IMG/VR virus record: IMGVR_UViG_3300047496_000203
Span: 1 to 39,155 of that record
Length of the DNA: 39,155 bases
Source of the DNA: a virus
Reading direction: 5' to 3' (one strand)
The notes under the pieces were generated by a model. The model made no database searches and was not told the origin of the DNA. It was given only the letters and a program-made list of their open reading frames with translations. The translations under genes were made by a program, and so were the position numbers. Shown piece after piece: positions 1-39,155 of this stretch. Position 1 is the first letter of the stretch, and each line of letters opens with the position of its first letter.

Positions 1-1072
1 TTTTTGCTATATTAGCAGTAGGCTTCGAACCAGATTCTAATGAAAGTTGATGTGGATCATGATCTGGTTCACTCGAAACAAGACTGTATGTACTTGGATT
101 ATTAAGGTTTGGTATATCATGAATAACAAAATCAAATTTATATATTTCTCCTAAGTATCTATCGCTCCAAGCTTTATTTAATGCTTTAGCTAATTCTGTA
201 CAGAATTCGCCAATAGTATTTCCACTCACCGATAATAAATCAGGAGTATCACCTGCTTCTCCCGTAGCAAAAGCCAAGTTAGTAAATGGAATACATTCTA
301 GTTTATATGTTGATCCATTTTCATCAATTGTTATATCCATGTTTTTGATTGTTATTTGATCTACCCATCTACCATTATTAATTAAAGTGAAATCTTTATT
401 ATTGGCTAATGGAGAAGTATTGATTGAGCCGTCTTCATTATACGCAATAAACGATAATTCTAAATAATACCACATTTTAGCAAAATTTCTTATGCCTAAT
501 GCGTTACCGGAAGTAAATATACTTTCTATTAAACTCGTACCTAGCGGTTCAGTTATAGTTAAATTAATGGAACTTTTGCTTAACATAAGAAATTTGCTAG
601 CCCAGTTTGGACCCGCAGGTTGTGTCATTTCAACATCTTTTATATTGAATCCAGCAGTAACACCACTTTCAGCTATAGTAACTTTAGGCAAACTGTCTAA
701 AATTTTTAACATATCATCTATTGTAGTGGTTTTTTGTGCTCCAAGCAAATCATGCTCTGTAGTCATATATAACTTAAATTTATATGTAGGTTGTCTTAAG
801 TTATTTAATGGATTTGGATCGTAATAACTATTATCTTCTAATAATGATTTTATAGAATTGTTTACATTGTCAAGTGTTGCTTGTTGATGGGTAGGGGTTT
901 CTGGTTTATTAGCCAAAGATTTTTGAATATCCCCTACAGTTACCGGAATAGGGTCCATCTTAGCAGGTATTGGCGCCGTTTTAGGCGTTTGCTGCGGAGT
1001 ACCAGTAGAAGGTATAACAGGAACAAAACCATCAGTATTTGATTGTGTTGTACCTTTTGGAGAAACAGCCAT
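1..1072 (-). CDS. Tail/baseplate structural protein, partial (C-terminus beyond the left edge)
   Basis: An open frame runs from ATG at 1072 to the window edge without a stop, giving at least 357 residues. The start codon shares one base with the stop of the upstream gene (TAATG), which suggests translational coupling. The first 60 or so residues are rich in Pro, Thr, Gln and Ser and look like a flexible linker. They are followed by a beta-rich body with segments such as PTYKFKLYMTTEHD and NIKDVEMTQPAGPNW. The composition and the place next to two baseplate-like genes point to a baseplate or tail component. I do not recognise a specific T4 counterpart. It probably belongs to the late operon starting at 2843. 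Confidence 0.75.
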   Translation of the reverse strand, partial: MAVSPKGTTQSNTDGFVPVIPSTGTPQQTPKTAPIPAKMDPIPVTVGDIQKSLANKPETPTHQQATLDNVNNSIKSLLEDNSYYDPNPLNNLRQPTYKFKLYMTTEHDLLGAQKTTTIDDMLKILDSLPKVTIAESGVTAGFNIKDVEMTQPAGPNWASKFLMLSKSSINLTITEPLGTSLIESIFTSGNALGIRNFAKMWYYLELSFIAYNEDGSINTSPLANNKDFTLINNGRWVDQITIKNMDITIDENGSTYKLECIPFTNLAFATGEAGDTPDLLSVSGNTIGEFCTELAKALNKAWSDRYLGEIYKFDFVIHDIPNLNNPSTYSLVSSEPDHDPHQLSLESGSKPTANIAK

Positions 1073-1377
1073 TATGAACTTAGAACTTTCTGAATAGTCG
1101 CAAGAGACGGTAAAATAATTTGTAGATCAACAATCAAATCCCAAATTGGATCAGATATCAGATTTCTATTACGAACAGTAAATACCCACCAATATGCAGC
1201 GGTATTATACTTGTCATAACTTAATTTATCAGGACGATATTGATATTTTGTCGTAATTGTAAAATTTTTATCATCGGACGCCGGTAAAATACTTCTATAT
1301 TTCATTATACCCAAAAACCAACTGGTTTGTGGTGTTCCTGAATACGCGCTCGTTGATGGGTAAAGTATTTGGCTCAT
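1072..1377 (-). CDS. Baseplate wedge protein, gp53-like
   Basis: This 101-residue protein contains the pattern YRPDKLSYDKYNTAAYWWVF, then RNRNLISDPIWDL and IILPS. An RPD-L-Y-Y-WW-F stretch followed by N-I-DP-D and an I-P end is typical of short gp53/LysM-like baseplate wedge proteins of myoviruses. It is much shorter than T4 gp53 (about 196 residues), so it matches only the core of that family. The ATG lies one base after the stop of the upstream baseplate gene, and the stop overlaps the next start by one base. The assignment is an inference from the motif and the neighbours. Confidence 0.6.
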   Translation of the reverse strand: MSQILYPSTSAYSGTPQTSWFLGIMKYRSILPASDDKNFTITTKYQYRPDKLSYDKYNTAAYWWVFTVRNRNLISDPIWDLIVDLQIILPSLATIQKVLSS

Positions 1378-1378
1378 A

Positions 1379-2323
1379 TCATATCCATCCTGTACTATTA
1401 TTTGCTTTTAGTAATGCTCCTGTTCGAAACGAATCAAGACTGAATATTTTACGCATTGCTGATGGAGTTTGTTGAACTACCATATCTACTGTCACTTGAA
1501 ACATGGGAGGTAATAATGCTATCCCAGTGGGATTATTATTAGCATCACTTCCTATACCAATTTCAATCATATCCATGTTTTCGTCAAAAGTATAACTATG
1601 CGATTTTACTATAACAGGAAGATTATTGAACATATAATTACCATAACCTCTAAAAACTAAAACTGGAGGCGGTAAACCAGCCTTTCCAGATTGTTTATCA
1701 ATTTCACCAAAATACATTTTACTTACCGTTCTAAGAAAATGTAATACGGCTAAAGCATATTGACCTTCTCTCTGATTTTGAACTGTAAATTTTCCCGTCA
1801 CATTAAGTGTAACACTTGGAGTATTTTTATATGTCATTATGTCGCCATTGGAATGCACCAAATCAACATCGTTATAATTTACCTGTTGACCTACTGCGAT
1901 AGTAGGAGTATATGGAAACAATAATCCATCAGTATCAAATAATATTTTTAAAATATTTGAAGAATCTCCAGGATCACCATATATTCCCGGTTCACCAAGT
2001 TTTCCTTCAGCACCGCGTTGTGCGCGTAATCTAATTCTGGTATCAGATTTATCAGAGTCATTGGTAGCAGTTCCATTAATAACTACCGGCGAAGGACTTC
2101 CATCAGCATTAAATACCGTAAGATTATTATTTAAGTTAGATTTTTGAAGAGAATTTAAGTTAGCAACATCATCTGCTTGTAACGATACTTCTGTTGGAGA
2201 AGGAATTTGTGTTTGAGCGGCCGGTGTTTTAACCGGATCAGGTATAGCCGTCGTTGTAGGTGGCGTCTGAAATGAATTATTGTTGAATGGTAAAGAACCA
2301 TCAAATCCTATGAATGCTGTCAT
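1379..2323 (-). CDS. Baseplate/tail-tube-cap-like structural protein
   Basis: The start at 2323 is chosen because GGAGG lies 5 nt before that ATG; a frame extension upstream to 2467 only shadows the neighbouring gene. The product is 314 residues. Residues 1-100 are Pro/Thr/Asn-rich. A short collagen-like piece follows (QRGAEGKLGEPGIYGDPGD), then a folded domain. The domain holds LLFPYTPTI, HSNGDIMTYKNTPS, ALAVLHFLRTVSKMYFGE, PPPVLVFRGYGNYMFNNLPV and a final FSLDSFRTGALL. The LAV-HFLR-V-KMYFG segment recalls T4 gp48/gp54-type tube-initiating baseplate proteins, but that link is from memory of family style. It overlaps the upstream nucleotidyltransferase-like gene by 23 nt. Confidence 0.65.
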   Translation of the reverse strand: MTAFIGFDGSLPFNNNSFQTPPTTTAIPDPVKTPAAQTQIPSPTEVSLQADDVANLNSLQKSNLNNNLTVFNADGSPSPVVINGTATNDSDKSDTRIRLRAQRGAEGKLGEPGIYGDPGDSSNILKILFDTDGLLFPYTPTIAVGQQVNYNDVDLVHSNGDIMTYKNTPSVTLNVTGKFTVQNQREGQYALAVLHFLRTVSKMYFGEIDKQSGKAGLPPPVLVFRGYGNYMFNNLPVIVKSHSYTFDENMDMIEIGIGSDANNNPTGIALLPPMFQVTVDMVVQQTPSAMRKIFSLDSFRTGALLKANNSTGWI

Positions 2324-2843
2324 CGTCCTCCAAGCCAAAGCAAACCGCTTCGTATAATTTTTTATTAAATAATTCGTCGAAAGATGCCGATAGATTTTTA
2401 AATGTTTCGTAATCGCCCATGGAAGCCGCTGAGCGGGCTTGGGACGAACTTGCGTCGCCCTCTCCACGATTTACGCAAACAGCCTTAGCATGAAGTCCTA
2501 GAAATTCGCTTCCAGAATATTTTCCCATCAATTCGGAAAACATCGGAAAGCGATCTTCGCCTACAACCAAAGTCGCTTCATCGAAACCGTCAGCCGCCAT
2601 ATCCAGGCCAGCATCAAAAATATTTTTCGCCAATCTTACTTCAATGTCAGGAAACATTTCTTTCACAAAAGAAACCTTCTGTTCAGGTGTAAGCGGATTT
2701 CGTTTTCGATCATACGTCTGCGATAGATACAGCCGTGGCTTAACACCAACGGGCGTTTCTAGCCGCAGTCTATCAATAATTTTCTTGTGACCTTTCGTGA
2801 TCGGATTCATCCGACCAAAAGCGAAAGCAGTTTTCATATCCAT
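2301..2843 (-). CDS. Nucleotidyltransferase-like protein (NadM/cytidylyltransferase fold)
   Basis: The 180-residue protein begins with AFAFGRMNPITKGHKKIIDRL. This is the GRxNPxxxGH nucleotide-binding signature of the HIGH-superfamily nucleotidyltransferases that includes NMN adenylyltransferase and cytidylyltransferases. A second motif, ASSSQARSA near residue 133, corresponds to the (I/S)S(S/T)xxR motif that contacts the triphosphate. Such genes occur in many large phages, where they are often called nicotinamide-nucleotide adenylyltransferase; the substrate cannot be read from sequence. Two starts are possible: ATG 2843, exactly where the late promoter predicts transcription to begin, and ATG 2837. 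Neither has a clear Shine-Dalgarno. It heads the baseplate operon, an odd place for a metabolic enzyme. Confidence 0.7.
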   Translation of the reverse strand: MDMKTAFAFGRMNPITKGHKKIIDRLRLETPVGVKPRLYLSQTYDRKRNPLTPEQKVSFVKEMFPDIEVRLAKNIFDAGLDMAADGFDEATLVVGEDRFPMFSELMGKYSGSEFLGLHAKAVCVNRGEGDASSSQARSAASMGDYETFKNLSASFDELFNKKLYEAVCFGLEDDDSIHRI

Positions 2844-2848
2844 GTCCG

Positions 2849-2856
2849 TATTTATA
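2849..2856 (-). promoter_or_regulatory. Late promoter TATAAATA
   Basis: On the minus strand this is a perfect T4-type late box, TATAAATA followed by CGGAC and then ATG. With the last A at -6, the predicted +1 is 2843, the A of the start codon, so the mRNA would be leaderless. Confidence 0.65.
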
Positions 2857-2865
2857 TAATGAATT

Positions 2866-2890
2866 AACGCCCATGTTATCGCAGGGCGTT
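2866..2890. other. Perfect 7-bp inverted repeat (hairpin)
   Basis: AACGCCC (2866-2872) and GGGCGTT (2884-2890) can pair around an 11-nt loop. It lies between the end of the early minus-strand genes and the late promoter. No T-run follows on either strand, so a classical intrinsic terminator is not shown. It may end or stabilise the early mRNA. Confidence 0.4.
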
Positions 2891-2929
2891 ACGGACATTC
2901 AATAATATTCGTCTTCTTCGTCTTCGTCT

Positions 2930-3124
2930 CTATCGAGGAGTATTCCGCTTCTTTTCGGCCTTCAGAGCCTTGTCAGTCAGTTGACCCCAAAGAAGAAACC
3001 AGTCATGTCCACGCTTAAACGACTGAATAATTCGCCAACCAGTGGCATGATTCAGCATTTTTTGATCAGGCCCAGAAGCCGTGATTTCAAAATTTTCGTA
3101 TTGGGAAAGAGTTGTCGATTTCAT
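2930..3124 (-). CDS. Small early protein of unknown function
   Basis: This 64-residue protein starts MKSTTLSQYENFEI. The start at 3124 is chosen because GGAG lies 6 nt upstream and the preceding small gene ends one base before it. A longer frame to 3217 would run through that gene. It contains aromatic segments (GWRIIQSF and HDWFLLWGQ) and a basic tail. A shift of one base near codon 58 would replace the NTPR end by a longer acidic tail containing DEDEEDEYY. This could be natural variation, a frameshift or a sequence error. I do not recognise a family. Confidence 0.65.
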   Translation of the reverse strand: MKSTTLSQYENFEITASGPDQKMLNHATGWRIIQSFKRGHDWFLLWGQLTDKALKAEKKRNTPR

Positions 3125-3125
3125 T

Positions 3126-3245
3126 TTATCGCTCCATGTCGGCGGCGATAGAATGGACCGTGGGACCATCGCCAGACCACATCGACCTTTGAGTAGCGAA
3201 AAGGCCACGTTCAGCAACGATCACAAACTTATCACCGATTTGCAT
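3126..3245 (-). CDS. Very small early protein (39 aa)
   Basis: The 39-residue frame begins MQIGDKFVIVAERG and ends AADMER. It has a GGAG site 7 nt before the ATG and lies directly behind a strong early promoter. Its stop is one base from the start of the next gene, so the two form a compact operon. The N-terminus resembles the KxGDKFVIV opening of small beta-barrel or SH3-like domains, but no function can be assigned. Confidence 0.6.
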   Translation of the reverse strand: MQIGDKFVIVAERGLFATQRSMWSGDGPTVHSIAADMER

Positions 3246-3279
3246 GTCTATTCTCCATATCTGTAAAAGATTATGATGA

Positions 3280-3307
3280 AAGATACCACATATTTAAGGT
3301 TCGTCAA
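3280..3307 (-). promoter_or_regulatory. Early promoter, TTGACG-N16-TATCTT
   Basis: On the minus strand, -35 TTGACG (3307-3302) and -10 TATCTT (3285-3280) are separated by 16 nt, as in the other early promoters of this window. The -35 lies in a 9-bp perfect palindromic stem with a 4-nt loop (3293-3314), which may be an operator. Confidence 0.7.
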
Positions 3308-3349
3308 CCTTAAAATGAAAATAAATTATAAAGATAGATTTTAATGTTT

Positions 3350-3422
3350 CATAAATATGACGAAATATAGTTCAATATATTAATATATTGATTCTAAACA
3401 AGAAAGCGATTATAGAATAACT
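3350..3422 (+). promoter_or_regulatory. Candidate promoters of the gp55 gene
   Basis: The region between divergent genes holds CATAAATA (3350-3357), a match to the late box NATAAATA. It also holds TTGATT (3388-3393) with TTATAG (3410-3415) at the 16-nt spacing used by the early promoters here. The second would start transcription within a base or so of ATG 3423. No clear Shine-Dalgarno precedes that ATG. Confidence 0.35.
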
Positions 3423-5315
3423 ATGGCTATACCCCCTGTTCCTTCAAGTAAAATAAAATATATCAATAATCGTGAGCTACTAAAAGAGATACATGAAAGT
3501 AAAAAATCTTTTTGTTATTCTTTAGAACCTAAATATGCAGATTTTGATGTTATTGTTCATAATATTAACGAGATTACCCCAGAATTGATAGACGCTGTTA
3601 GAGAAAAGAAATCAAAGCCACGCGGAAAACCGTCTCTTCCTATGGAAGAACCAGAAAATATTGTAGTTCGTTTGATGACTTATACTCATATTCCTCTCGA
3701 TCCAGATCGTGTGCGTAAAAGCCGCGTAACGGATCAATCTTACGCAAGAACCAGTTTTCCTCCATTCAAGCATTATATTTTGACTTCTGATGGGTTGAAA
3801 GAAGTTTGCCGATCACATTGGACCGGCGGTTTCGAAAATGGTTATTTTGTTGCGGATGGAGGTAAGATTAACAATCGTTTAGCCATGATGTTCATGTTAT
3901 TAGTAGAGCGTTATTCGAGAAGAACTAACTGGCGCGGTTACTGCCATTCTTTGGATACCGAAGCATTAACTCAACGAGGATGGATTTCTGGAAATGAAAT
4001 CAATATGGATGATATTATTTTATCGTATAAAGAAGGTAATTTAATTTGGTCAAAAATAAAATCTATTTATAAAGATGAAAACTATAATGGAAAAATGTTT
4101 AATATAACAGGTAAAGCAAAAATAGATGCTTTTATTACACCGGGCCATAAATTTTTAACTGAAAACGGATTAAAACCAATAGAATATTTAACAGATGCAG
4201 ATAAAATTATTCTCACTGGTAATCCCGTTGAGAATTTAACAGAAATATATGAGGACGCTTTTGTTGAATTAGTTGGATGGGTTGTTACCGAAGGTTGTTT
4301 TGAATTTCAAAAAATTAGAAAATATCCACGCATTACAATATACCAAAACGAAGGAATATATGCCGATAGAATTCGCAATTGTGCTAAAAAATTGGGAACC
4401 ACCTTTAGCGAATATCATAGAAGAGGCAATAGCGTAGCATTTCATTTAAAAAAAGAAATTTGCAATAAAATTGCAAAAGTAGTAAAGGTTGAGTCAGGAT
4501 TTAATAAAGTCCTTAAACCAGAGTTTATTGTTTCACTAACAACTGCACAAAGAGAATTGCTGATACAAACAATGATAGATGCTGATGGCTGGAGAGGTTC
4601 AACTGGTGGTCGTCGAATAGGGTATGATCAAAAATGTAAAAATCACATTGATTCCTTTATATTTCTTTGCACATTAGCGGGATATAGAACAAAAACAAAA
4701 GTAGTAAATATGTCTAATTATGATAAAACTAATTTTGATTGTCAAATGTATAGATTAAATATACTTAAACGGGAGCCTGTAATAAAAGTTAAAGATATTA
4801 ATTTTAATGGGGGTAAAAAATCAGGAACTTTCGATGATCCTAATATTCCTACCGAAATTTTTAAAGGAACGGTATGGTGTCCTGAAACTGAATTTGGTTC
4901 TTTTATATGTAGACGAAACGGGATAGTTTATCTCTCTGGCAATAGTTATGTAGATGAATTCCGGGGTCAAGCTTTACTTCAACTGTCACAGATTGGCCTT
5001 CAATTTGATGAATCTAAATCAGATAATCCGTTTGCTTTTTATACAACTGCCATCAAAAATTCATTTACAAGAGTATTTAATTTAGAGAAAAAATCACAAA
5101 ATATTCGTGATGATCTTCTTATTATTGCTGGTGTTCAACCAAGTTATACACGAACATTAGATAATGAATTTGATCAACGCGATTATGGAGAGAAGAAACG
5201 CGTTTCTATTAAGAAACCGTCACCGAAAAAAATCGAAAAGCCAATAATTGAGGAAGAAACGCCAAAACGTGGCATAGGTATGCATTCAAATGCTGATTTA
5301 TTTAGAGGAAAATAA
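3423..5315 (+). CDS. 55: Late-transcription sigma factor gp55, interrupted by an intein
   Basis: The 630-residue precursor is a sigma-factor gene split by an in-frame intein at residues 174-507. The joined host protein would be about 296 residues, larger than T4 gp55 (185) because of a longer N-terminus. Across the junction it reads NWRGY then SYVDEFRGQALLQ, followed by SDNPFAFYTTAIKNSFTRVF and NLEKKSQ. This is the conserved region 2-like core of gp55 family sigma factors, which direct host RNA polymerase to late promoters. Matching late boxes occur in this window. The C-terminal 60 residues are basic and Pro-rich, ending near HSNADLF; the RNA polymerase or clamp contact could lie there by analogy with T4. 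The sigma factor should be inactive until splicing. Confidence 0.85.
   Translation: MAIPPVPSSKIKYINNRELLKEIHESKKSFCYSLEPKYADFDVIVHNINEITPELIDAVREKKSKPRGKPSLPMEEPENIVVRLMTYTHIPLDPDRVRKSRVTDQSYARTSFPPFKHYILTSDGLKEVCRSHWTGGFENGYFVADGGKINNRLAMMFMLLVERYSRRTNWRGYCHSLDTEALTQRGWISGNEINMDDIILSYKEGNLIWSKIKSIYKDENYNGKMFNITGKAKIDAFITPGHKFLTENGLKPIEYLTDADKIILTGNPVENLTEIYEDAFVELVGWVVTEGCFEFQKIRKYPRITIYQNEGIYADRIRNCAKKLGTTFSEYHRRGNSVAFHLKKEICNKIAKVVKVESGFNKVLKPEFIVSLTTAQRELLIQTMIDADGWRGSTGGRRIGYDQKCKNHIDSFIFLCTLAGYRTKTKVVNMSNYDKTNFDCQMYRLNILKREPVIKVKDINFNGGKKSGTFDDPNIPTEIFKGTVWCPETEFGSFICRRNGIVYLSGNSYVDEFRGQALLQLSQIGLQFDESKSDNPFAFYTTAIKNSFTRVFNLEKKSQNIRDDLLIIAGVQPSYTRTLDNEFDQRDYGEKKRVSIKKPSPKKIEKPIIEEETPKRGIGMHSNADLFRGK
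3942..4943 (+). mobile_element. Intein in gp55 with LAGLIDADG endonuclease
   Basis: This is 334 residues, from Cys174 (CHSLDTEALTQRGW, block A) to Asn507. Block B is FITPGHKFLTENG. Two LAGLIDADG-type helices are seen, LVGWVVTEGCF and LIQTMIDADGW, so a homing endonuclease is present. The C-terminal end is ICRRNGIVYLSGN with Ser508 as the +1 residue. The usual penultimate His is Gly (SGN/S), a variant seen in some natural inteins. It interrupts the core of the sigma factor between Tyr173 and Ser508. Confidence 0.88.
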
Positions 5316-5368
5316 TTTAGGTAAAACGCACCCTTATGCGGTATGAAGGTGCATAATTTGAACCTAAA

Positions 5369-7396
5369 ATGAGTATGAAGACAATAGATTTGTTCGCCGG
5401 GATCGGTGGAATTCGTATACCTTTTGATGAGCTTGGTTGCAAATGTGTTTTCAGTTCCGATTGGGATAAAAATGCACAAATCACCTATGAATCCAACTTT
5501 GGTCATAAACCATATGGCGACATTACAGCTATTGATTCAAAAGATATTCCGGATCATGATATTTTACTTGGGGGTTTTCCTTGTTTTATTGCAGATACAA
5601 CTGTTCTAACATCAGAAGGTTTAAAACCAATACAAGATGTTAAAATTGGTGAGTTAGTTTTAACTCACAAACAACGTTGGAAAAGAGTATTGTCTATTAT
5701 GAAAAAAGACAATGCTCCTACTATGATTATAAAAGGCCAAGGTTCTTGTGGTATAGAAACCACGTCGGAACATCCATTTTACGTGCGAAGCCGTCAGAAT
5801 AAAAATAATGGAAAAAAGCACTGGAGAGAATTTTCTGACGCTCAATGGAAAGAGGCTGAAAATCTTACTACTAATCATTTTTGGGCTTCACCAACGGTTT
5901 TTCCAGTTTTAACTATTCCAGATATAGAATACGCTTCATTAGAACTAAAAAATAATACTACAAATATCAATAAGTTTGGCGAAAAAATTTTAGACTTAAA
6001 GATAGAGAGTCGAGAATTTATGTATTTTATAGGAAGATGGATTGGCGACGGCTGGCTTGGAACCGGTCCCAGAAAAGGGCGTTCAGAAAATAATAGGGTA
6101 GCAAACATATTTTTATGTTCTTCTTACGAGGAAGAAAATGAGGTAGAAGAAATACTTAAAAGTATCAATCTATCTTTCACTAAAGTTAGGGAACGAACTG
6201 TCTTAAAATATATAATTGGTTCTAAACCGTTAACTAAATGGTTAGAAACCAATTTTGGAAGATATGCTTCGGGAAAAAAAATACCAGGATGGGTATTTGG
6301 TATGTCTCATGAGCTTAAGCAATCGCTCTTTGATGGTTATATGAGTGCTGATGGTCATACCAGTTATCAGAAAAAAGGAAATGGGAGGGTAAGAAGATTA
6401 TCATCAATAAACAAAAATCTATTAATGTCATTTCGGTTACTTTTATCATCATTGGAAATAACCACTTCTTTACATGAAACGAAAAAGTCTCCTACTTATG
6501 TTATAGAAGATAGAATTGTAAAACATATTTACTCTTTGACTGCTTATGACGATAATAGAAGTGCATTTTTTGACAATAATATTCTGTGGGGGAAGATCAG
6601 ATCAATAATGGACACTGACGATTTGAAGACGGTTTATAACATTGAAGTAGAAGAAGATAATAGCTATGTGGCTGATGGTATAATAGTTCATAATTGTCAG
6701 CCTTTCAGTGCGATTGGTAGCCGCAAGGGTTTTCAATCGACGCAAGGAACGTTGTTCTTCAACATTGCATCTATTATTGATGCAAAAGCCCCAAGAGCTT
6801 TCTTGCTCGAAAATGTGAAGAACTTCAAATCCCATGATGGCGGCAAGACATATGAAGTTGTCGAAGCAACATTGAATGAACTTGGATACCATGTCCATAC
6901 CAAAATTTTAAATGCTTTAGATTATGGTCTACCACAAAAACGCGAGCGAACAATTATCGTTGGCTTCAAACACAAAGTGGATTTTAAATTTCCCGATCCT
7001 CTTGGATCGCCTCCAAGCCTTTCTACAATTCTTGAACCTGAGGCGGATAATGACGAAAAGCTTAGAGCTTCTGATTACATTATTCAAAGACGTTTAGATC
7101 GATTGGCCAGCCAAGGTTCGGCTCAACCGTTTTATCCGTCTATCTGGCATGAGAATAAGAGCGGAAATATATCAGTGTTGCCGTATTCGGTAGCTTTGAG
7201 GGCTGATGCTTCACATAATTATATTCTTGTCAACGGAGTAAGGCATCCTTCAGCAAGAGAATTATTGAGATTACAAGGCTTTCCTGATACATTCAAGATC
7301 ATATTACCGTTAAGACATATTCGAAAACAAGCTGGAAATTCAGTTCCAGTTCCTATGATCAGAGCGGTGGCAAAGAAAATAATGGAAGTATTATAA
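5369..7396 (+). CDS. DNA (cytosine-5) methyltransferase, interrupted by an intein
   Basis: The 675-residue precursor contains a 371-residue intein; the spliced enzyme is 304 residues, a normal size for a small C5 methyltransferase. Motif I is DLFAGIGGIRIPFD and motif IV is GGFP-CQPFS once joined. Motif VI is LLENVKNF, motif VIII QKRERTIIVGF, motif IX SARELLRLQGFPD and motif X GNSVPVPMIRA. All core motifs are present, so the enzyme should be active after splicing. The intein ends immediately before the catalytic Cys443. It is followed after 2 nt by a second methyltransferase and then by two nuclease-like genes, so it may be the modification half of a restriction-modification set. ATG 5375 is an alternative start; neither has a clear ribosome site. 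Confidence 0.9.
   Translation: MSMKTIDLFAGIGGIRIPFDELGCKCVFSSDWDKNAQITYESNFGHKPYGDITAIDSKDIPDHDILLGGFPCFIADTTVLTSEGLKPIQDVKIGELVLTHKQRWKRVLSIMKKDNAPTMIIKGQGSCGIETTSEHPFYVRSRQNKNNGKKHWREFSDAQWKEAENLTTNHFWASPTVFPVLTIPDIEYASLELKNNTTNINKFGEKILDLKIESREFMYFIGRWIGDGWLGTGPRKGRSENNRVANIFLCSSYEEENEVEEILKSINLSFTKVRERTVLKYIIGSKPLTKWLETNFGRYASGKKIPGWVFGMSHELKQSLFDGYMSADGHTSYQKKGNGRVRRLSSINKNLLMSFRLLLSSLEITTSLHETKKSPTYVIEDRIVKHIYSLTAYDDNRSAFFDNNILWGKIRSIMDTDDLKTVYNIEVEEDNSYVADGIIVHNCQPFSAIGSRKGFQSTQGTLFFNIASIIDAKAPRAFLLENVKNFKSHDGGKTYEVVEATLNELGYHVHTKILNALDYGLPQKRERTIIVGFKHKVDFKFPDPLGSPPSLSTILEPEADNDEKLRASDYIIQRRLDRLASQGSAQPFYPSIWHENKSGNISVLPYSVALRADASHNYILVNGVRHPSARELLRLQGFPDTFKIILPLRHIRKQAGNSVPVPMIRAVAKKIMEVL
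5582..6694 (+). mobile_element. Intein in the C5 methyltransferase with LAGLIDADG endonuclease
   Basis: This is 371 residues, from Cys72 (CFIADTTVLTSEGLKPI, block A) to Asn442 (VADGIIVHN, block G). Block B is GIETTSEHPFYV. LAGLIDADG-type segments are FMYFIGRWIGDGWLG and LKQSLFDGYMSADGH. The +1 residue is Cys443, which is also the catalytic cysteine of the host enzyme's PCQ motif. All class 1 splicing residues are present. Confidence 0.9.
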
Positions 7397-7398
7397 AA

Positions 7399-8307
7399 AT
7401 GGACAAAATTAATTTTAGTATATTACATGGTAATTGTTTAGATTTATTCGATACACTAGATAATAATTCTATAGATACTTGTATTACCGATCCGCCGTAT
7501 TTTATTGACGGTATGGGTAAGGATTGGGACAAAGATAATCTCGATACTAAAACCAAAAAAGCTGGGATAGTGGGTTCTTTACCAATAGGTATGAAATTTG
7601 ATCCGAAACAAGGCATAGAGTTTCAAAATTTCATGCTGGATATATCTAAACAGGTATATCGAGTTTTAAAGCCTGGAGCATTCTATGTAAGTTTTAGTCA
7701 AGCCCGTCTTTATCATAGAATGGCAATTGCCGTCGAAGAAGCCGGGTTTGAAATCAGAGATATGCTCGGATGGACGTATGAAGGCCAAGCAAAAGCATTT
7801 AGCCAAGACCATTTTGTTAGAAAAATGAACATAACCGACATAGAAAAAAACAATATAATCGTAAGCATGAACAATCGAAAGACGCCACAACTTAAACCAA
7901 TGATAGAACCAATGGTTCTGGCACAAAAACCCAAAGAAGGAACTTTTGTGGAAAATTGGATGAAATGGGGTGTTGGTCTGATAGATACTTCTCAAAGTCT
8001 GGACGGAAAATTTCCGGGAAATCTTATGGCGGTAGCTAAGCCTCGTAAATCAGAAAAAGGTGAAACTAATGATCATTTAACAGTTAAGCCAACAAAACTG
8101 ATTGCCCATTTAACTAAACTTCTAACTACAGAAGGCCAAGTTGTTTTTGATCCATTCATGGGGTCAGGATCACATGGGGTAGCCGCTTTAGAGTGTAAAC
8201 GGAAATTTATTGGTTTTGAGATCGAAAAGAAATATTTTGATATTTCAAATGAACGACTGATATATGTCTCACAAGAAAAAACTAACAATATAATAATTAG
8301 GATATGA
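7399..8307 (+). CDS. DNA methyltransferase, DPPY type (N6-adenine or N4-cytosine)
   Basis: The 302-residue protein has motif IV first (TCITDPPYFIDGMGKDWD, near residue 32). The AdoMet motif I comes last (VVFDPFMGSGSHGVAALECKR), directly after HLTVKPTKLIAHL. This order defines the beta class of exocyclic-amino methyltransferases. The opening NFSILHGNCLDLFDTL is typical of the class. DPPY does not by itself separate adenine from N4-cytosine targets. The ATG lies 2 nt after the C5 methyltransferase stop and the gene ends 4 nt before the next one, so all four genes of this cluster are probably one transcript. Confidence 0.88.
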   Translation: MDKINFSILHGNCLDLFDTLDNNSIDTCITDPPYFIDGMGKDWDKDNLDTKTKKAGIVGSLPIGMKFDPKQGIEFQNFMLDISKQVYRVLKPGAFYVSFSQARLYHRMAIAVEEAGFEIRDMLGWTYEGQAKAFSQDHFVRKMNITDIEKNNIIVSMNNRKTPQLKPMIEPMVLAQKPKEGTFVENWMKWGVGLIDTSQSLDGKFPGNLMAVAKPRKSEKGETNDHLTVKPTKLIAHLTKLLTTEGQVVFDPFMGSGSHGVAALECKRKFIGFEIEKKYFDISNERLIYVSQEKTNNIIIRI

Positions 8308-8311
8308 ATAT

Positions 8312-8884
8312 ATGTATTTATCACAAGAAAAAATAGACTATCTTATTACTAAGAATAATGAAATGCTAAAAATTAGAAATCAAATATTAGAAGAACTTGG
8401 AGTTGATCTTGTTGCAAATGATAATATAAGTTTAATAACTTCGTATCCATTAATTCATCAATATGACACTAATTATGCTCCAAATTTTAGTAGAAATGGC
8501 GAAGATGGCATTTCTGTCAGAAATGGTTTATCACAAACTATAGAGACGAAATCTGCTACAGTTAAAAAAAATAAATCTGGGAAAATTGCTGAAGCTGAAT
8601 TTATGTTTCATTGTAATAATTTAAAGACCTATGATCGTTATGTTTTTATAAAATGGACTATTGAACGAAAAATTTATAAAATTTGGGATTTTTCTGATAA
8701 AAATAAAGTAGACGCGGTGGAATTAATCTTGAAAATAAAAAGAAATGCGCTATTAGCAAAGAATAATGGTAAAACACCAAACCGTGATGTGATAACAATA
8801 TTAGAAACAGAGATAATTGGTATAGCCGCAACTCCTCTTATAAATAATTTGGTTTATACCGATTATATGAATGGAAGTATATGA
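8312..8884 (+). CDS. Putative restriction-endonuclease-like protein (ExK motif)
   Basis: This 190-residue protein has a helical N-terminus (residues 1-40). It then has a segment LSQTIETKSATVKK in which Glu and Lys in ETK could be the ExK end of a PD-(D/E)xK nuclease site. After that come EAEFMFHCNNLKTYDRYVF and IWDFSDKNKV. A beta strand with ExK followed by F-FH, Y-RYVF and an aspartate-ended strand fits small type II restriction enzymes. The position between a methyltransferase and a NaeI-like gene supports the idea. No firm family match is visible, so this is an inference. It overlaps the next gene by 4 nt (ATGA). Confidence 0.5.
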   Translation: MYLSQEKIDYLITKNNEMLKIRNQILEELGVDLVANDNISLITSYPLIHQYDTNYAPNFSRNGEDGISVRNGLSQTIETKSATVKKNKSGKIAEAEFMFHCNNLKTYDRYVFIKWTIERKIYKIWDFSDKNKVDAVELILKIKRNALLAKNNGKTPNRDVITILETEIIGIAATPLINNLVYTDYMNGSI

Positions 8885-9411
8885 TAGACAAAACAGATTT
8901 TTTAGTAAGTGAGATCACAAATTACGTAGAACTAAATGACGAGACCGCCTCTATTATCGTCAACACTCTGTATCATGTGTTGGCGACAGTTCCGAACCGA
9001 AATTCACTTGACGATCTTGAAGCTTGCGAGAAAACATACATTGGGACGGCTATTGAGAAGAATTGGCTCAATACTTTTGGTTTGCCAAACAAATATACTA
9101 AGAATAAAATCAAGCAATTAAAGAAAAAAGGCATCGAGTATGTTAATCCAAACCTCGATACTGTCATTGGTGATGTTGATGTAGACGTAAAGCATACTAT
9201 CGGAAACAATTTCATGATCCCAAAGGAATGTATTGATCAACATTGCTTGCTTGTCAAAACTAACTTCAATAAATGGAACTTCAGTCTTGGTGTCGTGTTG
9301 GCGGCTGACGACATTATGACCAAGGGTAAAAACCAAGACTCAAAACGAAGCCTTCAATGTTCTAATCCAAACATTAAATGGATTGTCAACGATCATCCTT
9401 TGGAGATATGA
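8881..9411 (+). CDS. NaeI-like type II restriction endonuclease (Endo domain only)
   Basis: The 176-residue protein carries ACEKTYIGTAIEKNW near residue 48, then NPNLDTVIGDVDVDVKHT at 89-106, then FMIPKECIDQHCLLV. The spacing of Asp93, Asp102 and Lys104 (9 and 2) equals that of the NaeI catalytic residues Asp86, Asp95 and Lys97 as I recall them. EKT-GT-E and the following MIP-E are also typical of that family. NaeI itself is about 317 residues with a second DNA-binding domain; only the nuclease domain is present here. NaeI works with a C5 methyltransferase, and one is encoded three genes upstream. The ATGA overlap with the preceding gene shows coupling. Recognition sequence unknown. Confidence 0.65.
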   Translation: MIDKTDFLVSEITNYVELNDETASIIVNTLYHVLATVPNRNSLDDLEACEKTYIGTAIEKNWLNTFGLPNKYTKNKIKQLKKKGIEYVNPNLDTVIGDVDVDVKHTIGNNFMIPKECIDQHCLLVKTNFNKWNFSLGVVLAADDIMTKGKNQDSKRSLQCSNPNIKWIVNDHPLEI

Positions 9412-9435
9412 TTATTGATTTTTACGTAATTTTGT

Positions 9436-9443
9436 GATAAATA
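9436..9443 (+). promoter_or_regulatory. Late promoter box GATAAATA
   Basis: GATAAATA is followed by TATCT and then ATG 9449. Taking the last A as -6, the predicted +1 is the A of this start codon. This is the same geometry as at 2843 and 34159. Confidence 0.5.
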
Positions 9444-9448
9444 TATCT

Positions 9449-9863
9449 ATGTTTGTGTATAAAATAACTAATAAAATCAATAACAAAGTGTATGTCGGCT
9501 ACGATAGTTATTCAAAAAATAAACAACATAGACGCTGGATAGCTCATCGTTATAACTATAAAAATGAAAAAGCCAGAGACTACAATAAAGTTCTTTATAA
9601 GGCTATGCGTAAATATGGAATAGAAAATTTTATCTTCGAAGTATTAGAGGAATGTTTTACCTTTACTTTCTTAAAGGAAAGAGAGATTTTCTGGATTAAA
9701 TATTATAAGTCAACTGAACGAAAATTTTGTTAATTGGGTGATTGAAACGCCAGATAAACAGATAGTCAAGACAACGAATTTGAAATTATTCTGCTCTATA
9801 AATGAGTTAAGCTATAAATCAATGCTGAAACTAAAATCATATAAAAATTGGATTATACTGTAA
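9449..9863 (+). pseudogene. Decayed GIY-YIG homing endonuclease
   Basis: The first part (9449-9733, 94 residues) is a GIY-YIG nuclease domain: MFVYKITNKINNKVYVGYDS, then RKYGIENFIFEVLEE and FLKEREIFWIKYYKS. It stops at TAA 9731-9733. In the next frame (9702-9863) an open stretch reads LNENFVNWVIETPDK, then TTNLKLFCSINEL and YKNWIIL. That is the C-terminal W-(V/I)-xPdg / NL-FC / W DNA-binding signature common in phage HNH and GIY-YIG endonucleases. The middle of the protein is missing and the frame is broken, so the gene is a remnant. Its last stop overlaps the gp47 start by one base. GTG 9434 is an alternative start. Confidence 0.75.
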
Positions 9864-10900
9864 TGTTATTCAAAAAAGCAATAGTATGCACAGATCAGCA
9901 TTTTTCTCGAAAAAATGCTTCAATAATAGCTACTTTAGACAATATCGATTTCATTAAGTTTTTTGTTGAAGAAGGGAAAATATTTGGAGCCGATACTGTT
10001 ATATTATGTGGAGATTTTTTTGACAATAGAAATACTTTAAATATTGATTCTATGAATTACGGTATACAAGCACTAGAGATGTTGAGTGAATCTTTCTCTA
10101 AAGTGTATATACTTAAAGGGAATCACGATTTATATTATCGTAATAATCGTAGTGTAAGTTCTATTACACTTTCAAAACATATTACTAATATTCATCTAAT
10201 ACACAATCCAATAACTTTTGGAGAAGGTAAAGAAGGAGTCACTTTTTTACCTTGGCTAGTCGGAGATGAAGGGAAAAAACTTAAAGATATAAAATCTCGG
10301 TATGTATTTTCACACCTTGAGCTTGGAAATTTCAAGATGAATGCCAATGTTATTATGCCGGAAACGGATCATGGACTGAAAGCCTCTGATATTCCTGCAC
10401 CAGAGTTCGTTTTTTCTGGACATTTTCATATAAGACAGCAGCAGAAAAATATAGTCTATATTGGTAACATTTTCCCTTTCGATTTTTCCGATGCAGGTGA
10501 TTCTGATCGTGGAATGATGTTCTTGGAGTGGGGTAAGGAACCTTTTTTTAAAGCGTGGCCGGATCAACCTCTATTCCGCAATATGCTTCTATCAGAACTT
10601 CTAATTAAGCCAAAACAATTGCTAAAGCCTAAGCTGACCGCGCGGGTAACGATTGACGTGGATATTTCATATGAAGAAGCCCAGGTCATTAAGGAGACGT
10701 TCATCTCTGATTATGATTTACGAAAGATTGAACTGACCCCGCAATCCAGATCGCTTCATATGGAAGAATTTTCCGACGAAGCCGTGATTTTTCAGAGCGT
10801 GGATCAGATCGTTATCGATGGTCTTATGTCGGTACAAAGCACCGGCGGTATGAGTGCGGAAACGCTCGTAGAGCTTTATCGAAATTTACCAAATTTATAA
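9863..10900 (+). CDS. 47: Recombination endonuclease subunit gp47 (Mre11/SbcD-like)
   Basis: The 345-residue protein is a metallophosphoesterase with the nuclease motifs in order. These are CTDQHF (motif I, D-x-H), LCGDFFDNRNT (GD-x-x-D), LKGNHDLYY (GNHD), FSHLELG and SGHFHIRQQ (GHxH). With gp46 it forms the SbcCD/Mre11-Rad50-type complex that resects DNA ends for phage recombination-dependent replication. The ATG at 9863 is preferred over TTG 9848 because it restores the motif near the N-terminus and overlaps the stop of the upstream remnant (TAATG). It is separated from gp46 by about 7 kb of inserted cassettes. Confidence 0.9.
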   Translation: MLFKKAIVCTDQHFSRKNASIIATLDNIDFIKFFVEEGKIFGADTVILCGDFFDNRNTLNIDSMNYGIQALEMLSESFSKVYILKGNHDLYYRNNRSVSSITLSKHITNIHLIHNPITFGEGKEGVTFLPWLVGDEGKKLKDIKSRYVFSHLELGNFKMNANVIMPETDHGLKASDIPAPEFVFSGHFHIRQQQKNIVYIGNIFPFDFSDAGDSDRGMMFLEWGKEPFFKAWPDQPLFRNMLLSELLIKPKQLLKPKLTARVTIDVDISYEEAQVIKETFISDYDLRKIELTPQSRSLHMEEFSDEAVIFQSVDQIVIDGLMSVQSTGGMSAETLVELYRNLPNL

Positions 10901-10921
10901 GACAGCACAATAGGGAACAAA

Positions 10922-11986
10922 ATGATAATCAATACAAATTTTAATAATATAATCGAAGGGGATAATAAACTTTCTTTGACAAAAATTAAAGAAGAAGAAA
11001 TTAAAGTAGACCTGATTTACATCGATCCTCCATATAATACTGGAAAAAATACATTTAGATATTCAGATAATTCTCTAAATTGGGGAACTATCATTAAAAA
11101 TCGTTTGAGTTTGGCCAGAGACGTTATGCATGACCATGCTAGTATATTTATTAGTATAGATGATAATGAATATCATACATTGAGAATGGTATGCGATGAA
11201 GTTTTTGGGAAAAAAAACTTCGTTGCTAATTTTATTTGGAAAAAGAGTCATACGGTAAAAAATGATAAAGTTGGTATCTCGACACAACATGAATACATTT
11301 TGTGTTATGCGAAAGATTCACCGAAAGTTTTTTTCAATAGAGAAAAAACTGGTGATGATTACATAAAAAAAGCCTATAGATACAAAGATAACGTTGGGAA
11401 TTTTCGAGTTGTTCCATTATTCAAACCAAAAAATCCCAAAAGCTTTTTGGTTACGTCGCCTAATGGGAATAATTGGGTTAAAAACTGGAACTATAATGAA
11501 GAAGGATTTAAATCATTAATAGATAATGATCTGATTTATTGGGGGAAAAATGGAGATGCCTGCCCAACGAAGAAAGTATATTTAAAGGAAGTGATGGATA
11601 AAACATTCGGAACAATTCTAGACCCTAAAAAAGTTGGTTATACTGGTTCTGGTGCAAAAGCATTAGAAGCGTTGGGATTTGAAAAAACTGATTTTATTTA
11701 TACGAAGCCAGTTGAGTTGATAGCCCACATATTGGATATGGCTTCTACTCCAAATTCTTTAGTTTTAGACTTTTTTGCTGGGTCAGGAACTACTGCTGAA
11801 TCTGTGTTTTTTGCAAATAAACAGGACAACGGAAATCGAAAATTCATTTTATGTAATAATAATGAGAATAACATTTGTGAAAAAATCACATATCCAAGGG
11901 TTTCGCGCGCCAAAGAAAATTACGGCGACACCACGGAATTAAAATATACCAAACTTGATCCGGATACGATATTAGAGAAAGAATAA
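10922..11986 (+). CDS. Site-specific DNA methyltransferase, DPPYNTGK type (likely N6-adenine)
   Basis: The 354-residue beta-class methyltransferase has LIYIDPPYNTGKNTFRYSDN near residue 31. It has the class-typical SIFISIDDNEYHTLRMVCDEVFG, then TKPVELIAHILDMAS and the AdoMet motif LDFFAGSGTTAESVF near residue 282. DPPYNTG with this downstream pattern is characteristic of type II/III Mod-like adenine methyltransferases. No Res partner is seen. Instead the next gene, 15 nt downstream, is a nuclease-like protein, suggesting a type II restriction-modification pair. The gene lies 21 nt after gp47 on the same strand. Confidence 0.88.
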   Translation: MIINTNFNNIIEGDNKLSLTKIKEEEIKVDLIYIDPPYNTGKNTFRYSDNSLNWGTIIKNRLSLARDVMHDHASIFISIDDNEYHTLRMVCDEVFGKKNFVANFIWKKSHTVKNDKVGISTQHEYILCYAKDSPKVFFNREKTGDDYIKKAYRYKDNVGNFRVVPLFKPKNPKSFLVTSPNGNNWVKNWNYNEEGFKSLIDNDLIYWGKNGDACPTKKVYLKEVMDKTFGTILDPKKVGYTGSGAKALEALGFEKTDFIYTKPVELIAHILDMASTPNSLVLDFFAGSGTTAESVFFANKQDNGNRKFILCNNNENNICEKITYPRVSRAKENYGDTTELKYTKLDPDTILEKE

Positions 11987-12001
11987 TTTAGGATTTTTAA
12001 A

Positions 12002-12952
12002 ATGGCTAAAAAAATTTATCCCACAAACATTCAATCCCATCTTGACAAATTAAAGAAAACAACAATTTCTTCTTTAGTTTGGAAAGATTGTCATCTAAAA
12101 AGTCTGATAAAGAGATTGAAGGACGGGGTATTAAAAAACGAAATACTTAACTGTTTTTATGAATATGATGAACAAGTAAAATTATTTATTTCTTCGGAGA
12201 TTACCAAAGAAACGAAAAAGACTTTCAGTTCTGCATTCGAAAAATATCTAAAAGAAATGGTAGATTACCAAATACAGCAAAACTTTAAATCACCGGCAAC
12301 TTCTCCATTAGCAACAAGTATACCGGGTTCGTTTTTAGTAATATTTTTATCTCATTTGTTAAAAGATTATCCATTTTTGAAAATAGGACAAGAGATATCG
12401 TGTTTTGTTAGTATAAAGAATGGTCTTTTAGAAATGAAAAATCAAGACGTTGCTATATATTATCAGAAAAAGCACGAACGAAAATTGATTAATATTCCTA
12501 TAGATTTTATTGAACTGAAATCATCATATATAGACAAAACTATGTATAGTAGTTTTGCTCATACAAATAACTCAACCAAAAAATCATTAGAAACTTTATG
12601 TAATGGTTGTATTGTAACCCCGTCTGCTACTATAGACAATATTTCTAATTTGGAAATTCCTATTTTCAATTACAAGGATTCAAAAAAACGATTTTCTACT
12701 GAACCAATAGATATTTCGGTGTTTGATGCTCTTGTAGAAAATATTTCTCAACATCTGTCAACAATAACTTTAGAAAAGTTAGAAAATATAGAGTTAAAAG
12801 AGCATAGCACTATTTTTAATGAAAAGTTCAAGTATATTGCAACGAAATTGTTATATGCTGCCGATCCTAATATTGATCAAAACAAAATAATTGCTATATT
12901 AGCTGATTATGACAAAGCAATTAGAGAAATATCAGAATGGTCATGTTTATAA
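12002..12952 (+). CDS. Putative type II restriction endonuclease (Bpu10I/DdeI-like)
   Basis: This 316-residue protein has TSIPGSFLVIFLSHLL near residue 102, then ISCFVSIKNGLLEMKNQDVAIYY and INIPIDFIELKSSYIDKTMYS near 170-190. Asp and Glu-x-Lys in IDFIELKSSYIDKTM fit a PD-(D/E)xK site. The (E/D)xK-Y-DKTM signature recalls the Bpu10I/DdeI group from memory. Its position 15 nt downstream of an adenine-type methyltransferase supports a restriction role. The stop overlaps the start of a broken methyltransferase gene (TAATG). That gene may once have been a second modification enzyme of the same system, as Bpu10I-type systems need for asymmetric sites. Confidence 0.6.
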   Translation: MAKKIYPTNIQSHLDKLKKTTISSLVWKDCHLKSLIKRLKDGVLKNEILNCFYEYDEQVKLFISSEITKETKKTFSSAFEKYLKEMVDYQIQQNFKSPATSPLATSIPGSFLVIFLSHLLKDYPFLKIGQEISCFVSIKNGLLEMKNQDVAIYYQKKHERKLINIPIDFIELKSSYIDKTMYSSFAHTNNSTKKSLETLCNGCIVTPSATIDNISNLEIPIFNYKDSKKRFSTEPIDISVFDALVENISQHLSTITLEKLENIELKEHSTIFNEKFKYIATKLLYAADPNIDQNKIIAILADYDKAIREISEWSCL

Positions 12953-13205
12953 TGGACTGTGAACTTTATAATGGAGATTGTTTAGAAATTTTAACTAAAA
13001 TTCCATCGGAATCTGTAGATTTAATTCTTTGCGATCTTCCTTATGGAACAACGAACTGTGCGTGGGAGAAATTGTTTTAGATAACGCCATGGGCTCTGGG
13101 ACTACTGGCGTAGCTTGCACCAATACTAAACGAAATTTCATAGGCATAGAAAAAGATACACATTATTTTACGGTTGCCGCAAACCGGTTGAATGACAGTA
13201 AATAA
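12952..13205 (+). pseudogene. Remnant of a DLPY-type DNA methyltransferase with internal deletion
   Basis: The N-terminal part reads [18 protein letters not shown], then [19 protein letters not shown] and a TAG at about 13078-13080. The C-terminal part, in another frame, reads [19 protein letters not shown], then [18 protein letters not shown] and a stop at 13203-13205. These are the two ends of a beta-class methyltransferase (DLPYG motif IV, then GSGTTG motif I). The roughly 150 residues that normally lie between them are missing and the join is out of frame. The gene is dead, and its loss may have changed the neighbouring restriction system. Confidence 0.85.
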
Positions 13206-13225
13206 TTTTCAACGTTAGACAAAAG

Positions 13226-13390
13226 TTATTTATGCACACCTTTAATGGCAGCTAAACCCTTGTTTAAGCTGCCATAACGGGTTTTAAGTTCTTCGACAGT
13301 TACCAAGGCTTCGGGTGAAAGCCAGACGGTTATTTTTCTATGACCGTCTGCCTTCAACTTTTCAAAATGTTTATTTTGTTTTGCGGGCAT
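13226..13390 (-). CDS. Small ribbon-helix-helix-like protein
   Basis: The 54-residue frame starts at ATG 13390, which shares a base with the stop of the ardC-like gene (TGATG), so it is translationally coupled. It contains KITVWLSPEALVTVEELKTR followed by YGSLNKGLAAIK. The pattern of a beta strand (xITVWLSP) and two helices fits small ribbon-helix-helix DNA-binding proteins. It could regulate its own operon, but this is an inference. Confidence 0.65.
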   Translation of the reverse strand: MPAKQNKHFEKLKADGHRKITVWLSPEALVTVEELKTRYGSLNKGLAAIKGVHK

Positions 13391-14310
13391 CAGGCGGCCA
13401 TCGATTCTTCTATTTGATGATCCCTCATCCAGGCAACCGCTTTAGAAGCCATGGAGGCGGCGGTGAAAATTGCCTTGGAATCATCCTTGAGAATCTTCAC
13501 CCAACTCTTGATATAGCTGGCATGATCTTCTCGCGGTTCATTATCGATGCCAAGTTCCGCCGCCAAAAACGCCGCCCCCAACTCAGCAATCAATTCTTCA
13601 AAAGCATAAGCCGCATTCCCAAATCGATTTGTCAATTCACGATTGCAACGGCTGGCATGTCCAGTAGCGTGAGTCATTTCATGACCAAGCGTGCAATAAT
13701 AACTTTGGGCGTCTTGGAAAGCGTTGAACGCAGGCATTCCAACAAAATCTCCACCAGGGTTATAAAATGCCGAGTTTCCACCTTCCTTGACCCTTACGCC
13801 AAGCGCGTTGAAAAATTGATCGGCGTTGGCGACCCGCTCCAAAATTTGCTCTTCTGAAGGCTGTTCCGCCTTTTTGTAGAACCGCTCCGGAATTCCATCA
13901 ATTTGCTCGACGGAAAACACCGTGTAAAACTTCATAAAGGCGATTCGAGACGTGTCGGTAGAACCATCCGAATGTTCTTCTTCCTTAGTGAAGGAAGAAT
14001 AATAAACAATCTTGGTTCCCTTAGAACCCTTGCGGACGCATCCACCTAGCTTTACGGCCTGATCGTAGGTCATAAAATATGGGTTTTCCCACCCATTGTC
14101 CTGCATGGCCAACCACAACAGAAGAATATTGATCCCACTGTAGTTTTCACCTGAAGCACGCTTCGGAAGTCCGGACATCCGATACATGCCGGTGCCAGTC
14201 CAAGACTTAGACCAAGGCCGCACACCTTGCTCAAGCATATTAACAATCTTCTGCGTGATCTCGTTTTGAGCGTTCACCTTATCAGCCGAGGCGGAATATT
14301 GCTTGGACAT
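13390..14310 (-). CDS. ardC: ArdC-like antirestriction protein
   Basis: The 306-residue protein has the two ArdC domains. Residues 1-125 are the ssDNA-binding part (EITQKIVNMLEQGVRPWSK, YSGINILLLWLAM, NPYFMTYDQAVKLGG, RKGSKGTKIVYYS). Residues 150-300 are a zincin metallopeptidase-like part with GHEMTHATGHASRCNREL (HExxH) and YAFEELIAELGAAFL. ArdC proteins protect incoming DNA from restriction. The start is supported by AAGGAG 7 nt upstream and an early promoter at 14341-14368. Its presence beside two sets of restriction-modification genes in the same phage is notable. Base composition is richer in GC than the flanking plus-strand genes, which suggests recent acquisition. Confidence 0.9.
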   Translation of the reverse strand: MSKQYSASADKVNAQNEITQKIVNMLEQGVRPWSKSWTGTGMYRMSGLPKRASGENYSGINILLLWLAMQDNGWENPYFMTYDQAVKLGGCVRKGSKGTKIVYYSSFTKEEEHSDGSTDTSRIAFMKFYTVFSVEQIDGIPERFYKKAEQPSEEQILERVANADQFFNALGVRVKEGGNSAFYNPGGDFVGMPAFNAFQDAQSYYCTLGHEMTHATGHASRCNRELTNRFGNAAYAFEELIAELGAAFLAAELGIDNEPREDHASYIKSWVKILKDDSKAIFTAASMASKAVAWMRDHQIEESMAA

Positions 14311-14340
14311 ATGGGTTCTCCTTAATCAGTGATGAACCCT

Positions 14341-14368
14341 TTATAAGGGTATACCGGTAGACTGTCAA
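14341..14368 (-). promoter_or_regulatory. Early promoter, TTGACA-N16-TTATAA
   Basis: On the minus strand, TTGACA (14368-14363) and TTATAA (14346-14341) are separated by 16 nt. The promoter reads into the ardC-like gene. Confidence 0.7.
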
Positions 14369-14433
14369 GTGCGTCTTTTTGAAAATAAATTGTTCAACGA
14401 TTTCAATAAGTTCACAAAATTTTGTTTTTAGAG

Positions 14434-14461
14434 TTGACGTATGAAAATTTATGTGGTTTAT
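14434..14461 (+). promoter_or_regulatory. Possible promoter of the helicase gene
   Basis: TTGACG (14434-14439) is followed after 16-17 nt by GTTTAT or TTTATG, a weak -10. If real, transcription starts near 14468, which rules out the two upstream ATGs (14451 and 14460) of the helicase frame. Confidence 0.4.
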
Positions 14462-14507
14462 GAAAAGGAACATTTATGTTAAACATTATCAGAAGGACGG
14501 ACTAATT

Positions 14508-17216
14508 ATGGATGAATGGGTATCTATCTATTTTAATCATATTGAAAACGTCTGTTCTCGGGCAACCAACCAGTTTAATATATATGGCGTTAATGTTAAA
14601 TTTTCTACTGATACTATTAGGAAAATACTTGAAATTTCACCTGAAAGCATTAACGGCAAAGATGGTCTCATAAAGAGTTTTGCTCATAATCAGAGTAGAG
14701 GGAAAAATTCTGATGGTATGATCCATAATACACAAATTGACACATCTGTTGAAATGATTTCTAGGTGGGTCAACACGGCTCAAATTAATTACGCCATTGA
14801 TACCGAACAATTTATGAGAGATAGTTTTGAGGATTATGATCATCAGAAATATCTTCTATATTTGATTTTGGGCGCAATGCAATGTGGTAAAACAGGAACG
14901 AGCCTTTTTTTGGACTTCAGTGCTCCGATTCTTTATCTTGCTACTGGAAAAAAACATTTTCCTATTCATATTTTAACTAATAAGACAGGTCAAACAAATC
15001 AAACCAGAAAAGAACGTGAAATGTTCACGGCTCTGTATGATAAAATTGATATCATTTATAATGATCATATTACTTCTTTGGAAGAAGTACGTAAAAATGC
15101 TCGAAATTTGTTGACTTATCATAGTGAAATTTTGATGCCTATAGTTCAAACTCATGATGAATTTGGACAAAAAATAGATGTCGAAGAACTTAATGATAAA
15201 ATTGAAGAAGGAATTGAATTTTCCATTAAGGAAAATGGTGCAGAAAAATATAGAAACCTAATTCGACTTGACATGAAAAAAACTACGGTCGGTAAAGCTT
15301 CACTTGATTTTGCGGAAGCTATTCAATGGCAGCAAAGAAGTCGTGAAAATAAACGTTTGGGTCTCGTTAGGAAATTATGTGAGATTGCTGAAATTGAAGA
15401 TATAAATCTAATTTTTATAGTTGACGAAATCCATTGGGGTTCTGATTATAATGTGAAAAATTTCGATACAGAATATGAGAGTGGAAGCATTATGCTTCGA
15501 CTGCTAATGCCTATATTAAACGACATAGCCGCTTCAAAAAAGAAGGGCCATAAAATAGTCGGTTTGTCTGCTACTCCGTATCAACTGTGCTGGTTAGAAG
15601 ATGTAGATGTTGTTAGACATCGTTTAACTGAAGGATATTGTGGAGTTAATGGACACGATGGCAAAAAAATCGATCCGTCTATTGAAGCTGTTTTGGCCCC
15701 TGAAGTTCTTTACATTAAAGATTTGACTGGTAATGATTTTATCTCTCCGAATATTTATAGCAATATTGATGCTTTTAATGCTTTTCAGAAGAAAACTGAC
15801 GAGCAATATTTTGCGGACTGGAAAGAATATAGAGATCGTTTTGAAGAAGATTTGAAAAATTTAATTGAAAATGAATTGGATGAAACGTCTGCTACCAGAC
15901 CCAAGGCTGTATGCTTACGTGCTATGAATAGCAATTCTGGCATGAGAGAACTTATTGGTGATAAAAAAACTGGCCAAATAGGACTGAACCTGTCGCCATC
16001 TATTCATGTGGAATTTTATGATGAGTCTAACACAAAAAAGAATGGCGGTCTTTCTCTAAAAGAATTTTATGCTGAAAATTGCTATCAATATGAAAAAGTA
16101 TTGATCGTTGTTACCGGCGCCATGAGAATGGCTGATCAAACACCAACGATAACGGTAAACTCTTTTGGAAATGTCGTGCCACTATTTTGGTCATGTATCG
16201 ATTTAACCGATCATACTCGCCATCAACCAGCACTTTTACAGGGTCTTTTCGGACGGTTGTGTGGATATGGAAAAATAATAGATGGTTTGGCTCCAAGATA
16301 TATAGGCTCCGTTAAAAATGTAGATAATCTCAGAAAATTTATAGAGTCTAATGGCAAACTTGTTATGCCTCCGGGTAAAGGTATGTCTATGTGCGGTAAA
16401 CTTGGAGGGAAAAAATTAACTCAATTGGATATTTTTCGTTCGTTTTCTGATAAAGATACTCCTATTATTAAAAATATGTTTGATGCTATTCAAAAAGAAA
16501 TTTTTGATAACGTCAAAGCCGAAAAAACTGGGGTTTCTGGCCGCAATCAAGGCTTGACCAGAATTACCAGGGATAAAGATAATATCTTAGTTCCTATCTG
16601 GGAAATTTTAAATGAGACATTCTTCCAACATCTCGAAGAAAATTCTGCAATTTTCTTTCCTGACATATCGAAGCCTGTTTTCTTAAGACCTAATGAAATT
16701 GTGAATGGCAAGAAATATTATGTCTTTCCAGATGATCCAACGCGAGGAAAAGTCGCGTTGAGAAATGTTGATAAAAATAATATTAAAACCGGAGGAGGTG
16801 CAGATTTGAGTTCTCGTGAAACCAGAAGGTTAGCGGGATTGTCTGGTGGTCGAGATTTGAAGGCTGATCTGGATATGGGAATGCGCCCTCAAATTTTTGG
16901 CTGCTTTAAAGATGGAAAATGGGAATGTAGGGGTATTACCCTAGCTTTGAATGGTATTGCTATAGAAAAACCCGCTCAAAGTAACAAAGCTTTACCTTTT
17001 CCAATAGATCATAAAAATCCTACATTGGGAAGTTTGTTGTTAAATGAAGAAGAGAAGTTGGCTTCTGTCAAGTCAAAACCTGCTTCGTCTAAGTTAAAAG
17101 TTAAGTCAAAAGTTAAGTCAAAAGTTAAACCAAAAACGGCTAAGCAAAAACTCAAGGATACAATGACGGCTGTAGCCAAAGGTTTGTATGATGATACATG
17201 GAAAATGCGACGTTGA
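14508..17216 (+). CDS. SF2-type helicase/ATPase
   Basis: The 902-residue protein has Walker A LGAMQCGKTGTSL near residue 122, a DEIH box (IFIVDEIHWGSD) near 300 and motif III VGLSATPYQ. A motif VI-like LQGLFGRLCGYGK lies near 590. These define a superfamily 2 DNA or RNA translocase with a DEAH-type box. The first 115 residues and the region after 640 are not recognised. The C-terminus is a lysine-rich tract with tandem VKSK units followed by KTAKQKLKDTMTAV, perhaps a nucleic-acid-binding tail. The start at 14508 is preferred because AGAAGGACGG precedes it. It could play the part of UvsW or of a restriction-like translocase. No nuclease motif is evident. Confidence 0.75.
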   Translation: MDEWVSIYFNHIENVCSRATNQFNIYGVNVKFSTDTIRKILEISPESINGKDGLIKSFAHNQSRGKNSDGMIHNTQIDTSVEMISRWVNTAQINYAIDTEQFMRDSFEDYDHQKYLLYLILGAMQCGKTGTSLFLDFSAPILYLATGKKHFPIHILTNKTGQTNQTRKEREMFTALYDKIDIIYNDHITSLEEVRKNARNLLTYHSEILMPIVQTHDEFGQKIDVEELNDKIEEGIEFSIKENGAEKYRNLIRLDMKKTTVGKASLDFAEAIQWQQRSRENKRLGLVRKLCEIAEIEDINLIFIVDEIHWGSDYNVKNFDTEYESGSIMLRLLMPILNDIAASKKKGHKIVGLSATPYQLCWLEDVDVVRHRLTEGYCGVNGHDGKKIDPSIEAVLAPEVLYIKDLTGNDFISPNIYSNIDAFNAFQKKTDEQYFADWKEYRDRFEEDLKNLIENELDETSATRPKAVCLRAMNSNSGMRELIGDKKTGQIGLNLSPSIHVEFYDESNTKKNGGLSLKEFYAENCYQYEKVLIVVTGAMRMADQTPTITVNSFGNVVPLFWSCIDLTDHTRHQPALLQGLFGRLCGYGKIIDGLAPRYIGSVKNVDNLRKFIESNGKLVMPPGKGMSMCGKLGGKKLTQLDIFRSFSDKDTPIIKNMFDAIQKEIFDNVKAEKTGVSGRNQGLTRITRDKDNILVPIWEILNETFFQHLEENSAIFFPDISKPVFLRPNEIVNGKKYYVFPDDPTRGKVALRNVDKNNIKTGGGADLSSRETRRLAGLSGGRDLKADLDMGMRPQIFGCFKDGKWECRGITLALNGIAIEKPAQSNKALPFPIDHKNPTLGSLLLNEEEKLASVKSKPASSKLKVKSKVKSKVKPKTAKQKLKDTMTAVAKGLYDDTWKMRR

Positions 17217-17230
17217 CATGAACACTTTCA

Positions 17231-17275
17231 CTCCATAATATAACACTTGACAGTATTCTGATATATGATATCTTA
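17231..17275 (+). repeat. Direct repeat copy 1 (contains a promoter)
   Basis: This unit is repeated at 17359-17406 with only a 3-nt length difference and a few substitutions. Both begin CTCCATAATA and end in an identical promoter core (TTGACAGTATTCTGATATAT followed by GRTATCTTA). The two copies flank the structured RNA candidate. Confidence 0.85.
17247..17274 (+). promoter_or_regulatory. Early promoter, TTGACA-N16-TATCTT
   Basis: TTGACA (17247-17252) and TATCTT (17269-17274) are 16 nt apart, with TG before the -10 (TGATATCTT). The expected start, 7-8 nt downstream, coincides with the first base of a 13-bp inverted repeat. Confidence 0.75.
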
Positions 17276-17281
17276 ATTATT

Positions 17282-17357
17282 GTAGATCACGCAACGAAAA
17301 CATGTATCAGGTTGTAGGACGGCCAGAGCTTTTTAAGTGGTGTCTTGCGTGATCTAC
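17282..17357 (+). ncRNA. Candidate structured small RNA with a 13-bp terminal stem
   Basis: GTAGATCACGCAA (17282-17294) and TTGCGTGATCTAC (17345-17357) are perfect inverted repeats enclosing 50 nt. The interior can form a smaller stem, CCA/UGG plus CUU/AAG around a UUU loop. The unit starts exactly where the promoter at 17247 should initiate and has no open frame of its own. It is not a tRNA or a riboswitch I recognise. No T-run follows, so how the transcript ends is unclear. It could act in trans, or as a leader of the downstream small genes. Confidence 0.5.
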
Positions 17358-17358
17358 T

Positions 17359-17406
17359 CTCCATAATAAATAACAACTTGACAGTATTCTGATATATGGT
17401 ATCTTA
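17359..17406 (+). repeat. Direct repeat copy 2 (contains a promoter)
   Basis: This is the second copy of the promoter-bearing repeat at 17231-17275. It also contains AATAAATA (17365-17372), absent from copy 1. Confidence 0.85.
17378..17405 (+). promoter_or_regulatory. Early promoter, TTGACA-N16-TATCTT
   Basis: TTGACA (17378-17383) and TATCTT (17400-17405) are 16 nt apart, nearly identical to the promoter at 17247. It drives the small gene at 17434 and its downstream partner. Confidence 0.8.
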
Positions 17407-17433
17407 CATTATCAGCCGCGCAGGAGACACACC

Positions 17434-17604
17434 ATGATCGAACAACCTTCCGTCAAGATGACTTCTGAAGAACTTGCTGCCATCGCCGCTCGCGTGAAGG
17501 CGAAGCGCGCTCTTCGTGAATCTCTTGAACATAATCTTGATCAACTCGTCGGCTTCAATTCCCTTGACGAAATGCTTAAACATATGGATCAACAAAAGGG
17601 CTAA
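17434..17604 (+). CDS. Small helical protein, possible antitoxin partner
   Basis: The 56-residue frame begins MIEQPSVKMTSEELAAIAAR and ends MLKHMDQQKG. It has AGGAG 9 nt before the ATG and a strong promoter just upstream. Its stop overlaps the next start (TAATG). It is predicted to be mostly helical and mixed in charge. Being first in a two-gene operon with a RelE-like protein, it is in the antitoxin position, but it has no recognised antitoxin motif. GC content is higher than in the neighbours. Confidence 0.7.
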   Translation: MIEQPSVKMTSEELAAIAARVKAKRALRESLEHNLDQLVGFNSLDEMLKHMDQQKG

Positions 17605-18218
17605 TGAGATTATATGAAATTGCTTCGGTAATACATCGGTTAGAGCAAACCAAAAGATTTATTCAAAGTTATAATCGGTACGAACAAGGTTTTCCTCGGC
17701 TTCGAGATCAGTTTATAGCTTTTTGCCAAGCAAAAATACAAGGCCGTAAATTTGGCCAAAAAGATTATCCCTTCACCAACGAACCTTTAAAAGGTCTCGG
17801 TCATGCCCATCTTATTCATGGGAAAGTAATTCTTATTTACTACATAAAGAACCGTATTCTTTATCTATACGATCTCGTGGAGCATACCGCGATTGATACT
17901 CCAGCGCAATCTAAAGCTTTACGCAAATTTATTGACGGATTATCTCAAAAAGATTTTTCTGAATTGAATATTAATTCAGAACAAAAAACACTGTCGAAGG
18001 AACAAAAAAATCATCTTAACGCGTTATTCTATGAGATAGCGGCAAGTATGCCTGAACTAATTAAAGATGCATTGCATGGTTCTTGGGATGACCTTAACGA
18101 TTTTGCCATGGAAACTGTTCAGGAACCCATAGAATTAATTTATGCTGCATATGGTGGACAACAACAATTAAAAAACGATCTGGCTACCGTTTTAAGACAA
18201 TTTTCCATTGCCCATTAA
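17604..18218 (+). CDS. Protein with a RelE/ParE-like N-terminal domain
   Basis: The protein is 204 residues. Residues 15-100 read FIQSYNRYEQGFPRLRDQF, then FTNEPLKGLGHAHLIHGKVI and LIYYIKNRILYLYDLVEHTA. The sequence of helix, then LKG-H-G, then ILIY, then LYLYDLVEHT matches the layout of RelE/YafQ/ParE superfamily toxins. There LKG, the arginine-rich strand, the IY strand and GTH are the landmarks. The last 100 residues are an additional helical region not found in standard RelE toxins. It is coupled to the 56-residue gene upstream. A toxin role is an inference; an alternative is a host ribosome or mRNA-targeting takeover factor. Confidence 0.5.
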   Translation: MRLYEIASVIHRLEQTKRFIQSYNRYEQGFPRLRDQFIAFCQAKIQGRKFGQKDYPFTNEPLKGLGHAHLIHGKVILIYYIKNRILYLYDLVEHTAIDTPAQSKALRKFIDGLSQKDFSELNINSEQKTLSKEQKNHLNALFYEIAASMPELIKDALHGSWDDLNDFAMETVQEPIELIYAAYGGQQQLKNDLATVLRQFSIAH

Positions 18219-18240
18219 AATATTGCCTTAAAGAAAGCCG

Positions 18241-18256
18241 CCCCTGTAATATGGGG
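18241..18256 (+). promoter_or_regulatory. Hairpin that could hide the gp46 ribosome site
   Basis: CCCC (18241-18244) can pair with GGGG (18253-18256). The GGGGA just before ATG 18258 is the only Shine-Dalgarno-like sequence there. Pairing would limit initiation unless ribosomes arrive from the upstream gene. Confidence 0.3.
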
Positions 18257-18257
18257 A

Positions 18258-21200
18258 ATGATCAAATTTAAATCGTTAACTATGAAAAACTTCCTCTCAA
18301 TTGGGGCGGTTACACTTCCACTTAACTTAGATGAACACGGTTTGACTCTCGTTTTGGGAGCAAATAATGATGTAAACGGCGGTTTGTCTAGAAATGGTGC
18401 GGGCAAAGCCCAACCAACTTCAGCAAATATTTTAACCCCTAATGGTTTTATTAAAATGGGGAATTTGAAGATTGGTGATTTGGTGACCACGCCAGATGGA
18501 AGTGAAGCTCCGATCATCGGAATTTACCCGCAGGGAAAAATTAAGACGGTTAGAGTGAATTTCTCTGATGGTCGTTCAACTGAATGCTGTGAAGATCATT
18601 TATGGAAGGTATGGGGTAAATTTTTAAAAAATGAGCATAAAGCTGTTTCGTCTATCGATTGGGGATGGGATACTCTCACTCTTCAAGAAATAAAACAAAA
18701 TTTAGGCAGAAAAAACTTCTCATCAAGAACCTATGTTCCTTTATTAGAGCCATACGATTCTAAAGATATAGAACTCCCAATTGATCCAAAGCTTTTGGGA
18801 TTATTGCTTGGTGATGGCGCGCTTGAAGATAAGCGCGTAAGGATTAGCACCGCTGACGTAGAAATAAAAGATTATATAGAAAAAGTTATACCAGAAGGAT
18901 ACATTCTTAAGAAATATAGAGGAAATATCATAATCATATTTCCCAGGAATTCAGCAGATTTTAGAAAACATAATACTCATGCTATAGTCACACCACTTAG
19001 AAAACTTGACTTGGCGGGTAAAAGATCATGGGAAAAATTTATACCCGCTATTTATAAAAACTCTTCACCATTACAGAAAAGATTACTGTTACAAGGTTTA
19101 ATCGATACTGACGGAACAGTTGATAGAAACGGTGTGATATCTTATTGCACTACAAGTTCGCAACTAGCTAAGGATGTTCAAGAAATAATTTGGTCTCTAG
19201 GAGGAATCGCGAATATCAGCACCTTAACAAAAAATTTTACTTATAAGGGCGTTAAGAAAATAGGAAGAGCTTGCTATATTGTTAGAATAAGAATTAAAGA
19301 CTCATACAAAATTGTTTCTTTGCAACGTAAACTGGATCGTTTACCAAAAAATTATCAATACAATGAATGTTTACGATTGGAGATAACTTCAATAGAAGAG
19401 ATAGAAAATAAAGAGTCTCAATGTATAATGATTGACCATCCAGACCATTTATACATAACTGATGATTATATCGTTACTCATAATACCACAATCGCGCAAG
19501 GGATTAACTATGCGTTATACGGTAAACCTTTAACTAAGATCAAAATTCCAAATTTATGTAACAATATCAATAATAAAGGCATGTTAGTTACTTTAACATT
19601 TGAGAAGAATAATATTGAATACCGCATAGAGCGTGGTAAAAAACCAGATTTAATGCACTTCTATATCAACAATATAAAAGTTAAACTTGAGGAAGATGAT
19701 AATTCTGAAGGCGAAAACAAATTCACTCAGCAAGCTATAGAACGAATTGTGTGTATGTCACACAACATGTTCAAGCAAATCGTCATTCTTAACACGATGA
19801 CCGAACCATTTTTAAGAATGTCTGCCAAGGATCAAAGAGAACTTATCGAAGAATTACTTGGTGTTATGCAGATTAGCCAGCGTGCCGAAGCTCTAAAATC
19901 GATGATGGTTGAATCTAAAGACGCGATAAAAGATCAAAATTCGATTTTAAGAGCTACCATAGAAGCCAACAACCGTATCGAAAACGCGATTGCCAGCGCA
20001 ACTACTACTTCAAACGAATGGGCCAGGTATCACGCGATTTCCCTGGAAAGAATGACTGCCGAAATTGATTCATTACAGGGCATCGACTACGACGCAGAGA
20101 TTGCTATTTTTGATTATCTTGAAGATTGGCTTTCTAAAAATAAAACAATCAGCGAAGGTCTCGCTTCGGCTACTAGAGAACTAAAACTTCTCAATCGTGA
20201 GGTTTCGACTATTGAAGCTGAAATTTCACGATTTATAAAAGACTCCCATATCAATATTGACGTTCAAGTTACGAGATTTGAACAAGAAATTGGTCGAAAA
20301 AATAAAGACATCAGCCGTAAATCTGAATCATTAATCAAGGATAAAGCTGATCTTCTGAAAATAAATGATGATATTGCTAATCCAAATGAACATACGTGTG
20401 TTTCATGTAATCAAAAATTGGTTGGAACAGATCATCTGAACACGGTTCTCGATAATCTACGTGGACTTGCTAAGAAACTTCAATCCAAGATTACTCGTGA
20501 AGAAAACGAAATCATTGATCTCGAAAAAGAAATTGAGCATATTTATAACGAAATCCAAACTTTACAGGATAATGCGGAGGCGCGGCGAATAGATAATGAA
20601 TCTAAAGCAGAAGATAAACGTCGCCTACTGAGTTCTCCAAAAATGAAAATGCTTTTGCAAGAAAAACAATTAGCAAAATTTGAAGAGATGCGGGAAGAGC
20701 TTGGAGAAAAACCAAATTCTGTTTTCTCAAGTAGAGATGAAATCTACAAAACTAAAAGCGTGTTTGATGCTTTTATACATGAACGTGAAGTTGCCCTTCA
20801 ACAACAGAATCCCTTTGCCGCCCAAATCGATAGCTTGCGCGAAACATTACAACCTATTGATTATGAACCGATCAATAAACTTGACTTACTCATCAAACAT
20901 CAAGAGTTTCTTTTGAAATTATTAACATCAAAAGATAGCTTCATTCGTAAGAAAATTATTGATCAAAATCTTTCTTACCTTAACAACCGCCTTGATCACT
21001 ATCTCGATAAACTGGGTCTTCCACATCAAGTCAAATTTTTAAATGATTTGTCCGTAGAAATTACAATGCTTGGACATGATCTCGACTTCGAACAGTTGTC
21101 TCGTGGTGAAATGAATCGTCTAATAATGGCCACATCATGGAGCTTTCGAGATGTATGGGAAAGTCTGAATGAATCTGTCAATCTGATGTTCCTTGACGAA

Positions 21201-21383
21201 ATGATCGATAATGGTCTAGATGACATTGGGGCTGAATCAGCGTTGGCTACGTTGAAGTTTATGGCTAGAGAACGCCACAAAAATATTTTCTTGATTAGTC
21301 ACAAAGACAGCATTATCTCTCGGGTTGATCATATCTTGACCGTTCGCAAGGAAGGTGGGTTTACTCAATTTGAGCATGAATAA
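18258..21383 (+). CDS. 46: Recombination endonuclease subunit gp46 (Rad50/SbcC-like), interrupted by an intein
   Basis: The 1041-residue precursor contains a 359-residue intein; the joined ATPase is about 682 residues. The N-terminus KFKSLTMKNFLSIGAV is typical of SbcC/gp46. Walker A is split: SRNGAGK (to Lys50) joins TTIAQGINYALYG (from Thr410). After long coiled coils comes a zinc hook, HTCVSCNQKL (CxxC). Near the end are the ABC signature LSRGEMNRLIMATSW and Walker B NLMFLDEMIDNGLD. With gp47 it forms the end-resecting nuclease complex used in phage recombination and host DNA breakdown. The ATP site cannot form until the intein is removed. The last 8 nt overlap the next gene. Confidence 0.92.
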   Translation: MIKFKSLTMKNFLSIGAVTLPLNLDEHGLTLVLGANNDVNGGLSRNGAGKAQPTSANILTPNGFIKMGNLKIGDLVTTPDGSEAPIIGIYPQGKIKTVRVNFSDGRSTECCEDHLWKVWGKFLKNEHKAVSSIDWGWDTLTLQEIKQNLGRKNFSSRTYVPLLEPYDSKDIELPIDPKLLGLLLGDGALEDKRVRISTADVEIKDYIEKVIPEGYILKKYRGNIIIIFPRNSADFRKHNTHAIVTPLRKLDLAGKRSWEKFIPAIYKNSSPLQKRLLLQGLIDTDGTVDRNGVISYCTTSSQLAKDVQEIIWSLGGIANISTLTKNFTYKGVKKIGRACYIVRIRIKDSYKIVSLQRKLDRLPKNYQYNECLRLEITSIEEIENKESQCIMIDHPDHLYITDDYIVTHNTTIAQGINYALYGKPLTKIKIPNLCNNINNKGMLVTLTFEKNNIEYRIERGKKPDLMHFYINNIKVKLEEDDNSEGENKFTQQAIERIVCMSHNMFKQIVILNTMTEPFLRMSAKDQRELIEELLGVMQISQRAEALKSMMVESKDAIKDQNSILRATIEANNRIENAIASATTTSNEWARYHAISLERMTAEIDSLQGIDYDAEIAIFDYLEDWLSKNKTISEGLASATRELKLLNREVSTIEAEISRFIKDSHINIDVQVTRFEQEIGRKNKDISRKSESLIKDKADLLKINDDIANPNEHTCVSCNQKLVGTDHLNTVLDNLRGLAKKLQSKITREENEIIDLEKEIEHIYNEIQTLQDNAEARRIDNESKAEDKRRLLSSPKMKMLLQEKQLAKFEEMREELGEKPNSVFSSRDEIYKTKSVFDAFIHEREVALQQQNPFAAQIDSLRETLQPIDYEPINKLDLLIKHQEFLLKLLTSKDSFIRKKIIDQNLSYLNNRLDHYLDKLGLPHQVKFLNDLSVEITMLGHDLDFEQLSRGEMNRLIMATSWSFRDVWESLNESVNLMFLDEMIDNGLDDIGAESALATLKFMARERHKNIFLISHKDSIISRVDHILTVRKEGGFTQFEHE
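18408..19484 (+). mobile_element. Class 3-type intein in gp46 (Ala1, Trp-Cys-Thr) with LAGLIDADG endonuclease
   Basis: This is 359 residues, from Ala51 (AQPTSANILTPNGFIKMG) to Asn409 (DDYIVTHN), +1 residue Thr410. The first residue is Ala, not Cys or Ser. A Trp follows the block B His by two (EDHLWKVW, Trp116), a Cys sits in block F (SQCIMIDHPDH, Cys389), and a Thr precedes the final His-Asn (VTHN, Thr407). This non-contiguous W-C-T set defines class 3 inteins, which splice through the block F cysteine. LAGLIDADG-type segments are LLGLLLGDGAL and LLLQGLIDTDGTV. Confidence 0.88.
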
Positions 21384-21666
21384 AGATGAAATATATTCTG
21401 GCAGAGAATATACTTTGTTGGATGAGGATGATATTGTTGGTAGCTGGTATCCGATGTTTCTGGCTCCTAGAGATGGCACGCAAATATTTGCGAAGTTCAA
21501 GATGAACGATCAATATTTTTATATGCGTGTAATTTGGGTCAATTGGGGCGTCAATTGTGGCAGCATATTGTGGGCTCAAGTAATCTCTGATCAATATGTT
21601 GGCTGGGTTGAATGGGCCATTTATCCATATACCCATGATTTCTTCATAGGATGGAAGCCAATATAA
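21376..21666 (+). CDS. Small unknown protein, DUF551-like
   Basis: The 96-residue protein starts at ATG 21376, overlapping the gp46 end by 8 nt. It has WYPMFLAPRDGTQIFAKF early and FFIGWKPI at the end, with several Trp between. The (A)PRDGT motif and the final W-P- are typical of small phage proteins related to DUF551. The function of that family is unknown. It is probably translated from the gp46 transcript. Confidence 0.65.
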   Translation: MNKDEIYSGREYTLLDEDDIVGSWYPMFLAPRDGTQIFAKFKMNDQYFYMRVIWVNWGVNCGSILWAQVISDQYVGWVEWAIYPYTHDFFIGWKPI

Positions 21667-21670
21667 ATGA

Positions 21671-21698
21671 TTGACAGTCTCCAAATGTGGTGTATTAT
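21671..21698 (+). promoter_or_regulatory. Early promoter, TTGACA-N16-TATTAT
   Basis: TTGACA (21671-21676) and TATTAT (21693-21698) are 16 nt apart. The promoter reads into the frameshifted small gene at 21731, which has an AGGAG ribosome site. Confidence 0.75.
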
Positions 21699-21730
21699 AT
21701 CTTTATAATCTGAATATTTAGGAGCCGGTC

Positions 21731-21957
21731 ATGGAATTTTATGTTTCTAGTTATATCGCTCTTACGGCTCCTGATCCAAGATTCGGATTGCGATCAAGAG
21801 TGGCCGTAAGCTGGATGAAAAATATTGGAACGAAGGCGATCCGATGTATGGCTCGGAAGCTTATATCGCTGGCGGTAATCAATGGGCTCTTGAAGAGCGT
21901 GCCCGCGATGAAGAAGGCGGCGGCTTTCATTTTCATTCATACGGTGGATGGCGATGA
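21731..21957 (+). pseudogene. Small early gene with a one-base frameshift
   Basis: From ATG 21731 (AGGAG upstream) the frame reads MEFYVSSYIALTAPDP. Near 21775-21785 the protein-like frame changes to KIRIAIKSGRKLDEKYWNEG, continues with DPMYGSEAYIAGGNQWAL, and ends HFHSYGGWR with a stop at 21955-21957. The original frame continues only as low-quality basic sequence. One lost base in the CCAAG stretch would explain it, and repair would give about 75 residues. The next gene's ATGA overlap fits the shifted frame's stop, which shows that the shifted frame is the true one. A sequencing error or a real loss is possible. Function unknown. Confidence 0.7.
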
Positions 21958-22496
21958 TAAATTTCGCTCAATGTAGAGCTATTACCAATGAAAGATTGGA
22001 TTCTCAGTTCTCTGAGTTAGATGAATATTGTCGAGAATATCCGGAGTTGATTGAATTCGTTGATTTGATTGTATATCCAATGATTAATCCAACTGACATT
22101 GGAAAAGAAGATTCAAAAACAAAAATCTCCACGGAATTGACGGGATTTATCTACGACATCAATAAATGTGATTTGCGCTCTAATATGACCAATCCATATC
22201 ATTTTCAAGCCAATTGGGTTTACAATTTAAACAATTTTATTGGCAATTGGTTTCTTGATGATTTTTCATTTAGCGTAAAGCAGAATGGATATTGGGGATG
22301 CTGGAAGATTGTTAATGATCCTGAACAAGATGGCTCGCAAGACCCACAAGTCATGATCTTGGCAGCAAAAGAAAATGTAAATCATCATGAAAAACTTTCG
22401 GAAAATGTTGAGCTTTTTCGTAATCCTGCTACACGAAATATGATATCTTCCGGTATAGTAGAAGCACAATTAGCTCTCGAAAAGATAATCTATTGA
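21954..22496 (+). CDS. Unknown early protein
   Basis: The 180-residue protein starts MINFAQCRAITNERLDSQF. ATG 21954 is preferred over 21948 because it overlaps the upstream shifted-frame stop as ATGA and has GGTGG 6 nt upstream. It is acidic in the first half and contains NNFIGNWFLDDFSFSVKQNG, then YWGCWKIVNDPEQDG. It is soluble with no membrane segment. No family is recognised. It belongs to the run of small early genes thought to act in host takeover. Confidence 0.7.
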   Translation: MINFAQCRAITNERLDSQFSELDEYCREYPELIEFVDLIVYPMINPTDIGKEDSKTKISTELTGFIYDINKCDLRSNMTNPYHFQANWVYNLNNFIGNWFLDDFSFSVKQNGYWGCWKIVNDPEQDGSQDPQVMILAAKENVNHHEKLSENVELFRNPATRNMISSGIVEAQLALEKIIY

Positions 22497-22630
22497 CTTG
22501 TCGTAATCTTTTGGTGAGCGGTTGCGTCTTAGGATGTAAGTCTATTGAACGTTGTCAAAATACTCGTAGAATAAAGCCGCATACGTATTCTCCAGGAAAG
22601 AACACTATAAAGCTTTACACAAAACTTTGG
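22497..22630 (+). other. Intergenic stretch without a convincing gene
   Basis: This lies between the 180-residue gene and the next promoter. One frame stays open for about 57 codons but has no ribosome site and runs through the promoter at 22631, so it is not called. No tRNA-like fold was found. Confidence 0.5.
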
Positions 22631-22658
22631 TTGACAACTAATATTTTTGGTTTATATT
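22631..22658 (+). promoter_or_regulatory. Early promoter, TTGACA-N16-TATATT
   Basis: TTGACA (22631-22636) and TATATT (22653-22658) are 16 nt apart, 28 nt before the small gene at 22686. Confidence 0.78.
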
Positions 22659-22685
22659 TGTAAAAAACAACGATAGGAGCCAATA

Positions 22686-22871
22686 ATGTCTAATACTTTT
22701 CTTCCAAGTTTTCCTGTCTACACAACTAAACCGACAGAAGATACGCTAGAACGTTGTGTTGAGCAATTGATGGATCAAGCAGACCGTGTTTTTGGAAAAG
22801 GTCTGGTGACTCAAAAGCAATACGATGCTTGGGTTAAGAGATTGGATTCTTGGGCCATGAAAAATTATTAG
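22686..22871 (+). CDS. Small early protein (61 aa)
   Basis: The protein begins MSNTFLPSFPVYTTKPTEDT and is largely helical after residue 15 (ERCVEQLMDQADRVFGKG). AGGAG lies 7 nt before the ATG. It is 9 nt from the next gene and follows a strong promoter. No family is recognised. Confidence 0.75.
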   Translation: MSNTFLPSFPVYTTKPTEDTLERCVEQLMDQADRVFGKGLVTQKQYDAWVKRLDSWAMKNY

Positions 22872-22880
22872 GAGAAAATC

Positions 22881-23189
22881 ATGTCCAATATAACGATTGC
22901 CTGCAATTATCAATTCCGTGACGTGCTTTATTGGTATGATCTGACCGATAAGGAGCGAAAGGAGTTTGATTATTTGCTTACATCAGAAAAGTGTAGCACT
23001 GACGAGGCGAACTTCTTTCGTTATCGTGGCGTAGTCTACGATCTTGGTGAATTCATGCGTGTAGACGGCGCCATGTTTGGACAGCTTAGTAAGTGGGATG
23101 GCTATCAAAGCGATAGTTATTTTTCAGGAATCGTGGTTCGATACAATAAGGATTTTGATGCTGTCATTGCTGGGACATATTATTCGTGA
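22881..23189 (+). CDS. Conserved-looking early protein (102 aa)
   Basis: The protein has a central FFRYRGVVYDLGEFMRVDG and a C-terminal KWDGYQSDSYFSGIVVRY, then FDAVIAGTYYS. The FRYRG-YDL-EFM and WDGY-SDSYFSGI phrases look like a conserved small phage or plasmid family of unknown function. AGGAG lies 7 nt before the ATG. It is the second gene of the operon starting at 22631. Confidence 0.75.
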   Translation: MSNITIACNYQFRDVLYWYDLTDKERKEFDYLLTSEKCSTDEANFFRYRGVVYDLGEFMRVDGAMFGQLSKWDGYQSDSYFSGIVVRYNKDFDAVIAGTYYS

Positions 23190-23199
23190 GTATATAGGC

Positions 23200-23227
23200 T
23201 TGACAGCTTGTAATTATAGTGTATATT
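23200..23227 (+). promoter_or_regulatory. Early promoter, TTGACA-N16-TATATT
   Basis: TTGACA (23200-23205) and TATATT (23222-23227) are 16 nt apart, upstream of the genes at 23261 and 23470. Confidence 0.78.
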
Positions 23228-23260
23228 CATAACATAATTCATCGATAAGGAGATTTAATA

Positions 23261-23458
23261 ATGCAAGAAGCTCTTAGCTACCATGTTTTCAATTCTCTTA
23301 CGAACCAATGGCTCTCGGATGACGAGCATAATTGGACTTCCAAGTTTTATGAGGCGGCATCCTTCAATTCATTTGACGTAGCGAAGAGCATTGGGGAGCG
23401 CGAGTCGAACAACAGCCTCAATTTCGAATTCTACGTTCTCGCTTGCATGCCATCGTAA
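23261..23458 (+). CDS. Small early protein (65 aa)
   Basis: The protein begins MQEALSYHVFNSLTNQWLSD and includes FNSFDVAKSIGERE and a hydrophobic end FYVLACMPS. An AAGGAG site lies 9 nt before the ATG. It has the look of a short alpha/beta protein. Function unknown. Confidence 0.75.
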   Translation: MQEALSYHVFNSLTNQWLSDDEHNWTSKFYEAASFNSFDVAKSIGERESNNSLNFEFYVLACMPS

Positions 23459-23469
23459 GGAGATTTATT

Positions 23470-23649
23470 ATGCGCCAAGTTCAAACGTCTACGTTCGCTT
23501 CAAGCCTTATTGGTAAGATTCTTTTTGTTGGCCCGAAGGTCACGAACATTTTGAATGGCAAGAGCGAACTTGCCCGCAATATTATGTTGGGTCAACAACT
23601 GGATGAAGATGCGATGCTCATTAAAGTCAAGAACCCCGATCTTGGCTAG
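23470..23649 (+). CDS. Small early protein (59 aa)
   Basis: The start at 23470 is chosen over 23443 because AAGGAG lies 7-8 nt upstream and the preceding gene ends at 23458. The protein begins MRQVQTSTFASSLIGKILFV and is slightly basic. Function unknown. It is the last gene of the operon started at 23200. Confidence 0.7.
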   Translation: MRQVQTSTFASSLIGKILFVGPKVTNILNGKSELARNIMLGQQLDEDAMLIKVKNPDLG

Positions 23650-23738
23650 CATATCTCTATCTGGCGTCATTTTCATGACAGCCTTCGTCATCATTGATTT
23701 TTCTTGATATTCTTGATTTCATATGCTATCAACCGCAC

Positions 23739-24953
23739 ATGAAATCAGAACTTATTCAAATTCTTCAAGACCGTGGGCTAATTCATCAAGCGACAAATCT
23801 TGATGAATTGGACAACCTAGCTGCGTCTCAAAAGATTATCGCCTACATCGGTTTCGACTTGACTGCCGATAGTTTACACGTCGGATCGCTAATCCAAATT
23901 ATGGTAATGCGATGGATGAAAAAGTTGGGTCATCATCCAATTGTTCTGCTTGGTGAAGCTACCACCAGAATTGGTGATCCTACCGGAAAATCTTCAATGC
24001 GACCTATGCTCTCATCCGAAAAAATTGAGCGCAATCGTGTCGGCATAGTAAGTATTTTTGACAGACTTCTTGGTCATTCCCAGCACATATCTAATGCGAC
24101 TTGGTTCAATGATAATGGCCCATCGTTTATGAATTTCCTCTCTGAATACGGGCGCCATTTTACCGTCAATAAAATGCTTGCGTTGGAATCAGTTAAGTCT
24201 CGTCTCAATCGGCAAGAACCTATGACCTTGCTTGAGTTCAACTATATGTTGATGCAAGCGGTGGACTTTCTTAAATTGTTTCGGACACAAGATTGTATGT
24301 TGCAAGTCGGCGGTTCCGATCAGTGGGGAAATATCACTAATGGTGTTGATCTAATTAGGCGTGTAGAGCACGCAGAAGCCTTTGGCTTGACCACACCGTT
24401 GATGGTAAATTCTAAGGGCGAAAAAATGGGTAAGACTGTTGGTGGCGCCATTTGGCTTGATCCAGACAAGACTTCTGCGTTTGAGTTTTGGCAGTTCTGG
24501 CGCAATGTTGAAGATGATAAGGTTGAAGAATTTCTTCGACTATTCACCGAAATTAGTCTGGATGATATCGTCACACTTATGGTTCGAGGCATCAACCTAG
24601 CCAAAAGCACCCTGGCAACGGAAGTGACTGCAATGGTTCATGGCCGGGCCACGGCTGAAGACGTCGCCAAGATGGCCGCTCAAAAGGTCCCTGATGCCGA
24701 ATTGATGCTTGATCTACCCTCGCATACCATTTCCGAAGAAAGCCTTCAGAATGGCGTTAATTTGGCTCAAATTCTTTTTGATGCTGGTTTGGTGGCATCC
24801 AAGACTGAAGCGGACAAATTGGCTAACAATGGTGGTATCAAGATCAATGGAAAACAAGTCAAAGACGTTCGAGCTAATATTTCCAAAGAAACTTTTGGTG
24901 AAACATTCGTTGCCGCTATCGGCAAAAAGAAAATGATTCGAGTTATCATATGA
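23739..24953 (+). CDS. tyrS: Tyrosyl-tRNA synthetase
   Basis: The 404-residue protein is a complete bacterial-type class I tyrosyl-tRNA synthetase. It has AYIGFDLTADSLHVGSL (HIGH-like HVGS, residues 47-50), TRIGDPTGKSSMR, LMQAVDFL, QVGGSDQWGNITNGVDL (the tyrosine pocket region) and KGEKMGKTVGGAIWLD (KMSKS-like KMGKT, 229-233). A C-terminal S4 RNA-binding domain follows (LAQILFDAGLVASKTEADKL, GGIKINGKQVKDVRA). It would charge tRNA-Tyr in the host cell during infection. The KMGKT variant and the length resemble alphaproteobacterial TyrS. The start at 23739 gives the normal N-terminus. No tRNA-Tyr gene is seen in this window. Confidence 0.93.
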   Translation: MKSELIQILQDRGLIHQATNLDELDNLAASQKIIAYIGFDLTADSLHVGSLIQIMVMRWMKKLGHHPIVLLGEATTRIGDPTGKSSMRPMLSSEKIERNRVGIVSIFDRLLGHSQHISNATWFNDNGPSFMNFLSEYGRHFTVNKMLALESVKSRLNRQEPMTLLEFNYMLMQAVDFLKLFRTQDCMLQVGGSDQWGNITNGVDLIRRVEHAEAFGLTTPLMVNSKGEKMGKTVGGAIWLDPDKTSAFEFWQFWRNVEDDKVEEFLRLFTEISLDDIVTLMVRGINLAKSTLATEVTAMVHGRATAEDVAKMAAQKVPDAELMLDLPSHTISEESLQNGVNLAQILFDAGLVASKTEADKLANNGGIKINGKQVKDVRANISKETFGETFVAAIGKKKMIRVII

Positions 24954-24984
24954 AGCTAATACCATTTTTATATCTTTTGCGTTT

Positions 24985-25167
24985 ATGTCTTTTGTGGCTG
25001 GAGCGGAATTGCTTGGTGGATTATTGTTTTGTGCTATGGCAAAAATAACAATGTCAGAATGGCAAAATCTTTCTGTATTTGGAAGAATAGCATCCTTGGT
25101 ATTACTGTCATGGTTGTTTGTGTGCTTTGTTTTTATAGGATTAACGTTATTTTATGCTGTCGTTTAA
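24985..25167 (+). CDS. Possible small membrane protein
   Basis: The 60-residue frame has two hydrophobic segments, FVAGAELLGGLLFCAMA (4-20) and a longer one at about 35-59 (LVLLSWLFVCFVFIGLTLFY). A short loop with KITMSEWQN lies between them. It follows the synthetase gene. There is no ribosome site, and an overlapping 32-residue frame at ATG 24950 (ATGA with the tyrS stop) competes with it. From 25168 to 25315 I see no gene. Confidence 0.35.
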   Translation: MSFVAGAELLGGLLFCAMAKITMSEWQNLSVFGRIASLVLLSWLFVCFVFIGLTLFYAVV

Positions 25168-25315
25168 ATTATATTGGACAAGATAAATCAATTGAAGAAA
25201 TGATTGTCATCTTGTGCTAGTAAGTCTTCTAAAGTGACAATAAAATATTTTTTGTAATTTATTACAGGTTTTAAATCACCAAACAATTTGTATAAAGACG
25301 AAGAAGCTTAATTAA

Positions 25316-26557
25316 TTAGTTTGGAAAACATGACTTTAGAAAATCTGGCATCGATTGTTCCAAGTATTTTTTGACTTCTGACGGAGACTTACCAATTAGA
25401 GGAGAAAGGGCAGACACCCAACCTCTTTTAGTAAAATCTATACCAGAGTTTTCGATGTTTGTCCGTATCTCTTTTACAGAGCAATTTTCAAAATGATAAC
25501 GTTTCATATTACTAGAACCCCCAGAAAAATTACATTCTGGGCAAATAGCTTCTTCTTGCTTACCTCTGGTATGTCTCATTTTGGTTTTAGTTTCTTCTGA
25601 TTTCGGCCTACCCTTTGTAGTATCGCTTATTTTTTGTTTCCACGATGCAATTTCTTCCGAGGATTTATCGGCCATAGACTGTTTCCCATACATTGGGTTA
25701 TTTTCGCCAGACATTTTAACTGATAAGTTCTTCTTATGATTATCCAATTGTTCTTCAGTAAAATTTTTAAAGCAAGATATTCCAGTTTTTTTGCCTTTTC
25801 TAATGACAGATAAATGTTGTTTTAGCTCATCTATTTGTTCTTCTGACATATTTTCATATGGCGATTTACCGTATCTTACACTAAGTTCTCCGGTGCGGCC
25901 ATGCATTGGATTGTTTGACCCTCTCCAATTTTCATCCAACCATTTTTCATATTCTTCGTGTGTTTTTTTACGTTTAAATGAATGATTTTCGCCTAATCTA
26001 TATCTCTCTCGGAATTCTACGCGGTCTTCTTCGCACATACCATGTTCCCAGCAAAAATTCATATCAGGGTAGATGTCTTTAATTTTATTGTATATTCTAT
26101 GAGAATCTTCGTCTTCTGTTAGTAAAGGAGGAAGAAACTTTATAGGAGGGATTATTTTGTTATAAAATTTTCTTGATCCATCTGGATTTCTTGCCCGCAA
26201 AACATCGTTATCTATCATGCATTCCACTTCGGCATAAGTCAAAGACCCCTTAGTATTTCGTAAGGATTCAATGATAAAGATAAAATTTTCCCGAGGATCG
26301 TTCTTTATTACTTCATTTAATTCCGTAGAAGAACTTGTGTATCGTTTCCAATTAGACTCTTTTTCTGTCCAGATTTTATTTTTTCTTGTCACTAACTTCT
26401 TACTGGTTCTCTCCTTAAATTGTTTCTTGCCAATATATTCTCTATTGTTCTTTTTATCTATTATGCGGTAGATGAAACCAAACCATTCATCAATATTTAC
26501 TATTTCCGGATAGACCCAATGACCATTATTTGGTTCTTCTTTTGATTTTACAACCAT
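25316..26557 (-). CDS. GIY-YIG homing endonuclease with NUMOD3 repeats
   Basis: The 413-residue protein has an N-terminal nuclease domain, FGFIYRIIDKKNNREYIGKK (GIY-YIG-like), then SNWKRYTSSSTELNEVIK and LTYAEVECMIDNDVL (the Glu region). The middle has NUMOD3-type DNA-binding repeats: RGSNNPMHGR, GENNPMYGKQSM and KISDTTKGRPKSEETKTKM. The C-terminus has a CPEC-H-C zinc-like motif (ICPECNFSGG through YHFENC). This is the usual layout of free-standing phage homing endonucleases. AAGGAAA precedes the ATG and a late box lies 35 nt upstream. It is convergent with the TyrS side and divergent from the next gene. Confidence 0.8.
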   Translation of the reverse strand: MVVKSKEEPNNGHWVYPEIVNIDEWFGFIYRIIDKKNNREYIGKKQFKERTSKKLVTRKNKIWTEKESNWKRYTSSSTELNEVIKNDPRENFIFIIESLRNTKGSLTYAEVECMIDNDVLRARNPDGSRKFYNKIIPPIKFLPPLLTEDEDSHRIYNKIKDIYPDMNFCWEHGMCEEDRVEFRERYRLGENHSFKRKKTHEEYEKWLDENWRGSNNPMHGRTGELSVRYGKSPYENMSEEQIDELKQHLSVIRKGKKTGISCFKNFTEEQLDNHKKNLSVKMSGENNPMYGKQSMADKSSEEIASWKQKISDTTKGRPKSEETKTKMRHTRGKQEEAICPECNFSGGSSNMKRYHFENCSVKEIRTNIENSGIDFTKRGWVSALSPLIGKSPSEVKKYLEQSMPDFLKSCFPN

Positions 26558-26592
26558 AGTTTCCTTAATAATGAAATTGCTATTAATAGTAG

Positions 26593-26600
26593 TATTTATC
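26593..26600 (-). promoter_or_regulatory. Late promoter box GATAAATA
   Basis: On the minus strand GATAAATAC lies upstream of the homing endonuclease gene, giving a predicted leader of about 30 nt. Confidence 0.5.
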
Positions 26601-26646
26601 TCGAAAAATATTTACAGAAAGAAAAACGGTTAGCTATAATTATATC

Positions 26647-27141
26647 ATGAAGAAAAACAAGAAAAAATTTGATCCAGAAAAATTAGAAAGAGCGGCTGAT
26701 AATATCGTAGCTCAAGTTAAGAAAGGTGATTTTTGGATCACTGACTATAGAGACAAACTGAATAAACACCATCGCGTTTCACCTAATACTATTAGAAAAA
26801 TTATAGAAGACAATATAAAACTTACCGGAAATACTATCACAGAAGATTTAGTAAATCAATTATTACCGTATGTTATGCGGTCATATAAAGGTTCTATTCT
26901 TAAAGTTTTGCAATCGGATGAAGTAGATGCGGCATTGTCTAGTAGAACTATTGAAAGAGAAAAACATTTCCAAAATAATAGAAGGGTAAGAAAAGAGAGT
27001 GCCCCGTTGGCCGTAAGAGATATCAATTGGATTGAAAAAGAAAATAGCAAATCTCTGGGAAAAGCGTATAAGGTTCTCTCTCAGAGTACCGTTAAGTTGC
27101 CTCCTTTGCGTAAGAAAGATCGTAAGAGCACTCCGCGATGA
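26647..27141 (+). CDS. Unknown basic protein, possibly DNA-binding
   Basis: The 164-residue protein begins with a lysine-rich stretch and contains WITDYRDKLNKHHRVSPNTI. That has the length and pattern of a helix-turn-helix (YRDKLNKHHRVSPNTIRKII). The C-terminal 50 residues are again basic with KLPPLRKKDRKS. No clear ribosome site precedes the ATG. The last four bases overlap the next start (ATGA). A DNA-binding role is a guess from composition. Confidence 0.6.
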   Translation: MKKNKKKFDPEKLERAADNIVAQVKKGDFWITDYRDKLNKHHRVSPNTIRKIIEDNIKLTGNTITEDLVNQLLPYVMRSYKGSILKVLQSDEVDAALSSRTIEREKHFQNNRRVRKESAPLAVRDINWIEKENSKSLGKAYKVLSQSTVKLPPLRKKDRKSTPR

Positions 27142-27347
27142 TAAAATCAAAATCAACCAACAGATGTACAAAAATTACTCATAATACAAAAGAAAAAGCT
27201 CTGTATGTAAGAAAAAAATTAGACAATTATCAATTAAATATTTATTTTTGTAAACCTTGTGGTGGTTGGCATTTAGGCGGTAGTAATAATCCATCACGCA
27301 AACTCGACCGCTTAAACCGATTATTCAAGACTATTGGGTTTGATTAA
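27138..27347 (+). CDS. Small zinc-binding-like protein
   Basis: The 69-residue protein has IYFCKPCGGWHLGGS in the middle, a CxxCxxxH cluster that could hold a metal ion, with basic ends. The (Y/F)-C-x-x-C-gg-W-H-l-g phrase is common in short phage proteins of unknown role. It overlaps its upstream neighbour by 4 nt (ATGA) and directly abuts the RNase H-like gene. Confidence 0.65.
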   Translation: MIKSKSTNRCTKITHNTKEKALYVRKKLDNYQLNIYFCKPCGGWHLGGSNNPSRKLDRLNRLFKTIGFD

Positions 27348-27728
27348 ATGAAGTTGTTTTTTGACGGCGGCGCCTCCCCTAACCCAGGAACTGGTGAATG
27401 TGCTGTTGTATCTGTAGATGGTTCGATCAAAATTCATCAAAAAATACCGGGTGATAAAACTACGAATAACGAGGCCGAGTGGCTTGGTTTCCTTTTGGCG
27501 GTTGAGTATGCCAAACCCTACGCAAGTGGACCTGTGGAGATCGTAGGGGATTCTAAATTAGTAATAATGCAAGCATCAAAAGAATGGAAGATTTCGGAAA
27601 AATTCATTCCATATTATAACGACTTCAATCTAAACAAGAATTTGTTCGTCAATCTGAACTTGACGCACGTCAAGCGTCATTTAAACTTGGCTGGAATTTA
27701 TATCGAAGAACTTCAGAATAAACGCTAA
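27348..27728 (+). CDS. RNase HI-like protein lacking the last catalytic Asp
   Basis: The 126-residue protein has FFDGGASPNPGTGECAVV (Asp6), KTTNNEAEWLGFLLAVE (Glu44) and EIVGDSKLVIMQ (Asp68), three of the four acidic residues of RNase HI. In the last helix, HVKRHLNLAGIYIEELQ, Gly stands where the fourth Asp is usual. Phage and archaeal-type reverse-transcriptase-like RNase H proteins often show this N-(L/x)-AG form. It may cut RNA primers in RNA/DNA hybrids. It starts at the base after the stop of the zinc-like gene. Confidence 0.8.
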   Translation: MKLFFDGGASPNPGTGECAVVSVDGSIKIHQKIPGDKTTNNEAEWLGFLLAVEYAKPYASGPVEIVGDSKLVIMQASKEWKISEKFIPYYNDFNLNKNLFVNLNLTHVKRHLNLAGIYIEELQNKR

Positions 27729-27735
27729 ATATATA

Positions 27736-28203
27736 ATGCGTAATTGGATCGATCTTGTCGAAAGTGTAAATAATCGAATATGGTATCACGGAACAACTGT
27801 TGATTTTGATCGTTTTAGCAACGCATATATCAGTAGTCAATTAGGCGTTCATCTTGGTTCAAGAGAGCAAGCTGAATGGCGGCTTGGTGATGAATCGGGA
27901 TTTTTATTATCGGTTCAAGCAAATGTGTCTAAGTTAATAAAATTAGTTGATGAAGGTAGCTGGTATGGAAGAGATTTAGTTGAACAACTAAATCATAATC
28001 CCTTAACTAAAAATATTCGTTGGTGGGATTCTATGAATGATCGAACAATAGCCGCAAACCTCAAATCGCTTGGATTTGAGGGTGTGATCTATAAGAATAT
28101 GTTTGAAGGCGAAATCCATACTCCTTCAATTATAGTGTTTGATGCCAACAAACTAGAAATAATTGGTAGAGAACCAATCAATTCTTCTCAAAATCCCAAA
28201 TAG
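27736..28203 (+). CDS. Putative ADP-ribosyltransferase-like protein
   Basis: The 155-residue protein opens MRNWIDLVES, then IWYHGTTVDFDRFS, SSQLGVHLGSREQAEWRLGD and LGFEGVIYKNMFEG. It ends TPSIIVFDANKLEIIG. The Y-HGT-F-F start, the G-H-L-G-A strand and the final SIIVFD are the layout of ADP-ribosyltransferase-fold proteins. A catalytic Glu is not certain. Phages use such enzymes to modify host RNA polymerase or other proteins. The 3' end overlaps the convergent gene 28178-28585 by 26 nt. Confidence 0.45.
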   Translation: MRNWIDLVESVNNRIWYHGTTVDFDRFSNAYISSQLGVHLGSREQAEWRLGDESGFLLSVQANVSKLIKLVDEGSWYGRDLVEQLNHNPLTKNIRWWDSMNDRTIAANLKSLGFEGVIYKNMFEGEIHTPSIIVFDANKLEIIGREPINSSQNPK

Positions 28204-28585
28204 CATCAAGCCTTTCGTATTCGGCAATATCTTCCGCTGTATATTGGTGATACTTGATCAGATATTCATTCCAAGTATGCGTCTTTGCGTAAGCGGCCAT
28301 TTCTTCTGCTAATTTTTTACTTATTGGCTCTATACCGCAATGCATCAAAGAACAGGCTGTCCCTGATCCGTTAATCAAAGATGTTCCCTCGATATCATGG
28401 TAATCTCGCTCCAATAAAGTCACTATACACGGATGATACCGACAGTCGATAACATACTTACCATAACCACAATGTTTATGAAGCCAATTCTGAATACGTT
28501 TGAGTTTTCGGCCTTTTGGCCGTAAACTATATTGATGATCAGAAAATACTTTAATGTCTTCGGTAGTAAGAGACAGAGGCTCCAT
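28178..28585 (-). CDS. Unknown protein (135 aa)
   Basis: The protein begins MEPLSLTTEDIKVFSDHQYS. It has a basic patch KGRKLKRIQNWLHKHCGYGK and a Cys/His-containing section (IDCRYHPCIV, CSLMHCG). It is the last gene of the minus-strand operon that begins at 31061. No family is recognised. Confidence 0.65.
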   Translation of the reverse strand: MEPLSLTTEDIKVFSDHQYSLRPKGRKLKRIQNWLHKHCGYGKYVIDCRYHPCIVTLLERDYHDIEGTSLINGSGTACSLMHCGIEPISKKLAEEMAAYAKTHTWNEYLIKYHQYTAEDIAEYERLDAIWDFEKN

Positions 28586-28587
28586 GC

Positions 28588-28950
28588 TTATGCAACCATT
28601 TCATCGTCATTAAATTCAGAAAGTTCTTTCCATTGACCTTCATCCCAATAATATTTTTCGGGAGAAATTGAAGGTGGCGCAGGAATGTTTTCGTTGATGA
28701 ACGCCTTACCATTGGAATCACGCTCAAAGTTAATTCCGTAAAATGGAGCCAATGATTCAATATCATTACCCCAATGATCGAATAACTGAATTAGGAATCC
28801 TTCCACTTTATTGCCGCCGCAGGCTTCAATGAAGCAATCCTCAGATGATCGCGTAAACTCACATTTGATGGCATCCCAAGATTCTTCATGGATGATCCGT
28901 CCGGTGAACATCTTCATAAGAATTGAACGCATAGAGTCATTGGTAGACAT
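28588..28950 (-). CDS. Unknown protein (120 aa)
   Basis: The start at 28950 is preferred because AAGGA lies about 8 nt upstream; an upstream ATG at 28986 has no site and overlaps the neighbour more. The protein begins MSTNDSMRSILMKMFTGRII and ends in an acidic tail, WKELSEFNDDEMVA. The stop is 2 nt before the next start. Function unknown. Confidence 0.65.
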   Translation of the reverse strand: MSTNDSMRSILMKMFTGRIIHEESWDAIKCEFTRSSEDCFIEACGGNKVEGFLIQLFDHWGNDIESLAPFYGINFERDSNGKAFINENIPAPPSISPEKYYWDEGQWKELSEFNDDEMVA

Positions 28951-28961
28951 TCCAGTTTTCC

Positions 28962-29150
28962 TTATATTGCTTGTAGCATGACACAATTTATCGGGTCTTC
29001 GCGATCCTCAATGTATTGGCCGTCTTCACAAAAACAAGTTTTCACGCTATGTTCAAGATCATAGACCCATTCATATTCGTGATCTTGAACAACGACATCC
29101 AATTCTGGATTAACACCTTGAAGAAGTCGTATTAAGTCCTTTGCTTTCAT
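28962..29150 (-). CDS. Small acidic protein (62 aa)
   Basis: The protein begins MKAKDLIRLLQGVNPELDVV and continues VVQDHEYEWVYDLEHSV. The opening (K-DLI-LLQ-NP-DV-V) is common in short phage proteins of unknown function. An AAGGAG site precedes the ATG and overlaps the end of the upstream gene. Confidence 0.7.
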   Translation of the reverse strand: MKAKDLIRLLQGVNPELDVVVQDHEYEWVYDLEHSVKTCFCEDGQYIEDREDPINCVMLQAI

Positions 29151-29161
29151 TCTGGTGCTCC

Positions 29162-29890
29162 TTAAATAGTTTCAGTTCTTGATTCAATGGTTGGGGTTTC
29201 GCCAGTGTAAATATATCCCTTATCTTCACTTCCGTCAAGCATACGAATAGAACAATTTTTTGGGTTAGGTTCGTTCTCGAACCACTCCCATTCTTTGTGG
29301 CACCACATCATTACGAAGGCTCGAATAACAACGCCATGCGTGACGATAATCAGGTCTTCCACACCATGCTTGAGATCGCGTTGGAATGTGCCGAATGCTT
29401 GATGAACCCTCAATGAAACATCGAAGCGACTTTCGCCCAAAGGCATCCTGGCCCAAAATCTTCCTTCAAAATCAGCCGATTTCTTATAGTGTTCGTGTTC
29501 AGCCGGGAACATGATCGGCAAATCTTCGTCGGATACTCCGTCAAACAACCCGAATTGTTGTTCGACTAATGCGATATGCTCGCGGCGACTTTCGATTGGA
29601 ATACCAGCCTTCAAAAGTCCATCCGAAGTTTGACGAGTTCTGTTATAAGGGCTTGTCCAAAGTCTTGGCTTATCACATCGCGCCAATTGTTCATAGCGGT
29701 AGGCATAATCGAGGCCCCTAATTTGATGATTATAATCTTCCCTCAAAACAGTATTGAGAAAATTACCAGCCGCTAAGGCTTGTTCTTCACCTTTCGATGT
29801 CAAGTTCAGAGCATGATCAGGCTTAATATTATGAACATTCTTGTCCACATTACCTTCAGATTCTCCGTGTCTTACGAGATAAATTCTCAT
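29162..29890 (-). CDS. Histidine phosphatase / phosphoglycerate mutase-like protein
   Basis: The 242-residue protein has the phosphohistidine signature LVRHGESEGN at residues 5-14, LNLTSKGEEQALAAGNFL, LWTSPYNRTRQTSDGL (the second Arg region) and LIIVTHGVVIRAFVMM (the second catalytic His). All key residues of the phosphoglycerate mutase-like superfamily are present. The substrate cannot be inferred; a phosphatase is more likely than a mutase. It overlaps the upstream gene by 4 nt (ATGA). It is unusual among tiny early phage genes and may be host-derived. Confidence 0.88.
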   Translation of the reverse strand: MRIYLVRHGESEGNVDKNVHNIKPDHALNLTSKGEEQALAAGNFLNTVLREDYNHQIRGLDYAYRYEQLARCDKPRLWTSPYNRTRQTSDGLLKAGIPIESRREHIALVEQQFGLFDGVSDEDLPIMFPAEHEHYKKSADFEGRFWARMPLGESRFDVSLRVHQAFGTFQRDLKHGVEDLIIVTHGVVIRAFVMMWCHKEWEWFENEPNPKNCSIRMLDGSEDKGYIYTGETPTIESRTETI

Positions 29891-30342
29891 GTATATGTTC
29901 CTTTTTCAGATTCAGTGCGCGCCTTTTCGTATTCTGACCATCCTTGATTGCTAATTCTCTCGTTGAGACGTTTGATCTCGGCCCGAAGAGTTTCAATTAA
30001 ATCCGCAGCCGCTTGTTGAATTGGCGGTGTCGTAAATGAGCGAGTGAACGTATCCTTACCATCAAGAAGACCGGCGCCATCATTGACCGGAATGGTGTAG
30101 ATTCCGCGTAGACGATCACAAATGGTCGCAGGATCGGCAATGGCTTTTAGTTGTTCTTCGCTATAAACTACCGGAATTGGTTCTGTTCCATCGAGCTTAC
30201 GAGCACAAGGCGGACATCTTCCAATCGTGGTCATACCATTGGTGATTGCATCTTCATAACATGAGCCGCACACCTTCTTGCAGATACCGCGCTCATGAAT
30301 AATTTTGCCTTCTGCCAGGGTAAGAATGCGATTTTCATCCAT
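29887..30342 (-). CDS. Unknown protein with CxxC pairs
   Basis: The 151-residue protein has ICKKVCGSCYEDAI and RCPPCARKL, four to five cysteines that could bind zinc. The C-terminal half is helical (ADLIETLRAEIKRLNERISN). It overlaps both neighbours by 4-8 nt, which shows tight coupling. It may be a nucleic-acid- or protein-binding adaptor. Confidence 0.7.
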   Translation of the reverse strand: MDENRILTLAEGKIIHERGICKKVCGSCYEDAITNGMTTIGRCPPCARKLDGTEPIPVVYSEEQLKAIADPATICDRLRGIYTIPVNDGAGLLDGKDTFTRSFTTPPIQQAAADLIETLRAEIKRLNERISNQGWSEYEKARTESEKGTYT

Positions 30343-30547
30343 TGTTCAGTATCTCCAAAATATAATCCTTGGCGGCACATAAATCATCAAATGCTTTGCG
30401 AGTCAATTCATATTTTTCGTCAAAGTGAAGAATACTCCAACTAACAATTCTAGTATGGCTTGAATTCCAAGTCGGAAAAATCGTCCATTCATTAAGATGA
30501 TGGGAAAAATCTTCCTTTTCATACGAAAAACTATGATGGTCGAACAT
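30335..30547 (-). CDS. Small unknown protein (70 aa)
   Basis: The protein starts at ATG 30547, one base inside the upstream stop (TGATG); TTG 30550 is an alternative. It is rich in His, Trp and Phe at the start (MFDHHSFSYEKEDF, NEWTIFPTWNSS) and helical at the end. Function unknown. Confidence 0.65.
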   Translation of the reverse strand: MFDHHSFSYEKEDFSHHLNEWTIFPTWNSSHTRIVSWSILHFDEKYELTRKAFDDLCAAKDYILEILNNG

Positions 30548-30714
30548 CAATTTCCGTCTTCCATTGCAGCGGCATTCAAAATATTTTGAATATAAGCCCT
30601 GGCAATTTCTTCATAGTCCGAAGCTTTGGCTCTCGTCCCCCAACCAAGAAATTGGTTTGCATCGTTAGCTAAATCTTCGGCCCTTTTTTGTATAATTCTT
30701 TCAATTCTGGTCAT
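30547..30714 (-). CDS. Small unknown protein (55 aa)
   Basis: The frame begins MTRIERIIQKRAEDLANDAN and continues FLGWGTRAKASDYEEIARAY. Its ATG overlaps the upstream stop (ATGA) and its stop overlaps the next ATG (TGATG). This double coupling supports it although it is short. It is probably all helical. Confidence 0.65.
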   Translation of the reverse strand: MTRIERIIQKRAEDLANDANQFLGWGTRAKASDYEEIARAYIQNILNAAAMEDGN

Positions 30715-31061
30715 ATTTCACTAAATCCAATCGAATCAACAACATACATCGTTCCATCGACAAACATTAAGTCGCCAACGCTGGTCGAACGCAGACCATT
30801 ATGTTCATGAAGCGGAGCTAACACCTTTACTGAAGGATTGAAATCGCCATTACGATCTCCATCTTCAAAAAATGGTTCGCTAATGCTCCAAGAACCAGTG
30901 ACATTATTAGTCCATCTGAATGAATATTCAAGATTATCTCGCGTCAACGTAGGTGGGATAGTAATTGTGGCTACATGCTCAAAGATACTATCACCAAGTT
31001 CTTCGAAATTAATTCCACGACGCGTATAAAGTTCAGCACGATGATAAATTTCGATTTGCAT
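30711..31061 (-). CDS. Unknown early protein (116 aa)
   Basis: The start at 31061 has AGGAG 7 nt upstream; the upstream ATG at 31088 lies at the promoter -10 and is rejected. The protein begins MQIEIYHRAELYTRRGINFE and contains YSFRWTNNVTGSWSISEPFF, then GDLMFVDGTMYVVDSIGF. It is beta-rich and acidic. It is the first gene of an operon of eight tightly packed genes. Function unknown. Confidence 0.75.
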   Translation of the reverse strand: MQIEIYHRAELYTRRGINFEELGDSIFEHVATITIPPTLTRDNLEYSFRWTNNVTGSWSISEPFFEDGDRNGDFNPSVKVLAPLHEHNGLRSTSVGDLMFVDGTMYVVDSIGFSEI

Positions 31062-31088
31062 GAAAAATCTCCTAAAATGATTGATCAT

Positions 31089-31116
31089 ACGATAGTATTA
31101 TTTTACTCTTTGTCAA
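31089..31116 (-). promoter_or_regulatory. Early promoter, TTGACA-N16-TATCGT
   Basis: On the minus strand, TTGACA (31116-31111) and TATCGT (31094-31089) are 16 nt apart. It drives the operon 31061 to 28178. Confidence 0.75.
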
Positions 31117-31120
31117 GAGG

Positions 31121-31459
31121 CTAACACCACTTTAGTTTGAAATATATCGCCTCTCTTGCATCTTCGAAAGAAAACCCATCAGGAGTTATTTTCCAAAATC
31201 CATATAATTCTTCGATGACCCACGTTATAATTTCACTTATATCAGTAGGTTTATATTTTATTTTTACAGTGTTTTCACCTTTGTCATACCATTCCCCTTT
31301 CCATCTCGGAAGATCAGTTAGTTTCGTTTTACCTTTAAGCCATTCGGGTAACTCATTTCTATAATCTATCGCAATATGAAGTAATATAGGGTTGACTTTA
31401 TTCAAAGAAACTCCAAAAAATTTTGTAAAATTTTCTGTAAGTGAAAACTCATAGTTCAT
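31121..31459 (-). CDS. Unknown protein (112 aa) in the gp26 operon
   Basis: The protein begins MNYEFSLTENFTKFFGVSLN and contains WLKGKTKLTDLPRWKGEWYD and DISEIITWVIEELYGF. It overlaps its upstream neighbour by 4 nt (ATGA). Being in a late operon behind gp26 suggests a tail-assembly or virion role, but no family is recognised. Confidence 0.65.
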   Translation of the reverse strand: MNYEFSLTENFTKFFGVSLNKVNPILLHIAIDYRNELPEWLKGKTKLTDLPRWKGEWYDKGENTVKIKYKPTDISEIITWVIEELYGFWKITPDGFSFEDAREAIYFKLKWC

Positions 31460-31674
31460 AATATAGGAAGTTTGGTGGTTTCAACCAACTTCACCCTTTC
31501 TTCAATTTGTTTTAATATATCTTTTCGTTCATCAAAACTCAATGACCAAGCTTCTTCTCTGGATATAGATCGCATATGCCACAATATTTCATGTATTTGA
31601 CTAATAAGTTTTTTAGAATCTTTTTGATATTCCGCTAAGAGCCCTTGAAGTTCTTCTACATCAACGATCCTCAA
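31456..31674 (-). CDS. Small coiled-coil protein in the gp26 operon
   Basis: The 72-residue protein appears to start with TTG at 31674, as no ATG fits; a weak GGTTAAAG precedes it. It is almost all helical (VEELQGLLAEYQKDSKKLIS, DERKDILKQIEERVKLVE). By position next to gp26 it might replace a small hub-assembly factor such as gp51, but there is no sequence proof. Confidence 0.55.
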   Translation of the reverse strand: MRIVDVEELQGLLAEYQKDSKKLISQIHEILWHMRSISREEAWSLSFDERKDILKQIEERVKLVETTKLPIL

Positions 31675-31679
31675 GAGCT

Positions 31680-32570
31680 TTAACCGAAAAAACTTGATGG
31701 GTCGAATTCAATTTCCGTTTTCCATTCATGGGCACAATTAGAACAAACTACGTCAATATGTTTGTCGATTCCTTTACTATTCAAAACTGTCAACGCAGAA
31801 GTTATTTTTGCAACCCAGCCTTGACTGGTTTCAAAAATAAACTGTCGAATAAAATTACGATCTGTAACTTTTCCAGAAGGAACGATAACATCTATGATAC
31901 TATCTGCTATTGCTTCCAGGTTAATTTTGCTTAATGTTTCATAACTTTCATTAACAATTTTTGATCTTTCCGGAGTATTAGGATCAGTTCCTTGAATGGC
32001 TCTGGTTGCGTTGAATTGCCCAAGAGCTAATTTAGTAGCGGATTCCATATTGAATGGCTTAAGATGCACAATTAGATCATCGCTTAATCTAACTTCGTTA
32101 ACTCGATCAATAAAAGTAATTGTTCCCATAATAGTTGACAAATTACAGGAGAAAGAATTTTCAACTTCACATTTAGGACAATTGACATCGATATCCATCA
32201 TTTCACCATATGTGGCCGCTCTGATGGCTAAAAGAATTACATCCAAGTCTGGCGTGCTAATCAGTCGTGGTTTTGGAATATCAGGAACACATGACGCCAA
32301 TAATTTTTCTAACGCATATCCAGACATTAAAGCATCTGGGCTTCTCAAAAGTAACTCATCACCAGCTTTCATCGGGTAAACAGGAATATCCCCAGCTAAA
32401 GTAGGATTATAAAATTCTTTTGGTAAAAATACTCCACGCGTCGGTAGTTTAACGTGTAAACCAGGAATCCTGAAATATTGTGCTAACGGATTCGGATTAG
32501 TAGACTGCGCAATTAACGGTTTTTGAAAAAATTCTTCTTCCTCAAAATTATCATAGTCATTATTACCCAT
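31680..32570 (-). CDS. 26: Baseplate hub protein, T4 gp26-like
   Basis: The 296-residue protein contains YFRIPGLHVKLPTRGVFLP, then IPVYPMKAGDELLLRSPDAL, KLLASCVPDIPKPRLIS and LAIRAATYGEMMDI. A zinc-ribbon-like pair of CxxC motifs follows (NCPKCEVENSF and VCSNCAHEW), and the end is EIEFDPSSFFG. This is the pattern of the T4 baseplate protein family containing gp26, which acts in baseplate hub assembly. A GGGAG site precedes the ATG and a perfect late promoter lies 28 nt upstream. T4 gp26 is shorter (about 208 residues); related phages have versions near this size. Confidence 0.82.
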   Translation of the reverse strand: MGNNDYDNFEEEEFFQKPLIAQSTNPNPLAQYFRIPGLHVKLPTRGVFLPKEFYNPTLAGDIPVYPMKAGDELLLRSPDALMSGYALEKLLASCVPDIPKPRLISTPDLDVILLAIRAATYGEMMDIDVNCPKCEVENSFSCNLSTIMGTITFIDRVNEVRLSDDLIVHLKPFNMESATKLALGQFNATRAIQGTDPNTPERSKIVNESYETLSKINLEAIADSIIDVIVPSGKVTDRNFIRQFIFETSQGWVAKITSALTVLNSKGIDKHIDVVCSNCAHEWKTEIEFDPSSFFG

Positions 32571-32597
32571 TTTTCTCCCAGGTTAATATTATGTCAG

Positions 32598-32605
32598 TAT
32601 TTATA
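32598..32605 (-). promoter_or_regulatory. Late promoter TATAAATA
   Basis: On the minus strand this is TATAAATACT, with a predicted 22-nt leader before gp26. Confidence 0.7.
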
Positions 32606-32654
32606 GACACAATTAACTTAGAATATAATTAGTATAGAAGTCAATTTAATAGTG

Positions 32655-32936
32655 TTAAAGTGCTTCTATAGCTTTGGATATTAGAGACGTCGCGGATTTT
32701 TCGTCAAAACTTTTAATACATCCGTCTTCATCAAACTCTCCCTCTATTGCACCAGATTTCACAAGAGAAGAATAAAGTTCATATTTCCATCCACTATTAC
32801 CTAATGGTCTTTTGCCGTTGAAACCTTCGCCTTGTTCCCACAAAGTATTAAGAAGAGCTTTGAGATAGTCGCGAATAGTTTTGGCACCTGCATCATTATC
32901 AAGCATAGGAATTACTAGAATTTCGGTTCCAGTCAT
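32655..32936 (-). CDS. Unknown small phage protein (93 aa)
   Basis: The protein reads MTGTEILVIPMLDNDAGAKT, then IRDYLKALLNTLWEQGEGFN and KRPLGNSGWKYELYSSLVKS. The LW-EGEGF-GKRP-GNSGW phrase looks like a conserved phage family of unknown role. ATG 32936 is preferred over GTG 32942; GGGG lies about 10 nt upstream. It is the last gene of the operon that begins at 33531. Confidence 0.7.
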   Translation of the reverse strand: MTGTEILVIPMLDNDAGAKTIRDYLKALLNTLWEQGEGFNGKRPLGNSGWKYELYSSLVKSGAIEGEFDEDGCIKSFDEKSATSLISKAIEAL

Positions 32937-32942
32937 TTTCAC

Positions 32943-33201
32943 TTAACCCCAAAATAATTTAAAGATGGTGGCTTTTTTCTTATCACGAATCCAGAATTCA
33001 TTGGAAGTAGATAAATCTACCCATTCAATATTTTGGGCCGAAATTATTTTCTTCTAGCCATTTTTCTATCTTAGAAATCGGCATATAGAAATTCACATGA
33101 TGATCAGTATTTATTTTGATGGGATTGTCTACCGACACCAATTCAGTTTGAGACGCGATAGCGTTTCTCACATCATTGCGGATTGGTCCTGAAAAAGTCA
33201 A
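32943..33201 (-). pseudogene. Small early gene with a one-base frameshift
   Basis: From TTG 33201 the frame reads LTFSGPIRNDVRNAIASQTE and later FYMPISKIEKWLEENNF, then stops at 33025. The next frame continues in the same style, QNIEWVDLSTSNEFWIRDKK, and ends FKLFWG with a stop at 32943. Removing one G from the GGCCC run near 33043 would join them into about 85 residues. The gene sits between coupled neighbours, so it was functional recently, or the extra base is a sequence error. Function unknown. Confidence 0.65.
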
Positions 33202-33204
33202 TGA

Positions 33205-33531
33205 TTATTCCGGAAGCTCTGATCGATGGAGATCATAGCTTTGAATGGTCGCATCGACCTTACGAACCCATTCGCGAGCTTCGAGTTCAGTGTCAAAACC
33301 CTTATTAAAGGTAAGGCACTTCCAGCCACAAGAAGAAGTTTCATCATTGACCATGATGGAAATCTTCCATTGGCTATTTCCATGACGATGATCCATCCAG
33401 TTCGGACCACGGATGTATCCAATCATTTCCTTACCAATCTTGATATAGGTGTCAGAATGAGGATTGCCAATAGAACCAAGGCCAGTGGGCTTCGGAGACT
33501 TCTTAAAGGTGAGCTTGGTAATCTTGGCCAT
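33205..33531 (-). CDS. Unknown early protein (108 aa)
   Basis: The protein begins MAKITKLTFKKSPKPTGLGS and has WKISIMVNDETSSCGWKCLT followed by ARDEWV-like helices (LEAREWVRKVD). AAGGAG lies 9 nt before the ATG, and a strong early promoter precedes it. It resembles small beta-sheet proteins with a C-terminal helix that process or bind other proteins; no family is recognised. Confidence 0.75.
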   Translation of the reverse strand: MAKITKLTFKKSPKPTGLGSIGNPHSDTYIKIGKEMIGYIRGPNWMDHRHGNSQWKISIMVNDETSSCGWKCLTFNKGFDTELEAREWVRKVDATIQSYDLHRSELPE

Positions 33532-33560
33532 GTGTTTATCTCCTTCTCGATTATGTAATC

Positions 33561-33588
33561 AATATACACTCATTTTTTTATAAGTCAA
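33561..33588 (-). promoter_or_regulatory. Early promoter, TTGACT-N16-TATATT
   Basis: On the minus strand, TTGACT (33588-33583) and TATATT (33566-33561) are 16 nt apart. The -35 touches the end of the upstream membrane-protein gene. Confidence 0.75.
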
Positions 33589-34070
33589 GGCGTATATGTA
33601 GAAGGACTTGAAAAAAATCCATGCATTATAGAACACATTGCACCTGAAACACCATCATGATCAAGTTCTATACTATCATTTATTCCTGATGAGAATGTAG
33701 AATGAGCATCTACTTTCGTTAAACCAGGAAGTATGTAATTGTTGACATGATAAGAATGCCCATCATTACCGATATAATCAAATGAACATTCAATATTAAT
33801 ATCAGTATAGCCATAATCAGTAGGATTCGTAATGGAATACTGAAAACGAGCCGCTCCAGGCTCAGAATCCAAATAATGATAATTCAATATTAACGGAGAT
33901 GTGTTAGCCCATGCGTCATGCAAAGTTGGTCTATGTTCTGGACTCGTATAAAAAAATGGTGTTAAAATATAGCATATGAAAAATATAATGACTATCCATT
34001 TAAGAGAATACCAAATCCATGGGAAAAATCCCAATGATAACATAACAAGAAAAATAATAATTAGTATCAT
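33585..34070 (-). CDS. Membrane protein with an exposed C-terminal domain
   Basis: The 161-residue protein has two hydrophobic helices, IIIFLVMLSLGFFPWIWYSL and WIVIIFFICYILTPFF, in the first 42 residues. A polar domain of about 115 residues with ITNPTDYGYTDINIECSF and LPGLTKVDAHSTFS follows. The exposed part looks like a small immunoglobulin-like or FxLYD-type beta domain. AGGAG lies 8 nt before the ATG. An inner-membrane early phage protein could act in superinfection exclusion; this is an inference. Confidence 0.75.
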   Translation of the reverse strand: MILIIIFLVMLSLGFFPWIWYSLKWIVIIFFICYILTPFFYTSPEHRPTLHDAWANTSPLILNYHYLDSEPGAARFQYSITNPTDYGYTDINIECSFDYIGNDGHSYHVNNYILPGLTKVDAHSTFSSGINDSIELDHDGVSGAMCSIMHGFFSSPSTYTP

Positions 34071-34092
34071 TTTGGTTAACTCCTAAAACATA

Positions 34093-34120
34093 ATGATATT
34101 ATAATTTTATTGTTTGTCAA
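34093..34120 (-). promoter_or_regulatory. Early promoter, TTGACA-N16-TATCAT
   Basis: On the minus strand, TTGACA (34120-34115) and TATCAT (34098-34093) are 16 nt apart. It drives the membrane-protein gene and lies back to back with the late box at 34146. Confidence 0.75.
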
Positions 34121-34145
34121 GCATTAAAGTAAGATTTAATACAAT

Positions 34146-34153
34146 AATAAATA
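34146..34153 (+). promoter_or_regulatory. Late promoter box AATAAATA
   Basis: AATAAATA is followed by CCACT and then ATG 34159. The predicted +1 is the A of the start codon, as at 2843 and 9449. Confidence 0.55.
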
Positions 34154-34158
34154 CCACT

Positions 34159-36927
34159 ATGTCTGACATGTCTGAACATCAAATTGATCAACTTCTTAAA
34201 GAATTAAGTTCATTAACCGGTTCGTTGGGTAAAATTACTGCGTCCGGGGGATTTGGTTCTAATAAAGATGGGCGCGCATCGGCGTCAGAAAAACTTGAGC
34301 GTGATATGTATGGTAATAGAGTCAAAGATAATAAAGCTCTAAAAGATCATTTTGAGACTCTTATAGATGGCACAAAAAATTCTAAAAGTTTTAGTAAATC
34401 TTTACTTACCTTAGCAGAAGGCACGGTTGCTTTAGGTGGAATATTTTCGGTATTAAAAACAATAGACCATGCTGCCCATGAATACGTTGATACTTATCGC
34501 AGCTTGAACAATGTTGGGGAGACTTTTGGCGGTAGCATGTTGAAGATGACCCAGCAAGCGGCAGCGGCGGGTCTTCCTCTTGAGGAATTTGCTCAAATCG
34601 TTAAGAATAATGGTGTAGCCGTAAAGCAGTATGGCATAGAACGTTTCGCCGATCTTAATATGTCAATCAGAAAAACCATAGATCAGTACGGTGATTATGG
34701 ATTAACTATTGAACAAATAGGCGAAGGTTTAGGAAAATATATGAATTTGCAGCGTTTGGCTGGTGTAAATCTTAGTACACTCTCAAACGAAAAAGCAAAA
34801 AGTGGTTTTGTTAGCTTTTTAGATAGCGTATCCGCTTCATCCCAAGCATTTGGGACAAATAGAGAAGAAGCCATGAAAGATGCGACTGAATTACTTGAAC
34901 ATGGTGATTTATTAGCTACCGAACGATTGAATACAATAAATGGAATGTCTTCCTATAATCAGAGTATTCAAAATCTTATTGGATTCTTATCTGGAGCATC
35001 GGGTGGTAAAGAATTAGCTAAGGGAATGGCGGATACTATTGGCTCGGTTGGTGGTGCGGTCTTCACCGATTTTGGTAAATCTCTTGTCAACGTTGGATTA
35101 AGTGATCTAGTTAATGCTATGGATGATGCCAAAAAAAGAATAGCAGCGGGTGAAAACGAAGATAGCGTTAAGTTAGATGTATATAATAAATTTGCTGATA
35201 GATTAAGCGATCCGGCAACTATTCGAAGTTTACAGACATTAGCTACCGCTGGAGACGAAGGTGCTAAACAAATTTTAACATATAGTGCTCAGATGAAACA
35301 TCTTTCAGGAGCAGAATATGCAAAAGCACAAGAAGAAGCAAAACAAAAAACGTCATTAACTGCATTATATACTTCATTTGCGTCAATATTTGAAACACTT
35401 AAAGGATCATTCATTAATGGCTTTTTATCAGTTTTTACACCAGAAACTACACAAAGTATTGTCAAGGAATTAGACGCGTTAGCACCGCAATTAAAAAACT
35501 TTGGTACTTCAGTTGGTGTATTATTAACGAGAGTGCTAACGCCGCAAGCTATAGAAGGCGCCATTGATACTATAACGGGTTTAGTACAAATTTTTGGTGC
35601 TCTTACCTCTGTGGTGAGTTTTGTAGTCAAGGGTATTTCATTAATTCTAACTCCTATAACAATGTTAGAAAAAATGATTGGAAAAATCAATAAGCCATTA
35701 GGTGAATTGGTGGCAGGATTTATTGCTGTAGCCGCTTTCTTCGGAGCAAAACATTTACTTAAAATGTTCGGCGCATTATTTGGAGCTGGCTTTAAAGCAC
35801 CGCTTGTTAATGTAAAGGGCGGAATAGTAAACGTTAGTGGCGGTTTGGGATTAGGTGGCGGTCTTGGTGGAGGCGGAAAAGGTGCTGGTCGGGCGGCAAC
35901 GGCAGCAGAGGAAGTAGTTGAAGGTGCTGGTGCTGGTGCTGGTGCTGGTGGTGGTGCTGGTGGTAGGGCGACGCCCTATGGCGCAGGGCGTTCTCGTATT
36001 GCTAGAGGCAAAGGTTCTTTACGCCTCTCTGCTCCAGTTGCTCCAGTTGCTCCAGTGGTGGAAGAAGTAGTTGAACAAAGCGTTTTCTCTAAATTTTTAT
36101 CAAAACTTTTTGGTAGAATAACCTCAAGTAGTATAGTTTCAAAACTATTAGCTAGTAAAATGGCAGGCAGTATCGTTAATGGATTACTTAATGTAAAAAA
36201 TATCATACCAAATCTATTAGCTAGTAAGACTGCCGGTAATTTTGTTAATGGACTACTTAATGCCGGTAAATTCGGAAAACAAGTATTTGGCGCAGTTGGA
36301 GGTAAAGCTGGGGAAATGATAGCCAAAGCGGCAGCACATCCCATGGCTGGAAAATTAGCCAATACGGCATTAAGATTTGGAGAACATATTAAAGCTGGCT
36401 TACCCGGAATGCTACTGATGGAGGGGTTAGATTATGCAGTTGGCGGCAAGAAATTAACTAAAAGAAATCTGGCTGGTTCTGCTGGAGGAATTACCGGGGG
36501 TCTTGTAGGGGCGGGTGAAGGTGCATTAGCAGGCGCAGCAATAGGATCAGTATTACCAATTGTAGGAACTGCTGTCGGTGGTTTTCTTGGTGGAATGGCT
36601 GGTGGAATGTTAGGGTATATGGGAGGAGAGGCGGCGGGGAAAGGTGGTTGGGATTTAGGTAAAAAACTTTTCGGAAAATCTATTAGTGGTCCAAATATAC
36701 AAGATACCGGTAATGCAAAGGTAATAGACGATCAATACTACAATGAATTGCAAACAGAATCCGATGAAGGTGATGTTGCTTCTCAAAAACTCCTAGCCGA
36801 TATTCTTTCGCAATTACAACATCATACAGCCATACTTGCAAGTAATTTGGATCAGCAAAAGAAAACAGTTCAAGCAACCAAGGCTAGCACAAAAGCAACC
36901 CAAGCTATGGATGGCTCTGTTAATTAA
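34159..36927 (+). CDS. Large virion protein, tape-measure-like
   Basis: The 922-residue protein starts at ATG 34159; an upstream ATG at 34114 lies in the opposing promoter and is rejected. The first 430 residues are helical and soluble. They are followed by hydrophobic helices (VGVLLTRVLTPQAIEGAIDT, LVQIFGALTSVVSFVVKGIS, LVAGFIAVAAFFGAKHLL). A Gly/Ala tract follows, encoded by GGTGCT repeats (35923-35967). Next is a tandem 23-residue repeat (LLASKMAGSIVNGLLN and LLASKTAGNFVNGLLN), then a glycine-zipper region (GGFLGGMAGGMLGYMGG). This mix fits a tail tape measure or a DNA-ejection protein that inserts in membranes. It precedes the portal gene. No T4 gp29 motif is proven. Confidence 0.6.
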   Translation: MSDMSEHQIDQLLKELSSLTGSLGKITASGGFGSNKDGRASASEKLERDMYGNRVKDNKALKDHFETLIDGTKNSKSFSKSLLTLAEGTVALGGIFSVLKTIDHAAHEYVDTYRSLNNVGETFGGSMLKMTQQAAAAGLPLEEFAQIVKNNGVAVKQYGIERFADLNMSIRKTIDQYGDYGLTIEQIGEGLGKYMNLQRLAGVNLSTLSNEKAKSGFVSFLDSVSASSQAFGTNREEAMKDATELLEHGDLLATERLNTINGMSSYNQSIQNLIGFLSGASGGKELAKGMADTIGSVGGAVFTDFGKSLVNVGLSDLVNAMDDAKKRIAAGENEDSVKLDVYNKFADRLSDPATIRSLQTLATAGDEGAKQILTYSAQMKHLSGAEYAKAQEEAKQKTSLTALYTSFASIFETLKGSFINGFLSVFTPETTQSIVKELDALAPQLKNFGTSVGVLLTRVLTPQAIEGAIDTITGLVQIFGALTSVVSFVVKGISLILTPITMLEKMIGKINKPLGELVAGFIAVAAFFGAKHLLKMFGALFGAGFKAPLVNVKGGIVNVSGGLGLGGGLGGGGKGAGRAATAAEEVVEGAGAGAGAGGGAGGRATPYGAGRSRIARGKGSLRLSAPVAPVAPVVEEVVEQSVFSKFLSKLFGRITSSSIVSKLLASKMAGSIVNGLLNVKNIIPNLLASKTAGNFVNGLLNAGKFGKQVFGAVGGKAGEMIAKAAAHPMAGKLANTALRFGEHIKAGLPGMLLMEGLDYAVGGKKLTKRNLAGSAGGITGGLVGAGEGALAGAAIGSVLPIVGTAVGGFLGGMAGGMLGYMGGEAAGKGGWDLGKKLFGKSISGPNIQDTGNAKVIDDQYYNELQTESDEGDVASQKLLADILSQLQHHTAILASNLDQQKKTVQATKASTKATQAMDGSVN
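35923..35967 (+). repeat. GGTGCT hexanucleotide repeat coding for Gly-Ala
   Basis: Four GGTGCT units run in a row, followed by GGTGGT and GGTGCT variants. This encodes a Gly-Ala linker in the tape-measure-like protein and is prone to length change by slippage. Confidence 0.85.
36145..36262 (+). repeat. Tandem repeat of a 69-nt unit (23 residues)
   Basis: CTATTAGCTAGTAA begins at 36145 and again at 36214. The encoded units LLASKMAGSIVNGLLN and LLASKTAGNFVNGLLN differ at few positions, indicating a recent internal duplication. Confidence 0.8.
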
Positions 36928-36939
36928 TATGGAGTTAAT

Positions 36940-36947
36940 AATAAATA
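36940..36947 (+). promoter_or_regulatory. Late promoter box AATAAATA
   Basis: AATAAATA lies 19 nt before ATG 36967, giving a predicted leader of about 14 nt without a Shine-Dalgarno. Confidence 0.45.
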
Positions 36948-36966
36948 GTTGTTATACTTGATTATA

Positions 36967-37164
36967 ATGACTTTGGTGAAAACATTGAAAACCTTAAATA
37001 CTTCTGATGATATAGCTTTTACTGGAAAGACTTTCGGTGAATTATACAATAAAACAAAAGAAAAAATATCTGGTATAGAAGAAACTGGGTATAAATTAAT
37101 TCAACAATGGGCTCATCATACAAAAGATGGTCAAGAAATATTATTTGAGGATGATACAATATGA
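36967..37164 (+). CDS. Small protein upstream of the portal gene
   Basis: The 65-residue protein begins MTLVKTLKTLNTSDDIAFTG and ends GQEILFEDDTI. ATG 36967 is preferred over ATG 36949, since a late box and the short leader precede it. The last four bases overlap the portal start (ATGA). It is probably a late structural or assembly protein; no family is recognised. Confidence 0.65.
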   Translation: MTLVKTLKTLNTSDDIAFTGKTFGELYNKTKEKISGIEETGYKLIQQWAHHTKDGQEILFEDDTI

Positions 37165-39155
37165 GTTGGAAAAAACATTTTAGAACTATAAAAAGTAATT
37201 CTCTTAATTCAATCAATTATCAAAGTAGTAGTGAAGGCTCGCCAGTTACAAGTTCGAAGATATCTTCATATCTTCCAGAAGTTTTTGCTGGCCATCCATC
37301 CAGAATCCAAAGATATTACGCATTTGATGATTGCGACCGTGATAGTGATATTAATGCGGCATTAGATACTATTGCGGATTTTTGTACTCAATCAGAAGAA
37401 CAGAGTGATGACCCTTTTGATATCATTTATAATGAAGAAGCAAATGAAACTGAAGTTACGCTTATCAAGAGTAACTTGAAATTATGGGTTAAACTGAATG
37501 ATTTTAAGAAGCGTTTATGGCATATTTTTAGAGGAACAATAAAGAATGGTGATTCATTTTTCTTAGTTGATCCTGAAACATACGAATGGCTTTGGGTAGA
37601 TCATTTCTCAGTAGAAATGGTTAAAGTTGATGAAACTAAAGGTAAAGAACCTGATGAGTATATCATTCGAGGTTTAGATATCAACAGACAAGCTAAATTT
37701 GCTACTCGTGGTGTTGATCCTTCTCAATATAAAACGCCTTTTGGTACTTCTTTAGTTCCTAATGCGCGGCCCCAAGGTAATCCAGGGGGTGCTTCGACCA
37801 CCAATAACGCGTTTCAATTACAAGGATCAAATCGCGATCTTCGTCAGCAAGTTGGTCAAAAAGTCAATGAATTATCGGTAATTGATGCTCAACACATGGT
37901 TCATTTGTCTCTTTCGGTTGGAATGGATGTTAATTGGCCGTTTGGTTCTTCAATTCTTGAACCAATATTTAAAACCTTCAAACAAAAAGAATTACTTGAA
38001 GATTCTATTCTCATTTATAGAGTTATGCGTGCGCCTGAACGAAGAGTATTTAAAATTGATGTTGGCTCCATGCCACCAATTCGTGCAAAAGCTCACATAG
38101 AAATGATCAAAAATGAAATTCATCAAAGAAGAATTCCAAACCGCTGTCTTTCTTTAAAAACAAATATTTATTTGTTAGATGGAAGATTAATTCCTCTATC
38201 TCAAATAATTACTGAGCACAATGAAGGTAAACAAAACTGGGTCTACTCTTGTGATCCTGATACAGGAAAAATTGTTCCTGGTAAAATTACTTGGGCAGGA
38301 AATACTAAATCACAGACCAAAGTATTAAGATTGACTTTAGATAATGGTAAAACTATTACCTGCACTCCTGATCATAAGTTTCCAATTTTAGGTAAGGGCT
38401 TCGTTGAAGCACAAAATCTAGAAATAGGAGAGAGTTTTATCCCTTTATATACTCAAGAAAATAAGTATAGTGATAAGAAAAGTAAATATATTCAAATATT
38501 CGATAATGCTGAGAAAAAATGGAAATATGTTCATCGTGTCGTAGCAGAATATTTTAGAGACACTATTGTTGGTGAAAAAGTTCATTGTGAACAATATAAA
38601 ACTGAGTTAAAACAAACTGTCCATCACCTAAATTTTGACCGTTACAATAATAATCCAGAAAATTTATGTTGGATGAATGCAAAAGATCATATTATTTTTC
38701 ACGGAGAAACAGGAAGCGACGCGGCTAAAAATTATTGGAAAAACTTAAAATATAATATTCAAGCGTTTGATGAAAGAATTAAAAAATTAACTATTCAAAA
38801 TAAAATTTTTTGGAAGACTCCGGAAGGTCAAGATATTCTGGTGAAACGAAAAATAGTTTATGATAAAACATTATTTGACATGAGCAAATTAATTCTTGCT
38901 TCTTCTACTTTGACCAATCCACGCATGTCATGGCGGCAATCGGCAAAAGAATTGAATAATAATGTAGAATTTATGACTTACTATAAGAAATTAAACCCAC
39001 ATATCAATTCTGGAGTTAAACAATTAGATAATTTTACGCTAAATCATCTAAAATTTATGGTCAAATCTCATGGTTATAAATCTTGGCAAGATTTTAAGAA
39101 AGATTTTACTAATATTGATTACTCTCTTTATCGTTTTAATCAAAAACTATATGAC
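37161..39155 (+). CDS. 20: Portal vertex protein gp20, interrupted by an intein (C-terminal part beyond the right edge)
   Basis: The frame is open from ATG 37161 to the window end (665 codons). Residues 1-328 are portal: YLPEVFAGHPSRIQRYYAFD, DRDSDINAALDTIADFCT, FRGTIKNGDSFFLVDPETYE, VIDAQHMVHLSLS, WPFGSSILEPIFKTFKQKEL and ILIYRVMRAPERRVFKIDVG. YR-(M/T)RAPERRVF-ID-G is the hallmark of gp20, the dodecameric portal through which DNA is packaged and to which the tail attaches. After IPNR the intein begins at Cys329. The rest of the intein and the C-terminal portal part lie outside the window. The start overlaps the upstream stop (ATGA). Confidence 0.92.
   Translation, partial: MSWKKHFRTIKSNSLNSINYQSSSEGSPVTSSKISSYLPEVFAGHPSRIQRYYAFDDCDRDSDINAALDTIADFCTQSEEQSDDPFDIIYNEEANETEVTLIKSNLKLWVKLNDFKKRLWHIFRGTIKNGDSFFLVDPETYEWLWVDHFSVEMVKVDETKGKEPDEYIIRGLDINRQAKFATRGVDPSQYKTPFGTSLVPNARPQGNPGGASTTNNAFQLQGSNRDLRQQVGQKVNELSVIDAQHMVHLSLSVGMDVNWPFGSSILEPIFKTFKQKELLEDSILIYRVMRAPERRVFKIDVGSMPPIRAKAHIEMIKNEIHQRRIPNRCLSLKTNIYLLDGRLIPLSQIITEHNEGKQNWVYSCDPDTGKIVPGKITWAGNTKSQTKVLRLTLDNGKTITCTPDHKFPILGKGFVEAQNLEIGESFIPLYTQENKYSDKKSKYIQIFDNAEKKWKYVHRVVAEYFRDTIVGEKVHCEQYKTELKQTVHHLNFDRYNNNPENLCWMNAKDHIIFHGETGSDAAKNYWKNLKYNIQAFDERIKKLTIQNKIFWKTPEGQDILVKRKIVYDKTLFDMSKLILASSTLTNPRMSWRQSAKELNNNVEFMTYYKKLNPHINSGVKQLDNFTLNHLKFMVKSHGYKSWQDFKKDFTNIDYSLYRFNQKLYD
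38145..39155 (+). mobile_element. Intein in the portal protein with an HNH endonuclease (partial)
   Basis: It begins at Cys329 (CLSLKTNIYLLDGRLIPLSQ, block A); block B is TITCTPDHKFPIL. The endonuclease region is HNH-type: YVHRVVAEYFRD, then TVHHLNFDRYNNNPENLCWM and DHIIFHGE. No LAGLIDADG motif is seen in the visible 337 residues. The C-terminal splice site (expected His-Asn) is not reached. Confidence 0.88.

Follow-up and report, generated by a model that had tools for sequence, protein, structure and literature searches.

A predicted class 3 intein with a LAGLIDADG endonuclease domain interrupts the Walker A motif of a phage gp46 gene

INTRODUCTION

The gp46 gene on a 39,155-base IMG/VR virus fragment (the window, by which we mean that whole stretch of DNA) is interrupted within its ATP-binding loop. 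This raises the question of what the inserted element is, how the protein could be restored and how the element came to occupy this site. Class 3 inteins are defined by Trp at B:12, Cys at F:4, Thr at G:5 and Ser or Thr at +1, with no nucleophile at residue 1 (PMC5222942, PMC5050341, PMC7891396). A count in NCBI nr gave 1701 class 3 inteins, 82.5% of them with LAGLIDADG motifs (PMC7891396), and the classic insertion site lies between the invariant Lys and Thr of the P-loop (PMC5050341).

RESULTS

The element lies between the Lys and Thr of the gp46 Walker A motif

The interrupted gene is a 1041-aa open reading frame (18258 to 21383, plus strand) encoding an SbcC/Rad50-like gp46. Against the PHROG profiles, residues 410 to 1039 matched phrog_77, an SbcC-like phage family (E 7e-83), while the profiles matched by residues 43 to 422 were those of terminases and helicase loaders, presumably a result of inteins occurring within those families. 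The features of the locus, all on the plus strand, are as follows.

18258 to 18407, plus: gp46 N-extein, residues 1 to 50, ending SRNGAGK (Walker A through Lys); matched by the N termini of PA5oct and other gp46 proteins and, over residues 1 to 52, by phrog_21388 (exonuclease)
18408 to 19484, plus: predicted class 3 intein, 359 aa, Ala51 to Asn409, with an inserted LAGLIDADG endonuclease domain
18408 to 18410, plus: Ala51, intein residue 1 (block A:1), without a nucleophile
18597 to 18605, plus: block B His114-Leu-Trp116 (B:10 His, B:12 Trp); in an alignment of 10, His is invariant and Trp is present in 9
18792 to 18818, plus: LAGLIDADG motif 1, LLGLLLGDG, residues 179 to 187, acidic residue intact
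19086 to 19115, plus: LAGLIDADG motif 2, LLQGLIDTDG, residues 277 to 286, acidic residue intact; Pfam LAGLIDADG_3, E 1.4e-8
19422 to 19424, plus: Cys389 (block F:4), predicted first nucleophile, invariant in alignments of relatives
19476 to 19484, plus: Thr407-His408-Asn409 (G:5, G:6, G:7), intein C terminus
19485 to 19487, plus: Thr410, the +1 residue, first of the C-extein
19485 to 21380, plus: gp46 C-extein, 632 aa, with a zinc-hook CxxC; the phrog_77 match
21381 to 21383, plus: gp46 stop codon
9848 to 10900, plus: gp47/SbcD-like nuclease, the partner of gp46, outside the intein; phrog_100, E 2e-54, and Pfam Metallophos

The junctions of the element read SRNGAGK50/A51QPTSANILTPNGF and VT407H408N409/T410TIAQGINYALYGK, and gp46 resumes after it with TTIAQGINYALYGK. 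Excision would join the site as TTGTCTAGAAATGGTGCGGGCAAA/ACCACAATCGCGCAAGGG and restore the Walker A motif. Together with the family match, the nearby gp47 partner and the zinc hook, whose cysteines (C305 and C308) were invariant across all 8 aligned gp46 proteins, this identifies the host gene as gp46. Relatives lacking the element read through the site uninterrupted (NGTGK/TT), and an empty site of the form NGxGK[TS] was present in all 80 of the closest gp46 relatives in IMG/VR, none of the closest exteins found exceeding about 47% identity to that of the window. These observations confirm that the element is an intein in the gp46 Walker A motif, between Lys and the next Thr. The original prediction had placed the insertion between GAGK and TT, and both this position and its numbering of Ala51, Cys389 and Thr407 agree exactly with the translation. 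Of its borders, 18408 to 19487, the start was correct, but the intein stops at Asn409 (19484), the last three bases being the codon of the +1 Thr.

Directly upstream of gp46 lies a 204-aa open reading frame (17604 to 18218, plus strand) that matched nothing in Pfam or PHROG. Judged by eye, the N-terminal half of its product resembles a RelE/YafQ-type toxin fold.

The splicing residues and the predicted fold are those of a class 3 intein

Residue 1 of the intein is Ala51, not Cys, Ser or Thr. Block B reads CCEDH114LW116, which places Trp116 at B:12, and the block F region reads SQC389IMIDHPDHLYITDDYIVT407H408N409, with Cys389 at F:4, Thr407 at G:5 followed by His-Asn, and Thr410 at +1. The block F Cys of Msm DnaBi1, the class 3 intein used as reference, aligns with Cys389. 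The Ala at residue 1 and the Trp-Cys-Thr set had been noted in the original prediction and are all present. Between the splicing blocks, two LAGLIDADG motifs with their acidic residues and the LAGLIDADG_3 match indicate a homing endonuclease domain.

Solved structures matched by sequence included gp41-1, Msm DnaBi1 and MchDnaB1. In an AlphaFold2 model of the intein (pLDDT 87.2, pTM 0.88), the whole chain matched PI-SceI (Z 28.2). The predicted splicing domain has a HINT fold, and its best match among splicing-only inteins was the class 3 intein Msm DnaBi1 (6bs8; Z 18.7, 1.5 A over 123 residues), with gp41-1, MchDnaB1 and others close behind. The solved class 3 inteins Msm DnaBi1 and MchDnaB1 (6rix), which the predicted domain fits at 1.5 to 2.0 A, are mycobacterial DnaB mini-inteins without an endonuclease, whereas the intein of the window has an endonuclease domain.

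A tblastn search of phages with the intein returned 586 records (best E 9e-74), in 516 of which one place covered at least 80% of the intein stretch. At the level of sequence similarity, the match to the intein family is far beyond chance, and the diagnostic residues were conserved in those relatives that were examined. The nearest were inteins of jumbo-phage helicases and terminases with the identical P-loop point and residues. Those of Shewanella phage FishSpeaker (DNA helicase), Serratia phage BUCT660, PhiPA3 and EL share the residue set, the LAGLIDADG domain and the Walker A K/T position (K/S in EL) at about 40 to 46% identity; their hosts are helicases or terminases, whereas the host in the window is gp46, an SMC/ABC-type ATPase. 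Bacterial relatives lie at GK/T of ClpB-, DnaB-, RecD- and RecG-like proteins, host names that were assigned by the P-loop sequence on either side of the intein; these relatives too have the block F Cys and THN. Across the class 3 inteins in P-loops of phage helicases and terminases, or of ClpB and RecD in bacteria, identity to the window's intein reached about 45%.

In a tree restricted to the splicing domain, with class 1 controls, a branch supported at 100/99 placed the window's intein with class 3; the class 1 intein gp41-1 also fell on that side. A basal placement next to the class 1 rows was not rejected (p 0.43) by the approximately unbiased (AU) test, which says little on a 125-column alignment with long branches. 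The phylogenetic check proposed for the original prediction came out on the expected side, but with a class 1 intein on that side too and a weak test. The other class 1 controls fall elsewhere, and gp41-1 (PDB 6qaz) ends in THN like the class 3 family. With a class 1 intein of this ending in the class 3 part of the tree, THN alone proves nothing.

The class 3 assignment of the original prediction held for every sequence-level feature that could be checked, and the nearest relatives are themselves class 3. We consider it very probable that a class 3 intein carrying a LAGLIDADG endonuclease, for which splicing and homing are predicted, occupies the Walker A Lys/Thr junction of gp46. Given the abundance of LAGLIDADG-bearing class 3 inteins and the classic P-loop site, both its class and its place are expected.

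The same gp46 site is occupied in other phages

The original prediction had implied that gp46 was a new kind of host for class 3 inteins. This is weakened by Lactobacillus phage LfeInf, in which an insertion at the same place is annotated in GenBank, and by at least 17 further gp46 genes; the site is thus already occupied in at least 18 other phages, and the window is not the first found there. The SbcC-like LfeInf_087 (KP054477, "putative intein"), a protein of the same family as gp46 of the window, carries its intein at the same Walker A point (GK/S), with Ala1 and the block F Cys, but at 28 to 33% identity to that of the window, with Phe-Cys-Ser instead of Trp-Cys-Thr and in a phage of the Herelleviridae. 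A same-site class 3 intein in gp539 (gp46) of Salicola phage SCTP-2 is not annotated as an intein. Searches of the open literature found no description of an intein in phage gp46, SbcC or Rad50, most subscription papers lying outside their reach.

Searching IMG/VR with patterns for the C-terminal junction (Thr-His-Asn running into the P-loop helix of gp46, so that Thr was the only fixed member of the Trp-Cys-Thr set and residue 1 was free) yielded 21 contigs with 16 distinct gp46 inteins. These (L112 to L132) share the site and the class 3 set with the window: Trp B:12 was present in all 14 with a complete N terminus and Cys F:4 in 16 of 16. A hydrophobic residue at G:5 before His-Asn, as in many class 1 inteins, was found at the gp46 site in 0 contigs versus 14 for Thr, under a narrow pattern in which the extein codons were also fixed. 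Position 1 was Ala in 11 inteins and Ser in three (L113, 466 to 1533; L114, 8444 to 9511; and L130). The three Ser1 inteins keep Trp-Cys-Thr, so that residue 1 is a possible nucleophile in these naturally occurring members of class 3.

Endonuclease decay was seen in the gp46 inteins of SCTP-2, L126, L112 and L121. In SCTP-2 and L126 the LAGLIDADG motifs are broken through loss of the acidic residues, whereas those of the window are intact; the L121 intein, at 269 aa versus 359 aa in the window, has lost much of the endonuclease.

Alignment ends had also suggested the gp46 genes of Klebsiella phage KP13-7 and Listeria phage LP-048 as carriers. Both were rejected, their Walker A motifs being intact.

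Distribution and origin of the gp46 inteins

On a tree of gp46 C-exteins with 54 tips, intein presence required 12 changes, at least 9 of them forced by well-supported branches; as the tree was enriched for carriers by the search, this number describes patchiness and not a rate. In several pairs of carriers the inteins were more alike than the exteins (81 versus 61%, 73 versus 54% and 68 versus 53% identity), which is what movement of the element between phages would produce. Judged from these comparisons, the gp46 inteins show the pattern of a homing cycle. For the window's intein, the intact LAGLIDADG motifs and the patchy distribution point to homing.

The intein of the window may have been gained independently of the other gp46 inteins, with a different P-loop gene, RecD- or ClpB-like, as its source, an account compatible with its assignment as a class 3 intein. 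An intein tree of 67 rows placed 13 gp46 inteins in one clade (96/93), and the intein of the window fell outside it, grouping with bacterial RecD inteins (91/85, not starred); phage helicase inteins are 43 to 46% identical to it. However, its identity to a gp46 intein is equally high (46% to L123), and AU tests did not reject trees that joined it to those 13 in one clade (p 0.139) or united all 17 gp46 inteins (p 0.107). We regard independent gain as a serious possibility, although not the one we would favor. Similarly, we suggest only tentatively that class 3 inteins may have landed in the Walker A motif of phage gp46/Rad50 repeatedly, arriving on more than one occasion from other P-loop genes, with the copy in the window representing a separate entry. 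If so, the gp46 loci would between them show a single site with active alleles alongside decaying, shortened and empty ones.

Other elements on the fragment

A second intein (3942 to 4943; 334 aa) lies in the open reading frame at 3423 to 5315 (plus strand), which encodes a T4 gp55-like late sigma factor. It is of the class 1 type, begins with Cys1 and ends SGN/S, without the penultimate His. A third, a 371-aa class 1 intein at 5582 to 6694 in the open reading frame at 5369 to 7396 (plus strand), has Cys1 and VHN/C and interrupts a C5-cytosine methyltransferase directly ahead of its catalytic Cys (GGFP/CQPF); other phage methyltransferases carry similar inteins. In the portal protein open reading frame (37161 to 39155, plus strand), IPNR is followed by a HINT-like stretch with Cys1 and an HNH-type endonuclease, truncated by the end of the contig; this insertion is probably a fourth intein within 39 kb. 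A free-standing GIY-YIG (SegE-like) homing endonuclease gene (25316 to 26557, minus strand) brings the homing-type elements on the fragment to at least five. It also encodes a phage tyrosyl-tRNA synthetase (23694 to 24953, plus strand; phrog_9270, E 2e-123).

DISCUSSION

By analogy with the class 3 inteins whose splicing steps have been studied (PMC5222942, PMC7664689), the HINT domain would fold after translation, and Cys389 of block F, positioned by His114, Trp116 and Thr407, would act first by attacking the Lys50-Ala51 bond. Cys389 would take the N-extein as a thioester, giving a first branched intermediate, and the +1 Thr410 would then take it over in a second. Cyclization of Asn409, helped by His408, would release the intein, and an O-N shift would leave ...NGAGK-TT..., a complete Walker A motif. 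Because Lys50 and the next Thr form the core of the nucleotide-binding loop, the unspliced protein should not bind ATP properly, and gp46 should be an active ATPase only after splicing. At the DNA level, the endonuclease domain would cut intein-less gp46 at the joined P-loop codons, and the element would be copied in by recombination.

Two other readings would change this picture. The intein could be decayed and unable to splice, with gp46 inactive or replaced in this phage, a fate that the endonuclease decay in four other gp46 inteins brings to mind. However, the window's element has an open frame and retains every splicing residue together with the acidic residue of each LAGLIDADG motif, and both the gp46 extein and its gp47 partner appear complete, which makes this reading very unlikely. 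Still less probable, to the point that we set it aside, is a class 2 intein, which would also lack a residue-1 nucleophile and so be compatible with Ala1 (PMC5222942), but the full Trp-Cys-Thr set is present, Cys F:4 is invariant in every aligned relative, the +1 residue is Thr, and in one tested class 3 intein a natural Cys+1 failed to replace Cys F:4 (PMC5222942).

The class 3 intein of gp46 is an ordinary, textbook member of a large known class, and views of intein mechanism are unchanged by it. With it, gp46, the phage Rad50, joins the P-loop proteins occupied by class 3 inteins, and the holders of the gp46 site make up a sizeable, mostly unannotated class 3 set. Ser1 variants occur in it naturally, as do forms with a decayed endonuclease, alongside many empty alleles, which together offer a workable system in which to study the homing cycle and to ask if Ser1 matters in class 3. 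Since gp46 and gp47 act in the recombination on which homing relies, the element interrupts a gene of the very pathway that it probably needs.
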